Below, in pieces: positions 1 to 64,000 of a stretch of 64,000 bases of DNA; position 1 is the stretch's first letter, and each line of letters begins with the position of its first letter. The DNA is from a methane-oxidizing endosymbiont of Gigantopelta aegis. GTDB taxonomy: Bacteria; Pseudomonadota; Gammaproteobacteria; Methylococcales; Methylomonadaceae. The position numbers and the translations under genes are program-made. Location of the stretch: positions 73,876-137,875 of the forward strand of contig NZ_JAEHGD010000002.1 in assembly GCF_016097405.1 (NCBI RefSeq), in the 5' to 3' direction. Under the pieces are notes generated by a model that ran no database searches, was not told the origin of the DNA, and was given only the letters and a program-made list of their open reading frames with translations.

Positions 1-13
1 TATAGGTGTCTCA

Positions 14-499
14 GTGAGGCTGACAACAAAAGGCCGTTATGCGGTTACTGCAATGCTGGATTTGGCATTTCATAGTCAAAACAAACCGGTGACATTAACG
101 GATATTGCAACGCGTCAAACCATTTCGCTCTCGTATTTAGAACAATTATTTGCACGTTTGCGTAAGGCCGGCATGGTGAAGGGTGTGCGTGGTCCTGGCG
201 GAGGTTATCGTTTGAGTCGCCCGGCCGATGAAATCAGTATTGCCGACATCATCACGGCGGTGGATGAGCAGGTCGATTCGACTAAATGTGGTGGAGCGGG
301 GGATTGTCAAAATAATTTGCCCTGTTTAACCCATGATTTGTGGATGGGCTTGAGCGAACAAATCCGACAGTATTTACAAGGGATTTCTTTAGCTTCTTTG
401 ATGGAAAAAGACTTTGTGAATAAAGTGGCAATGCGGCAAGATCAGGATGCGGCGGCGGTGATTAAATTCCAGACTCGGCAAGACCAGGTTTCAGTATAA
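14..499 (+). CDS. iscR: Rrf2-family iron-sulfur regulator IscR
   Basis: This is a transcription factor that senses Fe-S cluster status and controls Fe-S biogenesis genes. The 161-residue protein opens with a winged helix-turn-helix typical of Rrf2 proteins (about residues 1-80). It carries the cluster ligands Cys92, Cys98, Cys104 and His107, the same spacing as in E. coli IscR. I chose the GTG at 14 because the product then begins MRLTTKGRYAVTAML, which matches the conserved IscR N-terminus. It is followed 15 bp later by a cysteine desulfurase and then iscA, so it heads a short isc cluster. Its promoter lies mostly outside the window and could not be examined. Confidence 0.95.
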   Translation: MRLTTKGRYAVTAMLDLAFHSQNKPVTLTDIATRQTISLSYLEQLFARLRKAGMVKGVRGPGGGYRLSRPADEISIADIITAVDEQVDSTKCGGAGDCQNNLPCLTHDLWMGLSEQIRQYLQGISLASLMEKDFVNKVAMRQDQDAAAVIKFQTRQDQVSV

Positions 500-514
500 A
501 ATGATTGTAAGCCT

Positions 515-1609
515 ATGATCTATTTCGATCATAATGCCACGACGCCGCTTGACGAGGCGGTGTTCGATGCGATGCTGCCGTTTTTAAAGCGGTTTTATGG
601 TAATCCCTCGAGTCTTTATCGGCTTGGGCGCTTATCACGAACGGCCATTGAGACGGCGCGTGAACAAGTGGCCGAGCTTGTAGGTGTTCATTCGTCTCAA
701 GTTGTTTTCACCAGCGGTGGAACCGAATCGAATAATTTGGCTTTAGCGCAACTTGCGCCAGGACATCGTTGTGTGGCTTCAGCGATTGAGCACCCTTCCG
801 TTTTAGCTGTTGTGCCTCAAAACCAGCCCATTACGACAGTGCCTGTCAATACTCAAGGCCAAGTGCTTGATGCGGCCATTGACGATTTGGGGTTAGAGGC
901 TAATGATTTCATTTCAATCATGCGTGCGAATAATGAAACCGGTGTTGTCCAGGATATTGCGCCGGTTTTTGCCAGATTGCGTGAACAAGGTATCGTCTGT
1001 CATACCGATGCGGTACAAGCCGCCGGTAAAATAGCGCTGGAATTTGACGCATTAAATGCACAGTTGATGAGCCTGTCCAGTCATAAACTCTATGGCCCGA
1101 AAGGTTGTGGTGCGTTGATTGCCGCGCGTGATTTTACACTGAAACCATTGTTGCGTGGTGGTAGTCAGGAATCGGGGATTAGAGCGGGGACCGAAAATGT
1201 TGCCGCCATCGTCGGTTTTGGTAAAGCGTGTGAGCTGGCAAGGTCTGAACTTGAGCCACGCTGGCAACTTTTATTGCAATTGCGTTTGCATTTAGAAACG
1301 GAGTTAAAAAAGCTTCCGGGGTGTGTTATTTTTTCGGAAAAAGTGGATAGGCTGCCAAATACCGTTCAATTTTCGATTGCAGGGGTGGATGGTGAAATGT
1401 TGCAAATGCAATTGGATCAGAAAAATATCGCTGTTTCCAGTGCTTCTGCCTGTTCATCAGGTGGTGGCGAGCCTAGCGCGGTGTTGCTGGCTATGGGGGT
1501 TGATGAACAAACCGCAAAGGGCGCGATTCGTGTGAGTTTTGGCAAAGCGAATACGATGCAGGAAATCGATACATTTATTGAAAACTTAAAGAACATTATA
1601 AGGACTTGA
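515..1609 (+). CDS. iscS: Cysteine desulfurase, IscS/NifS type
   Basis: This PLP enzyme removes sulfur from L-cysteine and hands it on as a persulfide for Fe-S cluster and other thiolation pathways. The 364 residues are an aminotransferase class-V fold. His93, Asp165 and the PLP-binding Lys191 (in [10 protein letters not shown]) are in place. The catalytic Cys313 lies in the loop SACSSG near the C-terminus, as in class-I desulfurases. It is about 40 residues shorter than E. coli IscS (404), with the missing part mainly at the C-terminus. It sits between iscR and iscA, 1 bp before the latter, so the genes are probably co-transcribed. No iscU scaffold gene follows, so the name could equally be nifS-like. 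Confidence 0.9.
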
Positions 1610-1610
1610 T

Positions 1611-1934
1611 ATGGCGATTACATTGACCGAACGTGCGGCGAAACAAATTGAAAAACAATTGGCTAAAAGGGGCTCGGGCATTGGTTTAAGACTGGGCGTT
1701 AAGCCGTCAGGGTGTTCAGGTTATGCCTATGTTTTAGATTATGCCGAGCAATTGACCGATGACGATACCATTTTTGAGCAAAATGGCGTAAAAGTCATCG
1801 TCAAAAAATCTGACTTGGAATATTTAGATGGAGTGGAGCTTGATTATGCCCGCGAAGGTCTGAATGAGGCCTTCAAGTTTAACAATCCTAATGTCAAAGG
1901 GACCTGTGGTTGTGGAGAAAGCTTTTCTGTTTAG
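1611..1934 (+). CDS. iscA: Iron-sulfur cluster carrier protein IscA
   Basis: This is an A-type carrier that binds iron or Fe-S clusters and passes them to apo-proteins in the cytoplasm. The 107-residue protein has the three invariant cysteines Cys35, Cys99 and Cys101 (CGCG near the end), at the same positions as in E. coli IscA. It starts 1 bp after the desulfurase stop codon and is the last gene of the iscR-iscS-iscA unit. Its 3' end overlaps the end of the convergent hslR gene by 4 bp, leaving no room for a conventional terminator between them. ErpA or SufA are possible alternative names, but the operon context favours IscA. Confidence 0.93.
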
Positions 1935-2326
1935 CTTTGTTTAAAGCGGTGAATTTGACGGCGTTGTTTTTTAGTCGGGCGTCTTTCTCGCTCTTTATGC
2001 GGTAATAATGCCTGCCGCTCCTTGTTTAAACGGATTTGTTCACGCCGTTTCTCAATGCTTTCAGTCTTTTCTTCGTACAGTAATACCGCTTCGCTGGCTG
2101 GCCTTCGCTGTTTGTTAATGCCTTTAACAGTAATATCCCAGCTGTATTGATCTTTGCTGATATGTAAGGCATCGCCAATTCTAACCTCTTTAGAGGGTTT
2201 ACAGCGCTGGCCGTTGATATGAACCTTACCGCCCGAGACAGCCTCTGATGCGAGTCTGCGCGTTTTAAAAAAACGCGCAGCCCATAGCCATTTATCGATC
2301 CTAAGCTGAGTCAATTCATTCGACAT
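1931..2326 (-). CDS. hslR: Heat-shock protein 15, S4 RNA-binding protein
   Basis: HslR (Hsp15) binds stalled 50S subunits carrying nascent chains and helps recycle them. The protein is 131 residues when started at the ATG at 2326. An in-frame upstream ATG at 2353 adds nine residues but lies inside the neighbouring gene. An S4 domain covers roughly residues 8-60 ([19 protein letters not shown] then GGKVHING). A highly basic C-terminal tail ([15 protein letters not shown]) suits RNA binding. It overlaps the upstream rhodanese gene by 11 bp, indicating translational coupling. Confidence 0.9.
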
Positions 2327-2675
2327 CGTAACCCGCGTCTTTCCAGCTGTCAAAGCCTCCTGCCATGCTGACGGCTTTTTCGAACCCTAGTTTTTTTAAG
2401 GTTTCTGTGGCTAGCGCCGAGCGTCCGCCGGTTTTGCAATAGACCAGGATCGCTCTGTCTGTTGCATTTTGGAAAGCAGGGTGTGCACCAATCTTGAATT
2501 CCAACACGCCGCGCGGGATATTGATGGCATGAGGAAGATGGCCTTGACTGTATTCTTCAGGCTCTCTGACATCCAAAATAAGGTATTGATCAAGTTGCTG
2601 TTTAGCCTCGTCAATTGAGACTTCTTGAATATTTTGTTTGGCCGAGGCTACGAGATCCATTGCGGTTAAAGCCAT
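2316..2675 (-). CDS. Single-domain rhodanese-like protein
   Basis: This is a 119-residue rhodanese domain protein, probably a cytoplasmic sulfurtransferase. It has the CH2A-like DVREPEEYSQGHLPHAINIP segment (residues 35-54) and an active-site loop Cys80-KTGGRS, so the catalytic cysteine is present. There is no signal peptide. It is the first gene of a two-gene unit with hslR. Its neighbourhood to a cysteine desulfurase suggests, but does not show, a role in sulfur transfer. The specific acceptor cannot be read from sequence. Confidence 0.85.
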   Translation of the reverse strand: MALTAMDLVASAKQNIQEVSIDEAKQQLDQYLILDVREPEEYSQGHLPHAINIPRGVLEFKIGAHPAFQNATDRAILVYCKTGGRSALATETLKKLGFEKAVSMAGGFDSWKDAGYDVE

Positions 2676-2831
2676 TGTTTTCTCTCCAGTAGATTAAAAA
2701 ATAGTATATTAGCAAAAAATGATATACATTAGCCACTGCTATTTTAGTGTTATTGCTATCAGGAATACAACGTTTTAGCTAAAATAAGATGAGTATCCGC
2801 TAATCGCGCTAGTTTCATCTAAGGTAATGCA

Positions 2832-3215
2832 ATGAATTTTGAAAAAGTTGTTTTTGGTTTTTTTGTCGTTTTAGCACTCACATTGAATTTCGGTTTCTTT
2901 CTTGGTGAGCTTGATAATCCTGCACATCATAGTGTGTTCGAGCTATTTGCCGTTATTATTGTTAATTTTATCGCAACGGTTTTAAAGTTTGGTGATCGCT
3001 CACAAATTGGTGCGGTATTGTTGGCAACGAGCCTGGTGGCTGATTTACAGCTGGTGGCGGCGGCAACTTATTGGACGGTTGTGGTGCATGTGACCGAAAC
3101 CGGGTTAACGCCAGAAGTGATGGCCAGTATCGTTTCTTTTACGGGCGGTGCCTTGATTGCCAATATCATATCAGCTGTGATTTTGGTTGCCGAAACATTA
3201 ATGTCACGGCTATAA
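2832..3215 (+). CDS. Small conserved integral membrane protein (DUF6394-like)
   Basis: This is a 127-residue protein with about four hydrophobic segments (residues 5-25, 38-55, 60-80 and 100-122) and no cofactor motif. I recognise it only tentatively as the DUF6394 type of uncharacterised membrane protein. The sequence TAAGGTAATGCA before the ATG gives a plausible ribosome-binding site. It is followed 26 bp later by a potassium-channel-like RCK protein on the same strand, so the two are probably one operon and may form a complex. Function is unknown. Confidence 0.75.
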   Translation: MNFEKVVFGFFVVLALTLNFGFFLGELDNPAHHSVFELFAVIIVNFIATVLKFGDRSQIGAVLLATSLVADLQLVAAATYWTVVVHVTETGLTPEVMASIVSFTGGALIANIISAVILVAETLMSRL

Positions 3216-3241
3216 ATAGCGTTCAGGCGGTCTTAATTCCT

Positions 3242-5011
3242 ATGGCAGATGTCGTTGATATAAGCAGAGTTTCTTTTATTGTCATGCGCGAAATGCGCAC
3301 GCCAATTATTGCACTGATTGTTGTTTATGCCATATCTATTCTTGGAATGGTTTTTATTCCAGGGCCGGTTATTGATGGAAAAACGCAGTATATGAGTATT
3401 TTTCATGCGTTTTATTTCATGACTTACACGGCAACGACAACGGGTTTCGGTGAAATTCCAATACCGTTTAGTGATGCGCAACGATTTTGGGCAATTGCTT
3501 GTCTGTATGTCAGTGTCATCACCTGGTTATATGCGATCGGGAGCATCATTCACTTGATGCAAAATCCATTTTTTATTCGGGCATTAGCCGAGTGGCGTTT
3601 TTCAAGGCAGGTGCGCAAGATTCCCGGGCCTTTTTTCATCATCTGTGGTTTTGGCGATACCGGCAGTGTGTTAACGCGCGGCTTGAGTGATTATGGTAAA
3701 TCCGCCGTGATTATCGATATTGACGAAGAGCGGATTAAAGCTTTACAGCTTCGTAACTATACGGTGTCTATGCCGGGGCTTTGTGCCGATGCCGGCGTGC
3801 CAAAACATTTGCTAGAAGCGGGTATTCGAAGTCGCCATTGCAAGGCTGTTGTGGCCATTACCAATAACGAAGAAAGCAATTTGAAAATATCGGCGTTGGC
3901 GCGCGCGTTAAATAAGAACGTGGGCATTATCACGATGTCGAAAGTCGATGTATTTGAGGAAACATTAGTGACCTTAGGCGGTGAAGTACATATCGTCGAT
4001 CCATTCAAAACCTATGCCAAGGTGTTAGCGGCGGCCATGCATAATCCTGGCTTTTATGCCTTGAATAATTGGCTGGTACGGGATCGTGGGGCGCGGCTGG
4101 ATAAATATGTCAAGCCACCACAAGGAACCTGGATAATTTGTGGTTACGGGCGAATGGGGCATGAGGTTAACCGGGTGTTGACCAAATATAATATGAGAAC
4201 ATCGATTATCGACCCGGACCCCAAGAACACGACAAAAAACGAATATATCGAACATTATATCGTTGGTCGAACCACAGCTAAGACTTTATCGCAAGCCGGG
4301 ATAGAGAATTCAGTCGGTATCATTGCAGCGACCGACGATGATGGCCATAATTTGGGTATTTTGTTGAATGCTCGCTATTTCAACAAGAATTTATTTACCA
4401 TTGTTCGACAAAATCGACATCATAATGCAGTGGCATTCAATGCTTCGAATGTCGATATGATTATGCAGCCCTCTTTAGTCACTGCGCGAAAAATTCTATT
4501 CCTGTTGATTGCGCCGCTGCTAAAGAAGTTCTTCGGTTATCTGTTAGCGGATAAACCTGGCCGAGAAGCAGAAATGAAACAGGTTATCCGCTTGTTGCGT
4601 GAACGTATCGGCAAACGTAATCCACATTTGATTACAATTGAAGTTGATGAAGAACAGAGCAGTGCGTTGTTAAAACGATTACGATCGGGAAAGACAGTGC
4701 GTTTAGGCGATCTACAGCGCGACCCTAGAGACCGCGAGAAGCGGTTGGATATGGTTGTGTTTGTGATAAAGCAAGGGGATCAAGAATATATTTTGCCGAA
4801 AGATGATTTTAAGGTGAAAGAGGGTGACCAAATTCTGTTTTGCTCGACGCGTTTAGCCCATCGTTTGTTTAATGCAACATTGAATAATGAGTACAATCTG
4901 TTTTATGTGCTAGAAGGCAAGTATTTACCTAGAAGCAGCTTGATTCGATGGTGGTTGGCCAAAAGAGGCAAAAAAGGGCTGGTGCCAGGTAAATTTAAAG
5001 CCGAAGCTTGA
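3242..5011 (+). CDS. K+ channel-like membrane protein with tandem RCK (TrkA-N) domains
   Basis: This is a probable ligand-gated ion channel of 589 residues. The N-terminus has two transmembrane helices flanking a pore loop with the filter-like TATTTGFGEI, a variant of the canonical TVGYGD, so K+ selectivity is likely but not certain. Two Rossmann RCK domains follow, with nucleotide-binding glycines GFGDTG (about residue 140) and GYGRMG (about 300), then a TrkA-C-like region (about 470-560). I placed the start at the ATG at 3242; the open frame extends upstream into the preceding gene but without domain content. It ends near the convergent ispH, with a GC-rich hairpin in the gap. Confidence 0.85.
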   Translation: MADVVDISRVSFIVMREMRTPIIALIVVYAISILGMVFIPGPVIDGKTQYMSIFHAFYFMTYTATTTGFGEIPIPFSDAQRFWAIACLYVSVITWLYAIGSIIHLMQNPFFIRALAEWRFSRQVRKIPGPFFIICGFGDTGSVLTRGLSDYGKSAVIIDIDEERIKALQLRNYTVSMPGLCADAGVPKHLLEAGIRSRHCKAVVAITNNEESNLKISALARALNKNVGIITMSKVDVFEETLVTLGGEVHIVDPFKTYAKVLAAAMHNPGFYALNNWLVRDRGARLDKYVKPPQGTWIICGYGRMGHEVNRVLTKYNMRTSIIDPDPKNTTKNEYIEHYIVGRTTAKTLSQAGIENSVGIIAATDDDGHNLGILLNARYFNKNLFTIVRQNRHHNAVAFNASNVDMIMQPSLVTARKILFLLIAPLLKKFFGYLLADKPGREAEMKQVIRLLRERIGKRNPHLITIEVDEEQSSALLKRLRSGKTVRLGDLQRDPRDREKRLDMVVFVIKQGDQEYILPKDDFKVKEGDQILFCSTRLAHRLFNATLNNEYNLFYVLEGKYLPRSSLIRWWLAKRGKKGLVPGKFKAEA

Positions 5012-5014
5012 TGG

Positions 5015-5039
5015 TAAAGCCGCCTACACGGCGGCCTTA
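5015..5039. terminator. Hairpin between convergent channel gene and ispH
   Basis: GCCGCC (5019-5024) pairs with GGCGGC (5030-5035) around a 5-nt loop, with partly complementary TAA/TTA flanks. It lies between the 3' ends of two convergent genes, as expected of a bidirectional terminator, but there is no strong T tract on either side. Confidence 0.4.
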
Positions 5040-5054
5040 GAATTGCCTGAGACT

Positions 5055-6005
5055 TTAAGCGGTAATATGTTTTTTCAGGTTTTTGGGTAATGAGAAAACG
5101 ACTTTTTCTTCGATACCTTCATTTTCTATAACGCTTTCGCCGCCCCATTGTTTGAGTTGGTTGATGACTTCCTGAACGAGAACTTCAGGCGCAGAAGCAC
5201 CTGCTGTCACACCGACGACATCAACGCCATCTAGCCAGGATTTATCCATGTCTTGGTAGGTGTCTATCAGATAAGCGGGTTTTCCAAGTTGTTCGGCGAT
5301 CTCGCGCAAACGATTGGAATTTGAACTGTTCGGCGAGCCGACCACTAGAATCAGGTCCGATTTTTCAGCTAGGTCATGTACCGCATCCTGGCGGTTTTGC
5401 GTGGCATAGCAGATGTCGTCTTTTTTCTGTTCTTGAATCGCCGGGAAGGTTTCTTTAAGTGCATCGACCATGACCTGGGTATCGGTCATCGAGAGCGTCG
5501 TTTGGGTGACATAGGCCAGATTTTCCGGGTTATTGACCTTTAGATTTTTAACGTCTTCAGGTGTTTCGACAAGATAAATATCGCCATTTTCGGTACATTT
5601 CTGATATTGCCCCATTGTTCCTTCGACTTCGGGGTGACCGGCATGACCGATCAGGATGACTTCCCGGTCTTGTTGGGCATGTTTAGCGACCTGGATATGG
5701 ACTTTAGTCACTAGGGGGCAGGTTGCATCAAAAACAATCAGGTTACGCTCTTTAGCTTGTTGCTGGACTTTTTTGGACACGCCGTGCGCACTGAAAATCA
5801 AATAGGAGCCGATCGGAACATCGTTCAGGTCTTCGATGAAAATAGCGCCTTTTTCTTTGAGTTCATCGACGACGGTGCGGTTATGCACGACTTCATGGCG
5901 GACATAGATGGGAGCGCCAAACGCTTCGATTGTTTTATCGACAATTTCAATGGCGCGGTCAACACCGGCGCAGAAGCCGCGAGGATTTGCGAGTACAATT
6001 TGCAT
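5055..6005 (-). CDS. ispH: 4-hydroxy-3-methylbut-2-enyl diphosphate reductase
   Basis: IspH (LytB) reduces HMBPP to IPP and DMAPP, the last step of the MEP isoprenoid pathway, using a [4Fe-4S] cluster. The 316-residue protein has the three cluster cysteines at 12, 96 and 199. The catalytic Glu126 lies in HPEVEG and Thr167 in YVTQTT, both as in the E. coli enzyme. The [10 protein letters not shown] substrate-binding segment is also present. Length matches the family (E. coli 316). It stands alone on the minus strand with rraA upstream. Confidence 0.97.
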
Positions 6006-6042
6006 ATCTTGAGTCTTTTACTAGGTTAAGTTAACAAGGATT

Positions 6043-6531
6043 TTACCCTAATTCATGGTCGGAGACGATAATTCCATCATTATCGGCATACAGAAAATGA
6101 TCTTTTCTAAAATTGATGCCGGCAAAAGTAATCATGATATCGCGTTCGCCATGGCCGTGTTTACGGCTTTTTAGTGGGTGTGTGTTCAAGGCGCGAATAC
6201 CGATCGGTAACTGGTTGATTTGATCGGAATCCCGAATACAGCCGTACACAATAATACCATTCCAGCCATTGTCTACAGCCATGCGTGCCAGATCTCCGCC
6301 GAGTAATGCGCAACGATGCGAGCCGCCACCATCAACGACCAGAATTCTGTTTTCAACGGTTTCTTGCAGTGCTTGCCTGATTAAGGTGTTGTCTTCGAAT
6401 ACGCGCAGTGTGCTTATTTGGCCATGAAAAGCGGTTTGTTGGCCGAAGCGTTTAAACAAGGGTTCGCCAATCTGAAAGTGCTCCTGCTCGGAGTAGCGGT
6501 CACAAAGGTCGGCTGTGGCATAGTGAGTCAT
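6043..6531 (-). CDS. rraA: RraA family protein, RNase E activity regulator
   Basis: RraA binds RNase E and inhibits its endonuclease activity; relatives are HMG/CHA aldolases. The protein is 162 residues from the ATG at 6531, close to E. coli RraA (161). The family core is visible: DGGGSHRCALLGGDLARMA (about residues 67-85) and YGCIRDSDQI (about 96-105). I prefer this start over the ATG 12 bp upstream because GGAG followed by six A residues gives a well-spaced ribosome-binding site. Whether it acts on RNase E or as an aldolase cannot be told from sequence. Confidence 0.88.
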   Translation of the reverse strand: MTHYATADLCDRYSEQEHFQIGEPLFKRFGQQTAFHGQISTLRVFEDNTLIRQALQETVENRILVVDGGGSHRCALLGGDLARMAVDNGWNGIIVYGCIRDSDQINQLPIGIRALNTHPLKSRKHGHGERDIMITFAGINFRKDHFLYADNDGIIVSDHELG

Positions 6532-6574
6532 TTTTTTCTCCATTACGAGTACAGTACCTTTTGGGTACTTTTTT

Positions 6575-6795
6575 AACTGATGTTACGCAGCGGCTCTTCA
6601 ATCGCATTTACATAATCTTCCTTTCATCCTTACTGTACGGTTTCATTCTCTGTGTTCTCAGTAGTCTGAAGTGTCTATTCATTAGACCCATTCAAACCCG
6701 ATCATCACCGCTTACCGAAATTTCTTGGGAATCGTCATTCCGGGGTAACGCAGTGGAAACAAAGGAATCCATAAAGTCACTGCGTAACATCAGTT
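6575..6795. repeat. MITE-like element with 16-bp perfect inverted ends
   Basis: AACTGATGTTACGCAG at 6575-6590 is repeated in exact inverted orientation at 6780-6795, bounding 221 bp without a credible gene. The same end sequence occurs at 24538 and, in shorter form, at 59030. The interior (about 6640-6720) resembles the copy at 59030 in inverse orientation, including GACACTTCAGAC and GGTGATGA. It fills most of the gap between rraA and ubiC. It looks like a small non-autonomous mobile repeat; no transposase with matching ends is in the window. Confidence 0.7.
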
Positions 6796-6825
6796 TTTAA
6801 TTGTCACCGTTATCGCTTTCAATCG

Positions 6826-7428
6826 TTATGTTTTAACTGAAAAATCGCCGTGGTGCGAATTATTCGTTAACGATAATGCGGCAGGCAGGAAGAATTCGCT
6901 GACCAGCAGAGGCTGGTTTTGAATCACATAGACAGTGCGTCTGCCCCAGATATTATCAGGCAATTTGGTTTGCTCACTCAAGTGGGGCGACCAGTATTTT
7001 TTTGCAATATGGCTGATTTGCAGTTGCCGGCGCTCAAGATTGGGATAGGCAAAGATGACTTCGCCTAAGGGCCGGGTGCCTAGGTGCGATAAATTGCGTT
7101 TGGCAATTTTAATGGTCTTTTCCGGTAAAATCGTTCGAGCTAGAATCAAAGGTGTATCGCCAGCATGCAGCAGGACTTCCCGAATCAGCTGATAGCGGTG
7201 GTGATCGAGTTTTAAGAGTGCGCATTCGCTAGGATAAGCAGGTTTCCATTGATGAAACAGGATTTTGACCTGGATTTGGCCGGGGTAACTGTCACGCAGC
7301 CGCTGGGTCAATGAGCTGGTTTCATAAATCCATGACTTGGCGGCTGTAGGAATTGGGTGGCGCAGATCGGGGCGGTTATTTTTCCAAGTGGGCTCTTTTA
7401 AGAATAGAAAACTGTTATTGCACGGCAC
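6826..7428 (-). CDS. ubiC: Chorismate lyase (chorismate--pyruvate lyase)
   Basis: UbiC converts chorismate to 4-hydroxybenzoate and pyruvate, the entry step of ubiquinone synthesis. The conserved region includes LIREVLLHAGDTPLILARTI and LGEVIF, carrying the active-site Arg and Glu expected of the family. The start is uncertain. An open frame from an ATG at 7530 overlaps recG by 95 bp, so I prefer the GTG at 7428, just after the recG stop and with GAGG upstream, giving 200 residues. That is still longer than E. coli UbiC (165), partly through a C-terminal tail. It is the last gene of the rpoZ-spoT-ridA-recG unit. Confidence 0.85.
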   Translation of the reverse strand: MPCNNSFLFLKEPTWKNNRPDLRHPIPTAAKSWIYETSSLTQRLRDSYPGQIQVKILFHQWKPAYPSECALLKLDHHRYQLIREVLLHAGDTPLILARTILPEKTIKIAKRNLSHLGTRPLGEVIFAYPNLERRQLQISHIAKKYWSPHLSEQTKLPDNIWGRRTVYVIQNQPLLVSEFFLPAALSLTNNSHHGDFSVKT

Positions 7429-7435
7429 GTTGTCG

Positions 7436-9499
7436 TCACACCTCGGCGTATGGGTTATGATGGCTGAGCCATCGGTCGATAATGTCAGGGATGGATTCTG
7501 GATGTTGCGAGAGGATGTATTGCGCGGCATCTTGCACCTTATCCAAAAGATGTTGATCGCGGCTCAACTCGACTATTTTAAAATTGATTTGGCCGGTTTG
7601 TCGTGTACCCATGACTTCGCCTGGGCCGCGTAAAGCCAGGTCTTTCTCGGCAATGACAAAGCCATCCTGGCTTTCGCGTAAAATAGCCAGACGCTGTTTA
7701 CCGGTTTCGGACAAAGGGGCTTGATAGAGCAGCAAACAATAGCTGTCTTGTTGGCCACGTCCGACCCTGCCGCGTAGCTGATGGAGCTGTGAGAGACCTA
7801 AGCGTTCAGCATTTTCGATAATCATCAGGCTGGCGTTGGGTACGTCCACACCCACTTCAATGACGGTGGTAGCGACCAGCAAATCATACTGGTGTGCCTT
7901 GAAATCTTGCATAATGCGTTCTTTTTCAGCCGCTTTCATGCGTCCATGTACCAGCGCTATACGCAAATTTGGCAAGGCTTCAGCCAGATAGTCGGCCGTT
8001 TTTTCAGCCGCTTCACATTGTAAGCTGTCCGATTCTTCAATCAGGGTACAAACCCAGTAGCTTTGGTGTCGTTTCCCGGCCCATTGCCGAATTCTGTCGA
8101 TGACTTCATCTCTTCGGCTAGCTGGAATCACGCAAGTAATGACAGGTTTTCGGCCGGGCGGCAATTCATCGATGATGGAAATATCGAGGTCGGAATACTG
8201 TAACATGGCCAGTGTGCGGGGAATCGGGGTTGCGGTCATCACCAACTGATGAGGCTTCATGCCGGTTGGCGTGGCTTTTTCGCGCAGTGCCAGGCGTTGA
8301 TGGACGCCAAAGCGGTGTTGCTCATCGATGATAATCAGTCCCAGGCGGTCAAAATCGACTTGTTCTTGAAACAGGGCGTGCGTGCCGATGACGAGCCGGG
8401 CTTCGCCGCTGTTAATTGCACTCAGGGTCTGTGTACGCTGTTTGCCTTTGAGTTGGCCACTGAGAAAAAAGGGTTCAATACCTAATGGCAAGAGCCATTG
8501 CCGAAAATTGTTCAGATGCTGTTCAGCCAAAAGTTCGGTCGGTGCCATCAGTGCGACTTGATAACCTGAGGCATAGGCCATTAAGGCAGCGATTGCGGCG
8601 ACGACGGTTTTACCCGATCCGACATCACCTTGTACCAGTCGGAGCATCGGTTTGTGTTGGCGGCAATCGTGTTCAATTTCAGCGATGACACGTTGCTGCG
8701 CCGAGGTGAGCTGAAACGGAAGCTGGCCGAGAAAGCGTTGTTTAAGTGCGTCATCATGTTCAAACGCTGGGGCTTGCCATTGTTTACTGTGCTGTTTGCC
8801 TTGCAGCATTTTTAAATGATGCGCCAATAACTCTTCAAAGGCTAGGCGGGCGAGGGCGGCGCGATGAGCATCCGAATCTGAATTTTGATAGGGTAATGGA
8901 TGATGCAGAATTTCCAGGGCTTGTAAAAGCGGTGGGAAATTATATTGCTGGCATAGATGGTCGGGTAAATGGTCATCAAGTTGGCCGCCGAGTAATGTCA
9001 ACGTCTGGTCGATGGCTTTACGCAGTGTGGCCTGGTGCAACCCCTCGGTAGTTGGGTAAACCGGCGTTAAGTGCTGTTCGGTTATTGTGTCTTGCGAATC
9101 GACAATCGTGTATTCAGGGTGTGACATTTCTAGACTCTGATAGCCATGGCGAATTTCGCCAAAACAGCGCAGACGTACACCGGGTTTAAGTTGTTTGAGT
9201 TGGCCGGCTGTGTAATGAAAAAAACGTAACGGAATGCTGCCGCTATCATCACGTAATAGTACGATCAGATTGTGTTTACCATGGGGTAAAACCGTTGTTG
9301 ATTCGATAATACCGCTAATCAAGACCGATTCGCCGGCGGTAAGATGGGCAATATCATGACAACGGGTTTTATCCAGGTAGCGATAAGGGAGGTGAAACAG
9401 TAAATCTTGCAGGCAATGAATGCCCAGTTTTTTTAGCTTGGCAACCGATTGTGGGCCAATACCTTTGAGTATTGAAACCGGTTGCCGGGAGTTGTCCAT
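7436..9499 (-). CDS. recG: ATP-dependent DNA helicase RecG
   Basis: RecG remodels stalled replication forks and branch-migrates Holliday junctions. The 687-residue protein matches the usual length (E. coli 693). It has an N-terminal wedge/OB-fold domain (about residues 1-170), Walker A GDVGSGKT (about 293-300), the DEQH box in IIIDEQHRFG, and a helicase C domain ending in the QLRGRVGRG motif. It lies 20 bp after ridA within the conserved rpoZ-spoT-ridA-recG order of gammaproteobacteria. Confidence 0.97.
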   Translation of the reverse strand: MDNSRQPVSILKGIGPQSVAKLKKLGIHCLQDLLFHLPYRYLDKTRCHDIAHLTAGESVLISGIIESTTVLPHGKHNLIVLLRDDSGSIPLRFFHYTAGQLKQLKPGVRLRCFGEIRHGYQSLEMSHPEYTIVDSQDTITEQHLTPVYPTTEGLHQATLRKAIDQTLTLLGGQLDDHLPDHLCQQYNFPPLLQALEILHHPLPYQNSDSDAHRAALARLAFEELLAHHLKMLQGKQHSKQWQAPAFEHDDALKQRFLGQLPFQLTSAQQRVIAEIEHDCRQHKPMLRLVQGDVGSGKTVVAAIAALMAYASGYQVALMAPTELLAEQHLNNFRQWLLPLGIEPFFLSGQLKGKQRTQTLSAINSGEARLVIGTHALFQEQVDFDRLGLIIIDEQHRFGVHQRLALREKATPTGMKPHQLVMTATPIPRTLAMLQYSDLDISIIDELPPGRKPVITCVIPASRRDEVIDRIRQWAGKRHQSYWVCTLIEESDSLQCEAAEKTADYLAEALPNLRIALVHGRMKAAEKERIMQDFKAHQYDLLVATTVIEVGVDVPNASLMIIENAERLGLSQLHQLRGRVGRGQQDSYCLLLYQAPLSETGKQRLAILRESQDGFVIAEKDLALRGPGEVMGTRQTGQINFKIVELSRDQHLLDKVQDAAQYILSQHPESIPDIIDRWLSHHNPYAEV

Positions 9500-9519
9500 G
9501 CTTGCCTTTAGGTGTCGTT

Positions 9520-9918
9520 TTAAATGCTGTAAGGCTCGTTGATTTCCATGATGGCATCCATTTCCACGCCAACGCCTTTGGGTAATGCGGCAACGCCGAC
9601 TGCAGCGCGTGCAGGATAGGGCTGGTCAAAATACTCCCCCATGATTTCGTTGACAATAGGGAAATTAGCCAGGTCGGTCAGATAGACATTTAGTTTGACG
9701 ATGTCGTTTAAACTGCCGCCGCCTGCTTCACAGACTGCACTCAGGTTTTCCAGAACACGCCGGATATGGTCTCGAATGTCACCATCGATAATTTCCATTG
9801 TTTCAGGGTCCAATGGAATCTGGCCGGATAAATAGACGGTTGTATCGACTTTGATCGCTTGAGAATAGGTGCCAATGGCTTGTGGGGCTTTATCGGTAAA
9901 AATAACGTGTTTGCTCAT
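9520..9918 (-). CDS. ridA: Enamine/imine deaminase RidA (YjgF/YER057c/UK114)
   Basis: RidA hydrolyses reactive enamine and imine intermediates such as 2-aminoacrylate released by PLP enzymes. The protein is 132 residues (typical about 128). Family features are [20 protein letters not shown] near the N-terminus and [14 protein letters not shown], with the substrate-binding Arg, near residue 107. It sits between spoT (3 bp upstream) and recG, so co-transcription is very likely. Confidence 0.95.
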
Positions 9919-9921
9919 GAT

Positions 9922-12099
9922 TTAGGCTTTGATTCGAGTAAGTTTTAAAACAATATTCAATTTTTTTAGTTTTCGGATGATATTGGCTAAATGTACCCGG
10001 TTTTTGACCGTCAGGGTGATAAGATCAACCGAAACACGCTCATCTTGCCCGACAACGGTGACATTTTCAATATTTGAATCCATGCTGGAAATGGTAGCGG
10101 CAATCGTTGCTAATGTGCCGCGTTGGTTTAACAACTCGAGGCGGATTTCAACCGGAAACTCACCTTGTGTTTCTTTACACCATTCTACATCCAGCCAGTT
10201 TGTCTGTTTTTTTCGGACATCATGGCTGTTGCGGCAATCTGAATGGTGTACCACAATGCCTTTGCCCGGGTTGAAAAATCCGATGATCGGGTCGCCGGGA
10301 ATGGGATGGCAGCATTTTGCCAGGGTAACGACCATATCTTCTGTGCCCTTGATGATTAAGGGCGAGGCACTGGTTTGCTGTTCTGTGGTATCGAGTTTGA
10401 CGGCGGCAGAAATATCAGACTGATTAAGACGTTTGGCAATCAATAGCGGCATTTTGTTGCCCAGGCCAATATCTTCCAGAAGTGCGTCCAGTGAATCCAG
10501 CTTCAAGGTTTGAAGAAGCTGTTGTATTTTGTCTTTGTCGATGTCATCTAGTGTTTGATGAGTAATAGCTTGTAATTCTTTGTCCAGCAGCCGCCGCCCG
10601 AGATCGATGGCTTCTTGTTGTTTGAAGTTTTTCAAATAGTTACGGATGCCGCTGCGAGCTTTGGCGGTGACAACATGGTTCAGCCATAGTGGGTTGGGTC
10701 TGGCCCAGGCGGCGGTGATGACTTGAACCGTCATGCCGTTTTCCAATTGTGTTTGTAACGGCACCAGCTTTTTATCGATGCGTGCGGATACGCAAGTGTT
10801 GCCAATATCGGTATGTACGGCATAGGCAAAGTCAATGATGGTTGCGCCGCGTGGTAACTTTATAATGTCACCTTCCGGGGTAAACACAAAGACTTCTTGT
10901 GGGAATAGATCTATTTTTAGATTTTCGATAAATTCTAGCGAATCGCCGGCACTTTTTTGGATTTCCAGTAAATCCCTCAGCCATTCGTTGGCTCTAGCCT
11001 GAGCGCTTTCATGGTTATCTGATTTATATAACCAATGCGCGGCAATGCCCGATTCTGACATGCGGTGCATTTCATGGGTTCTAATCTGGATTTCAATCGG
11101 TACGCCATAAGGGCCAATTAAAACGGTGTGCAGTGATTGATAACCATTGGCTTTAGGTAGTGCAATATAATCCTTGAAGCGACCAGGTATCGGTTTGAAT
11201 AAATTATGCACGCAGCCCAGCGTCAGATAGCAGTCTTCAACGCTGTCGCAGTGGATGCGGAAGGCATAGACATCAAAAACATCGGAAAAAGGAATTTTTT
11301 TCTGCACCATTTTTTGATAGATGCTAGCGATATTTTTTTCTCGACCTTCTACTGTCGCTGTTATCCCGCTTTGTTGCAGACGCTGAGCGATTGCGCTTTG
11401 AATGGTGTCGATAATTTCTTTGCGATGGCCGCGAATTTTTTTGACGGCATGCTGCAAAACCTTGTAGCGACAGGGGTAAAGCGCCTTGAAGCCTAGGTGT
11501 TCCAGTTGGTGACGTATTTTATTCATACCCAACCGGTTGGCGATAGGCGCGTAAATTTCCAGTGTCTCTTTGGCGATGCGGCGTTTTTTATTAGCTGGCA
11601 TGGCGCCAAGGGTTTGCATATTGTGTAAACGATCAGCCAGTTTAACCATAATGACACGGAAGTCTTTAGCCATGGCTAAAAACATTTTACGTACATTTTC
11701 CGCTTGTTTTTCGGCCCGGGATTTATTGTCAAGTTTGGTTAGCTTGGTGACGCCCTCGACTAAATCGGCGACTTCCGTACTGAACATGTCCGCCAATTGC
11801 TGGTAAGTGACGTCGGTGTCTTCGATGACATCATGCAGAATGGCCGCCATGATGCCGCGGGCATCCATGCGCATTTCGGCCAGCGTGATGGCGACTGAGA
11901 CCGGGTGGCAAATATAGGCTTCGCCACTTTTTCGAACCTGGTGTTTATGCGCCTCTGCACCGACATGATAGGCGCGTACAATATCGTTGATTTGATCAGG
12001 CTCCAGATATTGATCCAGAATCTGACAGAGACGCCCGAATAGTTTATCTTCAGGCGTTTGCGGATCAGGGGGGCTAAGCGTTAAGTCGGTGTCGGGCAT
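9922..12099 (-). CDS. spoT: Bifunctional (p)ppGpp synthetase/hydrolase SpoT
   Basis: This enzyme makes and degrades the alarmone (p)ppGpp. The 725 residues contain, in order, an HD hydrolase domain (HPVSVAITLAEM then ILHDVIEDTDV, about residues 60-95), a synthetase domain (about 240-350), a TGS domain (DLFPQEVFVFTPEGD, about 400-460) and a C-terminal ACT domain (about 650-725). An intact HD motif argues for a SpoT/Rel enzyme rather than a hydrolase-dead RelA. Its start codon overlaps the rpoZ stop codon by 1 bp, the usual coupling in this operon. Confidence 0.95.
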   Translation of the reverse strand: MPDTDLTLSPPDPQTPEDKLFGRLCQILDQYLEPDQINDIVRAYHVGAEAHKHQVRKSGEAYICHPVSVAITLAEMRMDARGIMAAILHDVIEDTDVTYQQLADMFSTEVADLVEGVTKLTKLDNKSRAEKQAENVRKMFLAMAKDFRVIMVKLADRLHNMQTLGAMPANKKRRIAKETLEIYAPIANRLGMNKIRHQLEHLGFKALYPCRYKVLQHAVKKIRGHRKEIIDTIQSAIAQRLQQSGITATVEGREKNIASIYQKMVQKKIPFSDVFDVYAFRIHCDSVEDCYLTLGCVHNLFKPIPGRFKDYIALPKANGYQSLHTVLIGPYGVPIEIQIRTHEMHRMSESGIAAHWLYKSDNHESAQARANEWLRDLLEIQKSAGDSLEFIENLKIDLFPQEVFVFTPEGDIIKLPRGATIIDFAYAVHTDIGNTCVSARIDKKLVPLQTQLENGMTVQVITAAWARPNPLWLNHVVTAKARSGIRNYLKNFKQQEAIDLGRRLLDKELQAITHQTLDDIDKDKIQQLLQTLKLDSLDALLEDIGLGNKMPLLIAKRLNQSDISAAVKLDTTEQQTSASPLIIKGTEDMVVTLAKCCHPIPGDPIIGFFNPGKGIVVHHSDCRNSHDVRKKQTNWLDVEWCKETQGEFPVEIRLELLNQRGTLATIAATISSMDSNIENVTVVGQDERVSVDLITLTVKNRVHLANIIRKLKKLNIVLKLTRIKA

Positions 12100-12341
12100 T
12101 AAAGCGTTTCAACTCGATTATCCGGGACGTCACCCACATTGTGAAGGAGATCGATGTTGTCTTCAGTTACCTTGCCGGCGGCAATTTCACGTAATGCCAG
12201 CACGGTGTTTTTGTCTTTTTCTGGTTCAACAAGAGGGTCCGCGCCTTTTTCCAGTTGTCTGGCACGCTTGCTTGCTAATAACACCAGCTTGAAACGATTT
12301 TCAATGGTTTCCAAACAATCTTCAACAGTAATTCTAGCCAT
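12099..12341 (-). CDS. rpoZ: RNA polymerase omega subunit
   Basis: Omega helps assemble and stabilise RNA polymerase and contributes to one ppGpp binding site. The 80-residue product begins [20 protein letters not shown] and contains [11 protein letters not shown] and [11 protein letters not shown], the family signature. It is the first gene of the spoT-ridA-recG-ubiC unit. The gmk gene that often precedes rpoZ is not here; pgk lies upstream on the same strand after a 118-bp gap. Confidence 0.96.
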
Positions 12342-12421
12342 TTTTTACAATCCAATAGTGATTTCAAACCCGGGTGATAACATATTCGAGTTTACGAAGG
12401 AACCTTTCATTATATAGGTGA

Positions 12422-12451
12422 TTATTCCGCCAGGCAATGCTGGCGGAATAA
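12422..12451 (-). terminator. Perfect 12-bp hairpin downstream of pgk
   Basis: TTATTCCGCCAG (12422-12433) and CTGGCGGAATAA (12440-12451) form a perfect 12-bp stem with a 6-nt loop, 8 bp past the pgk stop codon. It probably protects or ends the pgk transcript. The minus-strand sequence after the stem is not T-rich, so efficient intrinsic termination is uncertain. Confidence 0.55.
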
Positions 12452-12459
12452 GTTTGAAA

Positions 12460-13632
12460 TCAGGCGCGTTGTTCTAGGATTTCAACGGCAGGTAACTTTT
12501 TACCTTCCAGAAATTCCAGAAAAGCACCACCACCAGTTGATGTGTAAGAAACACGATCGTTGATGCCATATTTATCGATAGCTGCTAATGTATCGCCACC
12601 GCCGGCAATTGAAAAGGCTGAGCTTTCGGCAATAGCCATTGCAACGGTTTTGGTGCCTTCACCAAATTGGTCGATTTCAAATACACCGACGGGGCCGTTC
12701 CAGACAATCGTTCCCGCCTTATGAATGATGTCAGCATATTGTTTGGCGGTTTCAGGGCCAATATCCAGAATCATATCGTCTTCGGCGACATCGGCGACGT
12801 TTTTGATGGTTGCTTCAGCAGTTTCAGAAAACTCTTTGGCGCAGACCACATCAACCGGAACAGGGATGTCTGAACCATTGGCTTTTGCCTGTGCCATCAA
12901 GCGTTTAGCCTCATCGACTAGGTCTTCTTCGTAGAGTGATTTACCAACCGGGTAGCCCGCAGCCACAATGAAGGTATTGGCGATACCACCACCAACGATG
13001 AGCTGGTCGACTTTTTGCGACAGGCTTTCGAGTACGGTGAGTTTTGTGGATACTTTAGATCCACCGACGATAGCGATCAATGGTTTGGTTGGATGTTCCA
13101 GCGCTTTGCCTAAGGCATCGAGTTCTGCGCTGAGCAAGGGGCCTGCACAGGCGACCGGGGCAAATTGTGCAACGCTGTGTGTGGAGGCTTGTGCTCTGTG
13201 CGCGGTGCCGAATGCATCCATGACGAAGATGTCGCACAAGGCCGCCATTTTTTTGCCAAGTTCAGGGTCATTTTTCTTTTCACCCTTATTAAAACGGACA
13301 TTTTCACATAGCACGACTTCGCCAGGCGCAACCTCAACGCCGTCCAGCCAGTCCCGTTCCAAGCGAACAGGTTTTTCCAGCAATTCAGACATTCTGTCGG
13401 CGACAGGTGCCAAACTGAATTCTTCGGAAAACTCCCCCTCAGTTGGTCGGCCTAAATGCGACATCACCATGACGGCGGCACCTTTTTCGAGTGCCAGTTT
13501 GATGGTTGGGATACTGGCTTTGATTCTCAGGTCGCTGGCGACTTTGCCATCTTTAATCGGAACATTCAGGTCTTGCCGAATAAGAACACGTTTGCCGGAG
13601 AGATCAAGATCGGCCATTCGTTTTATTGCCAT
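12460..13632 (-). CDS. pgk: Phosphoglycerate kinase
   Basis: Pgk interconverts 1,3-bisphosphoglycerate + ADP and 3-phosphoglycerate + ATP in central carbon metabolism. The 390-residue protein has the N-terminal signature [15 protein letters not shown] (about residues 15-29), the SHLGRP loop, the hinge GGSKVSTKL (about 203-211) and the C-terminal nucleotide loop [14 protein letters not shown] (about 365-378). It stands alone, with no gap, fba or pyk neighbours in the window. A hairpin follows the stop codon. Confidence 0.97.
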
Positions 13633-13743
13633 AGATTTTCCTCAAATTTTCAGTAATTGGACTCAGGTTAAAAGAGGCGCCACATTTGGGCACGATGCGG
13701 GATATTATAGAGTGTTCGCGGCAATAGCGCATGAAAATCCAGT

Positions 13744-14331
13744 TTACTCAACATCATTGAATCGCCGGCGAGTTTGTTCTTTAAATGCTCGGTATGCTTC
13801 GGCGTCGCCATAATCGAGGAAATGTTGATAACGGCTGTGCAAGGTACTAATGCGGCGGGCGTGTTTTATCGGGCACCAATATTGTTCTGTGCGTGCGGCG
13901 ATTTCCTGGACATAGGCGATCAGGCCATTAAAGTAGCTGCAATAGGCGCAGTTGAGTTTTTCGATGATATTGAGATAGCTTAAATAATGCCGGTCAAAAA
14001 CAATATAATCGTGGCGTTTTACTTTCGGGATTTTGTAAATTGGGAAGCAGATGGCCTGATAAAGACTGACACTGATATCGAGCATAATGGTAGGGAATAA
14101 AACGGCCCATATGATAGGCGCGCTGAGAATATTGCCAATAGAGGCATGGGAAAAATAATCAAAAAGGGATTGCAGTTGTTTTTTATGGCGTTGCCGAGTT
14201 GCTGGTTTAAAGGTGATATCTTCGGCGTTAATCTGATAGTTGGCATCCTGTTGTTTCTTCTGAATTTCGTCAACAAGTTTTTTTTCCAGGGCTTTTATTT
14301 CTTCGAGTAAGTCATTTACCGTGTTATTCAT
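13744..14331 (-). CDS. Conserved membrane-associated protein of unknown function
   Basis: This is a 195-residue protein I cannot assign to a characterised family. It has an N-terminal coiled-coil-like stretch (NDLLEEIKALEKKLVDEIQKK is within residues 5-25), then one long hydrophobic segment (about residues 68-98). A dense cytoplasmic C-terminal block follows, with FDRHYLSYLNIIEKLNC, CSYFNGL, ARTEQYWCPIKHARR and YQHFLDYGD. Three cysteines and several histidines in that block could bind metal, but no recognised motif is present. The strong local sequence character suggests a conserved gene rather than a chance frame. It is flanked by pgk and pilU on the same strand. Confidence 0.7.
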   Translation of the reverse strand: MNNTVNDLLEEIKALEKKLVDEIQKKQQDANYQINAEDITFKPATRQRHKKQLQSLFDYFSHASIGNILSAPIIWAVLFPTIMLDISVSLYQAICFPIYKIPKVKRHDYIVFDRHYLSYLNIIEKLNCAYCSYFNGLIAYVQEIAARTEQYWCPIKHARRISTLHSRYQHFLDYGDAEAYRAFKEQTRRRFNDVE

Positions 14332-14464
14332 GATTAATTGTCCGCTTGTTAGTCAGGTTTTATCAATGCTTTCAGTTTTATTGGCCACTGCGGACTGAGT
14401 ATACGATTCTTCAACGGGCGTTTTGAAAGCGCACATTGTGGCGCATTCCTATAAAGTTTGGCTT

Positions 14465-15598
14465 TTAATAAAGCCCGCCATTGCGTTCTTCCTCGGTTTC
14501 TTCCAGCGTGATGCCGGTATCTAGTGTGCCAGCGTTTTCAGCACCGAGCTTGATCATCAGGCGTACTTCATTTCTGGAGTCGGCAGAGTTTAAGGCATCT
14601 TCATAGCTTATTTTACCACTGGTGTAGAGATCATAGAGCGCTTGGTCAAAGGTTTGCATACCTTGTTCACGCGATTGTTTCATCAGTTCTTTTAATTTAT
14701 GAACTTCACCTTTACGAATAAAATCAGAGGCTAACGGCGTATTCAGCAAGATTTCGACAGCAGGATAACGCCCTTTGTCGTCGGCCCGTCGGATCAGTTG
14801 TTGGGCTACAATGCCACGTAAATTCAAGGATAAATCCATAAATAATTGGCGGTGCATTTCATCGGGAAAAAAATGTAAAATTCGGTCTAGTGCCTGGTTT
14901 GCGTTATTGGCGTGCAAGGTGCAAAGACAAAGGTGACCGGTTTCGGCGAAGGTGATGGCATGTTGCATGGTTTCCCGGGTTCTAACCTCACCAATCAGAA
15001 TAACGTCGGGTGCCTGGCGCAAGGTGTTTTTTAAGGCAACTTCATACGATTCGGTATCAATTCCCACTTCGCGCTGGGTGATAATGCAGCCTTTATGTGG
15101 ATGCAAAAATTCAATCGGGTCTTCAATGGTGATAATATGACCGCTGCTGTTTTCATTGCGATGGTCAATCAAGGCGGCGAGGGAGGTTGATTTACCGGTA
15201 CCGGTGGCACCGACAAAAATAATCAGACCTCTTTTGGTCATGATAAGGTCTTTTAAAATGGATGGGATATGTAATTCTTCTACGCTTGGAATATAAGTTT
15301 CAATGCGCCTTAACACCATTCCTGCCGCATCGCGTTGGGTAAATGCGCTGACCCGGAAGCGGCCTAATCCGGTACTGCTGATGGCAAATTGGCATTCTCG
15401 AGTGTGTTCAAACTCATCGCGTTGTTGTTGATTCATTACACCGAGAACAATTTTTTGGGTTTGTTCGGCAGTCAACGGAGTCTTGGATAAATCCATGATA
15501 CGACCATCGACTTTTATCGAAGGCGGTCTGCCGGCGGTGATAAACAGATCGGAGGCCTTTTTTTCCATCACAATTTTTAACAGAGCATTAAAATCCAT
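14465..15598 (-). CDS. pilU: Type IV pilus retraction ATPase PilU
   Basis: PilU is the accessory retraction motor of type IV pili and works with PilT. The 377-residue protein carries Walker A GATGTGKST (about residues 130-138), an Asp box in HIITIEDPIEFLH, and Walker B in APDVILIGEVRTRETM, followed by the His box TGHLCLCTLHANNA. The C-terminal extension with acidic residues is typical of PilU compared with PilT. It follows pilT by 9 bp in the usual order. Confidence 0.95.
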   Translation of the reverse strand: MDFNALLKIVMEKKASDLFITAGRPPSIKVDGRIMDLSKTPLTAEQTQKIVLGVMNQQQRDEFEHTRECQFAISSTGLGRFRVSAFTQRDAAGMVLRRIETYIPSVEELHIPSILKDLIMTKRGLIIFVGATGTGKSTSLAALIDHRNENSSGHIITIEDPIEFLHPHKGCIITQREVGIDTESYEVALKNTLRQAPDVILIGEVRTRETMQHAITFAETGHLCLCTLHANNANQALDRILHFFPDEMHRQLFMDLSLNLRGIVAQQLIRRADDKGRYPAVEILLNTPLASDFIRKGEVHKLKELMKQSREQGMQTFDQALYDLYTSGKISYEDALNSADSRNEVRLMIKLGAENAGTLDTGITLEETEEERNGGLY

Positions 15599-15607
15599 TG
15601 TTATCTC

Positions 15608-16645
15608 CTAGCGGAATTGGCTTTTATTAACTGCTTTGGCCATTGCTGTTTTCGCGGTAATCAGACCTTGGTCGACTAATTCTTTCAGGTTTTGATCCAG
15701 GGTTTGCATGCCTTCTTTGCGACCGGTCTGAATGGCAGAATACATCTGTGCTACTTTTGCTTCACGAATCAAGTTACGAATCGCGGGGGTACCAACCATG
15801 ATTTCATGTGCCGCAATCCGGCCGCCGCCGATTTTTTTAAGCAGGGTTTGTGAGATGACCGCTTGCAGCGACTCAGATAACATAGAACGAATCATGTCTT
15901 TTTCTGCAGCAGGGAAAACATCGATAATCCGGTCGATGGTTTTAGCTGCCGATGTCGTATGTAAGGTGCCGAATACCAGGTGGCCAGTTTCGGCCGCTGT
16001 CAGCGCCAGACGAATGGTTTCCAAATCCCGCATTTCACCGACCAGGATAATATCAGGGTCTTCCCGCAATGCAGAGCGCAAGGCTTCGTTAAAACCGAGT
16101 GTATCGCGGTGGACTTCGCGTTGGTTAATCAAACACTTTTTACTTTCGTGAACGAATTCGATCGGGTCTTCAACGGTTAAAATATGAGCATATTCGGTGT
16201 TGTTGATATGGTTGATCATGGCGGCCAGCGTGGTCGATTTACCCGAGCCTGTCGGTCCTGTGACCAGAATCAATCCGCGGGGTTTTTTACACACTTCTTC
16301 AAAAAAACGGGGCGCTTTGAGCTGTTCTAATGAAAGTATTTCAGAGGGGATGGTTCTAAATACCGCGCCAGCACCGCGCTCCTGATTGAAGGCATTGACC
16401 CTGAAGCGGGCAACACCGGGCAAGGCAAAAGAGAAATCGGTTTCCAAAAATTCCTCATAATCACGTCGCTGTTTGTCATTCATGATGTCATAAATCAAGG
16501 CGTGGACCTCTTTATGATCTAAGGCTGGAATATTGATACGGCGAATATCGCCGTCAACCCGAATCATCGGGGGTAAGCCGGCGGATAAATGTAAGTCTGA
16601 GGCGTTACTTTTTACGGAGAAGGTTAATAATTCCGAAATATCCAT
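15608..16645 (-). CDS. pilT: Type IV pilus retraction ATPase PilT
   Basis: PilT is the hexameric ATPase that depolymerises type IV pili at the inner membrane, powering twitching and DNA uptake. The 345-residue protein has Walker A GPTGSGKST (about residues 129-137), HILTVEDPIEFVH, Walker B DPDIILVGEMRDLET and the His box TGHLVFGTLHT. Length matches characterised PilT proteins (about 344). It is the first gene of the pilT-pilU pair and is divergent from yggS, a common arrangement in gammaproteobacteria. Confidence 0.96.
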   Translation of the reverse strand: MDISELLTFSVKSNASDLHLSAGLPPMIRVDGDIRRINIPALDHKEVHALIYDIMNDKQRRDYEEFLETDFSFALPGVARFRVNAFNQERGAGAVFRTIPSEILSLEQLKAPRFFEEVCKKPRGLILVTGPTGSGKSTTLAAMINHINNTEYAHILTVEDPIEFVHESKKCLINQREVHRDTLGFNEALRSALREDPDIILVGEMRDLETIRLALTAAETGHLVFGTLHTTSAAKTIDRIIDVFPAAEKDMIRSMLSESLQAVISQTLLKKIGGGRIAAHEIMVGTPAIRNLIREAKVAQMYSAIQTGRKEGMQTLDQNLKELVDQGLITAKTAMAKAVNKSQFR

Positions 16646-16737
16646 TTTGCTATCCTGTAAGAAATTAAATTAGGATTGATAGCCTTAACCATAGTTCAGG
16701 TCTTTGAATTTTGGAAGGGCTGTTGTTTAATAGTGGG

Positions 16738-17421
16738 ATGGAAACGATAGCAAACAAATGGCGACAGGTTAAGCAACGTATTCGAGAAGCCGAGCAGGCA
16801 GCCGGGCGAGATAAAGGGGATGTTTTGTTGTTGGCTGTCAGTAAAACCAAACCGACAAGTGATATTGTGGCTTTGTATCGCTTAGGTCAGCGGCATTTTG
16901 CCGAGAGCTATGTGCAGGAGGCTGTGCTAAAACAATCGGCGTTGGCAGCTTTTGATATCAGTTGGCATTTTATCGGCCCGATTCAGTCGAATAAAACCAA
17001 AGTAATTGCCAGGCATTTTAGTTGGGTGCATAGCGTCGATCGGCTGAAGATTGCGCGTAGGCTCAGTGATCAAAGACCCGATACATTGCCGCCGTTGAAT
17101 ATCTGCTTACAAGTCAATATCAGTGGCGAGGCGAGCAAATCCGGTATCAGTCTGGGGGATTTGCCAGAATTAATTGATGCTGTCAGGTCATTGCCGCGTC
17201 TTCGATTACGCGGTGTGATGGCCATCCCTGAGCCGGAACAGGATTTTCAAAAGCAACGACAGCCGTTTGCCCAACTGCATCAGGCTGTTAATGCCTTATC
17301 CGGTACTCCGCTGGATACCTTTTCAATGGGGATGTCCGCTGATTTGGAGGCGGCTATTGCTGAGGGAGCGACGATTGTACGGGTAGGGACGGGGCTATTT
17401 GGGCCAAGGCAGTATCCATAA
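16738..17421 (+). CDS. yggS: YggS-family PLP homeostasis protein
   Basis: This cytoplasmic PLP-binding protein keeps vitamin B6 and amino-acid pools balanced; no catalytic activity is established. The product is 227 residues from the ATG at 16738; the frame stays open to a TTG at 16711. The PLP lysine is in LLLAVSKTKP (about residue 36). HFIGPIQSNKTK and the C-terminal FSMGMSADLEAAIAEGATIVR (within residues 195-216) are family hallmarks. Divergent from pilT. Its 3' end overlaps the convergent TauE/SafE gene by 68 bp. Confidence 0.92.
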   Translation: METIANKWRQVKQRIREAEQAAGRDKGDVLLLAVSKTKPTSDIVALYRLGQRHFAESYVQEAVLKQSALAAFDISWHFIGPIQSNKTKVIARHFSWVHSVDRLKIARRLSDQRPDTLPPLNICLQVNISGEASKSGISLGDLPELIDAVRSLPRLRLRGVMAIPEPEQDFQKQRQPFAQLHQAVNALSGTPLDTFSMGMSADLEAAIAEGATIVRVGTGLFGPRQYP

Positions 17422-18226
17422 GATGACCGACATCGAATTGCGATAACAGCAGCTTTATTCCCATGGCTAAAAGAATAAATATGATAACCGGCCGTAAAAT
17501 GGTGTCTGGTAATTTTTTGCCGATCATGCTACCGAGATAAATGGCCGGTAAACCGCCTAATAACAGACCCGTTAGCAGGCTGAAATCAATCGTTCCGAAA
17601 TGGAGATGGCCAAATCCGGCAATGGCCGTTAAAGGGACAGCGTGTGCCAAGTCGGTGCCAACAATGTTAATAGGGCGTTTGTAGGGATAGAGAATAAATA
17701 AAATAGCTGAGCCGATAGCACCAGCACCGACCGACGATAAGGTGACGACGATGCCCAACAAGCAACCGGACAATACGGTGATATGCGGGCGATAATCGCG
17801 AATCATGCGAATGACGGCATTGTCATTGTGCTTGTTATGGATAAAATTGAGTAGGCGGTTTTTTAAGGCAATGATCGCTGCGGTCAGTACCAGCATGACG
17901 CCGAGCGTGCCGATAATCAGATGATCGTAATTGATGTGCTGCTGTTTGAGCTGTTCGAGCAGACAAATGGTCAGCAGAGTGCAAGGAACGCTGCCGCTGC
18001 CGAGCAGTAAAACAACTTTCCAGTCGACGGTTTTGTTTTTGTGGTGAAAGAAGACACCGCTGCTTTTGGTGATGGCGGCGTACATTAAATCAGTTCCGAC
18101 GGCTATGGCAGGCGTAATGCCAAATCCGAGCACCAGTATTGGTGTCATCAGCGAGCCGCCACCGACGCCAGTTAGACCGATGATAAGTCCGACCAAGGCG
18201 CCGGCTGCAATGTGAATCAGTTCCAT
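17354..18226 (-). CDS. TauE/SafE family sulfite/anion exporter-like membrane protein
   Basis: This is a 290-residue integral membrane protein with about eight predicted helices. The N-terminal GLIGLTGVGGGSLMTPIL and the second-half repeat LSSVGAGAIGSAIL are the inverted-repeat motifs of the TauE/SafE (DUF81) family, which export sulfite or organosulfonates in studied cases. The substrate here is unknown. The last 68 bp overlap the end of yggS on the other strand, so the final 20 residues may be under dual coding constraint. Confidence 0.85.
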   Translation of the reverse strand: MELIHIAAGALVGLIIGLTGVGGGSLMTPILVLGFGITPAIAVGTDLMYAAITKSSGVFFHHKNKTVDWKVVLLLGSGSVPCTLLTICLLEQLKQQHINYDHLIIGTLGVMLVLTAAIIALKNRLLNFIHNKHNDNAVIRMIRDYRPHITVLSGCLLGIVVTLSSVGAGAIGSAILFILYPYKRPINIVGTDLAHAVPLTAIAGFGHLHFGTIDFSLLTGLLLGGLPAIYLGSMIGKKLPDTILRPVIIFILLAMGIKLLLSQFDVGHLMDTALAQIAPSLPVQSSLPQQ

Positions 18227-18294
18227 GCGTTATGATAATGGGTTAAAACCGGGCTTTATGGGTTGCCGGTTGTTTGGAAAGGAATGTGTGCATG

Positions 18295-18900
18295 TCAGAT
18301 GGTATTTTTATCTGGAATACTTTCATCAATATATTCAAAAATTTTGACCACTTGTTTAACGCCGTTGACGCGCCGCGCCATTTCTCCGGCAACATAGCCT
18401 TCGTTACGGTGTACCAGTCCCATCAGATAGACGACGCCGTTTTCGGTCACCACTTTGATACGGGTGGCGTCAAAGCCTGGAATTGTGCGGATTTCACTGA
18501 TAGCTGATTTAACCTTGGTCGTCAGCAGGGTGTCATGGGCGCGACTGCTTAACGGACTTGGCTCGGCTAGAGCGATTTCGTTGTGGACTATTTTGACACC
18601 GGGGATGGTTCTGATTATGGCAATGATTTTGTCACGTAAAGCCGCTGTCGGCGCTTCACCTGTCACCAAAACAATGCCGTTATAGGCGGTGACATTAATA
18701 TGGGTTTTGTCCCGAATCTCATCATCGGCATTCAGTTCGATGCCAGCATCAATTTCTATTTTTTCATCCCGCAGCAAGGCTTCACTGGTTCGCCTATCGT
18801 GTAACAAGGACAGGCCAGATGCTTCGGCTGCACCCGTTGCGACAGTTGTGCAGGCGTTCGTACCGAACAGTAGTGGTAGTAAAACGAGGAGTTTTTTCAT
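18295..18900 (-). CDS. dolP: BON-domain outer-membrane lipoprotein (DolP-like)
   Basis: DolP-type lipoproteins support outer-membrane integrity near the division site. The protein is 201 residues from the ATG at 18900, where a signal peptide MKKLLVLLPLLFG runs into a lipobox with the acylated Cys in TNACTTV. Two BON domains follow (about residues 50-115 and 130-195). The frame extends upstream to 18993, but that leaves the signal sequence internal. It lies downstream of diaA-yraN-lpoA on the same strand, the order seen around E. coli dolP (yraP). Confidence 0.88.
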   Translation of the reverse strand: MKKLLVLLPLLFGTNACTTVATGAAEASGLSLLHDRRTSEALLRDEKIEIDAGIELNADDEIRDKTHINVTAYNGIVLVTGEAPTAALRDKIIAIIRTIPGVKIVHNEIALAEPSPLSSRAHDTLLTTKVKSAISEIRTIPGFDATRIKVVTENGVVYLMGLVHRNEGYVAGEMARRVNGVKQVVKIFEYIDESIPDKNTI

Positions 18901-19054
18901 ATTAGTGCTGTGCCCTTTAATTAAAATCACTAATTGCATGTTGTATTTAACCTGTTGATATACATGATAATACCTCGGATTATGACCAGTCATTTAAATG
19001 GTTTGTCGAAAATGCCTTTGCATGAATCGAGTACCGAATTCAAAGGGGGCTGCA

Positions 19055-19642
19055 TTAGCCTCCAAAGAGCTGATGGTCGACCAGGTCACATAAACAGTGT
19101 GTGATCAGTAAGTGTGTTTCCTGAATGCGGGGTGCGAGTGTTGCTGGCACACGAATTTCAAGATCAGTTTCGTTCAAAATATTCGCTAGGGAGCCACCGC
19201 TTTGTCCTGTCAGCGCGATAACCGGGATATTTTTTTCCTGCGCGACGGTAACGGTTTTCAAAATATTTGCCGAATTCCCGCTGGTGGTATAACACAATAA
19301 AACATCACCTTCCTGCCCTAATGCCCTGAGCTGTTTGGCAAAAACATCGTCAAAATGATAATCATTGGCGATAGAGGTCAAGGTCAAAGCATCGGCATTC
19401 AGCGTGATGGCGGGCAAAGATGGGCGTTCGCGTTGAAACCGGTTCAGCATCAGGGCGGAAAAGTGCAGCGCATTGCCGGATGAGCCGCCATTACCGCAGC
19501 TGATGATTTTTTTGTCGTTGACCAGCGCCGCTACCATTAATTGTGAGGCGAATTCAATCAACTCGGGCAAATCGACCATACATTCCTGTTGCAGTTGTAT
19601 GGCTTGTGAAAAGTTCTCGGTGATGCGTTCCTTAAAGCTCAT
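19055..19642 (-). CDS. diaA: SIS-domain DnaA initiator-associating protein DiaA
   Basis: DiaA tetramers bind DnaA and promote assembly at oriC. The 195-residue SIS-domain protein has the phosphosugar loop SCGNGGSSGNALHFSALMLNR (within residues 48-68) and TSGNSANILK. It is related to phosphoheptose isomerase GmhA, but a separate GmhA is encoded at 58426-58989 and this gene sits in the yraN-lpoA cluster, so DiaA is the better name. It overlaps the yraN stop codon by 4 bp. Confidence 0.85.
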   Translation of the reverse strand: MSFKERITENFSQAIQLQQECMVDLPELIEFASQLMVAALVNDKKIISCGNGGSSGNALHFSALMLNRFQRERPSLPAITLNADALTLTSIANDYHFDDVFAKQLRALGQEGDVLLCYTTSGNSANILKTVTVAQEKNIPVIALTGQSGGSLANILNETDLEIRVPATLAPRIQETHLLITHCLCDLVDHQLFGG

Positions 19643-20007
19643 AAGCGGGATTGAAAAGCGTTTTGTATCCAGTCAATGTGGCTATCGCCGCTGATGGCGA
19701 TGACATCAAAACGGATAATCGGGTTAATGTTGTGTTGCAGCACATAATGCTGGGTTGCCGCTATTATACGGGATTGCTTGTGTGGCGTAATACTTTCCAG
19801 CGCGCTGCCAAAGCGATCGGAGTGGCGATAGCGAACTTCGACGACCACCAAGGTGTCATTATGCTGCATGATCAGATCCAGTTCACCGCTGCGGCAGCGA
19901 TAATTACGGGTGAGCAGTTTGAGTTTTTGCTTACTTAAAAACTCAAGTGCCTTCTGTTCCGCGTCCGCACCTGTTTTTTGTTGTTGCGTTTGGCGTTTAG
20001 TCGTCAT
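19639..20007 (-). CDS. yraN: UPF0102 family endonuclease-like protein YraN
   Basis: YraN is a small PD-(D/E)XK-fold protein of unclear role. The 122 residues contain the family core GADAEQKALEFL, RSGELDLIMQ and VVVEVRYR with acidic residues at the nuclease positions. It overlaps lpoA by 11 bp upstream and diaA by 4 bp downstream, a tight conserved cluster. No substrate can be inferred. Confidence 0.92.
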   Translation of the reverse strand: MTTKRQTQQQKTGADAEQKALEFLSKQKLKLLTRNYRCRSGELDLIMQHNDTLVVVEVRYRHSDRFGSALESITPHKQSRIIAATQHYVLQHNINPIIRFDVIAISGDSHIDWIQNAFQSRL

Positions 20008-21856
20008 AGAAATCGTCGGTTTCGATATCGGTTAGATACTGTGGATTGGCCGGGATGCCATTTTCAAAATCGGCACAAACCAGATGGCGGATAATGTGAT
20101 TGTCCTGGGTGAGCAAGAGGCGGCCGCTGGCACCCGCATACTCACGGTCACGCATTTCATTCAAGAATGGAATCATATTGTAGGCATCAATGCCTAACGC
20201 CAGTAAGCGGCGGTAGGTGTAAGGGGTATTTTGCAGATCGACAAGCAGACTGTTAAAAGAAGGTTCGTCAGCATAAATATCTGGAAAAAACCAGGGAATA
20301 TCACAAAACCGGATGCCATTCAGGTCGTTGTCCTGACGTGGCATCGGTATGCCGCTATAGATATCAGAGGTGGCATAAACAGGCACATGACGCGCACCGT
20401 AAAATTTAAGTTGCGGATTTAACGAACGTGCCGTATCCGGTGTAGCCATCAGAAAAATATTGTCGGCATCGGTGCGTGCGCGGGGCTCAAATTGAATATT
20501 GCGATTGAGACGGCGGACCAAGCGGTGGTAACGTCGTTCGCTTTCATCCAGGTTCATCAAGGTTTTGATGGCGGCTGAGAAATCAAAGCTGCTCGGGGCG
20601 TAAAAACGGCTTTCAAGAATACGGCCGCCTTGTTGTTGCCAGAATTCTCCCAGATAACCCATCAATCTGTGGCCCTTATGGGTGTCAGGGAGCAAAAACA
20701 AGGCTTTGCGATGATCGTTCAGCCAAGCCAAAGTTACAATCTCCCGGCTGTCATCACGAGGGCTTAAGCCAAACTGGATAAGGTTTTCCTTAAAGATATG
20801 ATCTGCCTGGTTGAGCGCCAGGACGGAAACAGGCAGCTTGTCGGCTGTGGATAATGCTGTAATCGTTGCTTTTTGTAATGGGCCAATAATCAGTTCGGCA
20901 CCGGCGTTAATCGCGCGATGATACAGCGCGACAGGGTTGTCGACATTGCTGTCATAAAAAACAATATTCGTGGGTGCTGAGTTTGAATCAACACTGTGAG
21001 CCGCCTGAATGCCGGACTTTATGATCGCGGCGGCTTTGGCAAAACGCCCTGATAGCGGCAGGAATACGGCGATTGTTGTGGGCTGGGTATTGAATTGAGT
21101 GGGGGCATGTTGCAACAGCTGATCCAGAAAATCTCCGTTCGCCGGATGATTCGGGAATTGTGCTTGCCATTGGGCGAGCTGAAGTTGAAACAAATCAGGA
21201 TCAATTGTGCGTTGTTTAAGTAAATCGGCCAGTGCCATCCAGCCGGCTAAGGTATCGGGGGCAGCAGGTTGTTGCAGAATCAAAGTTTGCCGGGGTAGCC
21301 GGTTTAAGGATTCGATGATGGCGATATTGTTTTTTCGGATGGCTTCAGGATCTAGTAATCGCTGGCCCAGTTGAATACGCGACTGAACGCTGCCGAGAAC
21401 ATCACCCGACAAGGCCCTTGCAAAAGCAAGCGCGCTAAAATAATCGCGCTGATGCGAGAGATCGAGTTGTTCGGCCGAAATTTGATTGAGTTTTGTCAAT
21501 GCACTCTCGGCATTTCCCTGATCAAGGTCAATTTGGGCGCCTAGCAATGCGAATAAGGCTGTTTGCAGAGGATCAAGTTGTTGGCGAGGAATCGATGAAA
21601 GCAAGGATTGAGCATGCTCTGACTCACCTGCTTTTAGTAAGGCTTCAGCGGCTCTCAGACGGTATTCAGGCTGCTGCGGCGCGTTTTGCGACAGGTTTTG
21701 ATATACCCGTGCAGCTTGCTCATATTGGCTGTTATCCATCATGCTTTTGGCTTGCCGAGATTGTTCAAGGAAAGGCTGGTTAGCGGGTACCGATTTGCAA
21801 GCTGGTAGTAAGATAATGGCGATAAAAAGTAAAGAGAAAGGGCGTTGACTGGTCAT
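19997..21856 (-). CDS. lpoA: Penicillin-binding protein activator LpoA
   Basis: LpoA is an outer-membrane lipoprotein that activates PBP1a for peptidoglycan synthesis. The 619-residue product (from the ATG at 21856) begins with a lipoprotein signal, LLPACKS, whose Cys would be acylated. A TPR-like N-terminal half (about residues 35-230) is followed by a periplasmic-binding-protein fold (about 250-590, starting TTIAVFLPLSGRFAKAA). The frame extends 10 codons upstream without adding a better signal. Divergent from rsmI, as usual, but an IS5-family element now separates the two. Confidence 0.9.
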   Translation of the reverse strand: MTSQRPFSLLFIAIILLPACKSVPANQPFLEQSRQAKSMMDNSQYEQAARVYQNLSQNAPQQPEYRLRAAEALLKAGESEHAQSLLSSIPRQQLDPLQTALFALLGAQIDLDQGNAESALTKLNQISAEQLDLSHQRDYFSALAFARALSGDVLGSVQSRIQLGQRLLDPEAIRKNNIAIIESLNRLPRQTLILQQPAAPDTLAGWMALADLLKQRTIDPDLFQLQLAQWQAQFPNHPANGDFLDQLLQHAPTQFNTQPTTIAVFLPLSGRFAKAAAIIKSGIQAAHSVDSNSAPTNIVFYDSNVDNPVALYHRAINAGAELIIGPLQKATITALSTADKLPVSVLALNQADHIFKENLIQFGLSPRDDSREIVTLAWLNDHRKALFLLPDTHKGHRLMGYLGEFWQQQGGRILESRFYAPSSFDFSAAIKTLMNLDESERRYHRLVRRLNRNIQFEPRARTDADNIFLMATPDTARSLNPQLKFYGARHVPVYATSDIYSGIPMPRQDNDLNGIRFCDIPWFFPDIYADEPSFNSLLVDLQNTPYTYRRLLALGIDAYNMIPFLNEMRDREYAGASGRLLLTQDNHIIRHLVCADFENGIPANPQYLTDIETDDFYDD

Positions 21857-21949
21857 AGAAAGCGTACTTTTGTTAAAGTGAATCAATCAGCATGCTGTGG
21901 GCATTGCTCCTAAGTGTACTGTAAATCGTAAAAAATTCCCTTTTTTTAG

Positions 21950-22996
21950 GGCTTTGTTGCATAAATAATCCACAGCGTACTCTTTTCTTAAATTCCAGTC
22001 TTTATTCATGAAACAGAATAACTTTCAGGCATACCCAGGCCTGTCATTTTATTCATTGCGCCGACGCGGAGATACGCCTCAACCATCTGAGCCGCAAAGG
22101 TCCGGTTTTTTAATTGGCCACTAAAGAGCGTTTTGATGCGAAACATAGCCGTTTCAGCCAGGCTGCGTTGATGATAACCACTTTCTTGTTTCCATGCCTT
22201 TCTCCCGATTTCAGCGCAACGTTGAACAATCGCTGTTCTTGGATGAGTTCTCCCATCTTCATCACTCGGCCATTCCACCGCCCCTTCCCGCGGCGGTATC
22301 AATGCATCGGCGCCTTTGTTACGAATCGCCTGATGACACTGGATCGTATCATAAGCGCCATCCGCCGCCACACTGGCAACTTGGTCGTGTTCATCCAGCT
22401 GCTCTAATAAATCCGGCAAGACTTCGGAATCACCAACAAAATTAGCCGTCATCTCAACTGCCACGACTTCCTGCGTTTGTGCATCAACCATGATATGGAG
22501 TTTACGCCAGGTTCTGCGCTTGCTGGCACCATGTTTGCGAACTTTCCACTCGCCTTCACCGTAGACTTTTAAGCCGGTCGAATCGACGACTAAGTGTCTT
22601 GGCGTTCGACTGCTTGAACGAGGCAGCCGAACCTCCAGAGTTTGCTGGCGGCGACTTAATGTACTGTAATGAGGAATCTGGATAGACAGCTTTAATAACT
22701 GGACTAACGACAACAAACATCCCTGTGTCGCTCTCAACGGCAGCTTAAAGAGTTCTCTCAGGGTCAATGCGCATTGAATAGCAGTATCAGAATACGTCAT
22801 CGGGCTTCCTCTATAGCCTGTCTTTTCAGGCTGATGCCATTGCTTGATCATGGATTCTTCGAACCATAGCGTCAATGAACCTCGATTGATCAAGGCTTGA
22901 TTGTAATTCGACCAATTCTTTAGTTTGTAGCGTTGTTTGTTTTTTCTTGTCCATACCCTATACTATGGGGATCCTTATGATTTATGCAACAAAGCC
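21950..22996. mobile_element. IS5-family insertion sequence (1047 bp) in the lpoA-rsmI gap
   Basis: GGCTTTGTTGCATAAAT at 21950-21966 is repeated in perfect inverted orientation at 22980-22996, giving 17-bp terminal repeats. The direct repeat TTTTTTAG flanks both ends (21942-21949 and 22997-23004), an 8-bp target duplication. One transposase fills the element. The insertion is 28 bp upstream of the rsmI start codon and 93 bp from the lpoA start, so it separates the two divergent genes' promoter region. Confidence 0.93.
22006..22954 (-). CDS. IS5-family DDE transposase, N-terminus out of frame
   Basis: This is a DDE transposase of the DUF4096/transposase_11 type. The main frame (22006-22893, 295 residues from a TTG) has SLTLWFEESMIKQW, the catalytic aspartates in RHLVVDSTGLKVYGEG and VAADGAYDT, and a C-terminal YHQRSLAETAMFRIK with the catalytic Glu. 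No ATG is available in that frame. A likely native ATG at 22954 reads MDKK and then is +1 out of frame at a run of six A residues (T6 on the plus strand at 22940-22945). With five A residues it would read into KQRYKLKNWSNYNQALINR and give 315 residues. Either a frameshift mutation, slippage or a sequence error. Confidence 0.85.
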
Positions 22997-23024
22997 TTTT
23001 TTAGCAAAATTTTAAAGGCAGACT

Positions 23025-23866
23025 ATGCAAACAGACAATGCATCCGAGGCAGGTCAGTTATATGTCGTTGCAACTCCTATTGGCAATTTAGCTGATTTTA
23101 GTTTTCGTGCGGTGGAAATATTACAGCAGGCGGATTTGATTGCCGCAGAAGATACACGGCATGCACGCTTGTTGCTGCAACATTATGGTATTTCAACGCA
23201 AGTTGTTTCACTGCATCAGCATAATGAAGAAAAGCAAGCGCCTCAGCTGATCGAAAAAATCAAAAATGGCGCAACCGTAGCCTTGATATCGGATGCGGGG
23301 ACACCGTTGTTGAGCGACCCCGGCATGCCCTTGGTCAAGTTGGCGCGAGAGCAGGGTGTAAAAGTCTCACCTATCCCAGGTAGTTGTGCATTGATTGCCG
23401 CATTGTCAGTGTCTGGACTGCCGATAACACGGTTTAGTTTTGAAGGTTTTCCGCCACGTACAACATCTGCGCGAAAGCGTTTTTTGCCGCGCGACAGCAG
23501 GTGGAGTGGACCTGGGCTTTTTATGAGTCCAGCCACAGAATTCAAGTAAGCCTAAGTGATATGCTTGAAGTTTTACCACCTGAGCGTGAATGCGTCATTG
23601 CGCGAGAATTGACCAAATTACATGAAACGATTGTCAGAGGTCCACTGTCAAATATTTGCGAGCAGGTCAATAATGATCCCAATATGCGTAAGGGTGAATT
23701 TGTTGTAATAGTGGCGGGCGCTGAAGCAGTTGATGAAGAGAGCGAACAGTCACAACAAGACGACGAAGCTTTATTAGCTATTTTGTTGAGTGAGTGTTCT
23801 GTCAAAACAGCTGCAAGCCTGGCCGCGAAAATCACCGGTCATCGTAAAAAAATCTTTATCAGTTAG
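23025..23866 (+). pseudogene. rsmI: 16S rRNA (cytidine1402-2'-O)-methyltransferase RsmI, frameshifted
   Basis: RsmI methylates the ribose of C1402 in 16S rRNA. The first part (23025 to about 23485) encodes the SAM-binding half: LYVVATPIGNLADFSFRA, AAEDTRHARLL, ISDAGTPLLSDPG and FEGFPPRTTSARKR. The rest continues in another frame (AFYESSHRI, VIARELTKLHET, GEFVVIVAGA). The junction is a run of six T residues at 23480-23485. One more T would give an uninterrupted 280-residue protein, the normal length. As written the first frame stops at 23549 with a foreign tail. An IS5 copy lies 28 bp upstream. It is either a recent pseudogene or a homopolymer sequence error. Confidence 0.85.
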
Positions 23867-23909
23867 CTTTGAAAATGACAGAAGGTAAGTAATTTTTAGG
23901 ATATCAGGG

Positions 23910-23915
23910 TATAAT
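23910..23915 (+). promoter_or_regulatory. Candidate -10 box of rnpB
   Basis: A consensus TATAAT at 23910-23915 lies 7 bp before the expected 5' end of RNase P RNA. No good -35 box is visible at the usual distance. Confidence 0.6.
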
Positions 23916-23921
23916 AAGAAT

Positions 23922-24286
23922 TGAGCTGGCCGAACAGTCGCTGTGTTGTTGCAAAAATAACACAGAGGAAAGTCCGGGCTCCGCAGGGCAGGGTGCCAGG
24001 TAACGCCTGGGGACGTGAGTCCACGGAAAGTGCCACAGAAAATATACCGCCCCTCACCTAGAGTCAAAGATTGTAGGTGAGAGGTAAGGGTGAAATGGTG
24101 CGGTAAGAGCGCACCGCGCTGCTGGCAACAGCAGTGGCAGGGTAAACCCCACCCGGAGCAAGATCAAATAGAGGAACAGACGCGCGGCCCGCGCGGTTCC
24201 TGGGTAGATTGCTTGAGCATCAGGGCGACCTGATGCCTAGATGAATGGCTGTTCACGACAGAACCCGGCTTACAGGCCAGCTCACC
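23922..24286 (+). ncRNA. rnpB: RNase P RNA, bacterial type A
   Basis: This is the catalytic RNA of RNase P, which matures tRNA 5' ends. Conserved elements are easy to see: GAGGAAAGTCCGGGCTCC followed by GGGCAGGGTGCCAGGTAACG near the 5' end, then the 3' block CTAGATGAATGGCTGTTCAC and ACAGAACCCGGCTTA. The ends pair (GAGCTGGCC at 23923 with GGCCAGCTC ending at 24283), closing helix P1. The ends are estimated to within a few bases. rnpB after rsmI and before mraZ is a common gammaproteobacterial order; here an IS21 element intervenes. Confidence 0.95.
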
Positions 24287-24537
24287 ATTCAAAGTGTTTT
24301 TAACAATTGGTCGGCATATCTTTTTTGTTAGGATTGAGATGTGTATCACGTTTTTGTGTTGCCTTGAACACAGCTCCTTTTAGTCCTCAAAGGTTCTTTT
24401 AAAACCGCTTGATCGGTCTTTTATCCTCCCTCCACAAAAAAAGATTTACAGTTAATCTCAATATTATTTTTGTAACTACTCAGGGTATCCCCTGAAATCC
24501 GCCATTTCTGCGTTGGAAAATGGCATTTACACTTGTT
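24287..24537. other. Gene-free stretch between rnpB and repeat
   Basis: About 250 bp, AT-rich and without a credible coding frame or RNA motif. The T-rich runs just after rnpB (for instance GTGTTTTT at 24294) might help end that transcript, but no strong stem precedes them. Confidence 0.5.
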
Positions 24538-24660
24538 AACTGATGTTACGCAGTGGCTCTTTAATTTCATTTCCATAATTCGCCGTTCACCATTACCGAG
24601 AAAGAAAAAGCCATCTCTGGCCTCTATTTCTTATCGACACAGAGCGCACAGAGTTATCCC
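24538..24660. repeat. Second, partial copy of the dispersed repeat
   Basis: AACTGATGTTACGCAG at 24538-24553 is identical to the terminal repeat at 6575, and the next bases (TGGCTCTTTAAT) match that copy closely. Further in, GACACAGAGCGCACAGA at 24636 is shared exactly with the copy at 59104. No right-hand inverted end is seen before the IS21 element at 24687, nor after it. The right boundary is approximate. Confidence 0.6.
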
Positions 24661-24800
24661 CTAGTTCCTGCTTGTTAATGGCCATTTGTTAATGGCCATT
24701 TAAACTGAGCCAAAACTGGCCATTAATATTGAGCCACTTTTCCAGACTTTCTTTTTTATATTAAAGCTGTAACAGTCCCTCTATTTATCTAGGGAACGTT

Positions 24801-26299
24801 ATGAAGGAGTGGATCGTGATTCATCAGATCAAAGCATTACACAATCAAGGCATGGTTTATCGAAGCGTAAGATTGCCAAACAATTGGGTGTTTCTCGCAA
24901 TACCGTCAGTAAATATCTCAACATGCCAGAAACAGAAATTACTGAGATATTGTCCGATACCGATAGAACTAAGAAACTAGATGAATATCGGGACTACATT
25001 ATTCAACTGCTGCAAACCTATCCCGATTTATCAGCGGTTAAAGTGTTACGTAAACTGAAGGCCAAGGTTGAAACACTGAGCGTGTCAGATCGTTCTGTCA
25101 GACGCTATATTCAAGCACTGAAGCAAGAAATCAGTTTTAAGCAAGCCCGTTACTATGAGCCTGTCATAGATATGGTGCCTGGCGAACAATGTCAGGTTGA
25201 TGGCGGTGAACTGCGTGGCGTGATGATTAATGGTGTTGAAACCACCGTTTATTTAATGGTCTTCGTATTGTCTTATTCTCGTTTAATGCATGTATCTTTA
25301 TCAAATAAGCCGATTAATACCGAGATGTTGATCAAACAGCATGATGTCGCCTTCCGTTATTTTGGCGGCATGCCTGAGGAATGTGTTTATGATCAAACTA
25401 AACTGGTGGTTATCAGTGAAACCTTCAGGGAATTAAACCTTAATCAGCTTTTTTCTCAGTATGCAACCGCCGCTGGATTTCGTATTCATGCCTGTGAAGG
25501 CTATGACCCAGAAAGCAAGGGCAAGGTTGAAGCAGGTGTAAAGTATGCCAAAAACAATGGGCTCTATGGTGAAAGCTTTGCCAGCTGGCATGAATTAGAA
25601 CAGTATTTTTCTGACTGGTTGGATAATACCGCTAATCAACGTGTTCATGGCAGCACAGGTAAAAAACCCAGAGAATATTATGATCAGTCAGAACAGGCTC
25701 ATATGCAGCCTTATTTGACACCTTCCTGTATAGCGTCTTATTCAGCAAGTACTGTCGCTACACGTAAAGCCGATAAAACAGGACTTATCGCTTGGCAATC
25801 CAATAAATACTCCGTGCCGATGGCCTATCAAAGTGCCCGTGTCGGTGTCAAAACCGAAACAGGTCAGTTAATCATCAGTGATTTAGAAACAGGTAACAAA
25901 ATTGCTGAACACCTGATCAGCATCGAGAAAGGTCAAGTCATCAAGAACACCGATCATTACCGTGATAAAGCCCAGAGGATAAAAGACTTAGAAGCTGAGC
26001 TTTTACACATTTTAGGTGACACAGAGCAGACTCAGGCTTTATGCGCCTTACTTAAAACGACCTCACCCAAAATATATAAAGACCAGCTTTTGGGCGCTAA
26101 ACAAATAGTCAGCGCGTATTGCAAACAATATGGTGCTATTGAAGCAGAACATTTATCACGATTGATCAATACACCGCGCTTAACAGCAACAGGGTTAAGA
26201 GAACGTCTGCTGGCTTTCCAACAAAACCCAGAGAAAAATAACGACTCACAGAGTCAGCAAGTCACACAGGATCAAGTTAATCAGGGTATAGTGCATTAG
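24801..26299 (+). CDS. istA: IS21-family transposase IstA, N-terminal frameshift
   Basis: IstA is the DDE transposase of IS21 elements. It has a helix-turn-helix (SKRKIAKQLGVSRNTVSKYL), an integrase core from about residue 125 (VPGEQCQVDGGELRGV with the first Asp; later YDPESKGKVEAGVKY with the catalytic Glu) and a C-terminal beta domain. The natural start is the ATG at 24801 (MKEWIVIHQIKALHNQG), but this frame and the main frame (open from a GTG at 24809) differ by one base near 24854, where GG replaces an expected GGG. Adding one G gives a 499-residue protein. The GTG-started form (496 residues) lacks only the first true residues, so activity is possible but doubtful. Confidence 0.85.
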
Positions 26300-26347
26300 C
26301 GCATTATGCTGCGCTAAATGGCCACCCTGGCGGTCAAGGAGAGAGCC

Positions 26348-27087
26348 ATGTCATCCATTGATCAGGTCACCCAGAAATTCCGAAGCCTACGCATGTCAGC
26401 CATTGCAGAACATCTTGAGCCGTTATTAAGCCAAGCTGAGGCAAATGAAAGTTCTTATCTACAGTTTGCACAAAGTCTGGTTGAGTATGAAGAAAATCAA
26501 CGCAACAGTAAACGTATTGAACAAAACAGACGGCGATCAGGTTTTCCCTTGCATAAAAGCCTGGAAGAGTTTGACTATCGCTTTCAGACCACGATCAGCA
26601 AGCGTGAAATGAATAGCCTGTGTGACTTTAACTTTATTGATAATCGAGATAACGTCGTCTTTATCGGGCCGCCAGGTGTGGGTAAAACGCATCTGGCTAT
26701 TGGTCTGGGGCTTAAAGCGATTGATGCAGGCTATAAAGTCAGCTTCAACACGGCTTTGGCTCTTATGGAAATATTGGAATTAGCTGACTCAAAGGCGAGT
26801 TGAAAAAGAAAATCAATCAGCTACTCAAATTTGATGTGTTGATCATTGATGAGCTCGGTTATCTACCGATGAATAAACAAGGTATGCACAACTTGTTTCA
26901 ATTGATCAATGCGCTCTATGAATACCGCTCAATCATCCTGACAACCAACAAAGAATTTACGAATTGGGGTGAGTTCTTTTTCGACAACAATGTGGCCGTG
27001 CCGATTGTAGATAGGCTCATCCATCATTCACACATTTTTATGCTGGGAGGCGAAAGTTATCGACTGAAATCTAAACTTAACAAATAA
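26348..27087 (+). pseudogene. istB: IS21-family helper ATPase IstB, frameshifted
   Basis: IstB is the AAA+ helper that delivers target DNA to IstA. The ATG at 26348 follows the strong ribosome-binding site AAGGAGAGAG. The first frame (to 26803) includes Walker A FIGPPGVGKTHLA; the second (from about 26800) includes Walker B VLIIDELGYLPMNKQG and sensor residues LTTNKEF. The two frames meet near 26796, where GGCGAG replaces an expected GGGCGAG; one extra G restores a 246-residue protein reading DSKGELKKKINQ. As written it is split inside the ATPase core and should be inactive. Confidence 0.85.
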
Positions 27088-27159
27088 CTATTTCTCTGGA
27101 AAAGTGGCTCAATATTAATGGCCGAAACTGGCTCAATTATTTTGGCCGTTGACACCATT

Positions 27160-27464
27160 AACACTGAGTAGTTAATTTTTTTTAAATATACTTATATATT
27201 GATGCAATTAACAGTCTTAATTAAAAATTTGCTTTGAGATATCTGCTGCAATTTGTGCGGTTTTGACTGCATTTTTTAGCATGATTTTCAAAAATAAAGT
27301 AACCGTTTTGTGTTGTTGTTTAGCTACAAAGCACATCAAGATAATCAATTAACGAATTGAACAAGCAATGATTTTTGATGTTGTAAAAATGCATATTTTT
27401 ACTGATACCTCTGCTGTGTTCTAAGTCTTTGTCGCAAAAGAAGGAATTTGTCTTTTTATGCGTC
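27160..27464. other. AT-rich stretch upstream of the mra promoter
   Basis: About 300 bp between the IS21 target duplication and the mraZ promoter. It has no convincing gene; short frames here have no recognisable content. It may hold upstream promoter elements for the division cluster. Confidence 0.5.
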
Positions 27465-27493
27465 TTGACTAAAGCCAGCGCTAAAACTATAGT
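27465..27493 (+). promoter_or_regulatory. Pmra promoter of the division/cell-wall cluster
   Basis: TTGACT (-35, 27465-27470) and TATAGT (-10, 27488-27493) are separated by exactly 17 bp, an excellent sigma70 promoter. It lies 60 bp upstream of mraZ and directly precedes the repeated MraZ boxes, so it should drive the entire cluster's first genes. Confidence 0.8.
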
Positions 27494-27536
27494 GGTTAAA
27501 AAATGAGTAAAAGTGGAAAAAAATGGAATTTTTGGG
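27493..27536 (+). promoter_or_regulatory. MraZ operator: tandem TGG boxes with 10-bp period
   Basis: TGG or TGG-like triplets occur at 27493, 27504 (TGA), 27514, 27524 and 27534 (TTGGG), each about 10 bp apart and separated by A-rich spacers. This is the arrangement of TGGGN-type repeats bound by MraZ upstream of its own gene. The first box overlaps the -10 element, so binding should block transcription, giving autorepression of the cluster. Confidence 0.75.
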
Positions 27537-27552
27537 CTAGACGGGGAAAGTT

Positions 27553-28020
27553 TTGTTTCGAGGTGGTCATGCAATCAATCTTGACGCTAAAGGGCGTATT
27601 ACGATTCCAACCGCGTATCGGGCGGAGTTGCAAGACTGTTGTGAGCGGCAGATGATCATCACCTATGCGTTGGATGAAAAAGGCAAGAGTGAGATCGGTT
27701 GCCTATGGCTGTATCCATTGCCGGAGTGGGAGCGACTCGAACAAACAATCAGCAAGTTGCCGACTGTAAGCAAAACGGCTAGCCGTTTGCGAAGGATGCT
27801 GATAGGCAATGCTCATGAATGTGAAATGGATAAGCAAGGGCGTTTGCTGATTGCTGAAACATTACGCACGCATGCGGGTTTCAACAAGAATATTTTTTTA
27901 TTGGGACAATTAAACAAGTTTGAAGTTTGGAGTCTTGAGGCCTGGCAGGCAAAACAACAGGAATGGCAGCAGGATGACGACGATGAAGACTTGGACGTGC
28001 TTGAAAATTTATCCTTTTAA
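27553..28020 (+). CDS. mraZ: Transcriptional regulator MraZ
   Basis: MraZ is an AbrB-like DNA-binding protein that represses its own cluster. The 155-residue product has two SpoVT/AbrB-like repeats: FRGGHAINLDAKGRITIPTAYR (its core within residues 2-22) and NAHECEMDKQGRLLIAETLR. The start is TTG at 27553, preceded by GGGGAAAG; the next ATG would remove the first half of the domain. An acidic tail (QQDDDDEDLD) ends the protein. It is the first gene of the 18-kb dcw cluster. Confidence 0.95.
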   Translation: MFRGGHAINLDAKGRITIPTAYRAELQDCCERQMIITYALDEKGKSEIGCLWLYPLPEWERLEQTISKLPTVSKTASRLRRMLIGNAHECEMDKQGRLLIAETLRTHAGFNKNIFLLGQLNKFEVWSLEAWQAKQQEWQQDDDDEDLDVLENLSF

Positions 28021-28029
28021 AGGAAGGTG

Positions 28030-28956
28030 ATGGAACATTTTCCAGTTTTATATGAGGAAGCACTGTCGGCATTAAATATTCGTCCCGATGGCGTCTATAT
28101 CGATTGTACCTTTGGTCGAGGCGGACACAGTCGCGGTATTTTGCAAAAACTAGGGCCTGATGGACGATTGCTGGCGTTGGACAGGGATTTGTCGGCGATT
28201 CATTCACAGCTTGCTAAGGAATTAAGCCAGGATAAGCGGTTTTGCTTGCGCCATGCCAGCTTTTCCAAGCTTAGTGAAATAGTAGCCGATGAATTACCGG
28301 GGCAAGGCGTTAACGGGATTTTGATGGATTTTGGGGTTTCGTCGCCACAACTCGATGAGGCGGAACGGGGATTTAGTTTTTTGCGCGACGGGCCGTTGGA
28401 TATGCGCATGGACAGATGCTCAGGAATGAGTGCAGCAGAATGGTTGCAGCAGGTTGATGAGCGGGAACTGGTTCGAGTGTTATTTGACTATGGCGAAGAA
28501 CGTTTTGCGCGGAAGATAGCTAAAGCGATTATGAAAGCCCGCGGTGAGGCGCCCATCACAAGCACATTGCAGTTAGCGCGATTGATCGAGGAAGCCGTGC
28601 CGATGAAGGAAAAAGGCAAGCATCCTGCAACACGAAGTTTTCAGGCGATTCGGATTGAAATCAATCAGGAACTGGAAGAAATCCGGCAGGTGTTGACGCA
28701 ATCGGTCGATGTGTTGGCGCCGGGGGGGCGGTTAGTCGTGATCGCATTTCATTCGCTGGAAGATAGAATTGTCAAACGCTTTATCCGGCAAGAATCGGGG
28801 CGAAAATACAACCCTGGACGCTTGCCGGTGATGGAAAAAGACATTCAGAAGGGTGCATTGAAAAAGATAGGTAAAGCCATTCGCGCCAGTCGTGAGGAAA
28901 TTGAAAAAAATCCCCGCTCACGCAGCGCAGTGATGCGAGTTGCTGAGAAAATATGA
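28030..28956 (+). CDS. rsmH: 16S rRNA (cytosine1402-N4)-methyltransferase RsmH
   Basis: RsmH (MraW) methylates N4 of C1402 in 16S rRNA, the same nucleotide that RsmI modifies on the ribose. The 308-residue protein shows the SAM motif DCTFGRGGHSRGIL (about residues 19-32), LMDFGVSSPQLDEAERGFSF and AFHSLEDRIVKRF. I use the ATG at 28030, 6 bp after GGAAGG, although a GTG directly precedes it. Its stop codon overlaps the ftsL start. Its partner rsmI is frameshifted in this window. Confidence 0.96.
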   Translation: MEHFPVLYEEALSALNIRPDGVYIDCTFGRGGHSRGILQKLGPDGRLLALDRDLSAIHSQLAKELSQDKRFCLRHASFSKLSEIVADELPGQGVNGILMDFGVSSPQLDEAERGFSFLRDGPLDMRMDRCSGMSAAEWLQQVDERELVRVLFDYGEERFARKIAKAIMKARGEAPITSTLQLARLIEEAVPMKEKGKHPATRSFQAIRIEINQELEEIRQVLTQSVDVLAPGGRLVVIAFHSLEDRIVKRFIRQESGRKYNPGRLPVMEKDIQKGALKKIGKAIRASREEIEKNPRSRSAVMRVAEKI

Positions 28957-29225
28957 TACAGAGTCGCTTTGTTTTGGCGTTTTTGATCGTGCTGTTGTTG
29001 GTTTCGGGATTGGCCGTGATTTACAGCAAATATCAATTACGCATGCTCTTTAACAATATACAGAAAGAAGAAAGAAAGCTGGATGAATACGCAGTTGAAT
29101 GGGGACGCTTACAACTGGAATTGACCATGTTGACGTCAGAAAACCGGGTCGAACGCATCGCGGCAAAAGAGCTAGGTATGATTTTGCCACCTCGGGAGTC
29201 GATTATCTATATCAAAACAAAATAA
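28953..29225 (+). CDS. ftsL: Cell division protein FtsL
   Basis: FtsL is a small bitopic divisome protein that, with FtsB and FtsQ, controls FtsW/FtsI. The 90 residues consist of one transmembrane helix (FVLAFLIVLLLVSGLAVIY, residues 5-23) and a periplasmic coiled coil. The overlap ATGA with rsmH and its position before ftsI identify it more surely than the sequence, which diverges fast in this family. Confidence 0.92.
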   Translation: MIQSRFVLAFLIVLLLVSGLAVIYSKYQLRMLFNNIQKEERKLDEYAVEWGRLQLELTMLTSENRVERIAAKELGMILPPRESIIYIKTK

Positions 29226-30940
29226 TGGATTTTGGTCACGATAAAACACAGGAATCTGGATTTGAAGGGCGCCGCACTGTGATTTTGGCTTTGTTGTTGT
29301 TTGCCATGTTGTCGCTCGTGATCAAAGCGGTTTATTTGCAGGTGGTTGATAAGCACTTTTTGCAAAAACGGGCTCGGCAGCAATACAGTGACATTGTTTC
29401 GGTGCCGGCTTATCGTGGACAGATCAAGGATCGGCAAGGTGAAGCCTTGGCGATCAGTACGCCTATACAAGCAGTCATTCTGAAACCGAATAAAGTGGAA
29501 GATTGGGGTAAAGTCAAGGAAATTGCAGATTTATTAGGGGTCAGCACAAAAAAAATTCAAGCGATTCAGAGGCACAGTGCGAACAAGTCGTTTATTTATT
29601 TGAAGCGCCAGGTTAATCCTGATCTGGCAGAAAAAATCAGGCTGATGAACGAAGCAGGTATTGGCTTTGAAAAGGCGCTGAAGCGTTTTTATCCGGCCGG
29701 CGAAGTCGCAGGTCATTTGGTTGGGTTTACCAATGTTGATGATGTCGGCTTAGAAGGAATCGAGCGCGCTTATGACGCTATTTTGAAAGGGCAGCCGGGG
29801 AAAAAGAAGGTTATTAAGGATGGTAAAGGACATATTATCAACGACCTTGAAATCATTCGAGAACCGATTGCGGGCCAGGACTTGACGCTCAGTATCGATA
29901 ACAGAATTCAATATTTAGCGTATCGGGAATTGAAAAAGGCGGTGATTGAAAATCAGGCGGCTGCGGCGGCGTTGGTAGTGCTTGATGCGAAAACCGGCGA
30001 AGTGTTGGCGGCCGTCAATCAGCCTGCATTTAATCCGAATAATCGACAGCGATTGAATGCAAAATATTATCGGAATCGGGCCATTATTGATGTCTTTGAG
30101 CCGGGGTCAACCGTTAAGCCATTTGTTATGTTGGCGGCACTTGATGGGGGGTATGTCGGCGTTGATGAGAAAATTGAAACACATGGGTTTTACCGCGTAA
30201 AAAGAAGGTTGGTGCGGGATACGCATAATTATAAAACATTGGATCTGACGGGCGTGTTGAAAAAATCCAGCAATGTTGCAATCAGTAAAATTGCCTTGAG
30301 AATGCCCGCCGAGTTTTTATGGAACACTTATCAGCGATTAGGGTTTGGCGTTTCGGCGGGTGTGGGTTTTCCCGGTGAAGCGCGGGGGCGATTACCTGAT
30401 TTTCAGGGTTGGGGTAAATTTGAACAGGCTACCTTGTCATTTGGTTATGGATTGAGCGTTTCCGTCTTGCAATTGGCGCGCGCCTATACCGCATTGGCCG
30501 ATGATGGCGTATTGCATTCGGTAAGTCTTTTGCCTAGAAAAAAGGATGATCAGGCGGAACGGGTTTTCAGTATTGAAAATACGCGCCGCGTCAGGCGCAT
30601 GCTCGAAGCAGTGGTAGAAAAAGGCGGAACGGCAACCCGGGCACGCGTACCGGGCTATCGGGTGGCCGGAAAAACCGGAACGGTGAAAAAGTCAGAAGGC
30701 AGAAAAGGCTATTCAAAACACAACTATTTTGCAGTTTTTGTCGGTATGGCGCCGGCTAGCAATCCGCGCTATGTGATTGCGGTGATGGTCGATGACCCGA
30801 GCGCCGGTGATTATTATGGCGGCTTGGTTGCCGCGCCTGTTTTTTCCAAGGTGATGGCAGGGGTGTTACGGGTGTATGGGGTAAGCCCTGATCGGGAAGA
30901 ATCCATGCCGGTTTTGTTGATGAAAAATGAAACTGAGTAA
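29225..30940 (+). CDS. ftsI: Peptidoglycan D,D-transpeptidase FtsI (PBP3)
   Basis: FtsI crosslinks septal peptidoglycan together with FtsW. The product is 571 residues from the ATG at 29225, which overlaps the ftsL stop by 1 bp; the frame is open further upstream but only within ftsL. It has one N-terminal membrane helix (about 17-40), a PBP dimerisation domain (about 60-210) and a transpeptidase domain with Ser295-TVK, Ser348-Ser-Asn350 and Lys483-Thr-Gly. All three penicillin-binding motifs are intact. It overlaps murE by 14 bp. Confidence 0.97.
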   Translation: MDFGHDKTQESGFEGRRTVILALLLFAMLSLVIKAVYLQVVDKHFLQKRARQQYSDIVSVPAYRGQIKDRQGEALAISTPIQAVILKPNKVEDWGKVKEIADLLGVSTKKIQAIQRHSANKSFIYLKRQVNPDLAEKIRLMNEAGIGFEKALKRFYPAGEVAGHLVGFTNVDDVGLEGIERAYDAILKGQPGKKKVIKDGKGHIINDLEIIREPIAGQDLTLSIDNRIQYLAYRELKKAVIENQAAAAALVVLDAKTGEVLAAVNQPAFNPNNRQRLNAKYYRNRAIIDVFEPGSTVKPFVMLAALDGGYVGVDEKIETHGFYRVKRRLVRDTHNYKTLDLTGVLKKSSNVAISKIALRMPAEFLWNTYQRLGFGVSAGVGFPGEARGRLPDFQGWGKFEQATLSFGYGLSVSVLQLARAYTALADDGVLHSVSLLPRKKDDQAERVFSIENTRRVRRMLEAVVEKGGTATRARVPGYRVAGKTGTVKKSEGRKGYSKHNYFAVFVGMAPASNPRYVIAVMVDDPSAGDYYGGLVAAPVFSKVMAGVLRVYGVSPDREESMPVLLMKNETE

Positions 30941-32384
30941 GTTATTAAACGGTCGTGTGGTACCGGAAAGTGATATCGAAATAAGGGGCTTGACTCTGGA
31001 CAGCCGACAGCTTCAGCCGGGAGACTTGTTTATTGCCTTGAATGGTGAAAACAGTCATGGATTGGCGTTTTGTTCTGAAGCTAAAAAGCGTGGTGCGTGT
31101 GCTGTTATTTATGACCCGGCAGGGATCGGGGATGAGGTGGCGACAACGGTGTCTGGCCTACCTAGCTACCCTGTTGAGGATTTGAGTCGGCATGTGGGGG
31201 AAATTGCCGCACGATTTTACGGTTATCCAAGCCGCAGCTTAACCATAATTGGTGTGACTGGCACGAATGGCAAGACCAGTTGCAGCCAGTTCTTGGCGCA
31301 GTTGTTACCTGATTGTGGCGTGATCGGCACATTGGGTTGGGGGCGCCCTGAGCAGTTGAATGATACGCTGAATACGACGCCTGATGCGGTAACGGTTCAG
31401 CGAATACTGGCCCGCTTTGTCGAGCAAGGGTTGCGTTATGTCGCGATGGAAGTCTCTTCACATGGGCTGGCGCAAGGACGGGTTGTGGGAGTGGAATTTA
31501 GCGGGGCGTTATTTACCAATCTAAGCCGGGATCATCTCGATTATCACGGCTCGATGACACATTATCTGGCCGCAAAAATGGCGTTGCTACAAAGACCAGA
31601 ACTGAAATTCAGGGTTGTCAATCGGGATGATGATTATGCTGGGCAGATTCTTCAGCAGCTGCAACAGCAGAACAATATCTGGGGATTCGGGCGGTGTTTG
31701 GATGATGGTGCGGTACAGGAAAATATACAAATAAAAAATATTGAATGCAATTTGGACGGGAGTCATTTTGAACTGGTCTGGCGGGGGCAGAGGCAAGTGG
31801 TTGATAGCCGTATAACGGGACAATTCAATATCGAAAATATGGCTGCAGTCGCGACGGTTTTGCTGGCTTTAGGCTGGTCTTTGAACGCGGTGGCAAAGCA
31901 ATTGAAGACATTGACGCCGGTTGCAGGGCGCATGGAAACCCTGGGTGGCAAAGATAAACCGATAGTCGTGATTGATTACGCACATACACCGGATGCCTTG
32001 GCGCAGTTATTGGCGAATTTAAAACAACAGGCGAAAAAATTAACCGTGGTGTTTGGCTGTGGCGGCAACCGGGATCAAGGCAAACGGTCTTTGATGGGAG
32101 AAGTCGCCAGCCAGTGGGCCGATTATGTGATTGTGACCGATGATAACCCGCGCTTTGAAGCCAGTGAGGCGATTATCGCTGATATTTTACAAGGTTGTGT
32201 GGCTGAGAAAACACAGGTTATCAGCGATCGTCACATGGCGATAAGCCGTGCCATTGCAAAGGCACAGGCAGGCGATTGTGTGGTGATTGCTGGTAAAGGG
32301 CATGAGCAGTATCAGGATATACAGGGAGTCAAAACTGGGTTTAGTGACCAGTCTGTCGTGCGAGCAGCGCTGGAAAGGTATTGA
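30927..32384 (+). CDS. murE: UDP-MurNAc-L-Ala-D-Glu:meso-DAP ligase MurE
   Basis: MurE adds the third residue to the peptidoglycan stem peptide in the cytoplasm. The 485-residue Mur ligase has the ATP loop GVTGTNGKTSCSQF (about residues 108-121) and the DNPRFE motif (about 409-414), which in this family indicates meso-diaminopimelate rather than lysine as substrate. It overlaps the ends of ftsI and precedes murF by 2 bp, consistent with translational coupling. Confidence 0.97.
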   Translation: MKLSKLLNGRVVPESDIEIRGLTLDSRQLQPGDLFIALNGENSHGLAFCSEAKKRGACAVIYDPAGIGDEVATTVSGLPSYPVEDLSRHVGEIAARFYGYPSRSLTIIGVTGTNGKTSCSQFLAQLLPDCGVIGTLGWGRPEQLNDTLNTTPDAVTVQRILARFVEQGLRYVAMEVSSHGLAQGRVVGVEFSGALFTNLSRDHLDYHGSMTHYLAAKMALLQRPELKFRVVNRDDDYAGQILQQLQQQNNIWGFGRCLDDGAVQENIQIKNIECNLDGSHFELVWRGQRQVVDSRITGQFNIENMAAVATVLLALGWSLNAVAKQLKTLTPVAGRMETLGGKDKPIVVIDYAHTPDALAQLLANLKQQAKKLTVVFGCGGNRDQGKRSLMGEVASQWADYVIVTDDNPRFEASEAIIADILQGCVAEKTQVISDRHMAISRAIAKAQAGDCVVIAGKGHEQYQDIQGVKTGFSDQSVVRAALERY

Positions 32385-32386
32385 TT

Positions 32387-33748
32387 ATGCAAATGAATGT
32401 TTCAGACATCGCAGCCGCGACAGCCGCTGAATGGATGGGTAAGGATATTGAGCTCAATGCCGTCAGTATCAATACGCGCAGCCTGAACAAAGGTGATTTA
32501 TATATTGCCATCAAGGGCGAGCGTTTCGATGGGCATGATTTTATTGATACGGCCATTCAGGCGGGTGCTGCGGCCGTGATGGTGATGTGGCCGATGGCTG
32601 TGGACGTACCCCAAATCGTTGTCAAAGATACGCGAGAAGCCTTAGCTGATTTAGCCAAGGCATGGCGCAGGCAGCTTTCACTGAAGGTTGTCGGTATTAC
32701 CGGCAGCAATGGCAAAACCAGTGTGAAAGAAATGACGGCCAGCCTGCTTAAACAAGCCGGTAATGTTTTATATACCGACGGGAATTTGAATAATGACTTA
32801 GGCGTTCCTTTAACCCTGTTGCGGATAACGCCGCAGCACGATTACGCCGTGGTGGAAATGGGTGCGAATCATGCGGGTGAAATTGCCTTCACCAGCCAAT
32901 TGACCCAGCCGGATGTGGCGGTGTTGAACAATGTCGGGCCGGCGCATCTTGAAGGTTTTGGCAGTCTTCAAGGGGTTGCAATAGCAAAAGGCGAGCTGAT
33001 CGACAGTTTGGCCGATGACGGTGTTGCGGTTTTAAACCGGGATGATGCTTTTTTTGAATATTGGCGGCAGCGCGCCGGGGCTCGTAAGGTACTGTCGTTC
33101 GGATTACATGAAACGGCTGATGTCAGGGCGTTGAATATTCGGCAACGCGTAGACCGAGGCCGGTTTGTGACAGACTTTACGATGAAAACCGAATATTTCG
33201 AAATGCCTGTGACGCTGGCGCTGGCTGGTGAACATAATGTTCGCAATGCATTGGCAGCAAGTGCGGCTGTTATGGCATTAGGACTGGATGCAGAGCAGAT
33301 TCAGCATGGCTTGGCCGATGTGCAACCAGTAGGTGGACGATTGACGCCACTGATGCATCGAGCCGGCGGACTGTTGCTTGATGACAGTTATAACGCCAAT
33401 CCCGCTTCCATTGAAGCAGCGTTGAAGGTGCTGGTTCAAAAAGATGGCGAGCCGTGGGTTGTGTTAGGCGCACTGGGTGAAATGGGTGAAGATAGCCCCG
33501 ATATTCATCGGAAGTTAGGAGCGTTAATGAAAACGATGGGTATTGAAAAGTTATTCGCGACGGGTGCCGATGCTGAATATGCGGTCGAGGCGTTCGGTAG
33601 CGGTGGGGCGTTTTTTCAATCGCAACAAACATTGATCGAAACAGTGCAGCAAACATTGACAGCAGAGGCCAATATTTTAGTGAAAGGGTCGCGCGCGCAA
33701 CAGATGGAGAAGGTGGTGGCTGTTTTGACAAATAATGACGGGAATTGA
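32387..33748 (+). CDS. murF: UDP-MurNAc-tripeptide:D-Ala-D-Ala ligase MurF
   Basis: MurF adds D-Ala-D-Ala to complete the UDP-MurNAc-pentapeptide. The product is 453 residues from the ATG at 32387; a TTG two codons upstream is the only alternative nearby. The ATP loop [14 protein letters not shown] (about residues 103-116) and [11 protein letters not shown] are clear, followed by [17 protein letters not shown] in the C-terminal domain. It sits between murE and mraY. Confidence 0.96.
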
Positions 33749-33750
33749 GT

Positions 33751-34833
33751 ATGTTACTTTATTTAACTGACTATTTGATGCAGTTTGATGGGGCGTTCAG
33801 GGTTTTTCAATACCTGACATTACGTGCCATTTTGGGTGCATTAACGGCTTTAGTGATTTCATTTATCATAGGTCCTGTCATGATCGACAAGCTGACTAAC
33901 AACAAAATTGGCCAGAGTATCCGCGAAGACGGGCCAGAAAGTCATTATGCCAAATCCGGCACACCGACGATGGGTGGCACCTTGATTCTGGTTGCGATTG
34001 CGATCAGCACTTTGTTATGGGCGGATCTTGAAAACCGTTATGTCTGGGTTGTTCTGTTCGTCACGCTGGGGCATGGGGTTATCGGCTTCATTGACGATTA
34101 CAAGAAAATAAAACTCGGCAATAGCGATGGCTTATCTGCTAGGACTAAGTTTTTTTGGCAATCGGTCATTGCCTTGTCTGCCGGAATCTATTTGTATCTG
34201 ACGGCACAGGTGCCTGCCGAAACTGAGTTTATTGTGCCTTTTTTTAAAGATGTCCATATCAGCATGGGGTGGACTTATGTGGTGTTAACCTATTTTGTGA
34301 TTGTCGGCACCAGCAATGCAGTCAATCTGACCGATGGCCTGGATGGACTGGCCATCATGCCGACTGCGATGATTGCCGCGGCATTGGCAATTTTTGCGTA
34401 TTTATCCGGCCATTATAAATTTGCCGAATATCTGGCGATTCCTTTTTTGCCGGAGTCGGGTGAGGTTGTTGTATTTTGTGCTGCAATTGTGGGTGCTGGA
34501 CTGGGTTTTTTATGGTTTAACGCGTATCCGGCTATGGTGTTTATGGGGGATGTCGGCGCATTGGCTTTAGGTGCGGCTTTAGGCATCGTTGCCGTTTTGG
34601 TTCGTCAGGAAATTGTATTGCTGATTATGGGCGGGGTGTTTGTGGCCGAGACGATATCCGTCATTATTCAGGTTGGCTCTTATAAATTGCGTGGTAAACG
34701 CGTGTTTCTGATGGCACCGATTCATCATCATTATGAAAAGAAAGGCTGGCCGGAACCTCGGATCATCGTGCGTTTCTGGATTATCACCGTGATTCTGGTG
34801 TTGGTAGGTCTTGCGACATTGAAGCTGAGATAA
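33751..34833 (+). CDS. mraY: Phospho-N-acetylmuramoyl-pentapeptide transferase MraY
   Basis: MraY transfers phospho-MurNAc-pentapeptide to undecaprenyl phosphate, making lipid I in the inner membrane. From the ATG at 33751 it has 360 residues, exactly the E. coli length, with about ten transmembrane helices. The conserved acidic and Mg-binding segments are visible: [30 protein letters not shown] and [15 protein letters not shown]. It starts 2 bp after the murF stop. Confidence 0.98.
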
Positions 34834-36212
34834 TGATGCTAAACGAACAGGAAAGCGTATTGACGGTGTTACAGCAGAAGCTGGGCCTGAATCCTGAAGC
34901 CGCTAAGGTGTTGGTGGTTGGACTGGGTTCAACCGGGTTGTCTGTCGCGCGCTTTTTGAAAAATATTGGTTTGCAGTTTGCGATTGTCGATAGTCGTAAC
35001 AAGCCGCCTGGTAGTGACCGCATGATTGAAGAAATGCCTGATGTGGCGGTTTTTACAGGCGGCTTCGACCAGGCCGCTTTCGATGTGGCGACACATTTGG
35101 TGGTTAGCCCTGGCGTATCGCTGGATGAGTTATCGATTCAAAAAGCTATGCAAGCGGGCTGTAGGGTATTGAGTGATATCGATTTGTTTGCCTGCGCGAC
35201 AGACAAGCCGGTTGTGGCAATTACCGGCTCAAATGGAAAAAGCACGGTTACGACTCTGTTAGGTGAAATGGCTAGACAGGCTGGCATTGATGTAGGAGTA
35301 GGTGGAAACTTAGGTGTTCCCGCTCTGGAGTTACTACAACACCCCGCGTCGATGTATGTGTTGGAATTATCCAGTTTTCAACTGGAGCGCACATCGGTGT
35401 TAGAGCCTGTTGCAGCGACTGTTTTGAATATTTCAGACGATCATCTGGATAGGCATCGAAGTCTTGAGCGCTATGCGGCTGAGAAACAACGTATTTTCAA
35501 TGGCCATGGCTGCATGGTGTTAAATCTCGATGACCCTCGTGTTATGGCTATGCGGGAAGCGGGCAGGACGGTACGAACGTTTTCAGTTCAGCAAAAGGCT
35601 GATTATTACTGGGATCAGAAGCAAAATATGTTGATGGCTGGCGATGAAGCGGTTATTGCAGCGGCAGAGCTGGCATTGCAAGGTTTGCATAATAGTGCCA
35701 ACGTGCTGGCTGCCATCGCATTGGCTGATGCAGTAGGTTTTGAGCGAGAGCCGATGCGGCAGGCATTAAGGCGTTTTCAAGGCTTGCCACATAGAATGCA
35801 GAAAGTGGCTGAGGTGAATGGCGTGCAATGGATCAATGATTCTAAGGCGACCAATGTCGGCGCCTGTGTCGCGGCATTGAAAGGATTTGACAGGAACGTG
35901 GTGTTAATTGCTGGCGGCGATGCCAAGGGAGCGGATTTGAGCGCACTGACGCCTGCCGTAACCGAACATTGCAAGGCCGTCATTGTGATGGGAAAAGACG
36001 GTGCATTGATTGCCGATGCAGTGAGCGACGATATTCCACGCTATACGGCAGAACACATGAATGAGGCGGTAAAGATGGCGCATAACGTCGCAAAAAAAGG
36101 TGATGTCGTACTGTTGTCACCGGCTTGCGCCAGTCTGGATCAATATAAAAATTACAGCCAGCGTGGTGATAAATTTGCGCGTGCCGTAAAACAACAGGTG
36201 CAGTCGATATGA
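34833..36212 (+). CDS. murD: UDP-MurNAc-L-alanine:D-glutamate ligase MurD
   Basis: MurD adds D-glutamate to UDP-MurNAc-L-Ala. The 459-residue protein has an N-terminal Rossmann domain (VLVVGLGSTGLSVARFL, about residues 25-41), the ATP loop AITGSNGKSTVTTLLGE (about 128-144) and a C-terminal domain with INDSKATNVGA and LLSPACASLDQYKNY. Its ATG overlaps the mraY stop codon by 1 bp; a second ATG follows immediately, so the start may be one codon later. Confidence 0.97.
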   Translation: MMLNEQESVLTVLQQKLGLNPEAAKVLVVGLGSTGLSVARFLKNIGLQFAIVDSRNKPPGSDRMIEEMPDVAVFTGGFDQAAFDVATHLVVSPGVSLDELSIQKAMQAGCRVLSDIDLFACATDKPVVAITGSNGKSTVTTLLGEMARQAGIDVGVGGNLGVPALELLQHPASMYVLELSSFQLERTSVLEPVAATVLNISDDHLDRHRSLERYAAEKQRIFNGHGCMVLNLDDPRVMAMREAGRTVRTFSVQQKADYYWDQKQNMLMAGDEAVIAAAELALQGLHNSANVLAAIALADAVGFEREPMRQALRRFQGLPHRMQKVAEVNGVQWINDSKATNVGACVAALKGFDRNVVLIAGGDAKGADLSALTPAVTEHCKAVIVMGKDGALIADAVSDDIPRYTAEHMNEAVKMAHNVAKKGDVVLLSPACASLDQYKNYSQRGDKFARAVKQQVQSI

Positions 36213-37387
36213 AAATATCGTTTTTTGAAGCATTGGATATTCGGCCTTTTTATCCCGACAAAACACTGCTTGGAGTATGTGCAGCATTGTTGTTGATGGG
36301 CTATTTGATTGTCGCATCATCATCGTTACACCTGGGCGTTAAAACGGCAGGTGATGTGTTTCATTATCCGTTGCGGCAAATGATTCATATTGTATTGGGC
36401 CTGATTGGTGGCGGTTTGATTTGTATGATTCCAATGTCGGTTTGGCAGCGATACAGCCGAGTTTTATTTATTATCGCTTTGGTATTGTTGATCGTAGTTT
36501 TAATTCCAGGTATCGGCGTTAAGGTGAATGGCAGTATTCGTTGGATTTCGTTGGCAGGGATTAGAATTCAGGTTTCAGAAGTGGTCAAGCTCGTTTCGGT
36601 ATTGTATATGGCAGGTTATGTGTTGCGTTATCAGCAGCAACTGCAGAAATCCGATTATGGTGCGATTAAATCGTTAGCGCCGTTTATTTTGGTGGGAGCC
36701 TTATTGTTAATGGAACCAGATTTAGGCTCCGCCGTGGTGATTGTTGTCATTGCCATGGGCATACTGTTTTTAGCCGGTGCTCGGTTGAAACAATTTGCCT
36801 GGCTGATTTTGGCGGCACTGGTATTGGTTGCGCTATTGATCTGGGTATCGCCCTATCGTTGGGCTAGAATCACCGCTTTTCTTGATCCCTGGGCTGATGC
36901 TAGAAATACCGGTTTTCAATTGGTGCAGGCCTTGATTGCATTTGGGCAGGGTGGTTTGTTTGGTTTAGGTTTGGGCAATGGTATTCAAAAATTGTTTTAT
37001 TTGCCGGAAGCGCATACCGATTTCTTGTTCTCGGTTTTGGCTGAAGAGTGTGGACTTCTAGGGGTATTGTTGGTGATTTCTTTATTCAGCCTGTTGGTTT
37101 GGCGCATTTTCGCTGTTGGCAGACAGGCGGAACAAGCCGGGCAGCGATTCAATGCCAATGTTGCGTATGGTATGGGTATCTGGTTCGGTTTCCAGGCATT
37201 CGTCAACATGGGTGTCAATATGGGATTGTTGCCAACAAAAGGCATTACCTTGCCACTGATGAGCTATGGGGGAGGTAGTATGCTGGTGATGTGTGCGGCT
37301 ATTGCAATTGTTTTACGGGTAAGCCACGAAGTTCAGGAAAAACAAGTCACTCAGGCAAAAGGCGTTGTACGATGGAAAAGCGCATAG
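36209..37387 (+). CDS. ftsW: Septal peptidoglycan glycosyltransferase FtsW
   Basis: FtsW is the SEDS-family polymerase that builds septal glycan strands with FtsI. The 392 residues form about ten transmembrane helices. SEDS landmarks are QLVQALIAFGQGGLFGLGLGNG (its core within residues 235-254), KLFYLPEAHTDFLFSVLAEE and TLPLMSYGGGSM. Its start overlaps the murD stop by 4 bp and its end overlaps murG by 16 bp, typical of this tightly packed cluster. Confidence 0.96.
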   Translation: MKISFFEALDIRPFYPDKTLLGVCAALLLMGYLIVASSSLHLGVKTAGDVFHYPLRQMIHIVLGLIGGGLICMIPMSVWQRYSRVLFIIALVLLIVVLIPGIGVKVNGSIRWISLAGIRIQVSEVVKLVSVLYMAGYVLRYQQQLQKSDYGAIKSLAPFILVGALLLMEPDLGSAVVIVVIAMGILFLAGARLKQFAWLILAALVLVALLIWVSPYRWARITAFLDPWADARNTGFQLVQALIAFGQGGLFGLGLGNGIQKLFYLPEAHTDFLFSVLAEECGLLGVLLVISLFSLLVWRIFAVGRQAEQAGQRFNANVAYGMGIWFGFQAFVNMGVNMGLLPTKGITLPLMSYGGGSMLVMCAAIAIVLRVSHEVQEKQVTQAKGVVRWKSA

Positions 37388-38433
37388 TGATCATGGCCGG
37401 TGGCACCGGCGGACATGTGTTTCCTGCTCTGGCTGTTGCGAAGGCCTTACAGCAACAAGGCTGGGCGGTGAGCTGGATGGGTACGCATAAAGGCTTGGAA
37501 AGCCGTATTGTGCCTGAGCAAGGTATCGAGATGGATTGGCTGTCGGTGCAAGGTGTGCGGGGAAAAGGCACTGGCACAAAAATCAGGGCAGTTTTTAAAT
37601 TGCTGAAGGCCTGTGCCGAAGCACGCGCCGTATTGAAACAACGCCACCCCGATGTGGTGTTGGGAATGGGAGGGTTTGTCGCAGCCCCGGGTGGTTTGAT
37701 GAGTCGAATGTTAGGCATTCCTCTGTTAATCCATGAACAAAATCGGGTTCCGGGTACGACTAATCGTTTATTAAAGCGATTTGCCTGCAAGGTGATGGAG
37801 GCTTTTCCAGGGAGTTTTGAGGCATCAGTCGGTGCTTTGTTTACAGGCAATCCATTACGGCAAGACATGTTGCGATTACAGGGTAAAGCACCAAGACGAT
37901 TGCATGAACAGGATCGTTTCAGAATTCTGGTATTTGGCGGCAGCCAGGGGGCTGAAGTATTGAATCAGAAAGTTCCGGAAGCATTAGCGGGATTTGAAAA
38001 TATAAGCGTCAAACACCAGACCGGTGCAGCCATGTTGACTCAGGTTCAACAACACTATGCAAAACAGAATACACCCGCCGAGGTGATGGCGTTTATAGAC
38101 GATATGGCGGCTGCCTATGAATGGGCCGATATGGTGATTTGTCGTTCGGGGGCAATGACGGTCAGCGAGGTCGCAGCAGCAGGCTTGCCGGCTATTTTTG
38201 TGCCGTTGCCACATGCCATTGACGACCATCAAACTGCGAATGCGCGATATTTATGTGATAACAATGCCGGCGTATTGATGCCGCAATCCGAGATGACGAT
38301 AGAACGAATGCGACAGGCGATTAAACAGATTAGAGCGGATTTACTGACTATGAGTCAGGCGGCGCGGAAAAAAGCCCGTTTCGATGCGACCGATGCCGTT
38401 GTGGCACAGTGTATCGAGGAGGCAGGACGATGA
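37372..38433 (+). CDS. murG: Lipid II synthase MurG (GlcNAc transferase)
   Basis: MurG transfers GlcNAc from UDP-GlcNAc to lipid I on the inner face of the membrane. From the ATG at 37372 it has 353 residues (E. coli 355); the frame extends upstream only within ftsW. The N-terminal glycine loop [15 protein letters not shown] (about residues 9-23), [11 protein letters not shown] and [12 protein letters not shown], and the C-terminal [11 protein letters not shown] and [19 protein letters not shown] are all present. Confidence 0.97.
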
Positions 38434-39860
38434 ATCGGGCCGATTTACACCCCGCGCAGTTCTTGGGGAATATCGAGAGAATCCATTTTGTCGGTGTCGG
38501 TGGCACAGGCATGAGTGGTATCGCCGAGGTGTTATCCAATTTAGGCTATCAGGTTTCAGGGTCTGATATTCGCGAATCGGCAGTCACTGATCGCCTGCAA
38601 GAATTAGGCGTTAAATTGTTTATCGGGCATGCTAAATCCAATGTTGATAATGCCGATGTGGTAGTGACATCAACTGCTGTCAACCCGGAGAACCCTGAAG
38701 TACAAGCTGCGAAGGCACAACGTATTCCAGTCATTCCTCGTGCTGAGATGTTGGCTGAATTGATGCGATTCCGTTTTGGCATTGCAGTCGCCGGAACACA
38801 TGGCAAAACCACAACGACCAGTTTGATTGCTAGTATATTGGCCGAAGCCGGATTGGATCCGACCTTTGTTATTGGTGGCCGACTAAATAGCGCCGGCACC
38901 AATGCTAAATTAGGCCTAGGACGCTTTTTGGTGGCCGAGGCCGATGAAAGTGATGCCTCTTTTTTGCATCTGCAGCCGATGTTATCGGTCGTGACCAATA
39001 TTGATCAAGATCATATGGAAACATATGGCGGCAGTTATGAACAATTACAGGGCACTTTTTTGGAATTTTTACATCATTTGCCATTTTATGGACTGGCGGT
39101 GATGTGTTTGGATGACGAAGGTGTTAAAAGCGTATTGAATGCGGTTTCAAAACCGGTCATCACTTATGGTACCGACAGTCATGCCGATGTCCGCGCCATC
39201 GATATTAAGCAGCAGGGTTTGCAGACTGAATTTACCGTACTGCGCAAAGACAAAGCGCCTTTGACCGTCACCTTGAACATGCCGGGCTGGCATAACATGC
39301 TGAATGCATTAGCGGCGATTGCTGTATCTACGGCTTTAAATGTCGAGGATCGGGCGATTATCCAGAGCTTGAAAGAATTTAAAGGCATTGGCAGGCGTTT
39401 TCAGCTGAATGGCGAAATTGAATTCACTGATGGCAAATTAACGTTGGTCGATGACTATGGCCATCACCCACGAGAACTGGCTGCGACGCTCGAAGCCTTG
39501 AAGCAGGCCTGGCCTGAGCGGCGCTCAGTGGTCGTTTTTCAGCCCCATCGTTATACCCGGACACGCGATCTGTTCGAAGATTTTGTCGATGTCTTATCGA
39601 CTGTCGATGTCCTGGTGTTACTGGATGTTTATTCGGCAGGTGAAGCCTTTATAACCGGCGCCGATGGTAAAGCGCTGGCGCAGGCGATTCGGGTGCGAGG
39701 ACAGGTGAATCCGATATTTGTTGGACAACAGCAGGAACTAGCGACGATTCTGGCCGGTATCGTACAGCCTGGCGATGTGTTGTTGACTATGGGGGCCGGT
39801 AATGTCGGGCAGATCGCTCAACAATTGCCCGGACAATTGCAGGAGGCATTGGCATTATGA
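38430..39860 (+). CDS. murC: UDP-MurNAc:L-alanine ligase MurC
   Basis: MurC attaches L-alanine to UDP-MurNAc, the first stem-peptide step. It has 476 residues from the ATG at 38430, which overlaps the murG stop by 4 bp and follows GAGGAGG. The first Rossmann motif [17 protein letters not shown] (about residues 19-35), ATP loop [13 protein letters not shown] (about 123-135) and [16 protein letters not shown] are clear. A longer frame from 38409 lies entirely within murG and is less likely. Confidence 0.97.
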
Positions 39861-40741
39861 ATGCGACAGGACAAGGCAAATTGCTACACAATGAACCGTT
39901 GGCTAAATATACCAGCTGGCGCGTGGGTGGGCCGGCCGAAAAAATGTATTTGCCGCAGGATAAAGAGGATTTGATTGCCTATGTCAAATCATTGCCGGAA
40001 GCTGAACCGCTGTTTTGGCTGGGGCTGGGCAGTAACTTGCTGATTCGTGATGGTGGTGTGAAAGGCACAGTGATCAATACCCGCGGCCGCCTGAAGAAAA
40101 TGTGCTTGCTTGATTCTGATCGCCTGTATGTCGAAGCCGGCGTGCCATGTGCGCATGTGGCGCGTTACAGCACTGATTTAGGTCTGAGCGGAGCTGAGTT
40201 CCTGGCAGGAATTCCCGGCACTATGGGCGGCGCATTGCGAATGAATGCAGGCGCTTTCGGAGGGGAAACCTGGGCGATTGTGGATCGGGTGGAAGTGATC
40301 AACAGCCGGGGTGATGTCATTATGCGTTGCCGGGACGAATTCGATGTCGCCTATCGTTCGGTTAAAGGCCGTGATGATGAGTGGTTTTTGTCGGCGGAAC
40401 TGGTGCTGCAAAAACAGGCCGATGTGAATGGACAGCAAAAAATCAAGGCATTGCTGGAAAAAAGAAATTTGACTCAGCCGACCAACAAGCCGACCTGCGG
40501 ATCGGTATTTAAAAATCCGACGGGCGATTTCGCCGCCCGCTTGATCGAAGCTTGTGGCCTAAAAGGGTACTGCATCGGTGATGCCTGTGTTTCAGAAAAA
40601 CATGCCAATTTCATCGAAAACCGTGGTCAGGCGACGGCAAAAGATATTGAAGCGTTGATTGATTATATTCAGCACCAGGTTAAGGAAAAGTATGGCATTG
40701 AGCTGGAAACGGAGGTGTGCCGCGTAGGGGAGCCGAAATGA
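39857..40741 (+). CDS. murB: UDP-N-acetylenolpyruvoylglucosamine reductase MurB
   Basis: MurB reduces UDP-GlcNAc-enolpyruvate to UDP-MurNAc with NADPH and bound FAD. The 294-residue protein is of the shorter type I/II-like form with [29 protein letters not shown] (FAD binding), [20 protein letters not shown] and the active-site segment CGSVFKNP. Its start overlaps the murC stop by 4 bp, and its end overlaps the ddl start. Confidence 0.96.
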
Positions 40742-41688
40742 TGCCACGCAGGATTCAAAAGGCTGAAGATTTTGGTCGGGTTGCTTTGATGATAGGTGGA
40801 CAGGCCGCTGAGCGTGAAATTTCCCTGATCAGTGGTGCAGCAGTATTAGCTTCGCTTGAAAAACAACAGGTGCAGGTCGAAGCGGTCGATGTGCAAAGCA
40901 ATGCCATCGACGCCTTGGCTGGAAAACAGTTTGACCGGGCGTTCAATATCATCCATGGCCGGGGCGGCGAGGACGGTGTTTTGCAAGCTATCTTGGATGC
41001 AAAAGGTATTCCTTATACCGGTTCTGGCGTGTTGGCTTCGGCATTGGCCATGGACAAGCTTCGAACCAAGATGTGTTGGCAGGGCATGGGGTTGTCGACA
41101 CCGCCGTGGTTTGTATTGAAGACAACCGATGACCTTTCCGCTTGTGCAGAAGCTTTAGGCTTTCCGGTTATTGTTAAACCGGCGCTGGAGGGTTCTAGTT
41201 TTGGTATGAGCAAAGCCAATGACAAGGCAGAACTAGCCGAAGCCTGGGCGTTGGCACGGCAATATGGCTGTGAAGTTTATGCGGAAAAATGGGTAAGTGG
41301 CAAAGAATATACCGTTGGTTTTTTGCAAGGCGAGGCGTTGCCGGTGATTCGCTTGCAAACACCGCATGCTTTTTATGATTATGCGGCAAAATATCAAGCC
41401 GATAATACGCAATACCATTGTCCAAGCGGCTTGGATGCAGTGCAGGAAGCGTACTTGCAAAAACTGGCGGTGCAGGCCTGTGAGGTTATTGGGGTCACAG
41501 GTTGGGGGCGGGTTGATGTTTTTATCGATAGTGACGACAAGGCACAATTGATTGAAGTCAATACGGTTCCCGGTATGACCAGTCATAGCCTGGTGCCAAT
41601 GGCGGCAAAGGCAACAGGAATTGATTTTGATGAATTAGTGTGGCGGATTCTGGAAACCAGTTTCGGGCGAAATTATTCGGCTCAATGA
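40738..41688 (+). CDS. ddl: D-alanine--D-alanine ligase
   Basis: Ddl makes the D-Ala-D-Ala dipeptide used by MurF. The protein has 316 residues from the ATG at 40738 (another ATG follows at once), an ATP-grasp fold with GGQAAEREISLISG (about residues 19-32), NIIHGRGGEDG, VIVKPALEGSSFGMSK and the C-terminal DVFIDSDDKAQLIEVNTVPGM region carrying metal ligands. The position between murB and ftsQ favours DdlB. Confidence 0.96.
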   Translation: MMPRRIQKAEDFGRVALMIGGQAAEREISLISGAAVLASLEKQQVQVEAVDVQSNAIDALAGKQFDRAFNIIHGRGGEDGVLQAILDAKGIPYTGSGVLASALAMDKLRTKMCWQGMGLSTPPWFVLKTTDDLSACAEALGFPVIVKPALEGSSFGMSKANDKAELAEAWALARQYGCEVYAEKWVSGKEYTVGFLQGEALPVIRLQTPHAFYDYAAKYQADNTQYHCPSGLDAVQEAYLQKLAVQACEVIGVTGWGRVDVFIDSDDKAQLIEVNTVPGMTSHSLVPMAAKATGIDFDELVWRILETSFGRNYSAQ

Positions 41689-42428
41689 ACACTTCGCAAC
41701 GCATGATGATTGTTTATGTCGGTATGATGGTATTCGTGGCTGCTTTAGTTGTATGGGGCTGGGAGCAGTTTAAACAACATGATGCTGAATGGATGCCAAT
41801 TCGGCATGTCAGGGTCGAAGGCAGGTTTCAGTATCTGACCCGGAGCGAAGTTAAGACGGCTTTGATGCCATGGGTAGAAACCGGTTTTTATCATATTGAC
41901 CTGGCACAGATAAAAAGAGCTTTGAAGCAATTGGCCTGGACGGATCGTGTAGCGGTACACAGAGTCTGGCCAGATGCAATAGAAATAGAGATTGAAGAAC
42001 AGCAGCCGGTGGCACGCTGGCAAGACCGGGCCTTGATCAATAATCGCGGCGAGTTGTTTGAACCGGGAAATATCGCCATATTTGATGATTTGCCGGAAAT
42101 CAGGGGGCCAGCAGGACAACATGGCGAGTTATTGGAACAGATGAAAATACTGAGAAAAATGCTGGCTGATAAAGGATTATTGTTACAACAGTTTTATGTC
42201 GATCAGCGCCGAGCCTGGAAAATCAGATTGGTGAGTGGCTTGGAAATAAAACTGGGACGTTTGTTACAAATTAAGCAATTACAGCGGTTTTTAAAAACCG
42301 TCGATATTTTGGAACAAGCATTGATTGAATTGATGGTGATAGTTGATTTACGTTATCCCAATGGCTATGCCGTGACCTGGAAGTCGGATAAATGGAAACA
42401 GATCATCGAAAAGAAAAAACGCGTATAA
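41685..42428 (+). CDS. ftsQ: Cell division protein FtsQ
   Basis: FtsQ is a bitopic divisome protein that recruits FtsL and FtsB. It has 247 residues from the ATG at 41685, one transmembrane helix (IVYVGMMVFVAALVVWGW, residues 9-26), a POTRA domain starting MPIRHVRVEGRFQYLTRSEV (about 37-56) and a beta domain with RALINNRGELFEPG. The longer frame from 41640 lies within ddl. Overlap with ddl is 4 bp. Confidence 0.93.
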   Translation: MNTSQRMMIVYVGMMVFVAALVVWGWEQFKQHDAEWMPIRHVRVEGRFQYLTRSEVKTALMPWVETGFYHIDLAQIKRALKQLAWTDRVAVHRVWPDAIEIEIEEQQPVARWQDRALINNRGELFEPGNIAIFDDLPEIRGPAGQHGELLEQMKILRKMLADKGLLLQQFYVDQRRAWKIRLVSGLEIKLGRLLQIKQLQRFLKTVDILEQALIELMVIVDLRYPNGYAVTWKSDKWKQIIEKKKRV

Positions 42429-42446
42429 ACGCTCAGGCAAAAAACA

Positions 42447-43673
42447 ATGGCTAAAAAAACAGAACGAGATTTATTGGTGGGACTGGATATTGGTACATCC
42501 AAAGTAGCTGCCATCGTGGGCGAGTTTAATAGCAGCGATGAGATGGAGATTATTGGTATTGGCCTGGCACCTTCAAAAGGGCTTAAGAAAGGCGTGGTGG
42601 TTAATCTGGAATCGACCGTCAATTCGATACAGCGTGCGGTTGAAGAAGCGGAGTTGATGGCAGGCTGTCAGATTAAAAAAGTATTTGCAGGTATTGCGGG
42701 TAGTCATATTCGCAGCCTGAATTCGCATGGGATTGTCGCGATAAAAGACAAAGAGGTGATGCAGTCGGACATCGACCGGGTGATTGATTCGGCCCGTGCC
42801 GTGGCGATTCCGGCTGATCAAAAGATTTTGCACATTTTGCCACAGGAATTTGTCATCGATCAGCAAGAAGGCATCAAAGAACCGGTTGGCATGTCGGGTA
42901 TTCGCCTAGAGGCTAAAGTGCATATGGTCACGGGCAGTGTCAGCGCGGCACAGAATATTATTAAATGTATTCGGCGTTGTGGTTTGGAAGTTGAAGATAT
43001 TGTGCTGGAGCAATTGGCATCCTGTACTTCGGTGTTATCAGATGATGAGAAAGACCTTGGTGTTTGTTTGATTGATATTGGTGGCGGAACCACCGATATC
43101 GCCGTATTTTCAGATGGTGCGATAAAGCACACGGCGGTGATTCCGATTGCAGGCGATCAGGTGAGCAACGATATTGCTGTGGCCTTACGAACACCTACCA
43201 AAAATGCAGAGGAAATTAAAATCAAACATGCCTGCGCATTGACGCAACTGGCCGATCCTCAGGAAATGGTGGATGTGCCGAGCATTGGTGATCGTGAACC
43301 GCGTAAAATTTCAGCTCAGAACCTAGCTGAAATCATCGAACCGCGCTATGAGGAGCTGATGCTGTTGGTGCAGGCAGAGCTTAGACGCAGTGGTTATGAA
43401 GATATGATTGCCGCCGGCATTGTATTGACAGGTGGCAGCTCCAAAGTAAAAGGCTTGACCGAATTGGCGGAAGAAATTTTTCATATGCCGGTTCGCATAG
43501 GGTTTCCACAACATATGTCGGGGTTGACCGATGTCGTTAAAAACCCGGTTTTTTCGACCGGCGTTGGATTATTGTTATATGGGCGGGAGCATCAAGGAAA
43601 AGCGGAAAGTTTACGGGATGATAGCCTAAGTATTTGGGCAAGAATGAAAAACTGGTTTCAGGGTAATTTTTAG
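42447..43673 (+). CDS. ftsA: Cell division protein FtsA
   Basis: FtsA is the actin-like protein that tethers FtsZ filaments to the membrane and activates septal synthesis. The 408 residues include phosphate-1 loop VGLDIGTSKVAAIVGE (about 11-26), LIDIGGGTTDIAVF (about 208-221), the adenosine motif GIVLTGGSSKVKGL and a C-terminal amphipathic helix-like end (LSIWARMKNWFQGNF) expected to bind the membrane. It is 18 bp after ftsQ and 24 bp before ftsZ. Confidence 0.97.
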   Translation: MAKKTERDLLVGLDIGTSKVAAIVGEFNSSDEMEIIGIGLAPSKGLKKGVVVNLESTVNSIQRAVEEAELMAGCQIKKVFAGIAGSHIRSLNSHGIVAIKDKEVMQSDIDRVIDSARAVAIPADQKILHILPQEFVIDQQEGIKEPVGMSGIRLEAKVHMVTGSVSAAQNIIKCIRRCGLEVEDIVLEQLASCTSVLSDDEKDLGVCLIDIGGGTTDIAVFSDGAIKHTAVIPIAGDQVSNDIAVALRTPTKNAEEIKIKHACALTQLADPQEMVDVPSIGDREPRKISAQNLAEIIEPRYEELMLLVQAELRRSGYEDMIAAGIVLTGGSSKVKGLTELAEEIFHMPVRIGFPQHMSGLTDVVKNPVFSTGVGLLLYGREHQGKAESLRDDSLSIWARMKNWFQGNF

Positions 43674-43697
43674 TCAGGTTTGAACGAGGTAAATAAA

Positions 43698-44855
43698 GTG
43701 AAATACGAATTAGTAGACATGTGTAGTGAAAATGCTGTCATCAAAGTTATCGGTGTTGGCGGCGGCGGTGGCAACGCAGTGGACTATATGGTTGAATCCG
43801 GTATTGAAGGCGTGGAGTTTATTTGTGCCAATACCGATGCACAGGCGTTAAGAAAGTTGAACGTCGATACCAAAGTCCAGCTCGGTGTTGAATTAACCAA
43901 AGGCTTAGGGGCCGGGACACGGCCTGAAGTGGGTAAGCAAGCAGCCGAAGAAAATCGTGACCGTATCCGCGAAGAAATTGAAGGTGCCGATATGCTATTT
44001 TTAACCGCTGGCATGGGTGGCGGTACCGGTACGGGGGCAATTTCGGTGATTGCCGAAGTGGCCAAGGAAATGGGAATATTGACTGTCGCTGTGGTCACCA
44101 AGCCTTTCGATTTTGAAGGCAAAAAGAAAAAAGTCGTTGCAGAAACAGGTATTCGGGAACTGGAAAGATTTGTCGATTCTTTGATTGTTATTCCAAATCA
44201 GAAACTGTTGCCGGTTTTAGGCAACAATTTGTCGCTGAGCAATGCCTTCAATACGGCTAATGATGTTTTATTGGATGCCGTACAGGGCATTACGGAATTG
44301 ATCACCAGCCCTGGATTGATTAATGTTGATTTTGCCGATGTTAAAACAGTGATGGGTAACATGGGGGCGGCCATTATGGGGACGGGTGTTGCCAGTGGTG
44401 ATAACCGTGCACGCGAAGCGGCGGAAAAAGCCATTGCTTGTCCATTACTGGAAGATATCAGTCTGCAGGGTGCAAAAGGTATTCTGGTCAATATCTGTGC
44501 GGCCAATATAGATTTGACCGAATTTGACGAAATTGGAAATATTATGCATGCCTTTGCATCAGAAGAAGCCGACATGAAAATCGGAACCGCAATAAACCCT
44601 GAGTTAGGGGATGCGATTAAAGTTACCGTAGTGGCGACGGGCATGGGAGAGCCTTCTCAAGCGGTCAATTCGCCGGCTAAATTAGTCCAAAAAGTGACCA
44701 ATGGGGAAGTCAATTATGATGTGTTGGACAAACCCACAGTTAATCGGCAGAAAAAAACGGAAAGCCGCGAAACTCGTTTTGGTGCACAGCCCAAAAATGA
44801 TATCGATCTGGATTATCTCGATGTTCCGGCATTTCTCAGACGTCAGGCCGATTAA
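43698..44855 (+). CDS. ftsZ: Cell division GTPase FtsZ
   Basis: FtsZ polymerises into the Z ring. I chose the GTG at 43698, 8 bp after GAGG, giving 385 residues beginning VKYELVDM; a TTG 18 bp upstream also keeps the frame. GGGGGNAVDYM, the tubulin signature GGGTGTGA (about residues 103-110) and NVDFADVKTVM with the synergy-loop acidic residues are present. The C-terminal peptide LDYLDVPAFLRRQAD, which binds FtsA and ZipA, is intact. Confidence 0.98.
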   Translation: MKYELVDMCSENAVIKVIGVGGGGGNAVDYMVESGIEGVEFICANTDAQALRKLNVDTKVQLGVELTKGLGAGTRPEVGKQAAEENRDRIREEIEGADMLFLTAGMGGGTGTGAISVIAEVAKEMGILTVAVVTKPFDFEGKKKKVVAETGIRELERFVDSLIVIPNQKLLPVLGNNLSLSNAFNTANDVLLDAVQGITELITSPGLINVDFADVKTVMGNMGAAIMGTGVASGDNRAREAAEKAIACPLLEDISLQGAKGILVNICAANIDLTEFDEIGNIMHAFASEEADMKIGTAINPELGDAIKVTVVATGMGEPSQAVNSPAKLVQKVTNGEVNYDVLDKPTVNRQKKTESRETRFGAQPKNDIDLDYLDVPAFLRRQAD

Positions 44856-44963
44856 GTTATCGCAGCTGATTTTGGGAGTGGGGGTGATTGTTTTCTGATT
44901 GCTCAGCAGAAATGATAATGGATATGATAAAATTGACTGTTTCAATTTGAGCCGCACAGGTAA

Positions 44964-45890
44964 ATGATTAAACAGCGTACATTAAAGAACACGATTCGGG
45001 CAACCGGTGTTGGGTTACATTCAGGTGATAAAGTTTATCTGACTTTACATCCAGCAGAACCTGATACTGGTATTCGATTTCGTCGGGTGGATTTAGATCC
45101 GCCCGTCGTGATTGAAGCGCGTCCTGAAAATGTGGGCGAAACCATGTTGTCGACAACATTGGTTAAGGAAGGCGTAAAAATTGCCACGGTTGAGCATCTT
45201 TTGTCCGCGATGGCGGGTTTAGGTGTCGATAATGCGATAGTCGATGTGAGCGCTGCTGAAGTTCCTATTATGGATGGAAGCGCTGGCCCCTTTGTGTTTT
45301 TATTGCAATCGGCAGGACTCGCCGAGCAAGAGGCGGCAAAAAAATATATTCGTATTAAGCAAGCTATACGGGTGGAAGAGGGTGATAAATGGGCTGCCTT
45401 TGAACCCTTTGACGGGTTTAAAGTGACCTTTACCATTGATTTCGAGCACCCGGCGTTTCCAGATCATTTAAAAACGGCGGTGATGGATTTTTCCTCAACC
45501 ACGTTTGTAAAAGAAGTCAGTCGGGCTAGGACCTTTGGCTTTATGCGGGATATTGAGTTCTTGCGTGAAAATAATTTGGCCCTAGGTGGAAGTCTTGATA
45601 ATGCCATTGTGGTTGATGACGATAAAGTCTTGAATGAAGATGGCTTGCGCTATGCAGATGAGTTTGTAAAACATAAAATACTCGATGCGATTGGCGATCT
45701 GTATTTGTTAGGGCATAGTCTGATTGGTGAATTTAAGGGTTTTAAATCGGGCCATGCGTTAAACAATAAGCTGTTGCTCACCCTGTTGGAAAACACCGAT
45801 GCGTGGGAAATCATTGAATTCGAAAATGATGAAGATGCACCGATTTCATTTATGCGGTCAGCACAAACGCCTATCCCCCCTGTCAAATAA
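44964..45890 (+). CDS. lpxC: UDP-3-O-acyl-GlcNAc deacetylase LpxC
   Basis: LpxC is the zinc enzyme that commits UDP-acyl-GlcNAc to lipid A. The 308-residue protein has the zinc ligands in EHLLSAMAG (His, about residue 78) and in [16 protein letters not shown] (His and Asp, about 236-246). It is the last gene of the cluster, 108 bp after ftsZ, which leaves room for its own promoter. No secM/secA pair follows, unlike in enterobacteria. A strong bidirectional terminator lies just downstream. Confidence 0.97.
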
Positions 45891-45907
45891 ACCTGATAGA
45901 TTGTGAA

Positions 45908-45946
45908 AAATCAGCCCGGTATGCGAATCGCTTACCGGGCTGATTT
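45908..45946. terminator. Bidirectional terminator between lpxC and the HPF-fusion gene
   Basis: AAATCAGCCCGGTA (45908-45921) and TACCGGGCTGATTT (45933-45946) form a perfect 14-bp stem with an 11-nt loop. It is flanked by T residues on both strands (CGTTT on plus; five T residues on minus), between two convergent genes. Confidence 0.9.
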
Positions 45947-45949
45947 CGT

Positions 45950-47053
45950 TTAGCCTTTGAATTTATGTTCTAATTCAGTAAAAAGCTCGGGGCGATAGTT
46001 GCTTTTTTTAACCGAGTGCAGGACTGTTTTCACTGAAAAACCAACACCCTGACTTTTTTGTGCCGCATGATCGCTGATAAATTGTTCGGTCATATTCAAG
46101 AGCGATTCAACTACTGCCGTTTCAAGGGCTAAAATAGCCGCTATTTGTGGGACAGAGAAACCAAGCTGATTATGCAGAATACTGGCGCGGCGCCAGTTTT
46201 TCGGTAATTTGACCAATGACGATTGCAGTTCACGTTGCTGTGCGATGTTTTCTTCAGTGACAGCGGGTTCAGACGGAACCGGAATCAAATCTTCCAGCTT
46301 CAAGACTTCTTCAGGCTGATAAAATTCATAGATTTGGGTGTCGATATCATCTTCTGGAACAGTTGTTTCCAGACTGATCGCCTGACGGTTTTGCTGACTT
46401 TCTTGCACCGCCTGATCCAGAATATCCAGTGCCAACTTGAACAACCAGGATTTTGTGTCAAAATCCTGAGGTTTGTCGTCTTGTTTTTCAAATGCGGTGA
46501 CAATGGTTTCATCAACTAATTCATCCGGTAAAATATCCGCCGGCGTTAGATCATCGATGGCCTGTAAATAAGTGATTTCACGAACAGAAAAATCATATAA
46601 ATCGTCGAGATAATCGCGAATGCTATCAAACCAGTCTGATGCCTGTTGTTGTGTTTTTTGATCTATAGCCACAGGCTGGCTGGCAGCATCTGACAGTGGA
46701 TGCTTGACCAATTGTTTACGGCGGGCTTTGCGCTTCCATAAATGATGGTTTTTCAAGCGACTTTTGTATTTTTGCCCTTGTCGTTCTAGTTCGGAAAAAA
46801 CTTTGTTGATGACCTCGCGTACATCTTCGTTTTCTTCTTCGCCTGCGATATCTTTTTTAGGTAAATGCAGGGTCAGTCCAAGCCGATATAACGGTATTTT
46901 TTGATGTTTTTCCAGTGTGCCACGTAGTGTGGTATCTGTTCGAATCAAATCGCCCAGTTTATGCTCCAGGTCACCGGCTTTTTCTGCGATAAACTTCTTC
47001 AGGTTTTTTTTGTCGTTTTTATCAAAACCTTTGTAAGTTATTTGTAGTTTCAT
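45950..47053 (-). CDS. Fusion of HPF/RaiA-like domain with ECF sigma-factor-like regions
   Basis: This is a 367-residue protein of unusual architecture. Residues 1-100 resemble a ribosome hibernation factor domain of the HPF/RaiA family (MKLQITYKGFDKNDKKNLKK; LGLTLHLPKK; a final helix DVREVINKVFSELERQGQ). A basic linker follows (KRKARRKQLVKH). Residues about 150-215 look like sigma70 region 2 (VREITYLQAIDDLTP, PDELVDETIVTAFEK, SWLFKLALDILDQAV), and about 275-325 like region 4 with a helix-turn-helix (LPKNWRRASILHNQLGFSV, PQIAAILALETAVVESLL). Both assignments are by eye. If right, it could join ribosome inactivation with transcription control. It stands alone and shares a terminator with lpxC. 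Confidence 0.75.
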   Translation of the reverse strand: MKLQITYKGFDKNDKKNLKKFIAEKAGDLEHKLGDLIRTDTTLRGTLEKHQKIPLYRLGLTLHLPKKDIAGEEENEDVREVINKVFSELERQGQKYKSRLKNHHLWKRKARRKQLVKHPLSDAASQPVAIDQKTQQQASDWFDSIRDYLDDLYDFSVREITYLQAIDDLTPADILPDELVDETIVTAFEKQDDKPQDFDTKSWLFKLALDILDQAVQESQQNRQAISLETTVPEDDIDTQIYEFYQPEEVLKLEDLIPVPSEPAVTEENIAQQRELQSSLVKLPKNWRRASILHNQLGFSVPQIAAILALETAVVESLLNMTEQFISDHAAQKSQGVGFSVKTVLHSVKKSNYRPELFTELEHKFKG

Positions 47054-47194
47054 ATTTGTTCCTTATGTTGAATAGTGATTGTTTTTTAACAGAGACAGGT
47101 TCCCTTTCTTATTCATGGCGTCAAGCTTATACTAATTCAACCGCTTTAATAAAATAAAAACGCGGTGTTTCCATAATCAATGAGGAGGTGTGTG

Positions 47195-47752
47195 ATGAAA
47201 AAATTTATTTTTACATCCGTGATGTTGTTTGTAGCATTGACCGTACAGGCGGCCGATATCACTGCGGGAAAGAAAAAATCTGTGGTTTGTCAGGGATGTC
47301 ATGGTGCTAATGGTTTCAGTCAAAATTCAACTTGGCCAAATTTAGCCGGACAAACAGCATCTTATTTACAGTGGCAACTGAAAAAATTTAAATCGGGCGA
47401 GCGCCAATATGCGCCCATGAATACGATTGCCGCTGATTTGTCAGAGGCTGATATTGAAAATCTGGCCGCATTTTTCGCCTCACAGCCTGCACCAAAGCCG
47501 GCTGCAGCAGATGCCAAATTGGTTGAGCTGGGAAAATCAAAAGCTGCAATGTGTTTAGGTTGTCATGGTGGCAAAGCTGAAGGGCGAGGTCAATTTCCGC
47601 GCTTAGCAGGACAAAAGGCCGCTTATCTTGAAAAACAGTTGAAGGCTTTTAAATCGGGTGAACGCAAAGGAAGGCCGATGAATGCTATGGTAAACAGTTT
47701 ATCTAATGAGGATATCAAAGCGCTTAGTGCGTTTTTTAGCAGCTTGAAATAA
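47195..47752 (+). CDS. Periplasmic diheme cytochrome c (c4-like)
   Basis: This is an electron carrier of 185 residues. A cleavable signal peptide (MKKFIFTSVMLFVALTVQA) precedes two homologous class-I cytochrome domains with heme sites CQGCH (about residue 32) and CLGCH (about 121). Axial methionines are in YAPMNTIA and GRPMNAMV. The ATG at 47195 follows GAGGAGGTG; an upstream in-frame ATG at 47180 is unlikely. The neighbouring formate dehydrogenase cluster suggests a link to its electron transport, but it is divergent from it. Confidence 0.9.
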   Translation: MKKFIFTSVMLFVALTVQAADITAGKKKSVVCQGCHGANGFSQNSTWPNLAGQTASYLQWQLKKFKSGERQYAPMNTIAADLSEADIENLAAFFASQPAPKPAAADAKLVELGKSKAAMCLGCHGGKAEGRGQFPRLAGQKAAYLEKQLKAFKSGERKGRPMNAMVNSLSNEDIKALSAFFSSLK

Positions 47753-47795
47753 TTATTGTGTAGTATCTACTCACTCCCTCTAAAAAGCAGGTGTA

Positions 47796-47880
47796 GGTTG
47801 TTGATTTATCAGGCTTGCATAACAGGGATGTTATGCAGAACTACATGGATGTATTCACGTGTCCTGATAAATCAATGACC
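47796..47880. repeat. Nested palindromic repeat with GGGATG cores
   Basis: An outer inverted repeat (GGTTGTTGATTTATCAGG at 47796-47813 and its near-complement at 47863-47880) encloses two smaller palindromes: GCATAAC-AGGGAT-GTTATGC (47817-47836) and CTACATGGATGT (47841-47852). It lies in the 391-bp gap between the cytochrome and the formate dehydrogenase operon, in which I see no gene. It looks like a REP/BIME-type element. Confidence 0.65.
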
Positions 47881-48119
47881 TATTCCGGCTAAAACACAAC
47901 CGGGTGAGCAGTTACATTGTGTAAATGAATATTTAAAATTTATAGGTTTGATTCATCTTTGGTTAAGTTCAATATGTATAAAATGATACCTAATTTAAAC
48001 AAGGTGTGTTTATACAACACTGCTAAACTTTAGTGATTACTAACTAACGTCTATACCGTGATTATTTGAACGGTTGATTTAAGCAGAATCGTTATACTCC
48101 TCTAAACAGGGATGTTTTT

Positions 48120-48149
48120 AAGGCGGATATTTTATCCGCCTTTTTATTT
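48120..48149 (+). terminator. Intrinsic terminator oriented on the plus strand
   Basis: AAGGCGGATA (48120-48129) and TATCCGCCTT (48133-48142) form a 10-bp stem with a 3-nt loop followed by TTTATTTC on the plus strand. The fdh gamma-subunit gene ends 2 bp away on the minus strand, where the tail would be A-rich, so the element terminates plus-strand transcription better. No plus-strand gene lies closer than the cytochrome. Confidence 0.7.
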
Positions 48150-49112
48150 CTTTAATGGAATTTCGGCTTTCTTTTGAGAAATAGACTCTGTATTTTGTTG
48201 TCCATCATTGTCAGCGGAGGATTTTTTTTCCAGTGCTTTTAGCCACAAGTCATGATGTTGTTTGGCCCAGGTCTTATCGACTTTACCGCTAATCATGCCT
48301 TCGAGTGCACCTTCAGTACCGATGGTGCCGATGTATATATGTGCTAGAGCGCCGACTATCAACAGTAATGCGGCAACAGAATGAATGATATGGCTGATCT
48401 GCATGACCAGGCGGTATTGTTCGAGATTGGGGAAATCCAGGTTCAGGCCGGTAACCGTGACTAGAAATCCCGCAGTCATCAATAGCCAGAACCATGCCTT
48501 CTCACCGCCATTCATACGGCCGGCCGAAGGATGTTTGTTGCCGATAAAGCCACCGAGTTGTTTGAACCAGAGCCAGTCAATTTGACTGAATTTGTTGTCT
48601 TCAAACCAGATAAGTCCCATCAGCGCTAGGCCAACACTGAATAACGGACCGGTATAGTTATGGATGATCTTGGCGAATTCGGCAAAGCTTGCAAACACCT
48701 CATGCCCCAGCCAGTCAATGATAAGGCTGCGACCGAACAGCAGGCTCAGGCCGGTGATCGCCAAAATAATAAACAGCGTGGCGGTATAAAAATGCAGCCA
48801 GCGTTCTTTTTTGTTCCAGCGTTCAATCATTTCGCCGCTGCGTGGTTCACTTAAACGGACTTTACCGCGGACAAGATAAAAACACGCTAAGGCAAACACA
48901 GTTAGTGCCAATACCCAGGCGCCGGTTCCGGCAATTAATTCATTGCGGATATAAAGCCATTGTGTGCCACTGGCTTGGATGAGTTTATTGGTCTCAACGC
49001 CCACGACAGCCGAGTAGCCTTCAACGCCTTCACGCACCTGTCGCCAGAATGTGCGTTCATCGGCCAGAGCCTGAACGCTCAGTAACAATAAAAAGGGAAA
49101 TAAACGAAACAT
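48144..49112 (-). CDS. Formate dehydrogenase cytochrome b556 (gamma) subunit
   Basis: This is the membrane subunit that takes electrons from the Fe-S subunit to quinone. The 322-residue protein has a signal-like N-terminus (MFRLFPFLLLLSVQALA), then about five transmembrane helices. KKERWLHFYTATLFIILAITGL, FAEFAKIIHNYTGPLF and LVMQISHIIHSVAALLLI hold the histidines expected to bind two b hemes. A hydrophilic charged tail ends the protein. It is the last gene of the fdh operon, 2 bp after the beta subunit gene. Confidence 0.93.
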   Translation of the reverse strand: MFRLFPFLLLLSVQALADERTFWRQVREGVEGYSAVVGVETNKLIQASGTQWLYIRNELIAGTGAWVLALTVFALACFYLVRGKVRLSEPRSGEMIERWNKKERWLHFYTATLFIILAITGLSLLFGRSLIIDWLGHEVFASFAEFAKIIHNYTGPLFSVGLALMGLIWFEDNKFSQIDWLWFKQLGGFIGNKHPSAGRMNGGEKAWFWLLMTAGFLVTVTGLNLDFPNLEQYRLVMQISHIIHSVAALLLIVGALAHIYIGTIGTEGALEGMISGKVDKTWAKQHHDLWLKALEKKSSADNDGQQNTESISQKKAEIPLKK

Positions 49113-49114
49113 GA

Positions 49115-49729
49115 TCAGTCTTTATAGGCTGTTTTCCAGCCCCACAATTTTGGACTGGCGGCTGAATTATTGGGTTCTTCCTGGTTTAACTGGCGCTGAA
49201 TGGCGCGTTGCGAAAACAGTTTAGCGATTACATCGCCATCACCCGCGAGCAGAGCCTTGGTCGAACACATTTCAGCACAAATCGGTAATTTTCCTTCAGC
49301 TAGTCGGTTACGGCCATATTTTTCAAATTCGGCTTCGGAAAAATCTTCTTCAGGCCCGCCGGCACAAAAGGTGCATTTATCCATTTTGCCACGATTGCCG
49401 AAAGCGCCATCCTGCGGAAACTGAGGTGCACCAAATGGACAGGCATAAAAACAATAACCACAACCAATGCAGAGGTCTTTATCGTGTAAAACTACGCCAT
49501 CTGAAGTGGTATAAAAACAATCGACCGGACAGACTTGGGCACAGGGTGCGTCGGAGCAATGCATACAGGCAACTGAAATACTGGTTTCGCCGGCCTGACC
49601 ATCATTCAGCGTGACAACACGCCGGCGATTGACGCCCCAAGGCACTTCGTGTTCGTTTTTACAGGCGGTGATACAAGCATTGCATTCGATGCAGCGATCA
49701 TCATCACAAATAAACTTCATTCTGGCCAT
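49115..49729 (-). CDS. Formate dehydrogenase iron-sulfur (beta) subunit
   Basis: This is a 204-residue ferredoxin-like subunit that wires the catalytic subunit to cytochrome b. It has four cysteine clusters suited to [4Fe-4S] centres: CDDDRCIECNACITACKNEH (residues 8-27), CMHCSDAPCAQVCPVDC, CIGCGYCFYACPFGAP and CTFCAGG with a late CAEMC. There is no C-terminal membrane helix, unlike E. coli FdnH, so anchoring must come from the gamma subunit. It is 10 bp downstream of the catalytic subunit gene. Confidence 0.94.
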   Translation of the reverse strand: MARMKFICDDDRCIECNACITACKNEHEVPWGVNRRRVVTLNDGQAGETSISVACMHCSDAPCAQVCPVDCFYTTSDGVVLHDKDLCIGCGYCFYACPFGAPQFPQDGAFGNRGKMDKCTFCAGGPEEDFSEAEFEKYGRNRLAEGKLPICAEMCSTKALLAGDGDVIAKLFSQRAIQRQLNQEEPNNSAASPKLWGWKTAYKD

Positions 49730-49739
49730 CTATAGGCTC

Positions 49740-52607
49740 CTAGGCTTTGCGCAAACGGCATAAAGAAACTTTAGTTTCCTGCATCGCGGTTACTGAATCA
49801 TAACCATAAGTAAACACGGTATTGCAGGATTCACCGAGTACATAAGGCACCGTTCCTTCAGGATATTTATCCGCCAGGCTTTGGCCTTGATAGTGGCCGG
49901 CAAAATGAAAGGGCATAAATACCAGTCCTCGGCTTACCCGCTCGGTTATAAATGCCATAACTTGGATACGACCGCCTTCCGGCCCTTCCACCCATACTTG
50001 CTCGCCGTGTTTGACGCCGGCATTATTGGCATCGGCTGGATGGATTTCGACAAACATGTGTTGTTGCAGTTCCGCCAGCCACGGATTGGAGCGGGTTTCC
50101 TCGCCGCCACCTTCGTATTCCACCAGGCGGCCACTGGTCATAGTCAAGGGATAATCCTTGCTGTAATCAATTTTTTGTATTGATGCATAACGGGTAGGCA
50201 GACGGTAAAAGCTTTTCCGATCCTTATAGGTTGGAAACGCTTTAACCATATCGCGGCGATTGCTGTACAGCGGTTCACGATGAATCGGTATTGGGTCAGG
50301 AAATTGCCAGACGATGCAACGTGCCTTAGCATTGCCAAAGGGCGCGCAGCCATGTTTGATGGCAACTCGCTGAATACCGCCAGATAGATCAGTCTTCCAA
50401 TTTTTACCATCGGCCAGCTGTTTTTCGGATGTCGTTAAATCATCCCACCAGCCAAGTTGTTTTAACAAATCGGCGCTGAATTCGGGATAGCCTTGTTTGA
50501 TTTCCGAGCCTTTGCTGTAAGAGCCTTCTGCCAGCAGACTGACGCCATCACGTTCTATCCCAAAACGGGCGCGGAATGTCAGTCCGCCTTCGGCTACGGG
50601 TTTGCTGGTGTCGTATAACAATGGCGTACCTGGATGCTTTTGTTCCGGCGTTCCCCAACAGGGCCAAGGCAGGCCAAAATATTCGCCATCGCAGGGGCCG
50701 CCTTCGGCTTTCAGTGTTGTGGTATTGAAGGTATGCCAGTTTTGCTGGTGTTTTTTGATGCGTTCGACACTTTGTCCGGTGTAGCCTATCGTCCAGGCAC
50801 CGCGGTTGAATTCGCGGGTAATGTCCTCAATCGATGGTGTCGAGTCTTCAACCCGGATATGCTTGAACATGGGTTCGGCAAAGCCTAATTTTTCCGCAAA
50901 CTGATACAAAATCTGATGATCGGGGCGGGATTCAAATAGCGGCTCGATTACCTGGTCGCGCCATTGCAGGGAGCGATTGGATGAGGTCAGCGAGCCGTAA
51001 GTTTCAAACTGAGTGCAGGCGGGCAATAAATAGGTATTGTCCGGCCGGTCATGCAGCACCGCACTGTTGCTGGGATAGGGGTCTATCACGACCAGCAGGT
51101 CGAGTTTTTCCATAGCTTGCTTCATTTCCGGAGAACGGGTTTGGCTGTTCGGAGCATGTCCCCAAAACACCATGGCGCGGATATTATCTTTTTGTGCGAT
51201 AAGTTCGGGCTTTTCTAGCACGCCATCGATCCAGCGAGAAACTGGAATGCCGCTCATGTTCATGGTGCGTTTTTTACCCCCCGCGCCATCATCGTACAAG
51301 GCCGGATCGAAACGCTTGGATAGCCAGTTATAATCGATATCCCATACGCGAGCCCAATGTTTCCAGGCCGCTTCGGTTAGGCCATAATAAGCGGGTAGAG
51401 TATGCGCATTCGGGCCTAAATCGGTGGCACCTTGAACATTGTCATGACCACGGAAAATATTGGTGCCGCCACCGGCCACGCCCATGTTTCCCAGCGCTAG
51501 TTGGAAAATGCAATAAGCCCGGGTATTGTTATTGCCAATGGTGTGTTGCGTACCCCCCATACACCAGATGAAAGTGCCGGGCCGGTGAGTCGCCATGGTT
51601 TTGGCGGCCTGGAAAACCTCGGCCTCCGGCACACCGGTGACTTGTTCGACTTTGTCCGGCGTCCATTCGGCAACTTCCTTGCGAATCGTATCCATGCCAT
51701 AGACGCGCTGTTGAATAAAGTTTTTATCTTCCCAGCCATTTTCAAAAATATGCCATAACATACCCCAAATCAACGGCACATCAGTGCCTGGACGCAGCCT
51801 GATATGCTGGGTTGCGTGGGCAGCGGTACGGGTAAAACGTGGATCGATGACAATCAATGGTGCACCCTGTTCCTTGGCTTTGAAAATATGTTGCATGGAA
51901 ACCGGATGTGCCTCAGCCGGATTGCCGCCAATAATCAGGATGGCCTTGCTGTTGTGAATATCGTTAAAAGAATTGGTCATCGCGCCATAACCCCAGGTGT
52001 TGGCAACGCCGGCAACAGTGGTGGAATGGCAGATGCGGGCCTGGTGGTCGATGTTATTAGACCCCCAAAAGGCTGCGAATTTGCGGAATAGGTAGCTTTG
52101 TTCGTTATTATGCTTAGAAGATCCGAGCCAGTAGACAGAGTCGGGGCCGGATTGCTGACGGATTTCCAGAATTTTATCACCGATTTCATCGATGGCCTGC
52201 TGCCAGTCAATGCGTTTCCATTTCCCATCTATCCGTTTCATTGGATATTTCAGGCGGCGGTCGCCATGACCATGTTCACGTACTGCAGCACCTTTAGCGC
52301 AATGGGCACCAAGGTTGAAGGGGTGATCAAATGCAGGCTCCTGGCCGACCCAGACGCCATTTTCGACTTCAGCAATTACGCCGCAACCGACCGAACAATG
52401 GGTGCAGACAGAACGAATGGTTTTAATGTCTGTAGATGCTTGCTCAGACTGCTCTGTCGCTTCGGCCTTTTCCATTAAGGTGAAAGGTAATTGACTACTC
52501 AATGCAGCGCCCCCGGCTGCCAGAGAGCTGTGTTTTAAAAAGGTTCTGCGGTCGAGGGTGTTTTCAGACTTGTTTTCAACAGAAGTTGAACGTTTGATAA
52601 GTTTCAT
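49740..52607 (-). CDS. fdhA: Formate dehydrogenase catalytic (alpha) subunit, Tat-exported
   Basis: This molybdopterin enzyme oxidises formate to CO2. The 955-residue protein starts with a Tat signal (DRRTFLKHSSLAAGGA, twin Arg at 20-21), so it works in the periplasm. Cys68, Cys71, Cys75 and Cys103 bind a [4Fe-4S] cluster. The metal ligand is Cys193 followed by His194 (ARICHSTT), so this is a cysteine, not a selenocysteine, enzyme. A C-terminal molydopterin dinucleotide-binding domain (LTMTSGRLVEYEGGG onward) completes it. Mo or W cannot be decided. Confidence 0.94.
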   Translation of the reverse strand: MKLIKRSTSVENKSENTLDRRTFLKHSSLAAGGAALSSQLPFTLMEKAEATEQSEQASTDIKTIRSVCTHCSVGCGVIAEVENGVWVGQEPAFDHPFNLGAHCAKGAAVREHGHGDRRLKYPMKRIDGKWKRIDWQQAIDEIGDKILEIRQQSGPDSVYWLGSSKHNNEQSYLFRKFAAFWGSNNIDHQARICHSTTVAGVANTWGYGAMTNSFNDIHNSKAILIIGGNPAEAHPVSMQHIFKAKEQGAPLIVIDPRFTRTAAHATQHIRLRPGTDVPLIWGMLWHIFENGWEDKNFIQQRVYGMDTIRKEVAEWTPDKVEQVTGVPEAEVFQAAKTMATHRPGTFIWCMGGTQHTIGNNNTRAYCIFQLALGNMGVAGGGTNIFRGHDNVQGATDLGPNAHTLPAYYGLTEAAWKHWARVWDIDYNWLSKRFDPALYDDGAGGKKRTMNMSGIPVSRWIDGVLEKPELIAQKDNIRAMVFWGHAPNSQTRSPEMKQAMEKLDLLVVIDPYPSNSAVLHDRPDNTYLLPACTQFETYGSLTSSNRSLQWRDQVIEPLFESRPDHQILYQFAEKLGFAEPMFKHIRVEDSTPSIEDITREFNRGAWTIGYTGQSVERIKKHQQNWHTFNTTTLKAEGGPCDGEYFGLPWPCWGTPEQKHPGTPLLYDTSKPVAEGGLTFRARFGIERDGVSLLAEGSYSKGSEIKQGYPEFSADLLKQLGWWDDLTTSEKQLADGKNWKTDLSGGIQRVAIKHGCAPFGNAKARCIVWQFPDPIPIHREPLYSNRRDMVKAFPTYKDRKSFYRLPTRYASIQKIDYSKDYPLTMTSGRLVEYEGGGEETRSNPWLAELQQHMFVEIHPADANNAGVKHGEQVWVEGPEGGRIQVMAFITERVSRGLVFMPFHFAGHYQGQSLADKYPEGTVPYVLGESCNTVFTYGYDSVTAMQETKVSLCRLRKA

Positions 52608-52636
52608 ACCGATACCTTGTAGGCGGCAGAGAGCCG

Positions 52637-52825
52637 TTAAAAGTTGATTTTATTATAGTAATCACGGATATGCTGGGTTTCATGATAGCCTTGTGATGGC
52701 ATCGTTTGGGTGGTGGGGGGAGATTGATTTTTTGCTTTGCTTGAGGTTAACGTAAGCACGCTAGTTGCAGCACTTGCGCCGATTAGGGTTTTAAAAAACT
52801 GGCGACGATGATTATCAGGTTGCAT
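52637..52825 (-). CDS. Small Tat-signal protein of the formate dehydrogenase operon
   Basis: This is a 62-residue protein made mainly of a twin-arginine signal (HRRQFFKTLIGASAATSVLTL) and a short hydrophilic tail (YHETQHIRDYYNKINF). Similar short Tat proteins commonly precede fdh catalytic genes; the role is unknown. The ATG at 52825 has a GGGAGA ribosome-binding site 7 bp upstream, and the gene overlaps the TorD-like gene by 11 bp. An ATG at 52873 would hide the signal. Confidence 0.8.
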   Translation of the reverse strand: MQPDNHRRQFFKTLIGASAATSVLTLTSSKAKNQSPPTTQTMPSQGYHETQHIRDYYNKINF

Positions 52826-53396
52826 CTGTTTCTCCCGCGTATGGTATGGATAATGACCGGGCCTCAAGCGCAATAAAGGCTAGCCCTAATTCTGCCACTA
52901 TCGGGTAAAAATTACCAGTTGTAGTGGCTTTTAAATCGCTGAAAAAGTGTGCAAACCACGGTGCAATTGCATTCTGAAAAAAAACGTTTTGGTGCTCGCT
53001 TTGGTCTTGAATCAACAATGCCATGACTTCACAGATTGCGCTGATATGATCTTCAGGCTCACAGTTTTTTGGCTGACGTCGAATGCCCAGTTGTTTTAAC
53101 TGTTGGCGTAAGCTGGCTAAAGGCTTTTCCATCAAGAAGCCGGTTTGATACCAGGATAAATAAGGAACAAGCTCTCCGCGTCCTAGACCGATAAATAAAT
53201 GATGGTAGTCATCATCGAGCTGTTGAATATCAGCAGTTTTAGCGACAGAAATCAAGGTAGACAGTGCCTGGCTGAAGTTATCGTAACCTGTATTGACTTC
53301 AAGTTTACTAATCAGCTTCAGCAACGCCTGATCAGGAGCGGCACGAAACAATCGCGCTATTAACTGGTAAAAAAATAAGCGCTCTTCGTCGTTCAT
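52815..53396 (-). CDS. TorD/DmsD-family molybdoenzyme chaperone
   Basis: This is a probable cytoplasmic chaperone that holds the fdh catalytic subunit for cofactor insertion and Tat export. The 193-residue, mostly alpha-helical protein has the family segments YHHLFIGLGRGELVPYLSWYQTG (its core within residues 64-82), EDHISAICEVMALL and APWFAHFFSDL. It overlaps the upstream 4Fe-4S gene by 4 bp and sits immediately before the Tat-protein gene. Confidence 0.9.
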   Translation of the reverse strand: MNDEERLFFYQLIARLFRAAPDQALLKLISKLEVNTGYDNFSQALSTLISVAKTADIQQLDDDYHHLFIGLGRGELVPYLSWYQTGFLMEKPLASLRQQLKQLGIRRQPKNCEPEDHISAICEVMALLIQDQSEHQNVFFQNAIAPWFAHFFSDLKATTTGNFYPIVAELGLAFIALEARSLSIPYAGETDAT

Positions 53397-54844
53397 GCGT
53401 TTGGTTGATTGAAGTGGGCGGCAATTTTGCAGTCTTCACACAGCAGCAATTGTTGTTTGCGCTCGCCTTGAAACATTGGATGATGCTGCAGTTTTTGAAC
53501 AATGGTATTGATCATGCTGGCACTGGCGAAGGGCTTTTGGCAATTGATGCATAAAAAAGGTTTTTCTTCATGCAGTAAACGTGGCTTTTTAGCTTGTGTG
53601 CTGTCAAATAAATAACGTGGCTCAAGTGTTATGGCCTGTTCCGGGCAAGCTGTCTGGCAGAGGCTGCATTGTAGACAGTTCGCTTCAATCAACTTCAGTT
53701 GCGGCAAATCCTGGCCGGATTGTAGTGCTTGGGCGGGACAAATGCTGACACAGGACAGACATAAGGTGCAGCTATTTATATTGATATGCAGCGTCCCGAA
53801 ATATGCTGAGGCAGGGAGTGCGCAAGTGTCCGGAGTTGTGTTAGAAAATTGACCGATATATTCGGTCGCCATGCGAATGGCGCGACGTTTATCGTTTTCT
53901 GGTTGGTACGGTGCAGGCTCGATGGCGTGTGGTGGTAGTCTTTTGAAATCGGTCTGGGATGTGATTTGGATGCGATTATTTCCCAGGCCCAATGCGGCTA
54001 AAAGCTGATTACCCTGTTTGATGACATCGTCCAGCGTATGTCGGGTTTGCAGGGTCAATTCGGCAGGGGGCCATAATATAACCTGATTGGCGCCAAAGGC
54101 GATTGCGTTCAGACACAGTGCCAGGTCGGCCACACCTAAGGCTTCAAGCTGAAAAGGAATAGCATAATCGGGTAAATCTTCCGGGCATTCGCCTTGGTGT
54201 AATACGAGGGCTTTATCGACACTGGCACCGGCTAAGACTGTTTTAATGGCTACCAGGCGGGTTTTAAGATCAGGATATTGATAACGAATAGCACCGCTGG
54301 GACAAACGCTGCTGCAATCGCCACAGCCCTGACATAAATAGGGATTGACCTGAATCTGACCGTGTTCTGAGGTAATGGCCTGGGTGGCGCAGACATCAAT
54401 ACAGCGATGGCAGCCTGTGATGTGGTTGTTCTGATGCGCACAATGTGTTGTGTCCAGCCCAAAATATTTAGGTTTGTCGAACTGGCCTATCATGTCGGGT
54501 AATTCGGCCAGTGCGGCCTTGAGTCGGTTTGCGTCGGCTACGGGGTAATAGCCAAAAGGCGGAATAGGGCTGGTAATAGCCGGCGATTCCTGAAAGTCCA
54601 GTATCAGGTCAAATTGATGATGTGGGTGGTTTTTTAATTTGAAATTACCCAGAAAACCGCTTAAGTCTTCATCGGCTGTAAGAGCGAGTATTTCCGTTCC
54701 GGCTTTGCTTGCAGAGGTAGCGGCTGTCAGCCAGAACAACTTGAAGTCGGCAGCCAGCGTTACGGGTAACTGATCAAACGCTGGCTCGGAGCCGATAATC
54801 AATAAGCGATTCTGGCTGTGATACTGAATATACTCAGGTTCCAT
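53393..54844 (-). CDS. Multi-[4Fe-4S] ferredoxin protein with C-terminal zinc-ribbon-like motif
   Basis: This 483-residue protein belongs to the poly-ferredoxins found in fdh operons. A first ferredoxin pair is at about residues 145-190 (CHRCIDVCATQAIT, CQGCGDCSSVCPSGAI) and a second at about 360-410 (CTLCLSCVSICPAQAL, CLQCSLCQTACPEQAI), so about four clusters. The C-terminus has CINCQKPF and LLLCEDCK, a possible zinc site. The N-terminal and middle domains (about 1-130 and 200-330) are not recognised. It probably delivers electrons or helps FDH maturation; this is inferred from its position. Confidence 0.82.
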   Translation of the reverse strand: MEPEYIQYHSQNRLLIIGSEPAFDQLPVTLAADFKLFWLTAATSASKAGTEILALTADEDLSGFLGNFKLKNHPHHQFDLILDFQESPAITSPIPPFGYYPVADANRLKAALAELPDMIGQFDKPKYFGLDTTHCAHQNNHITGCHRCIDVCATQAITSEHGQIQVNPYLCQGCGDCSSVCPSGAIRYQYPDLKTRLVAIKTVLAGASVDKALVLHQGECPEDLPDYAIPFQLEALGVADLALCLNAIAFGANQVILWPPAELTLQTRHTLDDVIKQGNQLLAALGLGNNRIQITSQTDFKRLPPHAIEPAPYQPENDKRRAIRMATEYIGQFSNTTPDTCALPASAYFGTLHININSCTLCLSCVSICPAQALQSGQDLPQLKLIEANCLQCSLCQTACPEQAITLEPRYLFDSTQAKKPRLLHEEKPFLCINCQKPFASASMINTIVQKLQHHPMFQGERKQQLLLCEDCKIAAHFNQPNA

Positions 54845-54845
54845 T

Positions 54846-55103
54846 TCAGCTTTGTCGAGTGCGGGGTGGGGCTGTTTCAGTAGCAGATAAGGCTGTGTCT
54901 TGATCGTTCGTTTGCGTTTCCAGCCGCGCCATGGCCAGCTGCATTTCAGTTGGAATCAAGTCGCCTAAATCGTTGAATGTGGTGTAATCTTCATCATATT
55001 CATTCAAGCCATCGCGCACGCCAAAGCGAGATTGTTTGAAAATAGTCTCGAACACAGCCTGCTTCACCTGTTCGCTGCCCTCATCGTCGATTTCTTTACT
55101 CAT
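54846..55103 (-). CDS. Short DUF3306-like protein
   Basis: An 85-residue protein whose middle (FGVRDGLNEYDEDYTTFNDLGDLI, core at residues 27-46) resembles the conserved C-terminal part of DUF3306 proteins, which are linked to fdh operons. The usual N-terminal part with an RWSRRK-type segment is absent, so it may be a shortened form. It is the first gene of the unit, 1 bp before the poly-ferredoxin gene. Function unknown. Confidence 0.7.
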   Translation of the reverse strand: MSKEIDDEGSEQVKQAVFETIFKQSRFGVRDGLNEYDEDYTTFNDLGDLIPTEMQLAMARLETQTNDQDTALSATETAPPRTRQS

Positions 55104-55212
55104 GGCTTTATCCTGTTATATCTCAAGGCATTGTCTTGTCTGATTTGTGCAATGTCAACTATCAGCGAAACGATAAACTTTTATATTTCATCTGAAATCA
55201 CAGATTCGGCTT

Positions 55213-55812
55213 TCAATCATGTCGTGAAGAGGCAGGGCGTCCTTCGGTCTTTTCAATGAAGCTGACCGCATCTGAAATATCATCACAAATTGTTACCTGC
55301 GGCGGGCAACGCGCAATTTCTTCGGCACCGTAGCCGGTACGTACTAGCAAGGGTGTAACGCCACAGGCAAGTGCTGCTTCAATATCGGAGAGTTTATCGC
55401 CGATTAAATAGGATCGGCTTAAATCAATATTCAAGTCCTGGCTGGCGGCTAGTAACATGCCGGGTTCTGGTTTCCGGCACGAACATGATTGCATTGAGCC
55501 AAAATCGGGATGATGCGGGCAAAAATAATAGCCATCGATATGCGCCTTGGCCTCTGTCAGTAGCTTATCGACAGCGTTGTGCAAGGTTTCAATCGCCGCG
55601 GTGTCATAATAACCGCGAGCGACGCCAGCCTGGTTGCTGACCACCACGGCTTTAAAGCCCATTTGATTGATGCGCCTGATCGCCTCTATAGCGCCTGGAA
55701 TCCATTCCCAGTCGTCAATTTTATGCAGATAATTTTTCTCAACATTTATCGTGCCATCCCTATCCATAAAAACGGCCGCTTGTTTTTGTCTGCTGTCTTG
55801 TGTTTCATGCAT
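55213..55812 (-). CDS. gmhB: D-glycero-beta-D-manno-heptose-1,7-bisphosphate 7-phosphatase
   Basis: GmhB removes the 7-phosphate in the ADP-heptose pathway. The 199-residue HAD phosphatase has the nucleophile motif FMDRDGTIN (about residues 15-23), VVSNQAGVARG, the zinc loop CPHHPDF...CSCRKPEPGM with four Cys/His ligands, and GDKLSDIEAA (HAD motif 4). It is divergent from hldD, which begins the next heptose genes. Confidence 0.94.
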   Translation of the reverse strand: MHETQDSRQKQAAVFMDRDGTINVEKNYLHKIDDWEWIPGAIEAIRRINQMGFKAVVVSNQAGVARGYYDTAAIETLHNAVDKLLTEAKAHIDGYYFCPHHPDFGSMQSCSCRKPEPGMLLAASQDLNIDLSRSYLIGDKLSDIEAALACGVTPLLVRTGYGAEEIARCPPQVTICDDISDAVSFIEKTEGRPASSRHD

Positions 55813-55955
55813 TCTGTTTATACTCTCCGCGCGTTGAATTGTCGCCCAGCCGCGCTTTTATTGCCTATAGCGGCATTTTTTGTCTTACCCTCGACAAAAT
55901 TGAGCCACCGATTGCCAAACCTCTATACTTTTCGTACAGTTTTTCGGTTAAGCGA

Positions 55956-55961
55956 TATAAT
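55956..55961 (+). promoter_or_regulatory. Candidate -10 box upstream of hldD
   Basis: A consensus TATAAT at 55956-55961 lies 22 bp before the hldD ATG. No good -35 box is seen 16-18 bp upstream. Confidence 0.4.
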
Positions 55962-55983
55962 GTATCTATCATTCTATTGAATT

Positions 55984-57000
55984 ATGCTTATGAGTTCACC
56001 CATTGATTTCAATTCAAAAACTATCCTGATTACCGGGGGCGCCGGTTTTATTGGTAGTCGTTTAGCACATTATTTCCAACGGAATTATCCAAAAGCCAGG
56101 GTTATCGTGTTTGACTGTTTTCGTTCCGGCGAAACCTTTCCCCATGGCAACCTGGTCAGCTTTGGCCATTACAAAAATCTATTAGGCTTTAGTGGCGAAG
56201 TCATCTGCGGTAGCATTAACCGGTCTGAAGATTTGGCGCGATTACATGATTACCGGTTTGATTACATTTTTCATCAGGCGGCAATTTCCGACACCCGGGT
56301 TTATAACCAGGAAATTGTCATCCAAACCAATGTAAATGCCTTTGCTGATATTCTGGCACTGGCCAAAAAAGATCGTGCAACCGTTGTTTACGCCAGTTCA
56401 GCGGCAACTTACGGCTCTCAGCCTTCGCCTCAGACGATAGGCAAAGAACGACCGGAAAACCCGTATGGCTATAGCAAATATGCTATGGATCAACTCGCCA
56501 ATCGTTTTAGCCGCGACAACCCTGACCTATCTGTGACTGGCCTGCGTTATTTTAATGCCTATGGTGCCGGTGAGTTTTACAAGGCCAAAACCGCCTCGAT
56601 GGTGTTGCAATTAGGTCATCAAATATTATCCGGCACTGCACCACGCCTGTTCGAACACTCCGATAAAATCATGCGGGACTTTGTTTATATTGACGATGTT
56701 ATTCAGGCCAATATTAAAGCCTGTCAGCCGAAAAAAACCGGCGTATATAATGTTGGCACAGGTATCGCCCGTAGTTTTCAGGATATTGCGGATATCTTAC
56801 AACGGGAGCTCGGCACCGATTTAGGTACGGATTATTTCCCCAACCCCTATACCGGCTATCAGATGCACACCCAGGCGGATATTAGTCTGACGCAACGCTA
56901 TCTTGATTATCAACCTGAATTTACGCTGGAAAAAGGCATTAAAGCCTATCTGCCGGAAATAAAACGCCTGTTTACTGAAGAAAACAATGAACCTGTTTAA
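55984..57000 (+). CDS. hldD: ADP-L-glycero-D-manno-heptose 6-epimerase
   Basis: HldD (RfaD) converts ADP-D-glycero- to ADP-L-glycero-D-manno-heptose for the LPS core. The 338-residue SDR protein has the NAD loop TGGAGFIGSRLAH (about residues 17-29), SSAATYG and the catalytic YGYSKYAMD (Tyr-x3-Lys, about 161-169). A second ATG two codons downstream is an alternative start. It overlaps hldE by 14 bp. Confidence 0.95.
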   Translation: MLMSSPIDFNSKTILITGGAGFIGSRLAHYFQRNYPKARVIVFDCFRSGETFPHGNLVSFGHYKNLLGFSGEVICGSINRSEDLARLHDYRFDYIFHQAAISDTRVYNQEIVIQTNVNAFADILALAKKDRATVVYASSAATYGSQPSPQTIGKERPENPYGYSKYAMDQLANRFSRDNPDLSVTGLRYFNAYGAGEFYKAKTASMVLQLGHQILSGTAPRLFEHSDKIMRDFVYIDDVIQANIKACQPKKTGVYNVGTGIARSFQDIADILQRELGTDLGTDYFPNPYTGYQMHTQADISLTQRYLDYQPEFTLEKGIKAYLPEIKRLFTEENNEPV

Positions 57001-58417
57001 AGACCAAAACCCCAATATTCTGGTCATCGGCGATCTGATGATCGATCATTATCTATGGGGGCATTGCGACCGTATCTCGCCTGAAGCGCCGGTGCAGGTG
57101 GTCAATATTACAGAAGAAAAACGCCAACTTGGCGGCGCCGGTAATGTAGTGAACAATCTTGTTACTCTGGGTGCTAAAGTTAAATTGATTAGCGTACTTG
57201 GCGATGATGAGGCCGCTAGCCAGCTGCATCGCCTATTGGCCGATATCCAGGTGGATACCGCGCATTTAATCACGCAGCCAGGGCGTAAAACGACACAGAA
57301 AAGTCGTATTATCGCCGCACAGCAGCAAATTGTTCGTTATGATAATGAAACGCTTCTGCCGATTGATATAGCCTCGGAAAACAAGATTTTAGAGGCACTC
57401 ACGCAACAGCTTCCTACGATTGATATTGTTTTATTGTCGGACTATGGCAAAGGTGTTTTAACTGACAGACTGACCCGGAAAATCATTCACTGTGTCAATC
57501 AGGCCGGCAAAAAGGTCTTGGTTGATCCCAAAGGCCAGGATTATTCCAAATATAAACAGGCTTATTTATTGACGCCTAATAAAAAAGAAGCCTCCTTGGC
57601 GACCGGCATTAATATCTGTGATCAAAACAGTCTGTCACAAGCCATCTACCAGCTTAAAACACAGCTACAACTGGCTGTTTCCTTGATTACGCTTAGCGAA
57701 CAGGGGATTGCTGTCTATACAGACAAACTTAAGGTACATCCCACCCAGGCACGTGAAGTGTTTGATGTTACAGGCGCAGGTGATACCGTTTTGGCATCGT
57801 TAGGTTTTGCTTTGGCGTGTAACAGTCCTATCGATGATGCCGTTAATTTCGCCAATCTAGCCGCTGGCGTTGTGGTTGGAAAAATGGGCAGTGCCACCGT
57901 GTCTTTGAGTGAAATTATCGAATATCAATCCAGCTTGAATCACTCCACGAGCGAATCCCACATCAAAACACGCGATGAAATACAGCGATTGATAACTGAA
58001 TTGAAAAGTCGCGATAAAAAAATTGTGTTTACCAATGGCTGTTTTGATATTTTGCATGCAGGCCATGTGCGTTATCTGGAAACGGCGAAAAGCTTTGGTG
58101 ATGTCTTGATTGTCGGATTGAACGCCGATGCTTCGGTTAAACGCTTGAAAGGTGAGCTTCGCCCGATCAATCCGGAAATGGACCGGGCTTATTTACTGGC
58201 CGCTTTAGAAGCCGTTGATTATGTCGTTATTTTTGAAGAAGATACGCCACTGGAGTTGATTCGCATGGTGCAGCCGGACATTCTGGTTAAAGGAGGGGAT
58301 TACGAAGGCAAGCCTGTCGTCGGCCAGGACATTGCCGGTGAACTCAAACTGGTTCAATTTGTCGATGGAAAAAGTACCACGCGCACCATTGAAAAAATCC
58401 GCACCTCACTTTCATAA
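56987..58417 (+). CDS. hldE: Bifunctional heptose kinase/adenylyltransferase HldE
   Basis: HldE phosphorylates heptose-7-phosphate and then activates the 1-phosphate with ATP. The 476-residue protein is a PfkB-type kinase (residues about 1-320; [17 protein letters not shown] and [17 protein letters not shown]) fused to a nucleotidyltransferase (about 340-476; [17 protein letters not shown] and [13 protein letters not shown]). Both active sites look intact. It lies between hldD and gmhA. Confidence 0.96.
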
Positions 58418-58425
58418 TCCACACC

Positions 58426-58989
58426 ATGATAAAAACGATTCAGCACGAATTTACCGACCATCTTAAGGTGGCCGAGAACAGCCTGTCACAACTTGCCGAT
58501 AAATTGGAAATGGCTACTCGGCTTTGCTTAGCCTCGTTAGAAAACGGTGGGAAACTACTGATTTTTGGTAACGGCGGTTCGGCGGCTGATGCGCAGCATA
58601 TCGCCGCTGAATTGGTGGGCCGCTATAAAAAGGAGCGCAAGGGACTTGCGGCAATTGCCTTGACAACCGATAGTTCTGCTTTGACGTCAATTGGAAATGA
58701 TTTTGGATTTAACCATTTATTTTCTCGCCAGGTTGAAGCCTTAGCACAGCCTGCGGATATCCTGTTAGGTATCAGCACCAGCGGCAACAGCACCAATGTC
58801 ATTAACGCATTGGCCTTAGGGCGAGAAATGGGCTGTAAAACCATTGGTTTTAGTGGCAACACGGGCGGTGCAATGAATGGTTTATGCGATGTGACGTTAA
58901 TTGTGCCAAGCAACGATACGCCCAGAATTCAGGAAATGCATATTTTGTTAGGGCATACCTTATGTCACTTGATTGAACAGCATTTTTGA
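58426..58989 (+). CDS. gmhA: Sedoheptulose-7-phosphate isomerase GmhA
   Basis: GmhA makes D-glycero-D-manno-heptose-7-phosphate, the first step of the pathway. The 187-residue SIS-domain protein has [20 protein letters not shown] (residues 48-67, including the catalytic Glu), [10 protein letters not shown] and [17 protein letters not shown] with the catalytic His. It is 8 bp after hldE. A paralogue, DiaA, is at 19055-19642. Confidence 0.94.
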
Positions 58990-59029
58990 GGGTCGGGCAA
59001 ATGTATCTCCTGCATCCAGAAAACAATAT

Positions 59030-59160
59030 AACTGATGTTACGTCGTGACGATAATAGGCCGAAAATTTTCGGTCAGTGGTGATGAATGGGGCTAATGAAA
59101 ATAGACACAGAGCGCACAGATTTTCTATTCTCTGTGCGCTCTGTGGTCTGAAGTGTCGAT
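59030..59160. repeat. Third copy of the dispersed repeat, with long hairpin
   Basis: AACTGATGTTACG at 59030-59042 matches the ends at 6575 and 24538. Inside, CACAGAGCGCACAGA (59106-59120) and TCTGTGCGCTCTGTG (59131-59145) form a perfect 15-bp stem with a 10-nt loop, and GGTCTGAAGTGTC matches 6660-6675. The rest of the 296-bp gmhA-dnaE gap shows no gene. The right boundary is approximate. Confidence 0.6.
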
Positions 59161-59285
59161 AAATAATAGAGCTCAGAGAAAGCTTTTTCTGCATCCATAT
59201 CCTGATGTAATATTGAGAGTGTTATAAAAAAAATCTATAAGCTTTCACGGCCAGGTGTGCTGATTGCAAGTATAATAGCCCGCCT

Positions 59286-62200
59286 ATGAAACCCGCATTT
59301 GTACATCTTCGCATCCATTCCGAATTTTCCCTGGTTGATGGGATTGTCCGTTTAAAACCGCTGGTTAAGGCCTTAGGCGATATGAATATGCCGGCGGCGG
59401 CATTGACCGAGCAATTCAATCTGTTCTCCCTAGTCAAGTTTTATACCGCCAGTCGTGCCGCCGGCATCAAGCCGATTGTCGGCAGCGATATTTATTTGTT
59501 CAATCCTGAAGATCCAGATTTGCCTTACCGATTAACCCTGTTGGCAAAAAATCAACAGGGTTATATTGCCTTGACCGAATTGATTTCAAAAGGTTATCAG
59601 GAAGGCCAGTATTTAGGCGTTCCAATGCTGAGAACAGAATGGCTGGAGCAGAACCATGATGGACTGATTGCGCTTTCTGGCGCGATGGAAGGGGACGTAG
59701 GCCGCGCCCTGTTGCAAGATAAACAGGATCTGGCGCGCCAGCGGGCAGCTTTTTGGTCAGAATTGTTTGCCGATTGTTTTTATCTGGAATTACAGCGCAT
59801 TGGCAAACAAAATGAGGCACAGTATATTGCCGCAGCAGTCGATTTGGCGGCTCAGATGGATTTGCCGGTGGTTGCCACCAATGATGTCCGTTTTTTGAAG
59901 CGAGAGGATTTTGCCGCTCACGAAGTCAGAGTGTGTATTCACCAAGGGCGTGTACTAGATGATAGCCGGCGGCCAAGAAATTATACCGAGCAACAATATT
60001 TGCGCAGCAGTGAAGAGATGCAAGCCTTGTTTGCCGATATTCCTGAAGCGTTGGCAAACAGCGTGGAAATTGCCAAACGATGTAATGTCGAACTGACGCT
60101 GGGGAAAAACTTTTTACCGGATTTTCCTGTACCGGAAGGGATGACATTAGACACGTTTTTTGCCGAACAGGCGCGTAAAGGCCTGGAACAGCGTTTGCAA
60201 CAACATCCACCTTTTGGCAAGGGCTCAGAAGATGAAAACCGTAAGGTTTACGAGGAACGGTTACAGTTTGAGTTGGATGTAATTATCCAGATGGGCTTCC
60301 CCGGTTACTTCATGATCGTGGCCGATTTTATCCAGTGGGCCAAAAATCATGATATTCCGGTCGGGCCAGGCCGAGGCTCTGGTGCTGGATCACTGGTTGC
60401 TTACGCTTTGAAAATCACCGATCTTGATCCGATTGAATTTGACTTACTATTTGAGCGATTCCTTAACCCCGAACGGGTATCGATGCCTGATTTCGATATC
60501 GATTTCTGCATGGAGCGGCGTGATGAAGTAATTGATTATGTCGCGCGCCATTATGGCCGGGAAAAGGTGTCGCAAATCATCACCTATGGATCGATGGCGG
60601 CCAAGGCAGTGGTACGCGATGTTGGCCGGGTATTAGGCTTGTCCTATGGTTTTGTCGACCGGCTGGCCAAGCTGATTCCATTTGAAATCGGCATGACGTT
60701 GACCCGGGCGCTGCAAGAAAGCGCTGAACTGAAAGAACTGTATGACGCAGAAGAAGATGTCAAAACTCTGATCGATATGGCTTTATCGCTGGAAGGCATT
60801 TCCCGTAATGCAGGGAAACATGCCGGTGGCGTGGTGATTGCCCCCAGCAAGTTGACCGATTTTACCCCATTGTATTGTGAGGAGGGTGGCGGCAATTTGG
60901 TCACCCAATTTGATAAAAATGATGTGGAAGCGGTTGGCCTGGTCAAATTCGACTTTTTAGGCTTGAGAACGTTGACCATTATTGATTGGGCATTGGAAAC
61001 CATCAATCGTAAAAAACAACAGCTCGGTGAGTCTTTGGTCGATATCAGCCAGATTCCGCGGGATGATCCCAAAACCTACGCCTTGTTTGAAAAATGCCAG
61101 ACCACGGCAGTATTCCAGTTGGAATCGCGTGGCATGAAGGATCTGATCAAAAAACTCAAACCCGATTGTTTCAACGACATTATCGCCCTGGTGGCATTGT
61201 TTCGTCCGGGACCGCTGGAATCGGGTATGGTCGATGATTACATCAAGGTCAAACATGGTGCCAAAGCCGAATATGCTCACCCTTTGCTGGAGCCTATTTT
61301 AAACCCGACCAATGGCGTTATTTTGTATCAGGAGCAAGTGATGCAGATCGCCCGTGAAATGGCGGGCTACACCTTAGGCGGTGCGGATATGCTCCGGCGG
61401 GCGATGGGGAAGAAAAAGCCGGAAGAAATGGCCAAACAGCGGGCTATTTTTACCGAAGGTGCGGTCAATAACGGGATTGATGAAGGCATTGCCACCTATA
61501 TTTTTGACCTGATGGAAAAATTTGCAGGCTACGGATTCAATAAATCCCACTCCGCCGCCTATGCACTGGTCGCCTATCAGACCGCCTGGCTGAAGGCGCA
61601 TTATCCAGCCGAGTTTATGGCGGCGGTAATGTCCTCGGATATGGATAACACCGACAAAGTAGTGGTGTTGATTGAAGAATGCCGACAAATGGGCTTGCCG
61701 GTTTGTCCGCCCGATATCAATGTTTCCGAATATCGTTTCACGGTCAATGAACAAGGAGAGATTGTTTATGGCATTGGCGCGATAAAAGGCGTGGGCGAGG
61801 CGGCAATTGAAGATTTGCTGGAAGAGCGCAAACAAAACGGCAAGTTTGCCGGGCTCTATGATTTATGCAAGCGGGTCGAATTGCGTAAAGTCAATCGTCG
61901 GGTTCTGGAGGCGTTGATCAAAGCCGGCGCATTGGATTCGATCAACCCCAATCGCGCCGCACACCTGGCGGAACTGGGTACTGCAATCAGAGTGGCCGAA
62001 CAGCACGATAAAATGCGACAGGCGGGGCAAACCGATTTGTTTGGCTTGGTGGTGGAAGCCGATAGCGAGGAAACCCATCAGGAAAACTATGCCGACAAAA
62101 CCGTGCCCTGGACAGAAAAACAACGTCTGCAACATGAAAAACTAACGCTGGGATTGTATTTAACCGGACACCCGATTGGCGAATATGAGCAAGAACTCAA

Positions 62201-62777
62201 AGCGATCACCCATGGCCGTATTGCCGATTTACTGGCTGATGCAGAACGCAGTAAAGGAAAACTGGAAGGCCGGGTGGCGGGGCTAGTGGTCGAAATGCGT
62301 ACTCGACAAACCAAACAAGGCAGAATGATGGGGTTTGCCACGCTGGACGATCGCACCGCCAGGCTGGAAGTGGCGGCTTTCAGTAAAGTCTATGAGGAAT
62401 ATCGCGAAGTGATGAAAAACGACGCCATTTTAGTGGTTGAAGGTGGCATGGCGATGGATGATTTTTCTGGCATGTTGCGTGTCACAGCAGAAAAAGTCTA
62501 TACCATTGAGCAAGCGCGCGAAGCGTTTGCCCGCCATCTTCTGCTTAAATGGAATGTTTCAGAACAACAAAAGGGCAGGGAGCAGCTTGAAAACTTGAAA
62601 CAGACACTCAGCCCCTTCTGTGGCGGACAGACGCCGATCGTGATTCAATATCAATCCAGTCAGGCCAGGGCGACGATCAAATTAGGCGATGCCTGGCGCG
62701 TCAGACCAGAAGACGAACTACTGAAGCGTTTATGTCATCTGTTTGGTGAGACGGCGGCAACCATAGCGTATCGCTAA
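59286..62777 (+). CDS. dnaE: DNA polymerase III alpha subunit
   Basis: DnaE is the replicative polymerase subunit. The 1163-residue protein (E. coli 1160) has an N-terminal PHP domain (FVHLRIHSEFSLVDGIVRL onward, about 1-270), the family C palm with GPGRGSGAGSLVAY and catalytic aspartates in MPDFDIDFCMERR (about residue 400), fingers and tandem HhH (about 830-930), an OB fold (about 1000-1080) and a short C-terminal tau-binding region. The 3.5-kb frame is intact. It ends 4 bp from the convergent greB. Confidence 0.97.
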   Translation: MKPAFVHLRIHSEFSLVDGIVRLKPLVKALGDMNMPAAALTEQFNLFSLVKFYTASRAAGIKPIVGSDIYLFNPEDPDLPYRLTLLAKNQQGYIALTELISKGYQEGQYLGVPMLRTEWLEQNHDGLIALSGAMEGDVGRALLQDKQDLARQRAAFWSELFADCFYLELQRIGKQNEAQYIAAAVDLAAQMDLPVVATNDVRFLKREDFAAHEVRVCIHQGRVLDDSRRPRNYTEQQYLRSSEEMQALFADIPEALANSVEIAKRCNVELTLGKNFLPDFPVPEGMTLDTFFAEQARKGLEQRLQQHPPFGKGSEDENRKVYEERLQFELDVIIQMGFPGYFMIVADFIQWAKNHDIPVGPGRGSGAGSLVAYALKITDLDPIEFDLLFERFLNPERVSMPDFDIDFCMERRDEVIDYVARHYGREKVSQIITYGSMAAKAVVRDVGRVLGLSYGFVDRLAKLIPFEIGMTLTRALQESAELKELYDAEEDVKTLIDMALSLEGISRNAGKHAGGVVIAPSKLTDFTPLYCEEGGGNLVTQFDKNDVEAVGLVKFDFLGLRTLTIIDWALETINRKKQQLGESLVDISQIPRDDPKTYALFEKCQTTAVFQLESRGMKDLIKKLKPDCFNDIIALVALFRPGPLESGMVDDYIKVKHGAKAEYAHPLLEPILNPTNGVILYQEQVMQIAREMAGYTLGGADMLRRAMGKKKPEEMAKQRAIFTEGAVNNGIDEGIATYIFDLMEKFAGYGFNKSHSAAYALVAYQTAWLKAHYPAEFMAAVMSSDMDNTDKVVVLIEECRQMGLPVCPPDINVSEYRFTVNEQGEIVYGIGAIKGVGEAAIEDLLEERKQNGKFAGLYDLCKRVELRKVNRRVLEALIKAGALDSINPNRAAHLAELGTAIRVAEQHDKMRQAGQTDLFGLVVEADSEETHQENYADKTVPWTEKQRLQHEKLTLGLYLTGHPIGEYEQELKAITHGRIADLLADAERSKGKLEGRVAGLVVEMRTRQTKQGRMMGFATLDDRTARLEVAAFSKVYEEYREVMKNDAILVVEGGMAMDDFSGMLRVTAEKVYTIEQAREAFARHLLLKWNVSEQQKGREQLENLKQTLSPFCGGQTPIVIQYQSSQARATIKLGDAWRVRPEDELLKRLCHLFGETAATIAYR

Positions 62778-62781
62778 GGTT

Positions 62782-63300
62782 TTATTCATCTGGAATTGAC
62801 GATGCGCTGTAATCAATATCGATAATGGTATACAACACGGCGGCATGATCACCGCTTTTAATGCGCACTTCATCATCAAAAGTTTTTTTCAATAAGGCGC
62901 GTGCTAACGGGGAATCCAGACTGATATAGCCTTTTTGGCCATCAATCTCGTCAGCACCGACGATGCGATAATAAACCTTTTCCCCATCTTCTTTTTCCAG
63001 TGTCACCCACGCGCCAAAAAAAACCTGATCTTGATTGGCGGGAATATCTCTGACGACAGTCAGGGAAGGCAGGCGTTTTTGCAGATAATGGATGCGCCGG
63101 TCGATGCCGCGTAATTCTTTTTTTCGATAAATATATTCGGCATTTTCCGAGCGATCACCTTCCGCGGCGGCGGCAGATAATGCGGCGGTGACTGCCTTGC
63201 GTTTTTCCCACAGTTCATTCAGTTCGCTTTCCAGACGCTGATAGCCTTGTGCTGTGATATAGGGCGATGATTTTGGGCAGGGTGGTTTCCAGCGGGCCAT
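62782..63300 (-). CDS. greB: Transcription elongation factor GreB
   Basis: GreB rescues backtracked RNA polymerase by stimulating transcript cleavage. The 172-residue protein has the N-terminal coiled coil (YITAQGYQRLESELNELW then AAEGDRSENAEYIYRKKEL, with the tip acidic residues DRSEN) and a C-terminal FKBP-like domain (about 90-165). The coiled coil sequence and length favour GreB over GreA. Divergent from slyD with a 71-bp gap. Confidence 0.93.
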   Translation of the reverse strand: MARWKPPCPKSSPYITAQGYQRLESELNELWEKRKAVTAALSAAAAEGDRSENAEYIYRKKELRGIDRRIHYLQKRLPSLTVVRDIPANQDQVFFGAWVTLEKEDGEKVYYRIVGADEIDGQKGYISLDSPLARALLKKTFDDEVRIKSGDHAAVLYTIIDIDYSASSIPDE

Positions 63301-63371
63301 GTTCTTTTGCTTTAAAACGCTTTATGATAGTAGGTTTTTTTACAGAGCAATGCTCTTTCCCAATAGATATT

Positions 63372-63848
63372 ATGCAAATTTCAGATAAAAAAGCAGTTTC
63401 CATTCATTATACCTTAACCAATGATGCGGGGGATAAACTCGACAGTTCCATTGGTGCAGAACCTTTAACTTATTTGCACGGCTCAGGCAATATTATTCCG
63501 GGCCTGGAAAATGCATTGGAAGGCAAAGATGTCGGTGACAAATTTACCGTGACCATTCCGGCTGAAGAAGCGTATGGTGAAAAACAGGCCGAAATGATTC
63601 AGGTTGTGCCTAAAAGTATGTTTGATGGCATGCCAGTGGAAGTGGGCATGCAGTTTCAGGCCCAGGTCAGTAACGGCCCTGGCATTATTACCGTGATTGC
63701 CATCAATGGCGATGAAGTCACCATTGATGGCAATCACCCGTTAGCCGGTGAAGCGTTGACCTTTGATGTGGAAGTGACCGATGTCAGAGAAGCGACCGAG
63801 GATGAACTGGCACATGGGCATGTGCATGGAGAAGGCTGTCAGCATTGA
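63372..63848 (+). CDS. slyD: FKBP-type peptidyl-prolyl isomerase SlyD-like
   Basis: This is a prolyl isomerase and chaperone with possible metal binding. From the ATG at 63372 it has 158 residues. The FKBP domain (YTLTNDAGDKLDSS, LHGSGNIIPGLENALEGK) is interrupted by an IF insert (about 70-120), as in SlyD. The short C-terminus HGHVHGEGCQH is His/Cys-rich and could bind nickel or zinc, but is much shorter than in E. coli SlyD. The frame is open upstream to 63267, where it would overlap greB. Confidence 0.9.
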   Translation: MQISDKKAVSIHYTLTNDAGDKLDSSIGAEPLTYLHGSGNIIPGLENALEGKDVGDKFTVTIPAEEAYGEKQAEMIQVVPKSMFDGMPVEVGMQFQAQVSNGPGIITVIAINGDEVTIDGNHPLAGEALTFDVEVTDVREATEDELAHGHVHGEGCQH

Positions 63849-64000
63849 TGAGAAAGGAGGCTTTGACGAATAAAAAGCTGGTATTACTGCTGCTGACAGC
63901 GGTCACCGTTGTCGGCGGCTATGCTTTTTTACGTTACGCCTATGGAGTAACCGATTCAATGCCATTTACCCAGGAAATCGTTCTGATTATTCTGGGGACG
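63848..64000 (+). CDS. Partial gene at window end, membrane protein of unknown function
   Basis: An open frame begins at the ATG at 63848, overlapping the slyD stop codon, and runs off the window after 51 codons. It has a hydrophobic helix (KLVLLLLTAVTVVGGYAFL) and a second one starting at QEIVLIILGT. A TTG at 63863 is an alternative start, since AAAGGAGG lies between. I do not recognise the family. Confidence 0.55.
   Translation, partial: MRKEALTNKKLVLLLLTAVTVVGGYAFLRYAYGVTDSMPFTQEIVLIILGT

Follow-up and report, generated by a model that had tools for sequence, protein, structure and literature searches.

Introduction

The hibernation factor HPF binds the 30S decoding region of the ribosome, and long HPF dimerises through its C-terminal domain. 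In the control of transcription, PhyR captures the anti-sigma factor NepR through a sigma-like domain and thereby frees the real sigma factor. A 2026 survey of HPF/RaiA-domain proteins, consulted in its accessible part, names lHPF, HPF, RaiA and HibA; the archaeal HibA is an HPF-type fusion with an unrelated module and acts on ribosomes (PMC13324472). Balon, a hibernation factor of baeRF family 10, is an unrelated protein. According to the accessible text of its description, Balon genes most often adjoin raiA, and their operons and neighbours include genes for RaiA, Hsp20, HdeD and alternative sigma70 factors (PMC10901736).

A fusion of an HPF domain with a sigma-like part was not found described in the open-access papers searched, nor in the accessible text of the Balon paper (PMC10901736). 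Such a gene is present in the window, by which the whole analysed stretch of 64,000 nucleotides from a methane-oxidizing endosymbiont of Gigantopelta aegis is meant. Here, its domains, relatives and neighbours are described, and the functions that it might have are weighed.

Gene and Locus

The gene is one open reading frame of 367 amino acids with an ATG start, and the coordinates of its parts are collected in Table 1. In the basic tail that follows the HPF domain, R108, R111 and R112 are each present in 45 of 46 aligned family members. The region-2-like domain has D181 in place of Gln and D210 in place of Asn, and the region-4-like domain has lost the basic positions of the recognition helix. 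In the linker signature, E243 and P247 are invariant (46/46) and Q246 is present in 45/46 members.

Table 1. Features of the fusion gene in the window, with DsrC/TusE-like genes found upstream of related fusions.
Feature	Position	Strand	Evidence or remark
HPF/RaiA–sigma-mimic fusion, whole gene (mimic is the best reading)	45950..47053	-	family profiles, AlphaFold model, Foldseek
HPF/RaiA (S30AE) domain, residues 1-104	46742..47053	-	PF02482 and TIGR00741 above cut-off; HPF fold in model
Basic tail LWKRKARRKQLVK, residues 105-117	46703..46741	-	conserved Arg
Sigma region-2-like domain, three helices, residues 132-224	46382..46660	-	profiles, model, alignment
Acidic linker, residues 225-266	46256..46381	-	signature (F/Y)E(F/Y)(Y/W)QP(D/E)E at 242-249
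Sigma region-4-like helical domain, residues 267-332	46058..46255	-	profiles, Foldseek, alignment
Perfect inverted repeat, 14 bp	45908..45946	.	between 3' ends of convergent lpxC and fusion gene
DsrC/TusE-like genes	L015:4371-4901, L023:3771-4121		Pfam DsrC
DsrC/TusE-like genes	L016:7429-7959, L026:2749-3099		by eye

The convergent neighbour, lpxC (44964-45890), closes a ddl-ftsQ-ftsA-ftsZ-lpxC cluster; on its other side, the fusion gene is flanked by a divergent gene for a c-type cytochrome (47180-47752). These names were read from the translations. The inverted repeat is probably a terminator common to lpxC and the fusion gene. No sigma70-type promoter site was found on the minus strand between 45850 and 47250. 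Past the cytochrome gene, positions 48144-53396 hold a formate-dehydrogenase-like cluster (named by eye) with a 955-aa catalytic subunit, iron-sulfur and cytochrome b subunits and a small chaperone-like ORF.

A canonical HPF of 96 amino acids is encoded elsewhere in the same genome (L001:1495-1785, plus strand, contig C2), between rpoN (sigma54) and rapZ-like genes, these two neighbours, and not the HPF, having been named by eye. Since the genome already has this canonical hpf beside rpoN, the fusion represents an additional paralogue on the chromosome.

Domain Architecture

The initial annotation had assigned the N-terminal 100 residues to an HPF/RaiA-like domain and two later segments to ECF-like sigma70 regions 2 and 4. 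That both folds occur in one protein is real and is confirmed here. For the N-terminal part the window protein itself is sufficient: PF02482 matches residues 4-101 (E 6.8e-10, 40 bits, cut-off 23.7), TIGR00741 matches residues 4-104 (41.1 bits, cut-off 40.9), and the AlphaFold model contains an HPF fold. The sigma assignment is weak from the window sequence alone and strong only at the level of the family. Many NCBIfam sigma models match residues 174-333, with a best E of 2.6e-7, and all of them stay under their curated cut-offs; TIGR02937 (sigma70-ECF) reaches E 8e-5 and 22.3 bits against a cut-off of 42.9, and the Pfam region 4 model Sigma70_r4_2 reaches E 0.082 and 13 bits against 25.7. Among PDB sequences, the window protein alone finds an HPF (6qbz, E 0.0015) and the ECF sigma CnrH (4cxf, E 0.0025).

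Because the sigma matches of the single protein are modest by themselves, its family was assembled. A scan of genome contigs with the linker motif gave 156 stretches, of which 136 are relatives; the best 80 were retained as loci, and a set of 46 members was selected from these and the window protein. Over this set, Pfam finds S30AE in 36/46, Sigma70_r4_2 in 27/46 and Sigma70_r2 in 1/46 members (E ≤ 1e-3), and NCBIfam finds TIGR02937 in 37/46 (best 9.6e-18) and TIGR00741 in 14/46. In L024 and L027, S30AE and Sigma70_r4_2 are both above the Pfam cut-offs within a single protein. The 46-row profile finds SigG1 (7qh5, 7.4e-13), RpoE (1or7, 4.8e-10) and HPF (4v8h, 2.5e-8) among PDB sequences.

The predicted structures agree with the profiles. 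The AlphaFold model of the window protein (mean pLDDT 80.2) shows a beta-alpha-beta-beta-beta-alpha unit followed by three long helices and four more helices, and that of L083, a member of the type found in tLST heat-resistance islands, shows an HPF fold and then two helical bundles (pLDDT 81.7); both were interpreted without the packing between domains, as pTM was 0.55 and 0.61. Foldseek aligns the window model with HPF (4hei_B) at a TM-score of 0.88 and 1.8 A, and with the ECF factor RpoE (5uxx_C) at 0.76 but with an rmsd of 6.2 A, TM being normalised by target length. The L083 model gave 2 matches only at E ≤ 0.001; it aligns with HPF (3tqm_A) at 0.78 and with SigW at 0.67 and 8.9 A. Profiles and model together bear out the order of the domains and the basic linker that had been read from the sequence, and the earlier boundaries (1-100, 150-215 and 275-325) were correct to within about 20 residues.

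With HPF, RaiA and YfiA (PF02482, TIGR00741), the fusion thus has in common an N-terminal domain above the cut-offs, the fold and a basic C-terminal helix; it differs in its added basic tail and a sigma-like part of 230 amino acids. Long HPF and HibA likewise join an HPF domain to a C- or N-terminal partner, but the partner is a dimerisation domain or a CBS module there and a sigma-like fold here. The ribosome-dimerisation domain of long HPF gave no Pfam match in the window protein at E ≤ 1, nor was a CBS module matched, and an identity with long HPF was rejected because this domain is absent.

Sequence Features of the Sigma-Like Half

The 46 members were aligned with 11 ECF-like sigma factors, chosen from 20 loci, and 4 PhyR proteins. 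The region-2.2 Gln, which we take to be a core contact, is present in 11/11 ECFs and replaced by Asp in 46/46 fusion members, so that region 2 does not keep at this position the core-polymerase-binding residue that the initial annotation had proposed to look for. The Asn of the WL..A.N motif, presumably a reader of the -10 element, is found in 9/11 ECFs, and Glu or Asp stands there in 37/46 fusion members. In region 4, position 316 is K/R in 11/11 ECFs vs 4/46 members, and position 318 is R/H in 10/11 vs 5/46. Residues of structural character are retained (W203 42/46, L204 46/46, A208 41/46, P284 44/46, R288 45/46).

The charge of the sigma part has changed as well. Its mean net charge is -22.9 (-35 to -11; window protein -26), compared with 0.1 in the ECFs (n=11) and -6.2 in PhyR (n=4). 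The recognition helix carries -1.9 on average (range -5 to +8) vs +3.1 in ECFs and -3.5 in PhyR, and region 2.3-2.4 carries -0.2 vs +4.6 and +0.2. Together with its tail, the HPF part is basic (mean +9.5; window protein +13), an indirect hint at binding to the 30S decoding region; the genome's own shorter HPF has a charge of 0, a comparison that is not like-for-like because the fusion value includes the tail.

Judged from the alignment, a mimic is the best reading of the sigma half: its fold is retained, and other residues stand at the positions that ECFs conserve to contact core enzyme and read promoters. This reading rests on substitutions, and 2 of the 11 real ECFs also lack the consensus Asn. 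With an ECF sigma70 it has in common the folds of regions 2 and 4 and their order; the fusion differs from it in being strongly acidic, in its replaced consensus residues and, for the window protein, in scoring under the curated cut-offs. The suggestion that the fusion takes part in promoter choice is disfavoured, because these Gln, Asn and basic recognition-helix positions are replaced across the family. The other suggestion of the initial annotation, that an ex-sigma domain brings the factor to RNA polymerase, may hold, with an anti-sigma factor as the rival partner. As defining features of a sigma factor were looked for and found replaced, the fusion is grouped among the HPF/RaiA factors, where its architecture is new, rather than among the sigma factors.

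A known parallel for such a half is PhyR, which is also a sigma fold without DNA-reading residues and has an acidic recognition helix too; PF22233 is matched by 5/46 fusion members at E ≤ 1e-3. The differences are that the fusion has an HPF domain instead of the C-terminal receiver of PhyR, that it is much more acidic, and that W203, found in 42 of the 46 members, is absent from 4/4 PhyR proteins. No receiver domain was matched in the window protein with Pfam or NCBIfam.

Distribution of the Fusion

The fusion is patchily distributed. It was found in 4/61 genomes, namely the window's own, G004 (86%), G011 (52%) and G007 (29%, residues 39-334, in an ORF of 362 aa), and three further genomes of the 61 match with the HPF part only (E 3.8e-4 to 8.9e-4). 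Within the genus, 1/5 other genomes has it. A class-wide search gave 16/369 genomes, the own one counted, with best E ≤ 2.6e-77; among these 16, a contig edge truncates the match in G183, and the one in G069 contains a TGA. Among 247 genomes of the phylum to which the Blastocatellia genome G426 belongs, 16 match at E ≤ 1e-20, G801 and G763 in part only. For the Nitrospirae genome G427, 8/148 genomes of its phylum match, G427 alone over both halves and the other 7 in the HPF part only. Seven Nitrospirota genomes contain stand-alone HPF-like proteins of about 116-123 aa (L133-L140), which match the HPF part of the fusion with E-values of 1e-21 to 1e-24, much more closely than the genome's own HPF does; their sequences suggest possible unfused relatives.

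The nearest orthologue with a named record is L014 ('uncultured Methylococcaceae bacterium'). Among the best 80 of the 136 relatives, complete single ORFs of 338-395 aa are present at 76 loci; the ORFs of L021 and L028 are truncated by the ends of their contigs, that of L093 continues past the end of its contig, and L089 has a stop. Conserved single-gene orthologues of the same layout, which the initial annotation had named as a check, thus occur in several phyla, in isolates as well as in MAGs, and chance or an assembly artefact was rejected. A phylogeny was built from 43 proteins, of which 36 belong to the set of 46 members and 7 are others. It places the window protein within a gammaproteobacterial clade of 9 members (100/100), separate from the tLST1 type; support for the deepest fork is weak (81/43), and some of the Acidobacteriota have long branches.

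Mobile elements were searched too. Among 50,697 phage records there was no match, and a phage origin was rejected. In plasmids, 278 of 72,556 records match, 217 of them across at least 80% of the query. Some of the plasmid relatives are labelled 'RNA polymerase subunit sigma-28' or 'flagellar biosynthesis protein FliA' in RefSeq, which indicates that annotation pipelines had already seen the sigma half.

Genomic Neighbourhoods

What the initial annotation did not foresee is that relatives lie in tLST-type islands and that some stand beside Balon, STAS or zinc-finger genes. Contexts were counted within 6 kb of the fusion at the best 80 of the 136 relatives. A homologue of Hsp20, ClpG/ClpK, FtsH, GroE or DnaK lies within this distance at 62/80 loci (ClpG/ClpK at 49, FtsH at 41, Hsp20 at 50, GroE/DnaK at 9, and HdeD at 41), counts that are not independent because the alphaproteobacterial islands are closely related, and many of the contigs are short. 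Other tLST genes only were found at 5/80 loci, and 13/80, most of the window clade among them, have none of the genes sought.

The Enterobacter relative is the 'hypothetical' orf11 of the tLST (also LHR or TLPQC) heat-resistance island, between hdeD-GI and trx-GI. Pfam alone gives no domain for it at E 0.01. A profile built without the four tLST1-like rows nevertheless finds it at 1.4e-60 over the whole length, 3.5e-14 with the N-part and 3.5e-38 with the C-part (E-values scaled to 177,635 sequences). orf11 is therefore homologous to the fusion across its full length; it differs in having about 24% identity to the window protein and in its location, the window gene being outside any such island. 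orf11 was found in 152/5426 complete E. coli genomes; in 144 of these the match spans 80% or more of the protein, and it is annotated as hypothetical among the matches listed. Up to 6 copies occur per E. coli genome (median 1).

As far as the accessible parts of two reports show, 7 of the 13 genes of tLST1 in E. coli are needed for heat or chlorine resistance, orf11 not being one of them, and lipid oxidation is the same without orf11 (PMC8407380); island proteomics detected 11 island proteins, one of them 'a hypothetical protein' (PMC7010813), which may be orf11. A tLST location of the window gene was rejected: its neighbours are lpxC and the c-type cytochrome gene, and the genome has no ClpK-like frame, since the only frames that a ClpK query recovers there measure 867 and 755 aa (41-54%), a ClpB/ClpA-like size.

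Three kinds of neighbour may hint at a link with hibernation or sigma control. In L024, L027 and L028, a small protein with the pattern C...HxxxCxxC is encoded 10-54 bp after the fusion; the three align with one another, that of L024 matches zf-HC2 at E 0.0049, under the cut-off, and the other two have no match. These came from a search of 103 loci that gave 8 ORFs, the position of the fusion being only approximate at 16 loci; the ORFs at L020, L042, L048, L089 and L101 look like wrong-frame ORFs and were rejected, and those of L024, L027 and L028 are convincing. Among the 17 Acidobacteriota loci (L123, L126 and L141-L155), a STAS protein follows the fusion in L126 and L146 (2/17), with an Hsp20 gene after it in L126, and a baeRF10 gene, a Balon homologue, lies downstream in L123 (which is L024), L143, L145 and L147 (4/17). 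In L024 the baeRF10 gene comes after the zinc-finger gene, and its protein, compared with PDB sequences, matches Balon MSMEG_1130 at 7.3e-14. Given the published Balon neighbourhoods, seen in part, some of the alternative sigma70 neighbours listed there (PMC10901736) could be HPF-sigma fusions. At other loci the neighbours are unrelated; L149-L153, for example, have an aminotransferase-like gene (by eye).

In the window's genome, neither zf-HC2 nor Balon gave a match at E ≤ 1e-3, the zf-HC2 control having matched in only 3/14 genomes. A partner switch is thus without an obvious partner there, as far as these two types go. Five sigma matches are over the cut-off in this genome, one of them read as ECF.

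Some further neighbours were observed. Four gammaproteobacterial MAGs have a DsrC/TusE-like gene just upstream of the fusion (Table 1), and in L026 a DUF1931 (histone-fold-like) gene lies between the two (3175-3621; PF09123, E 4e-51). Upstream of the fusion in L023, positions 70-2230 contain ORFs of a repeated MRPQQFAAEN phrase, which resembles a CRISPR array.

Possible Functions

The explanation preferred here, with moderate confidence, is that the protein is a factor of the ribosome-hibernation type whose acidic sigma mimic would bind RNA polymerase or an anti-sigma factor. Under stress or at rest, the N-terminal domain would bind idle ribosomes at the HPF site, and the acidic C-terminal part would bind a usual partner of a sigma factor, either core RNA polymerase or an anti-sigma factor. 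If the partner is polymerase, it would be held at idle ribosomes or kept from promoters; if it is an anti-sigma factor, the mimic might take it up and free the real sigma, by analogy with PhyR. In many relatives the fusion is part of a chaperone/protease island, and in the window's genome it is the extra paralogue. In favour of this explanation are the island context of 62/80 loci, both folds, the substitutions, the charge, the dN/dS values given below, and the Balon, STAS and zinc-finger neighbours. Against it count the window locus, which is not a stress island, the 13/80 loci without island genes, the missing zf-HC2 and Balon matches in the window's genome, the deletion of orf11, which the accessible text of PMC8407380 does not place among those lowering heat or chlorine survival, and the lack of a strong negative charge in PhyR. 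A more specific reading is put forward tentatively: the fusion might be a co-hibernation factor on idle ribosomes, where the mimic would hold RNA polymerase or an anti-sigma factor so that transcription and translation are stopped or re-programmed together. A version that moves between species within heat-resistance islands is included in this reading and shares its tentative grade. If it is true, the fusion would physically connect ribosome hibernation with the sigma-factor system, and joint control of resting ribosomes and RNA polymerase could thereby be tested with one purified protein.

The alternatives differ in what they make of the two halves. A pure ribosome factor, in which the sigma-like part is reused for structure, dimerising or binding of rRNA or protein, much as long HPF employs its C-terminal domain, without any link to transcription, is unlikely: the gone DNA-reading residues, the Balon homologues beside some fusions and the precedent of HibA (PMC13324472, in part) would suit it, but the region-2/region-4 pair and its linker are kept as a set that plain dimerisation does not need, and sigma-regulator-like genes stand next to some loci. 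Those same neighbours, the zinc-finger anti-sigma-like genes at L024, L027 and L028 and the STAS genes at L126 and L146, are the company of a real sigma factor. Together with the ECF superfamily model matching 37/46 members and the retained fold and hydrophobic core, they would fit a working ECF sigma that the HPF domain holds inactive on ribosomes and whose release turns on a stress regulon. This is decidedly unlikely and disfavoured: the recognition helix is no longer basic, the net charge stands at -23, and the Asn of WL..A.N and the region-2.2 Gln have been lost, the Gln also in the zinc-finger-associated L024, L027 and L028. FtsH, DnaK and GroEL control the heat-shock factor sigma32, and a mimic that occupies them as a decoy would raise the heat-shock response; the frequency of FtsH (41/80) and GroE/DnaK (9/80) within 6 kb speaks for this idea. 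It is nevertheless very improbable, for the fold is nearer to ECF than to RpoH models, the proteobacterial chromosomal members are distant from FtsH, and the HPF domain is left unexplained.

That the gene is a decaying relic without function is scarcely credible. The patchy distribution (1/5 other genomes of the genus), the Enterobacter orf11 without a Pfam domain at E 0.01 and its deletion, for which the accessible text of PMC8407380 reports no survival effect, could be read in this way; the complete ORFs at 76 of the best 80 loci and the dN/dS values speak against it. The window gene and L014, a single pair compared by Nei-Gojobori at dS 0.40, give an overall dN/dS of 0.19; for the parts, the values are 0.09 (HPF), 0.105 (region 2), 0.18 (linker) and 0.24 (region 4). 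The HPF and sigma halves are both under purifying selection, and a relic is disfavoured on this ground. In the tLST-type pair L083/L093, dN/dS is 0.47 at dS 0.11, so constraint in the tLST type looks weaker. The fusions of this pair, on a Lysobacteraceae contig (L083) and a Kocuria varians contig (L093), are 90% identical between a gammaproteobacterial and an actinobacterial record, which is a recent transfer or contamination. In L089 (Calditrichota), positions 1667-2416 encode a relative of residues 98-337 with an in-frame stop, possibly a decayed copy of the fusion.
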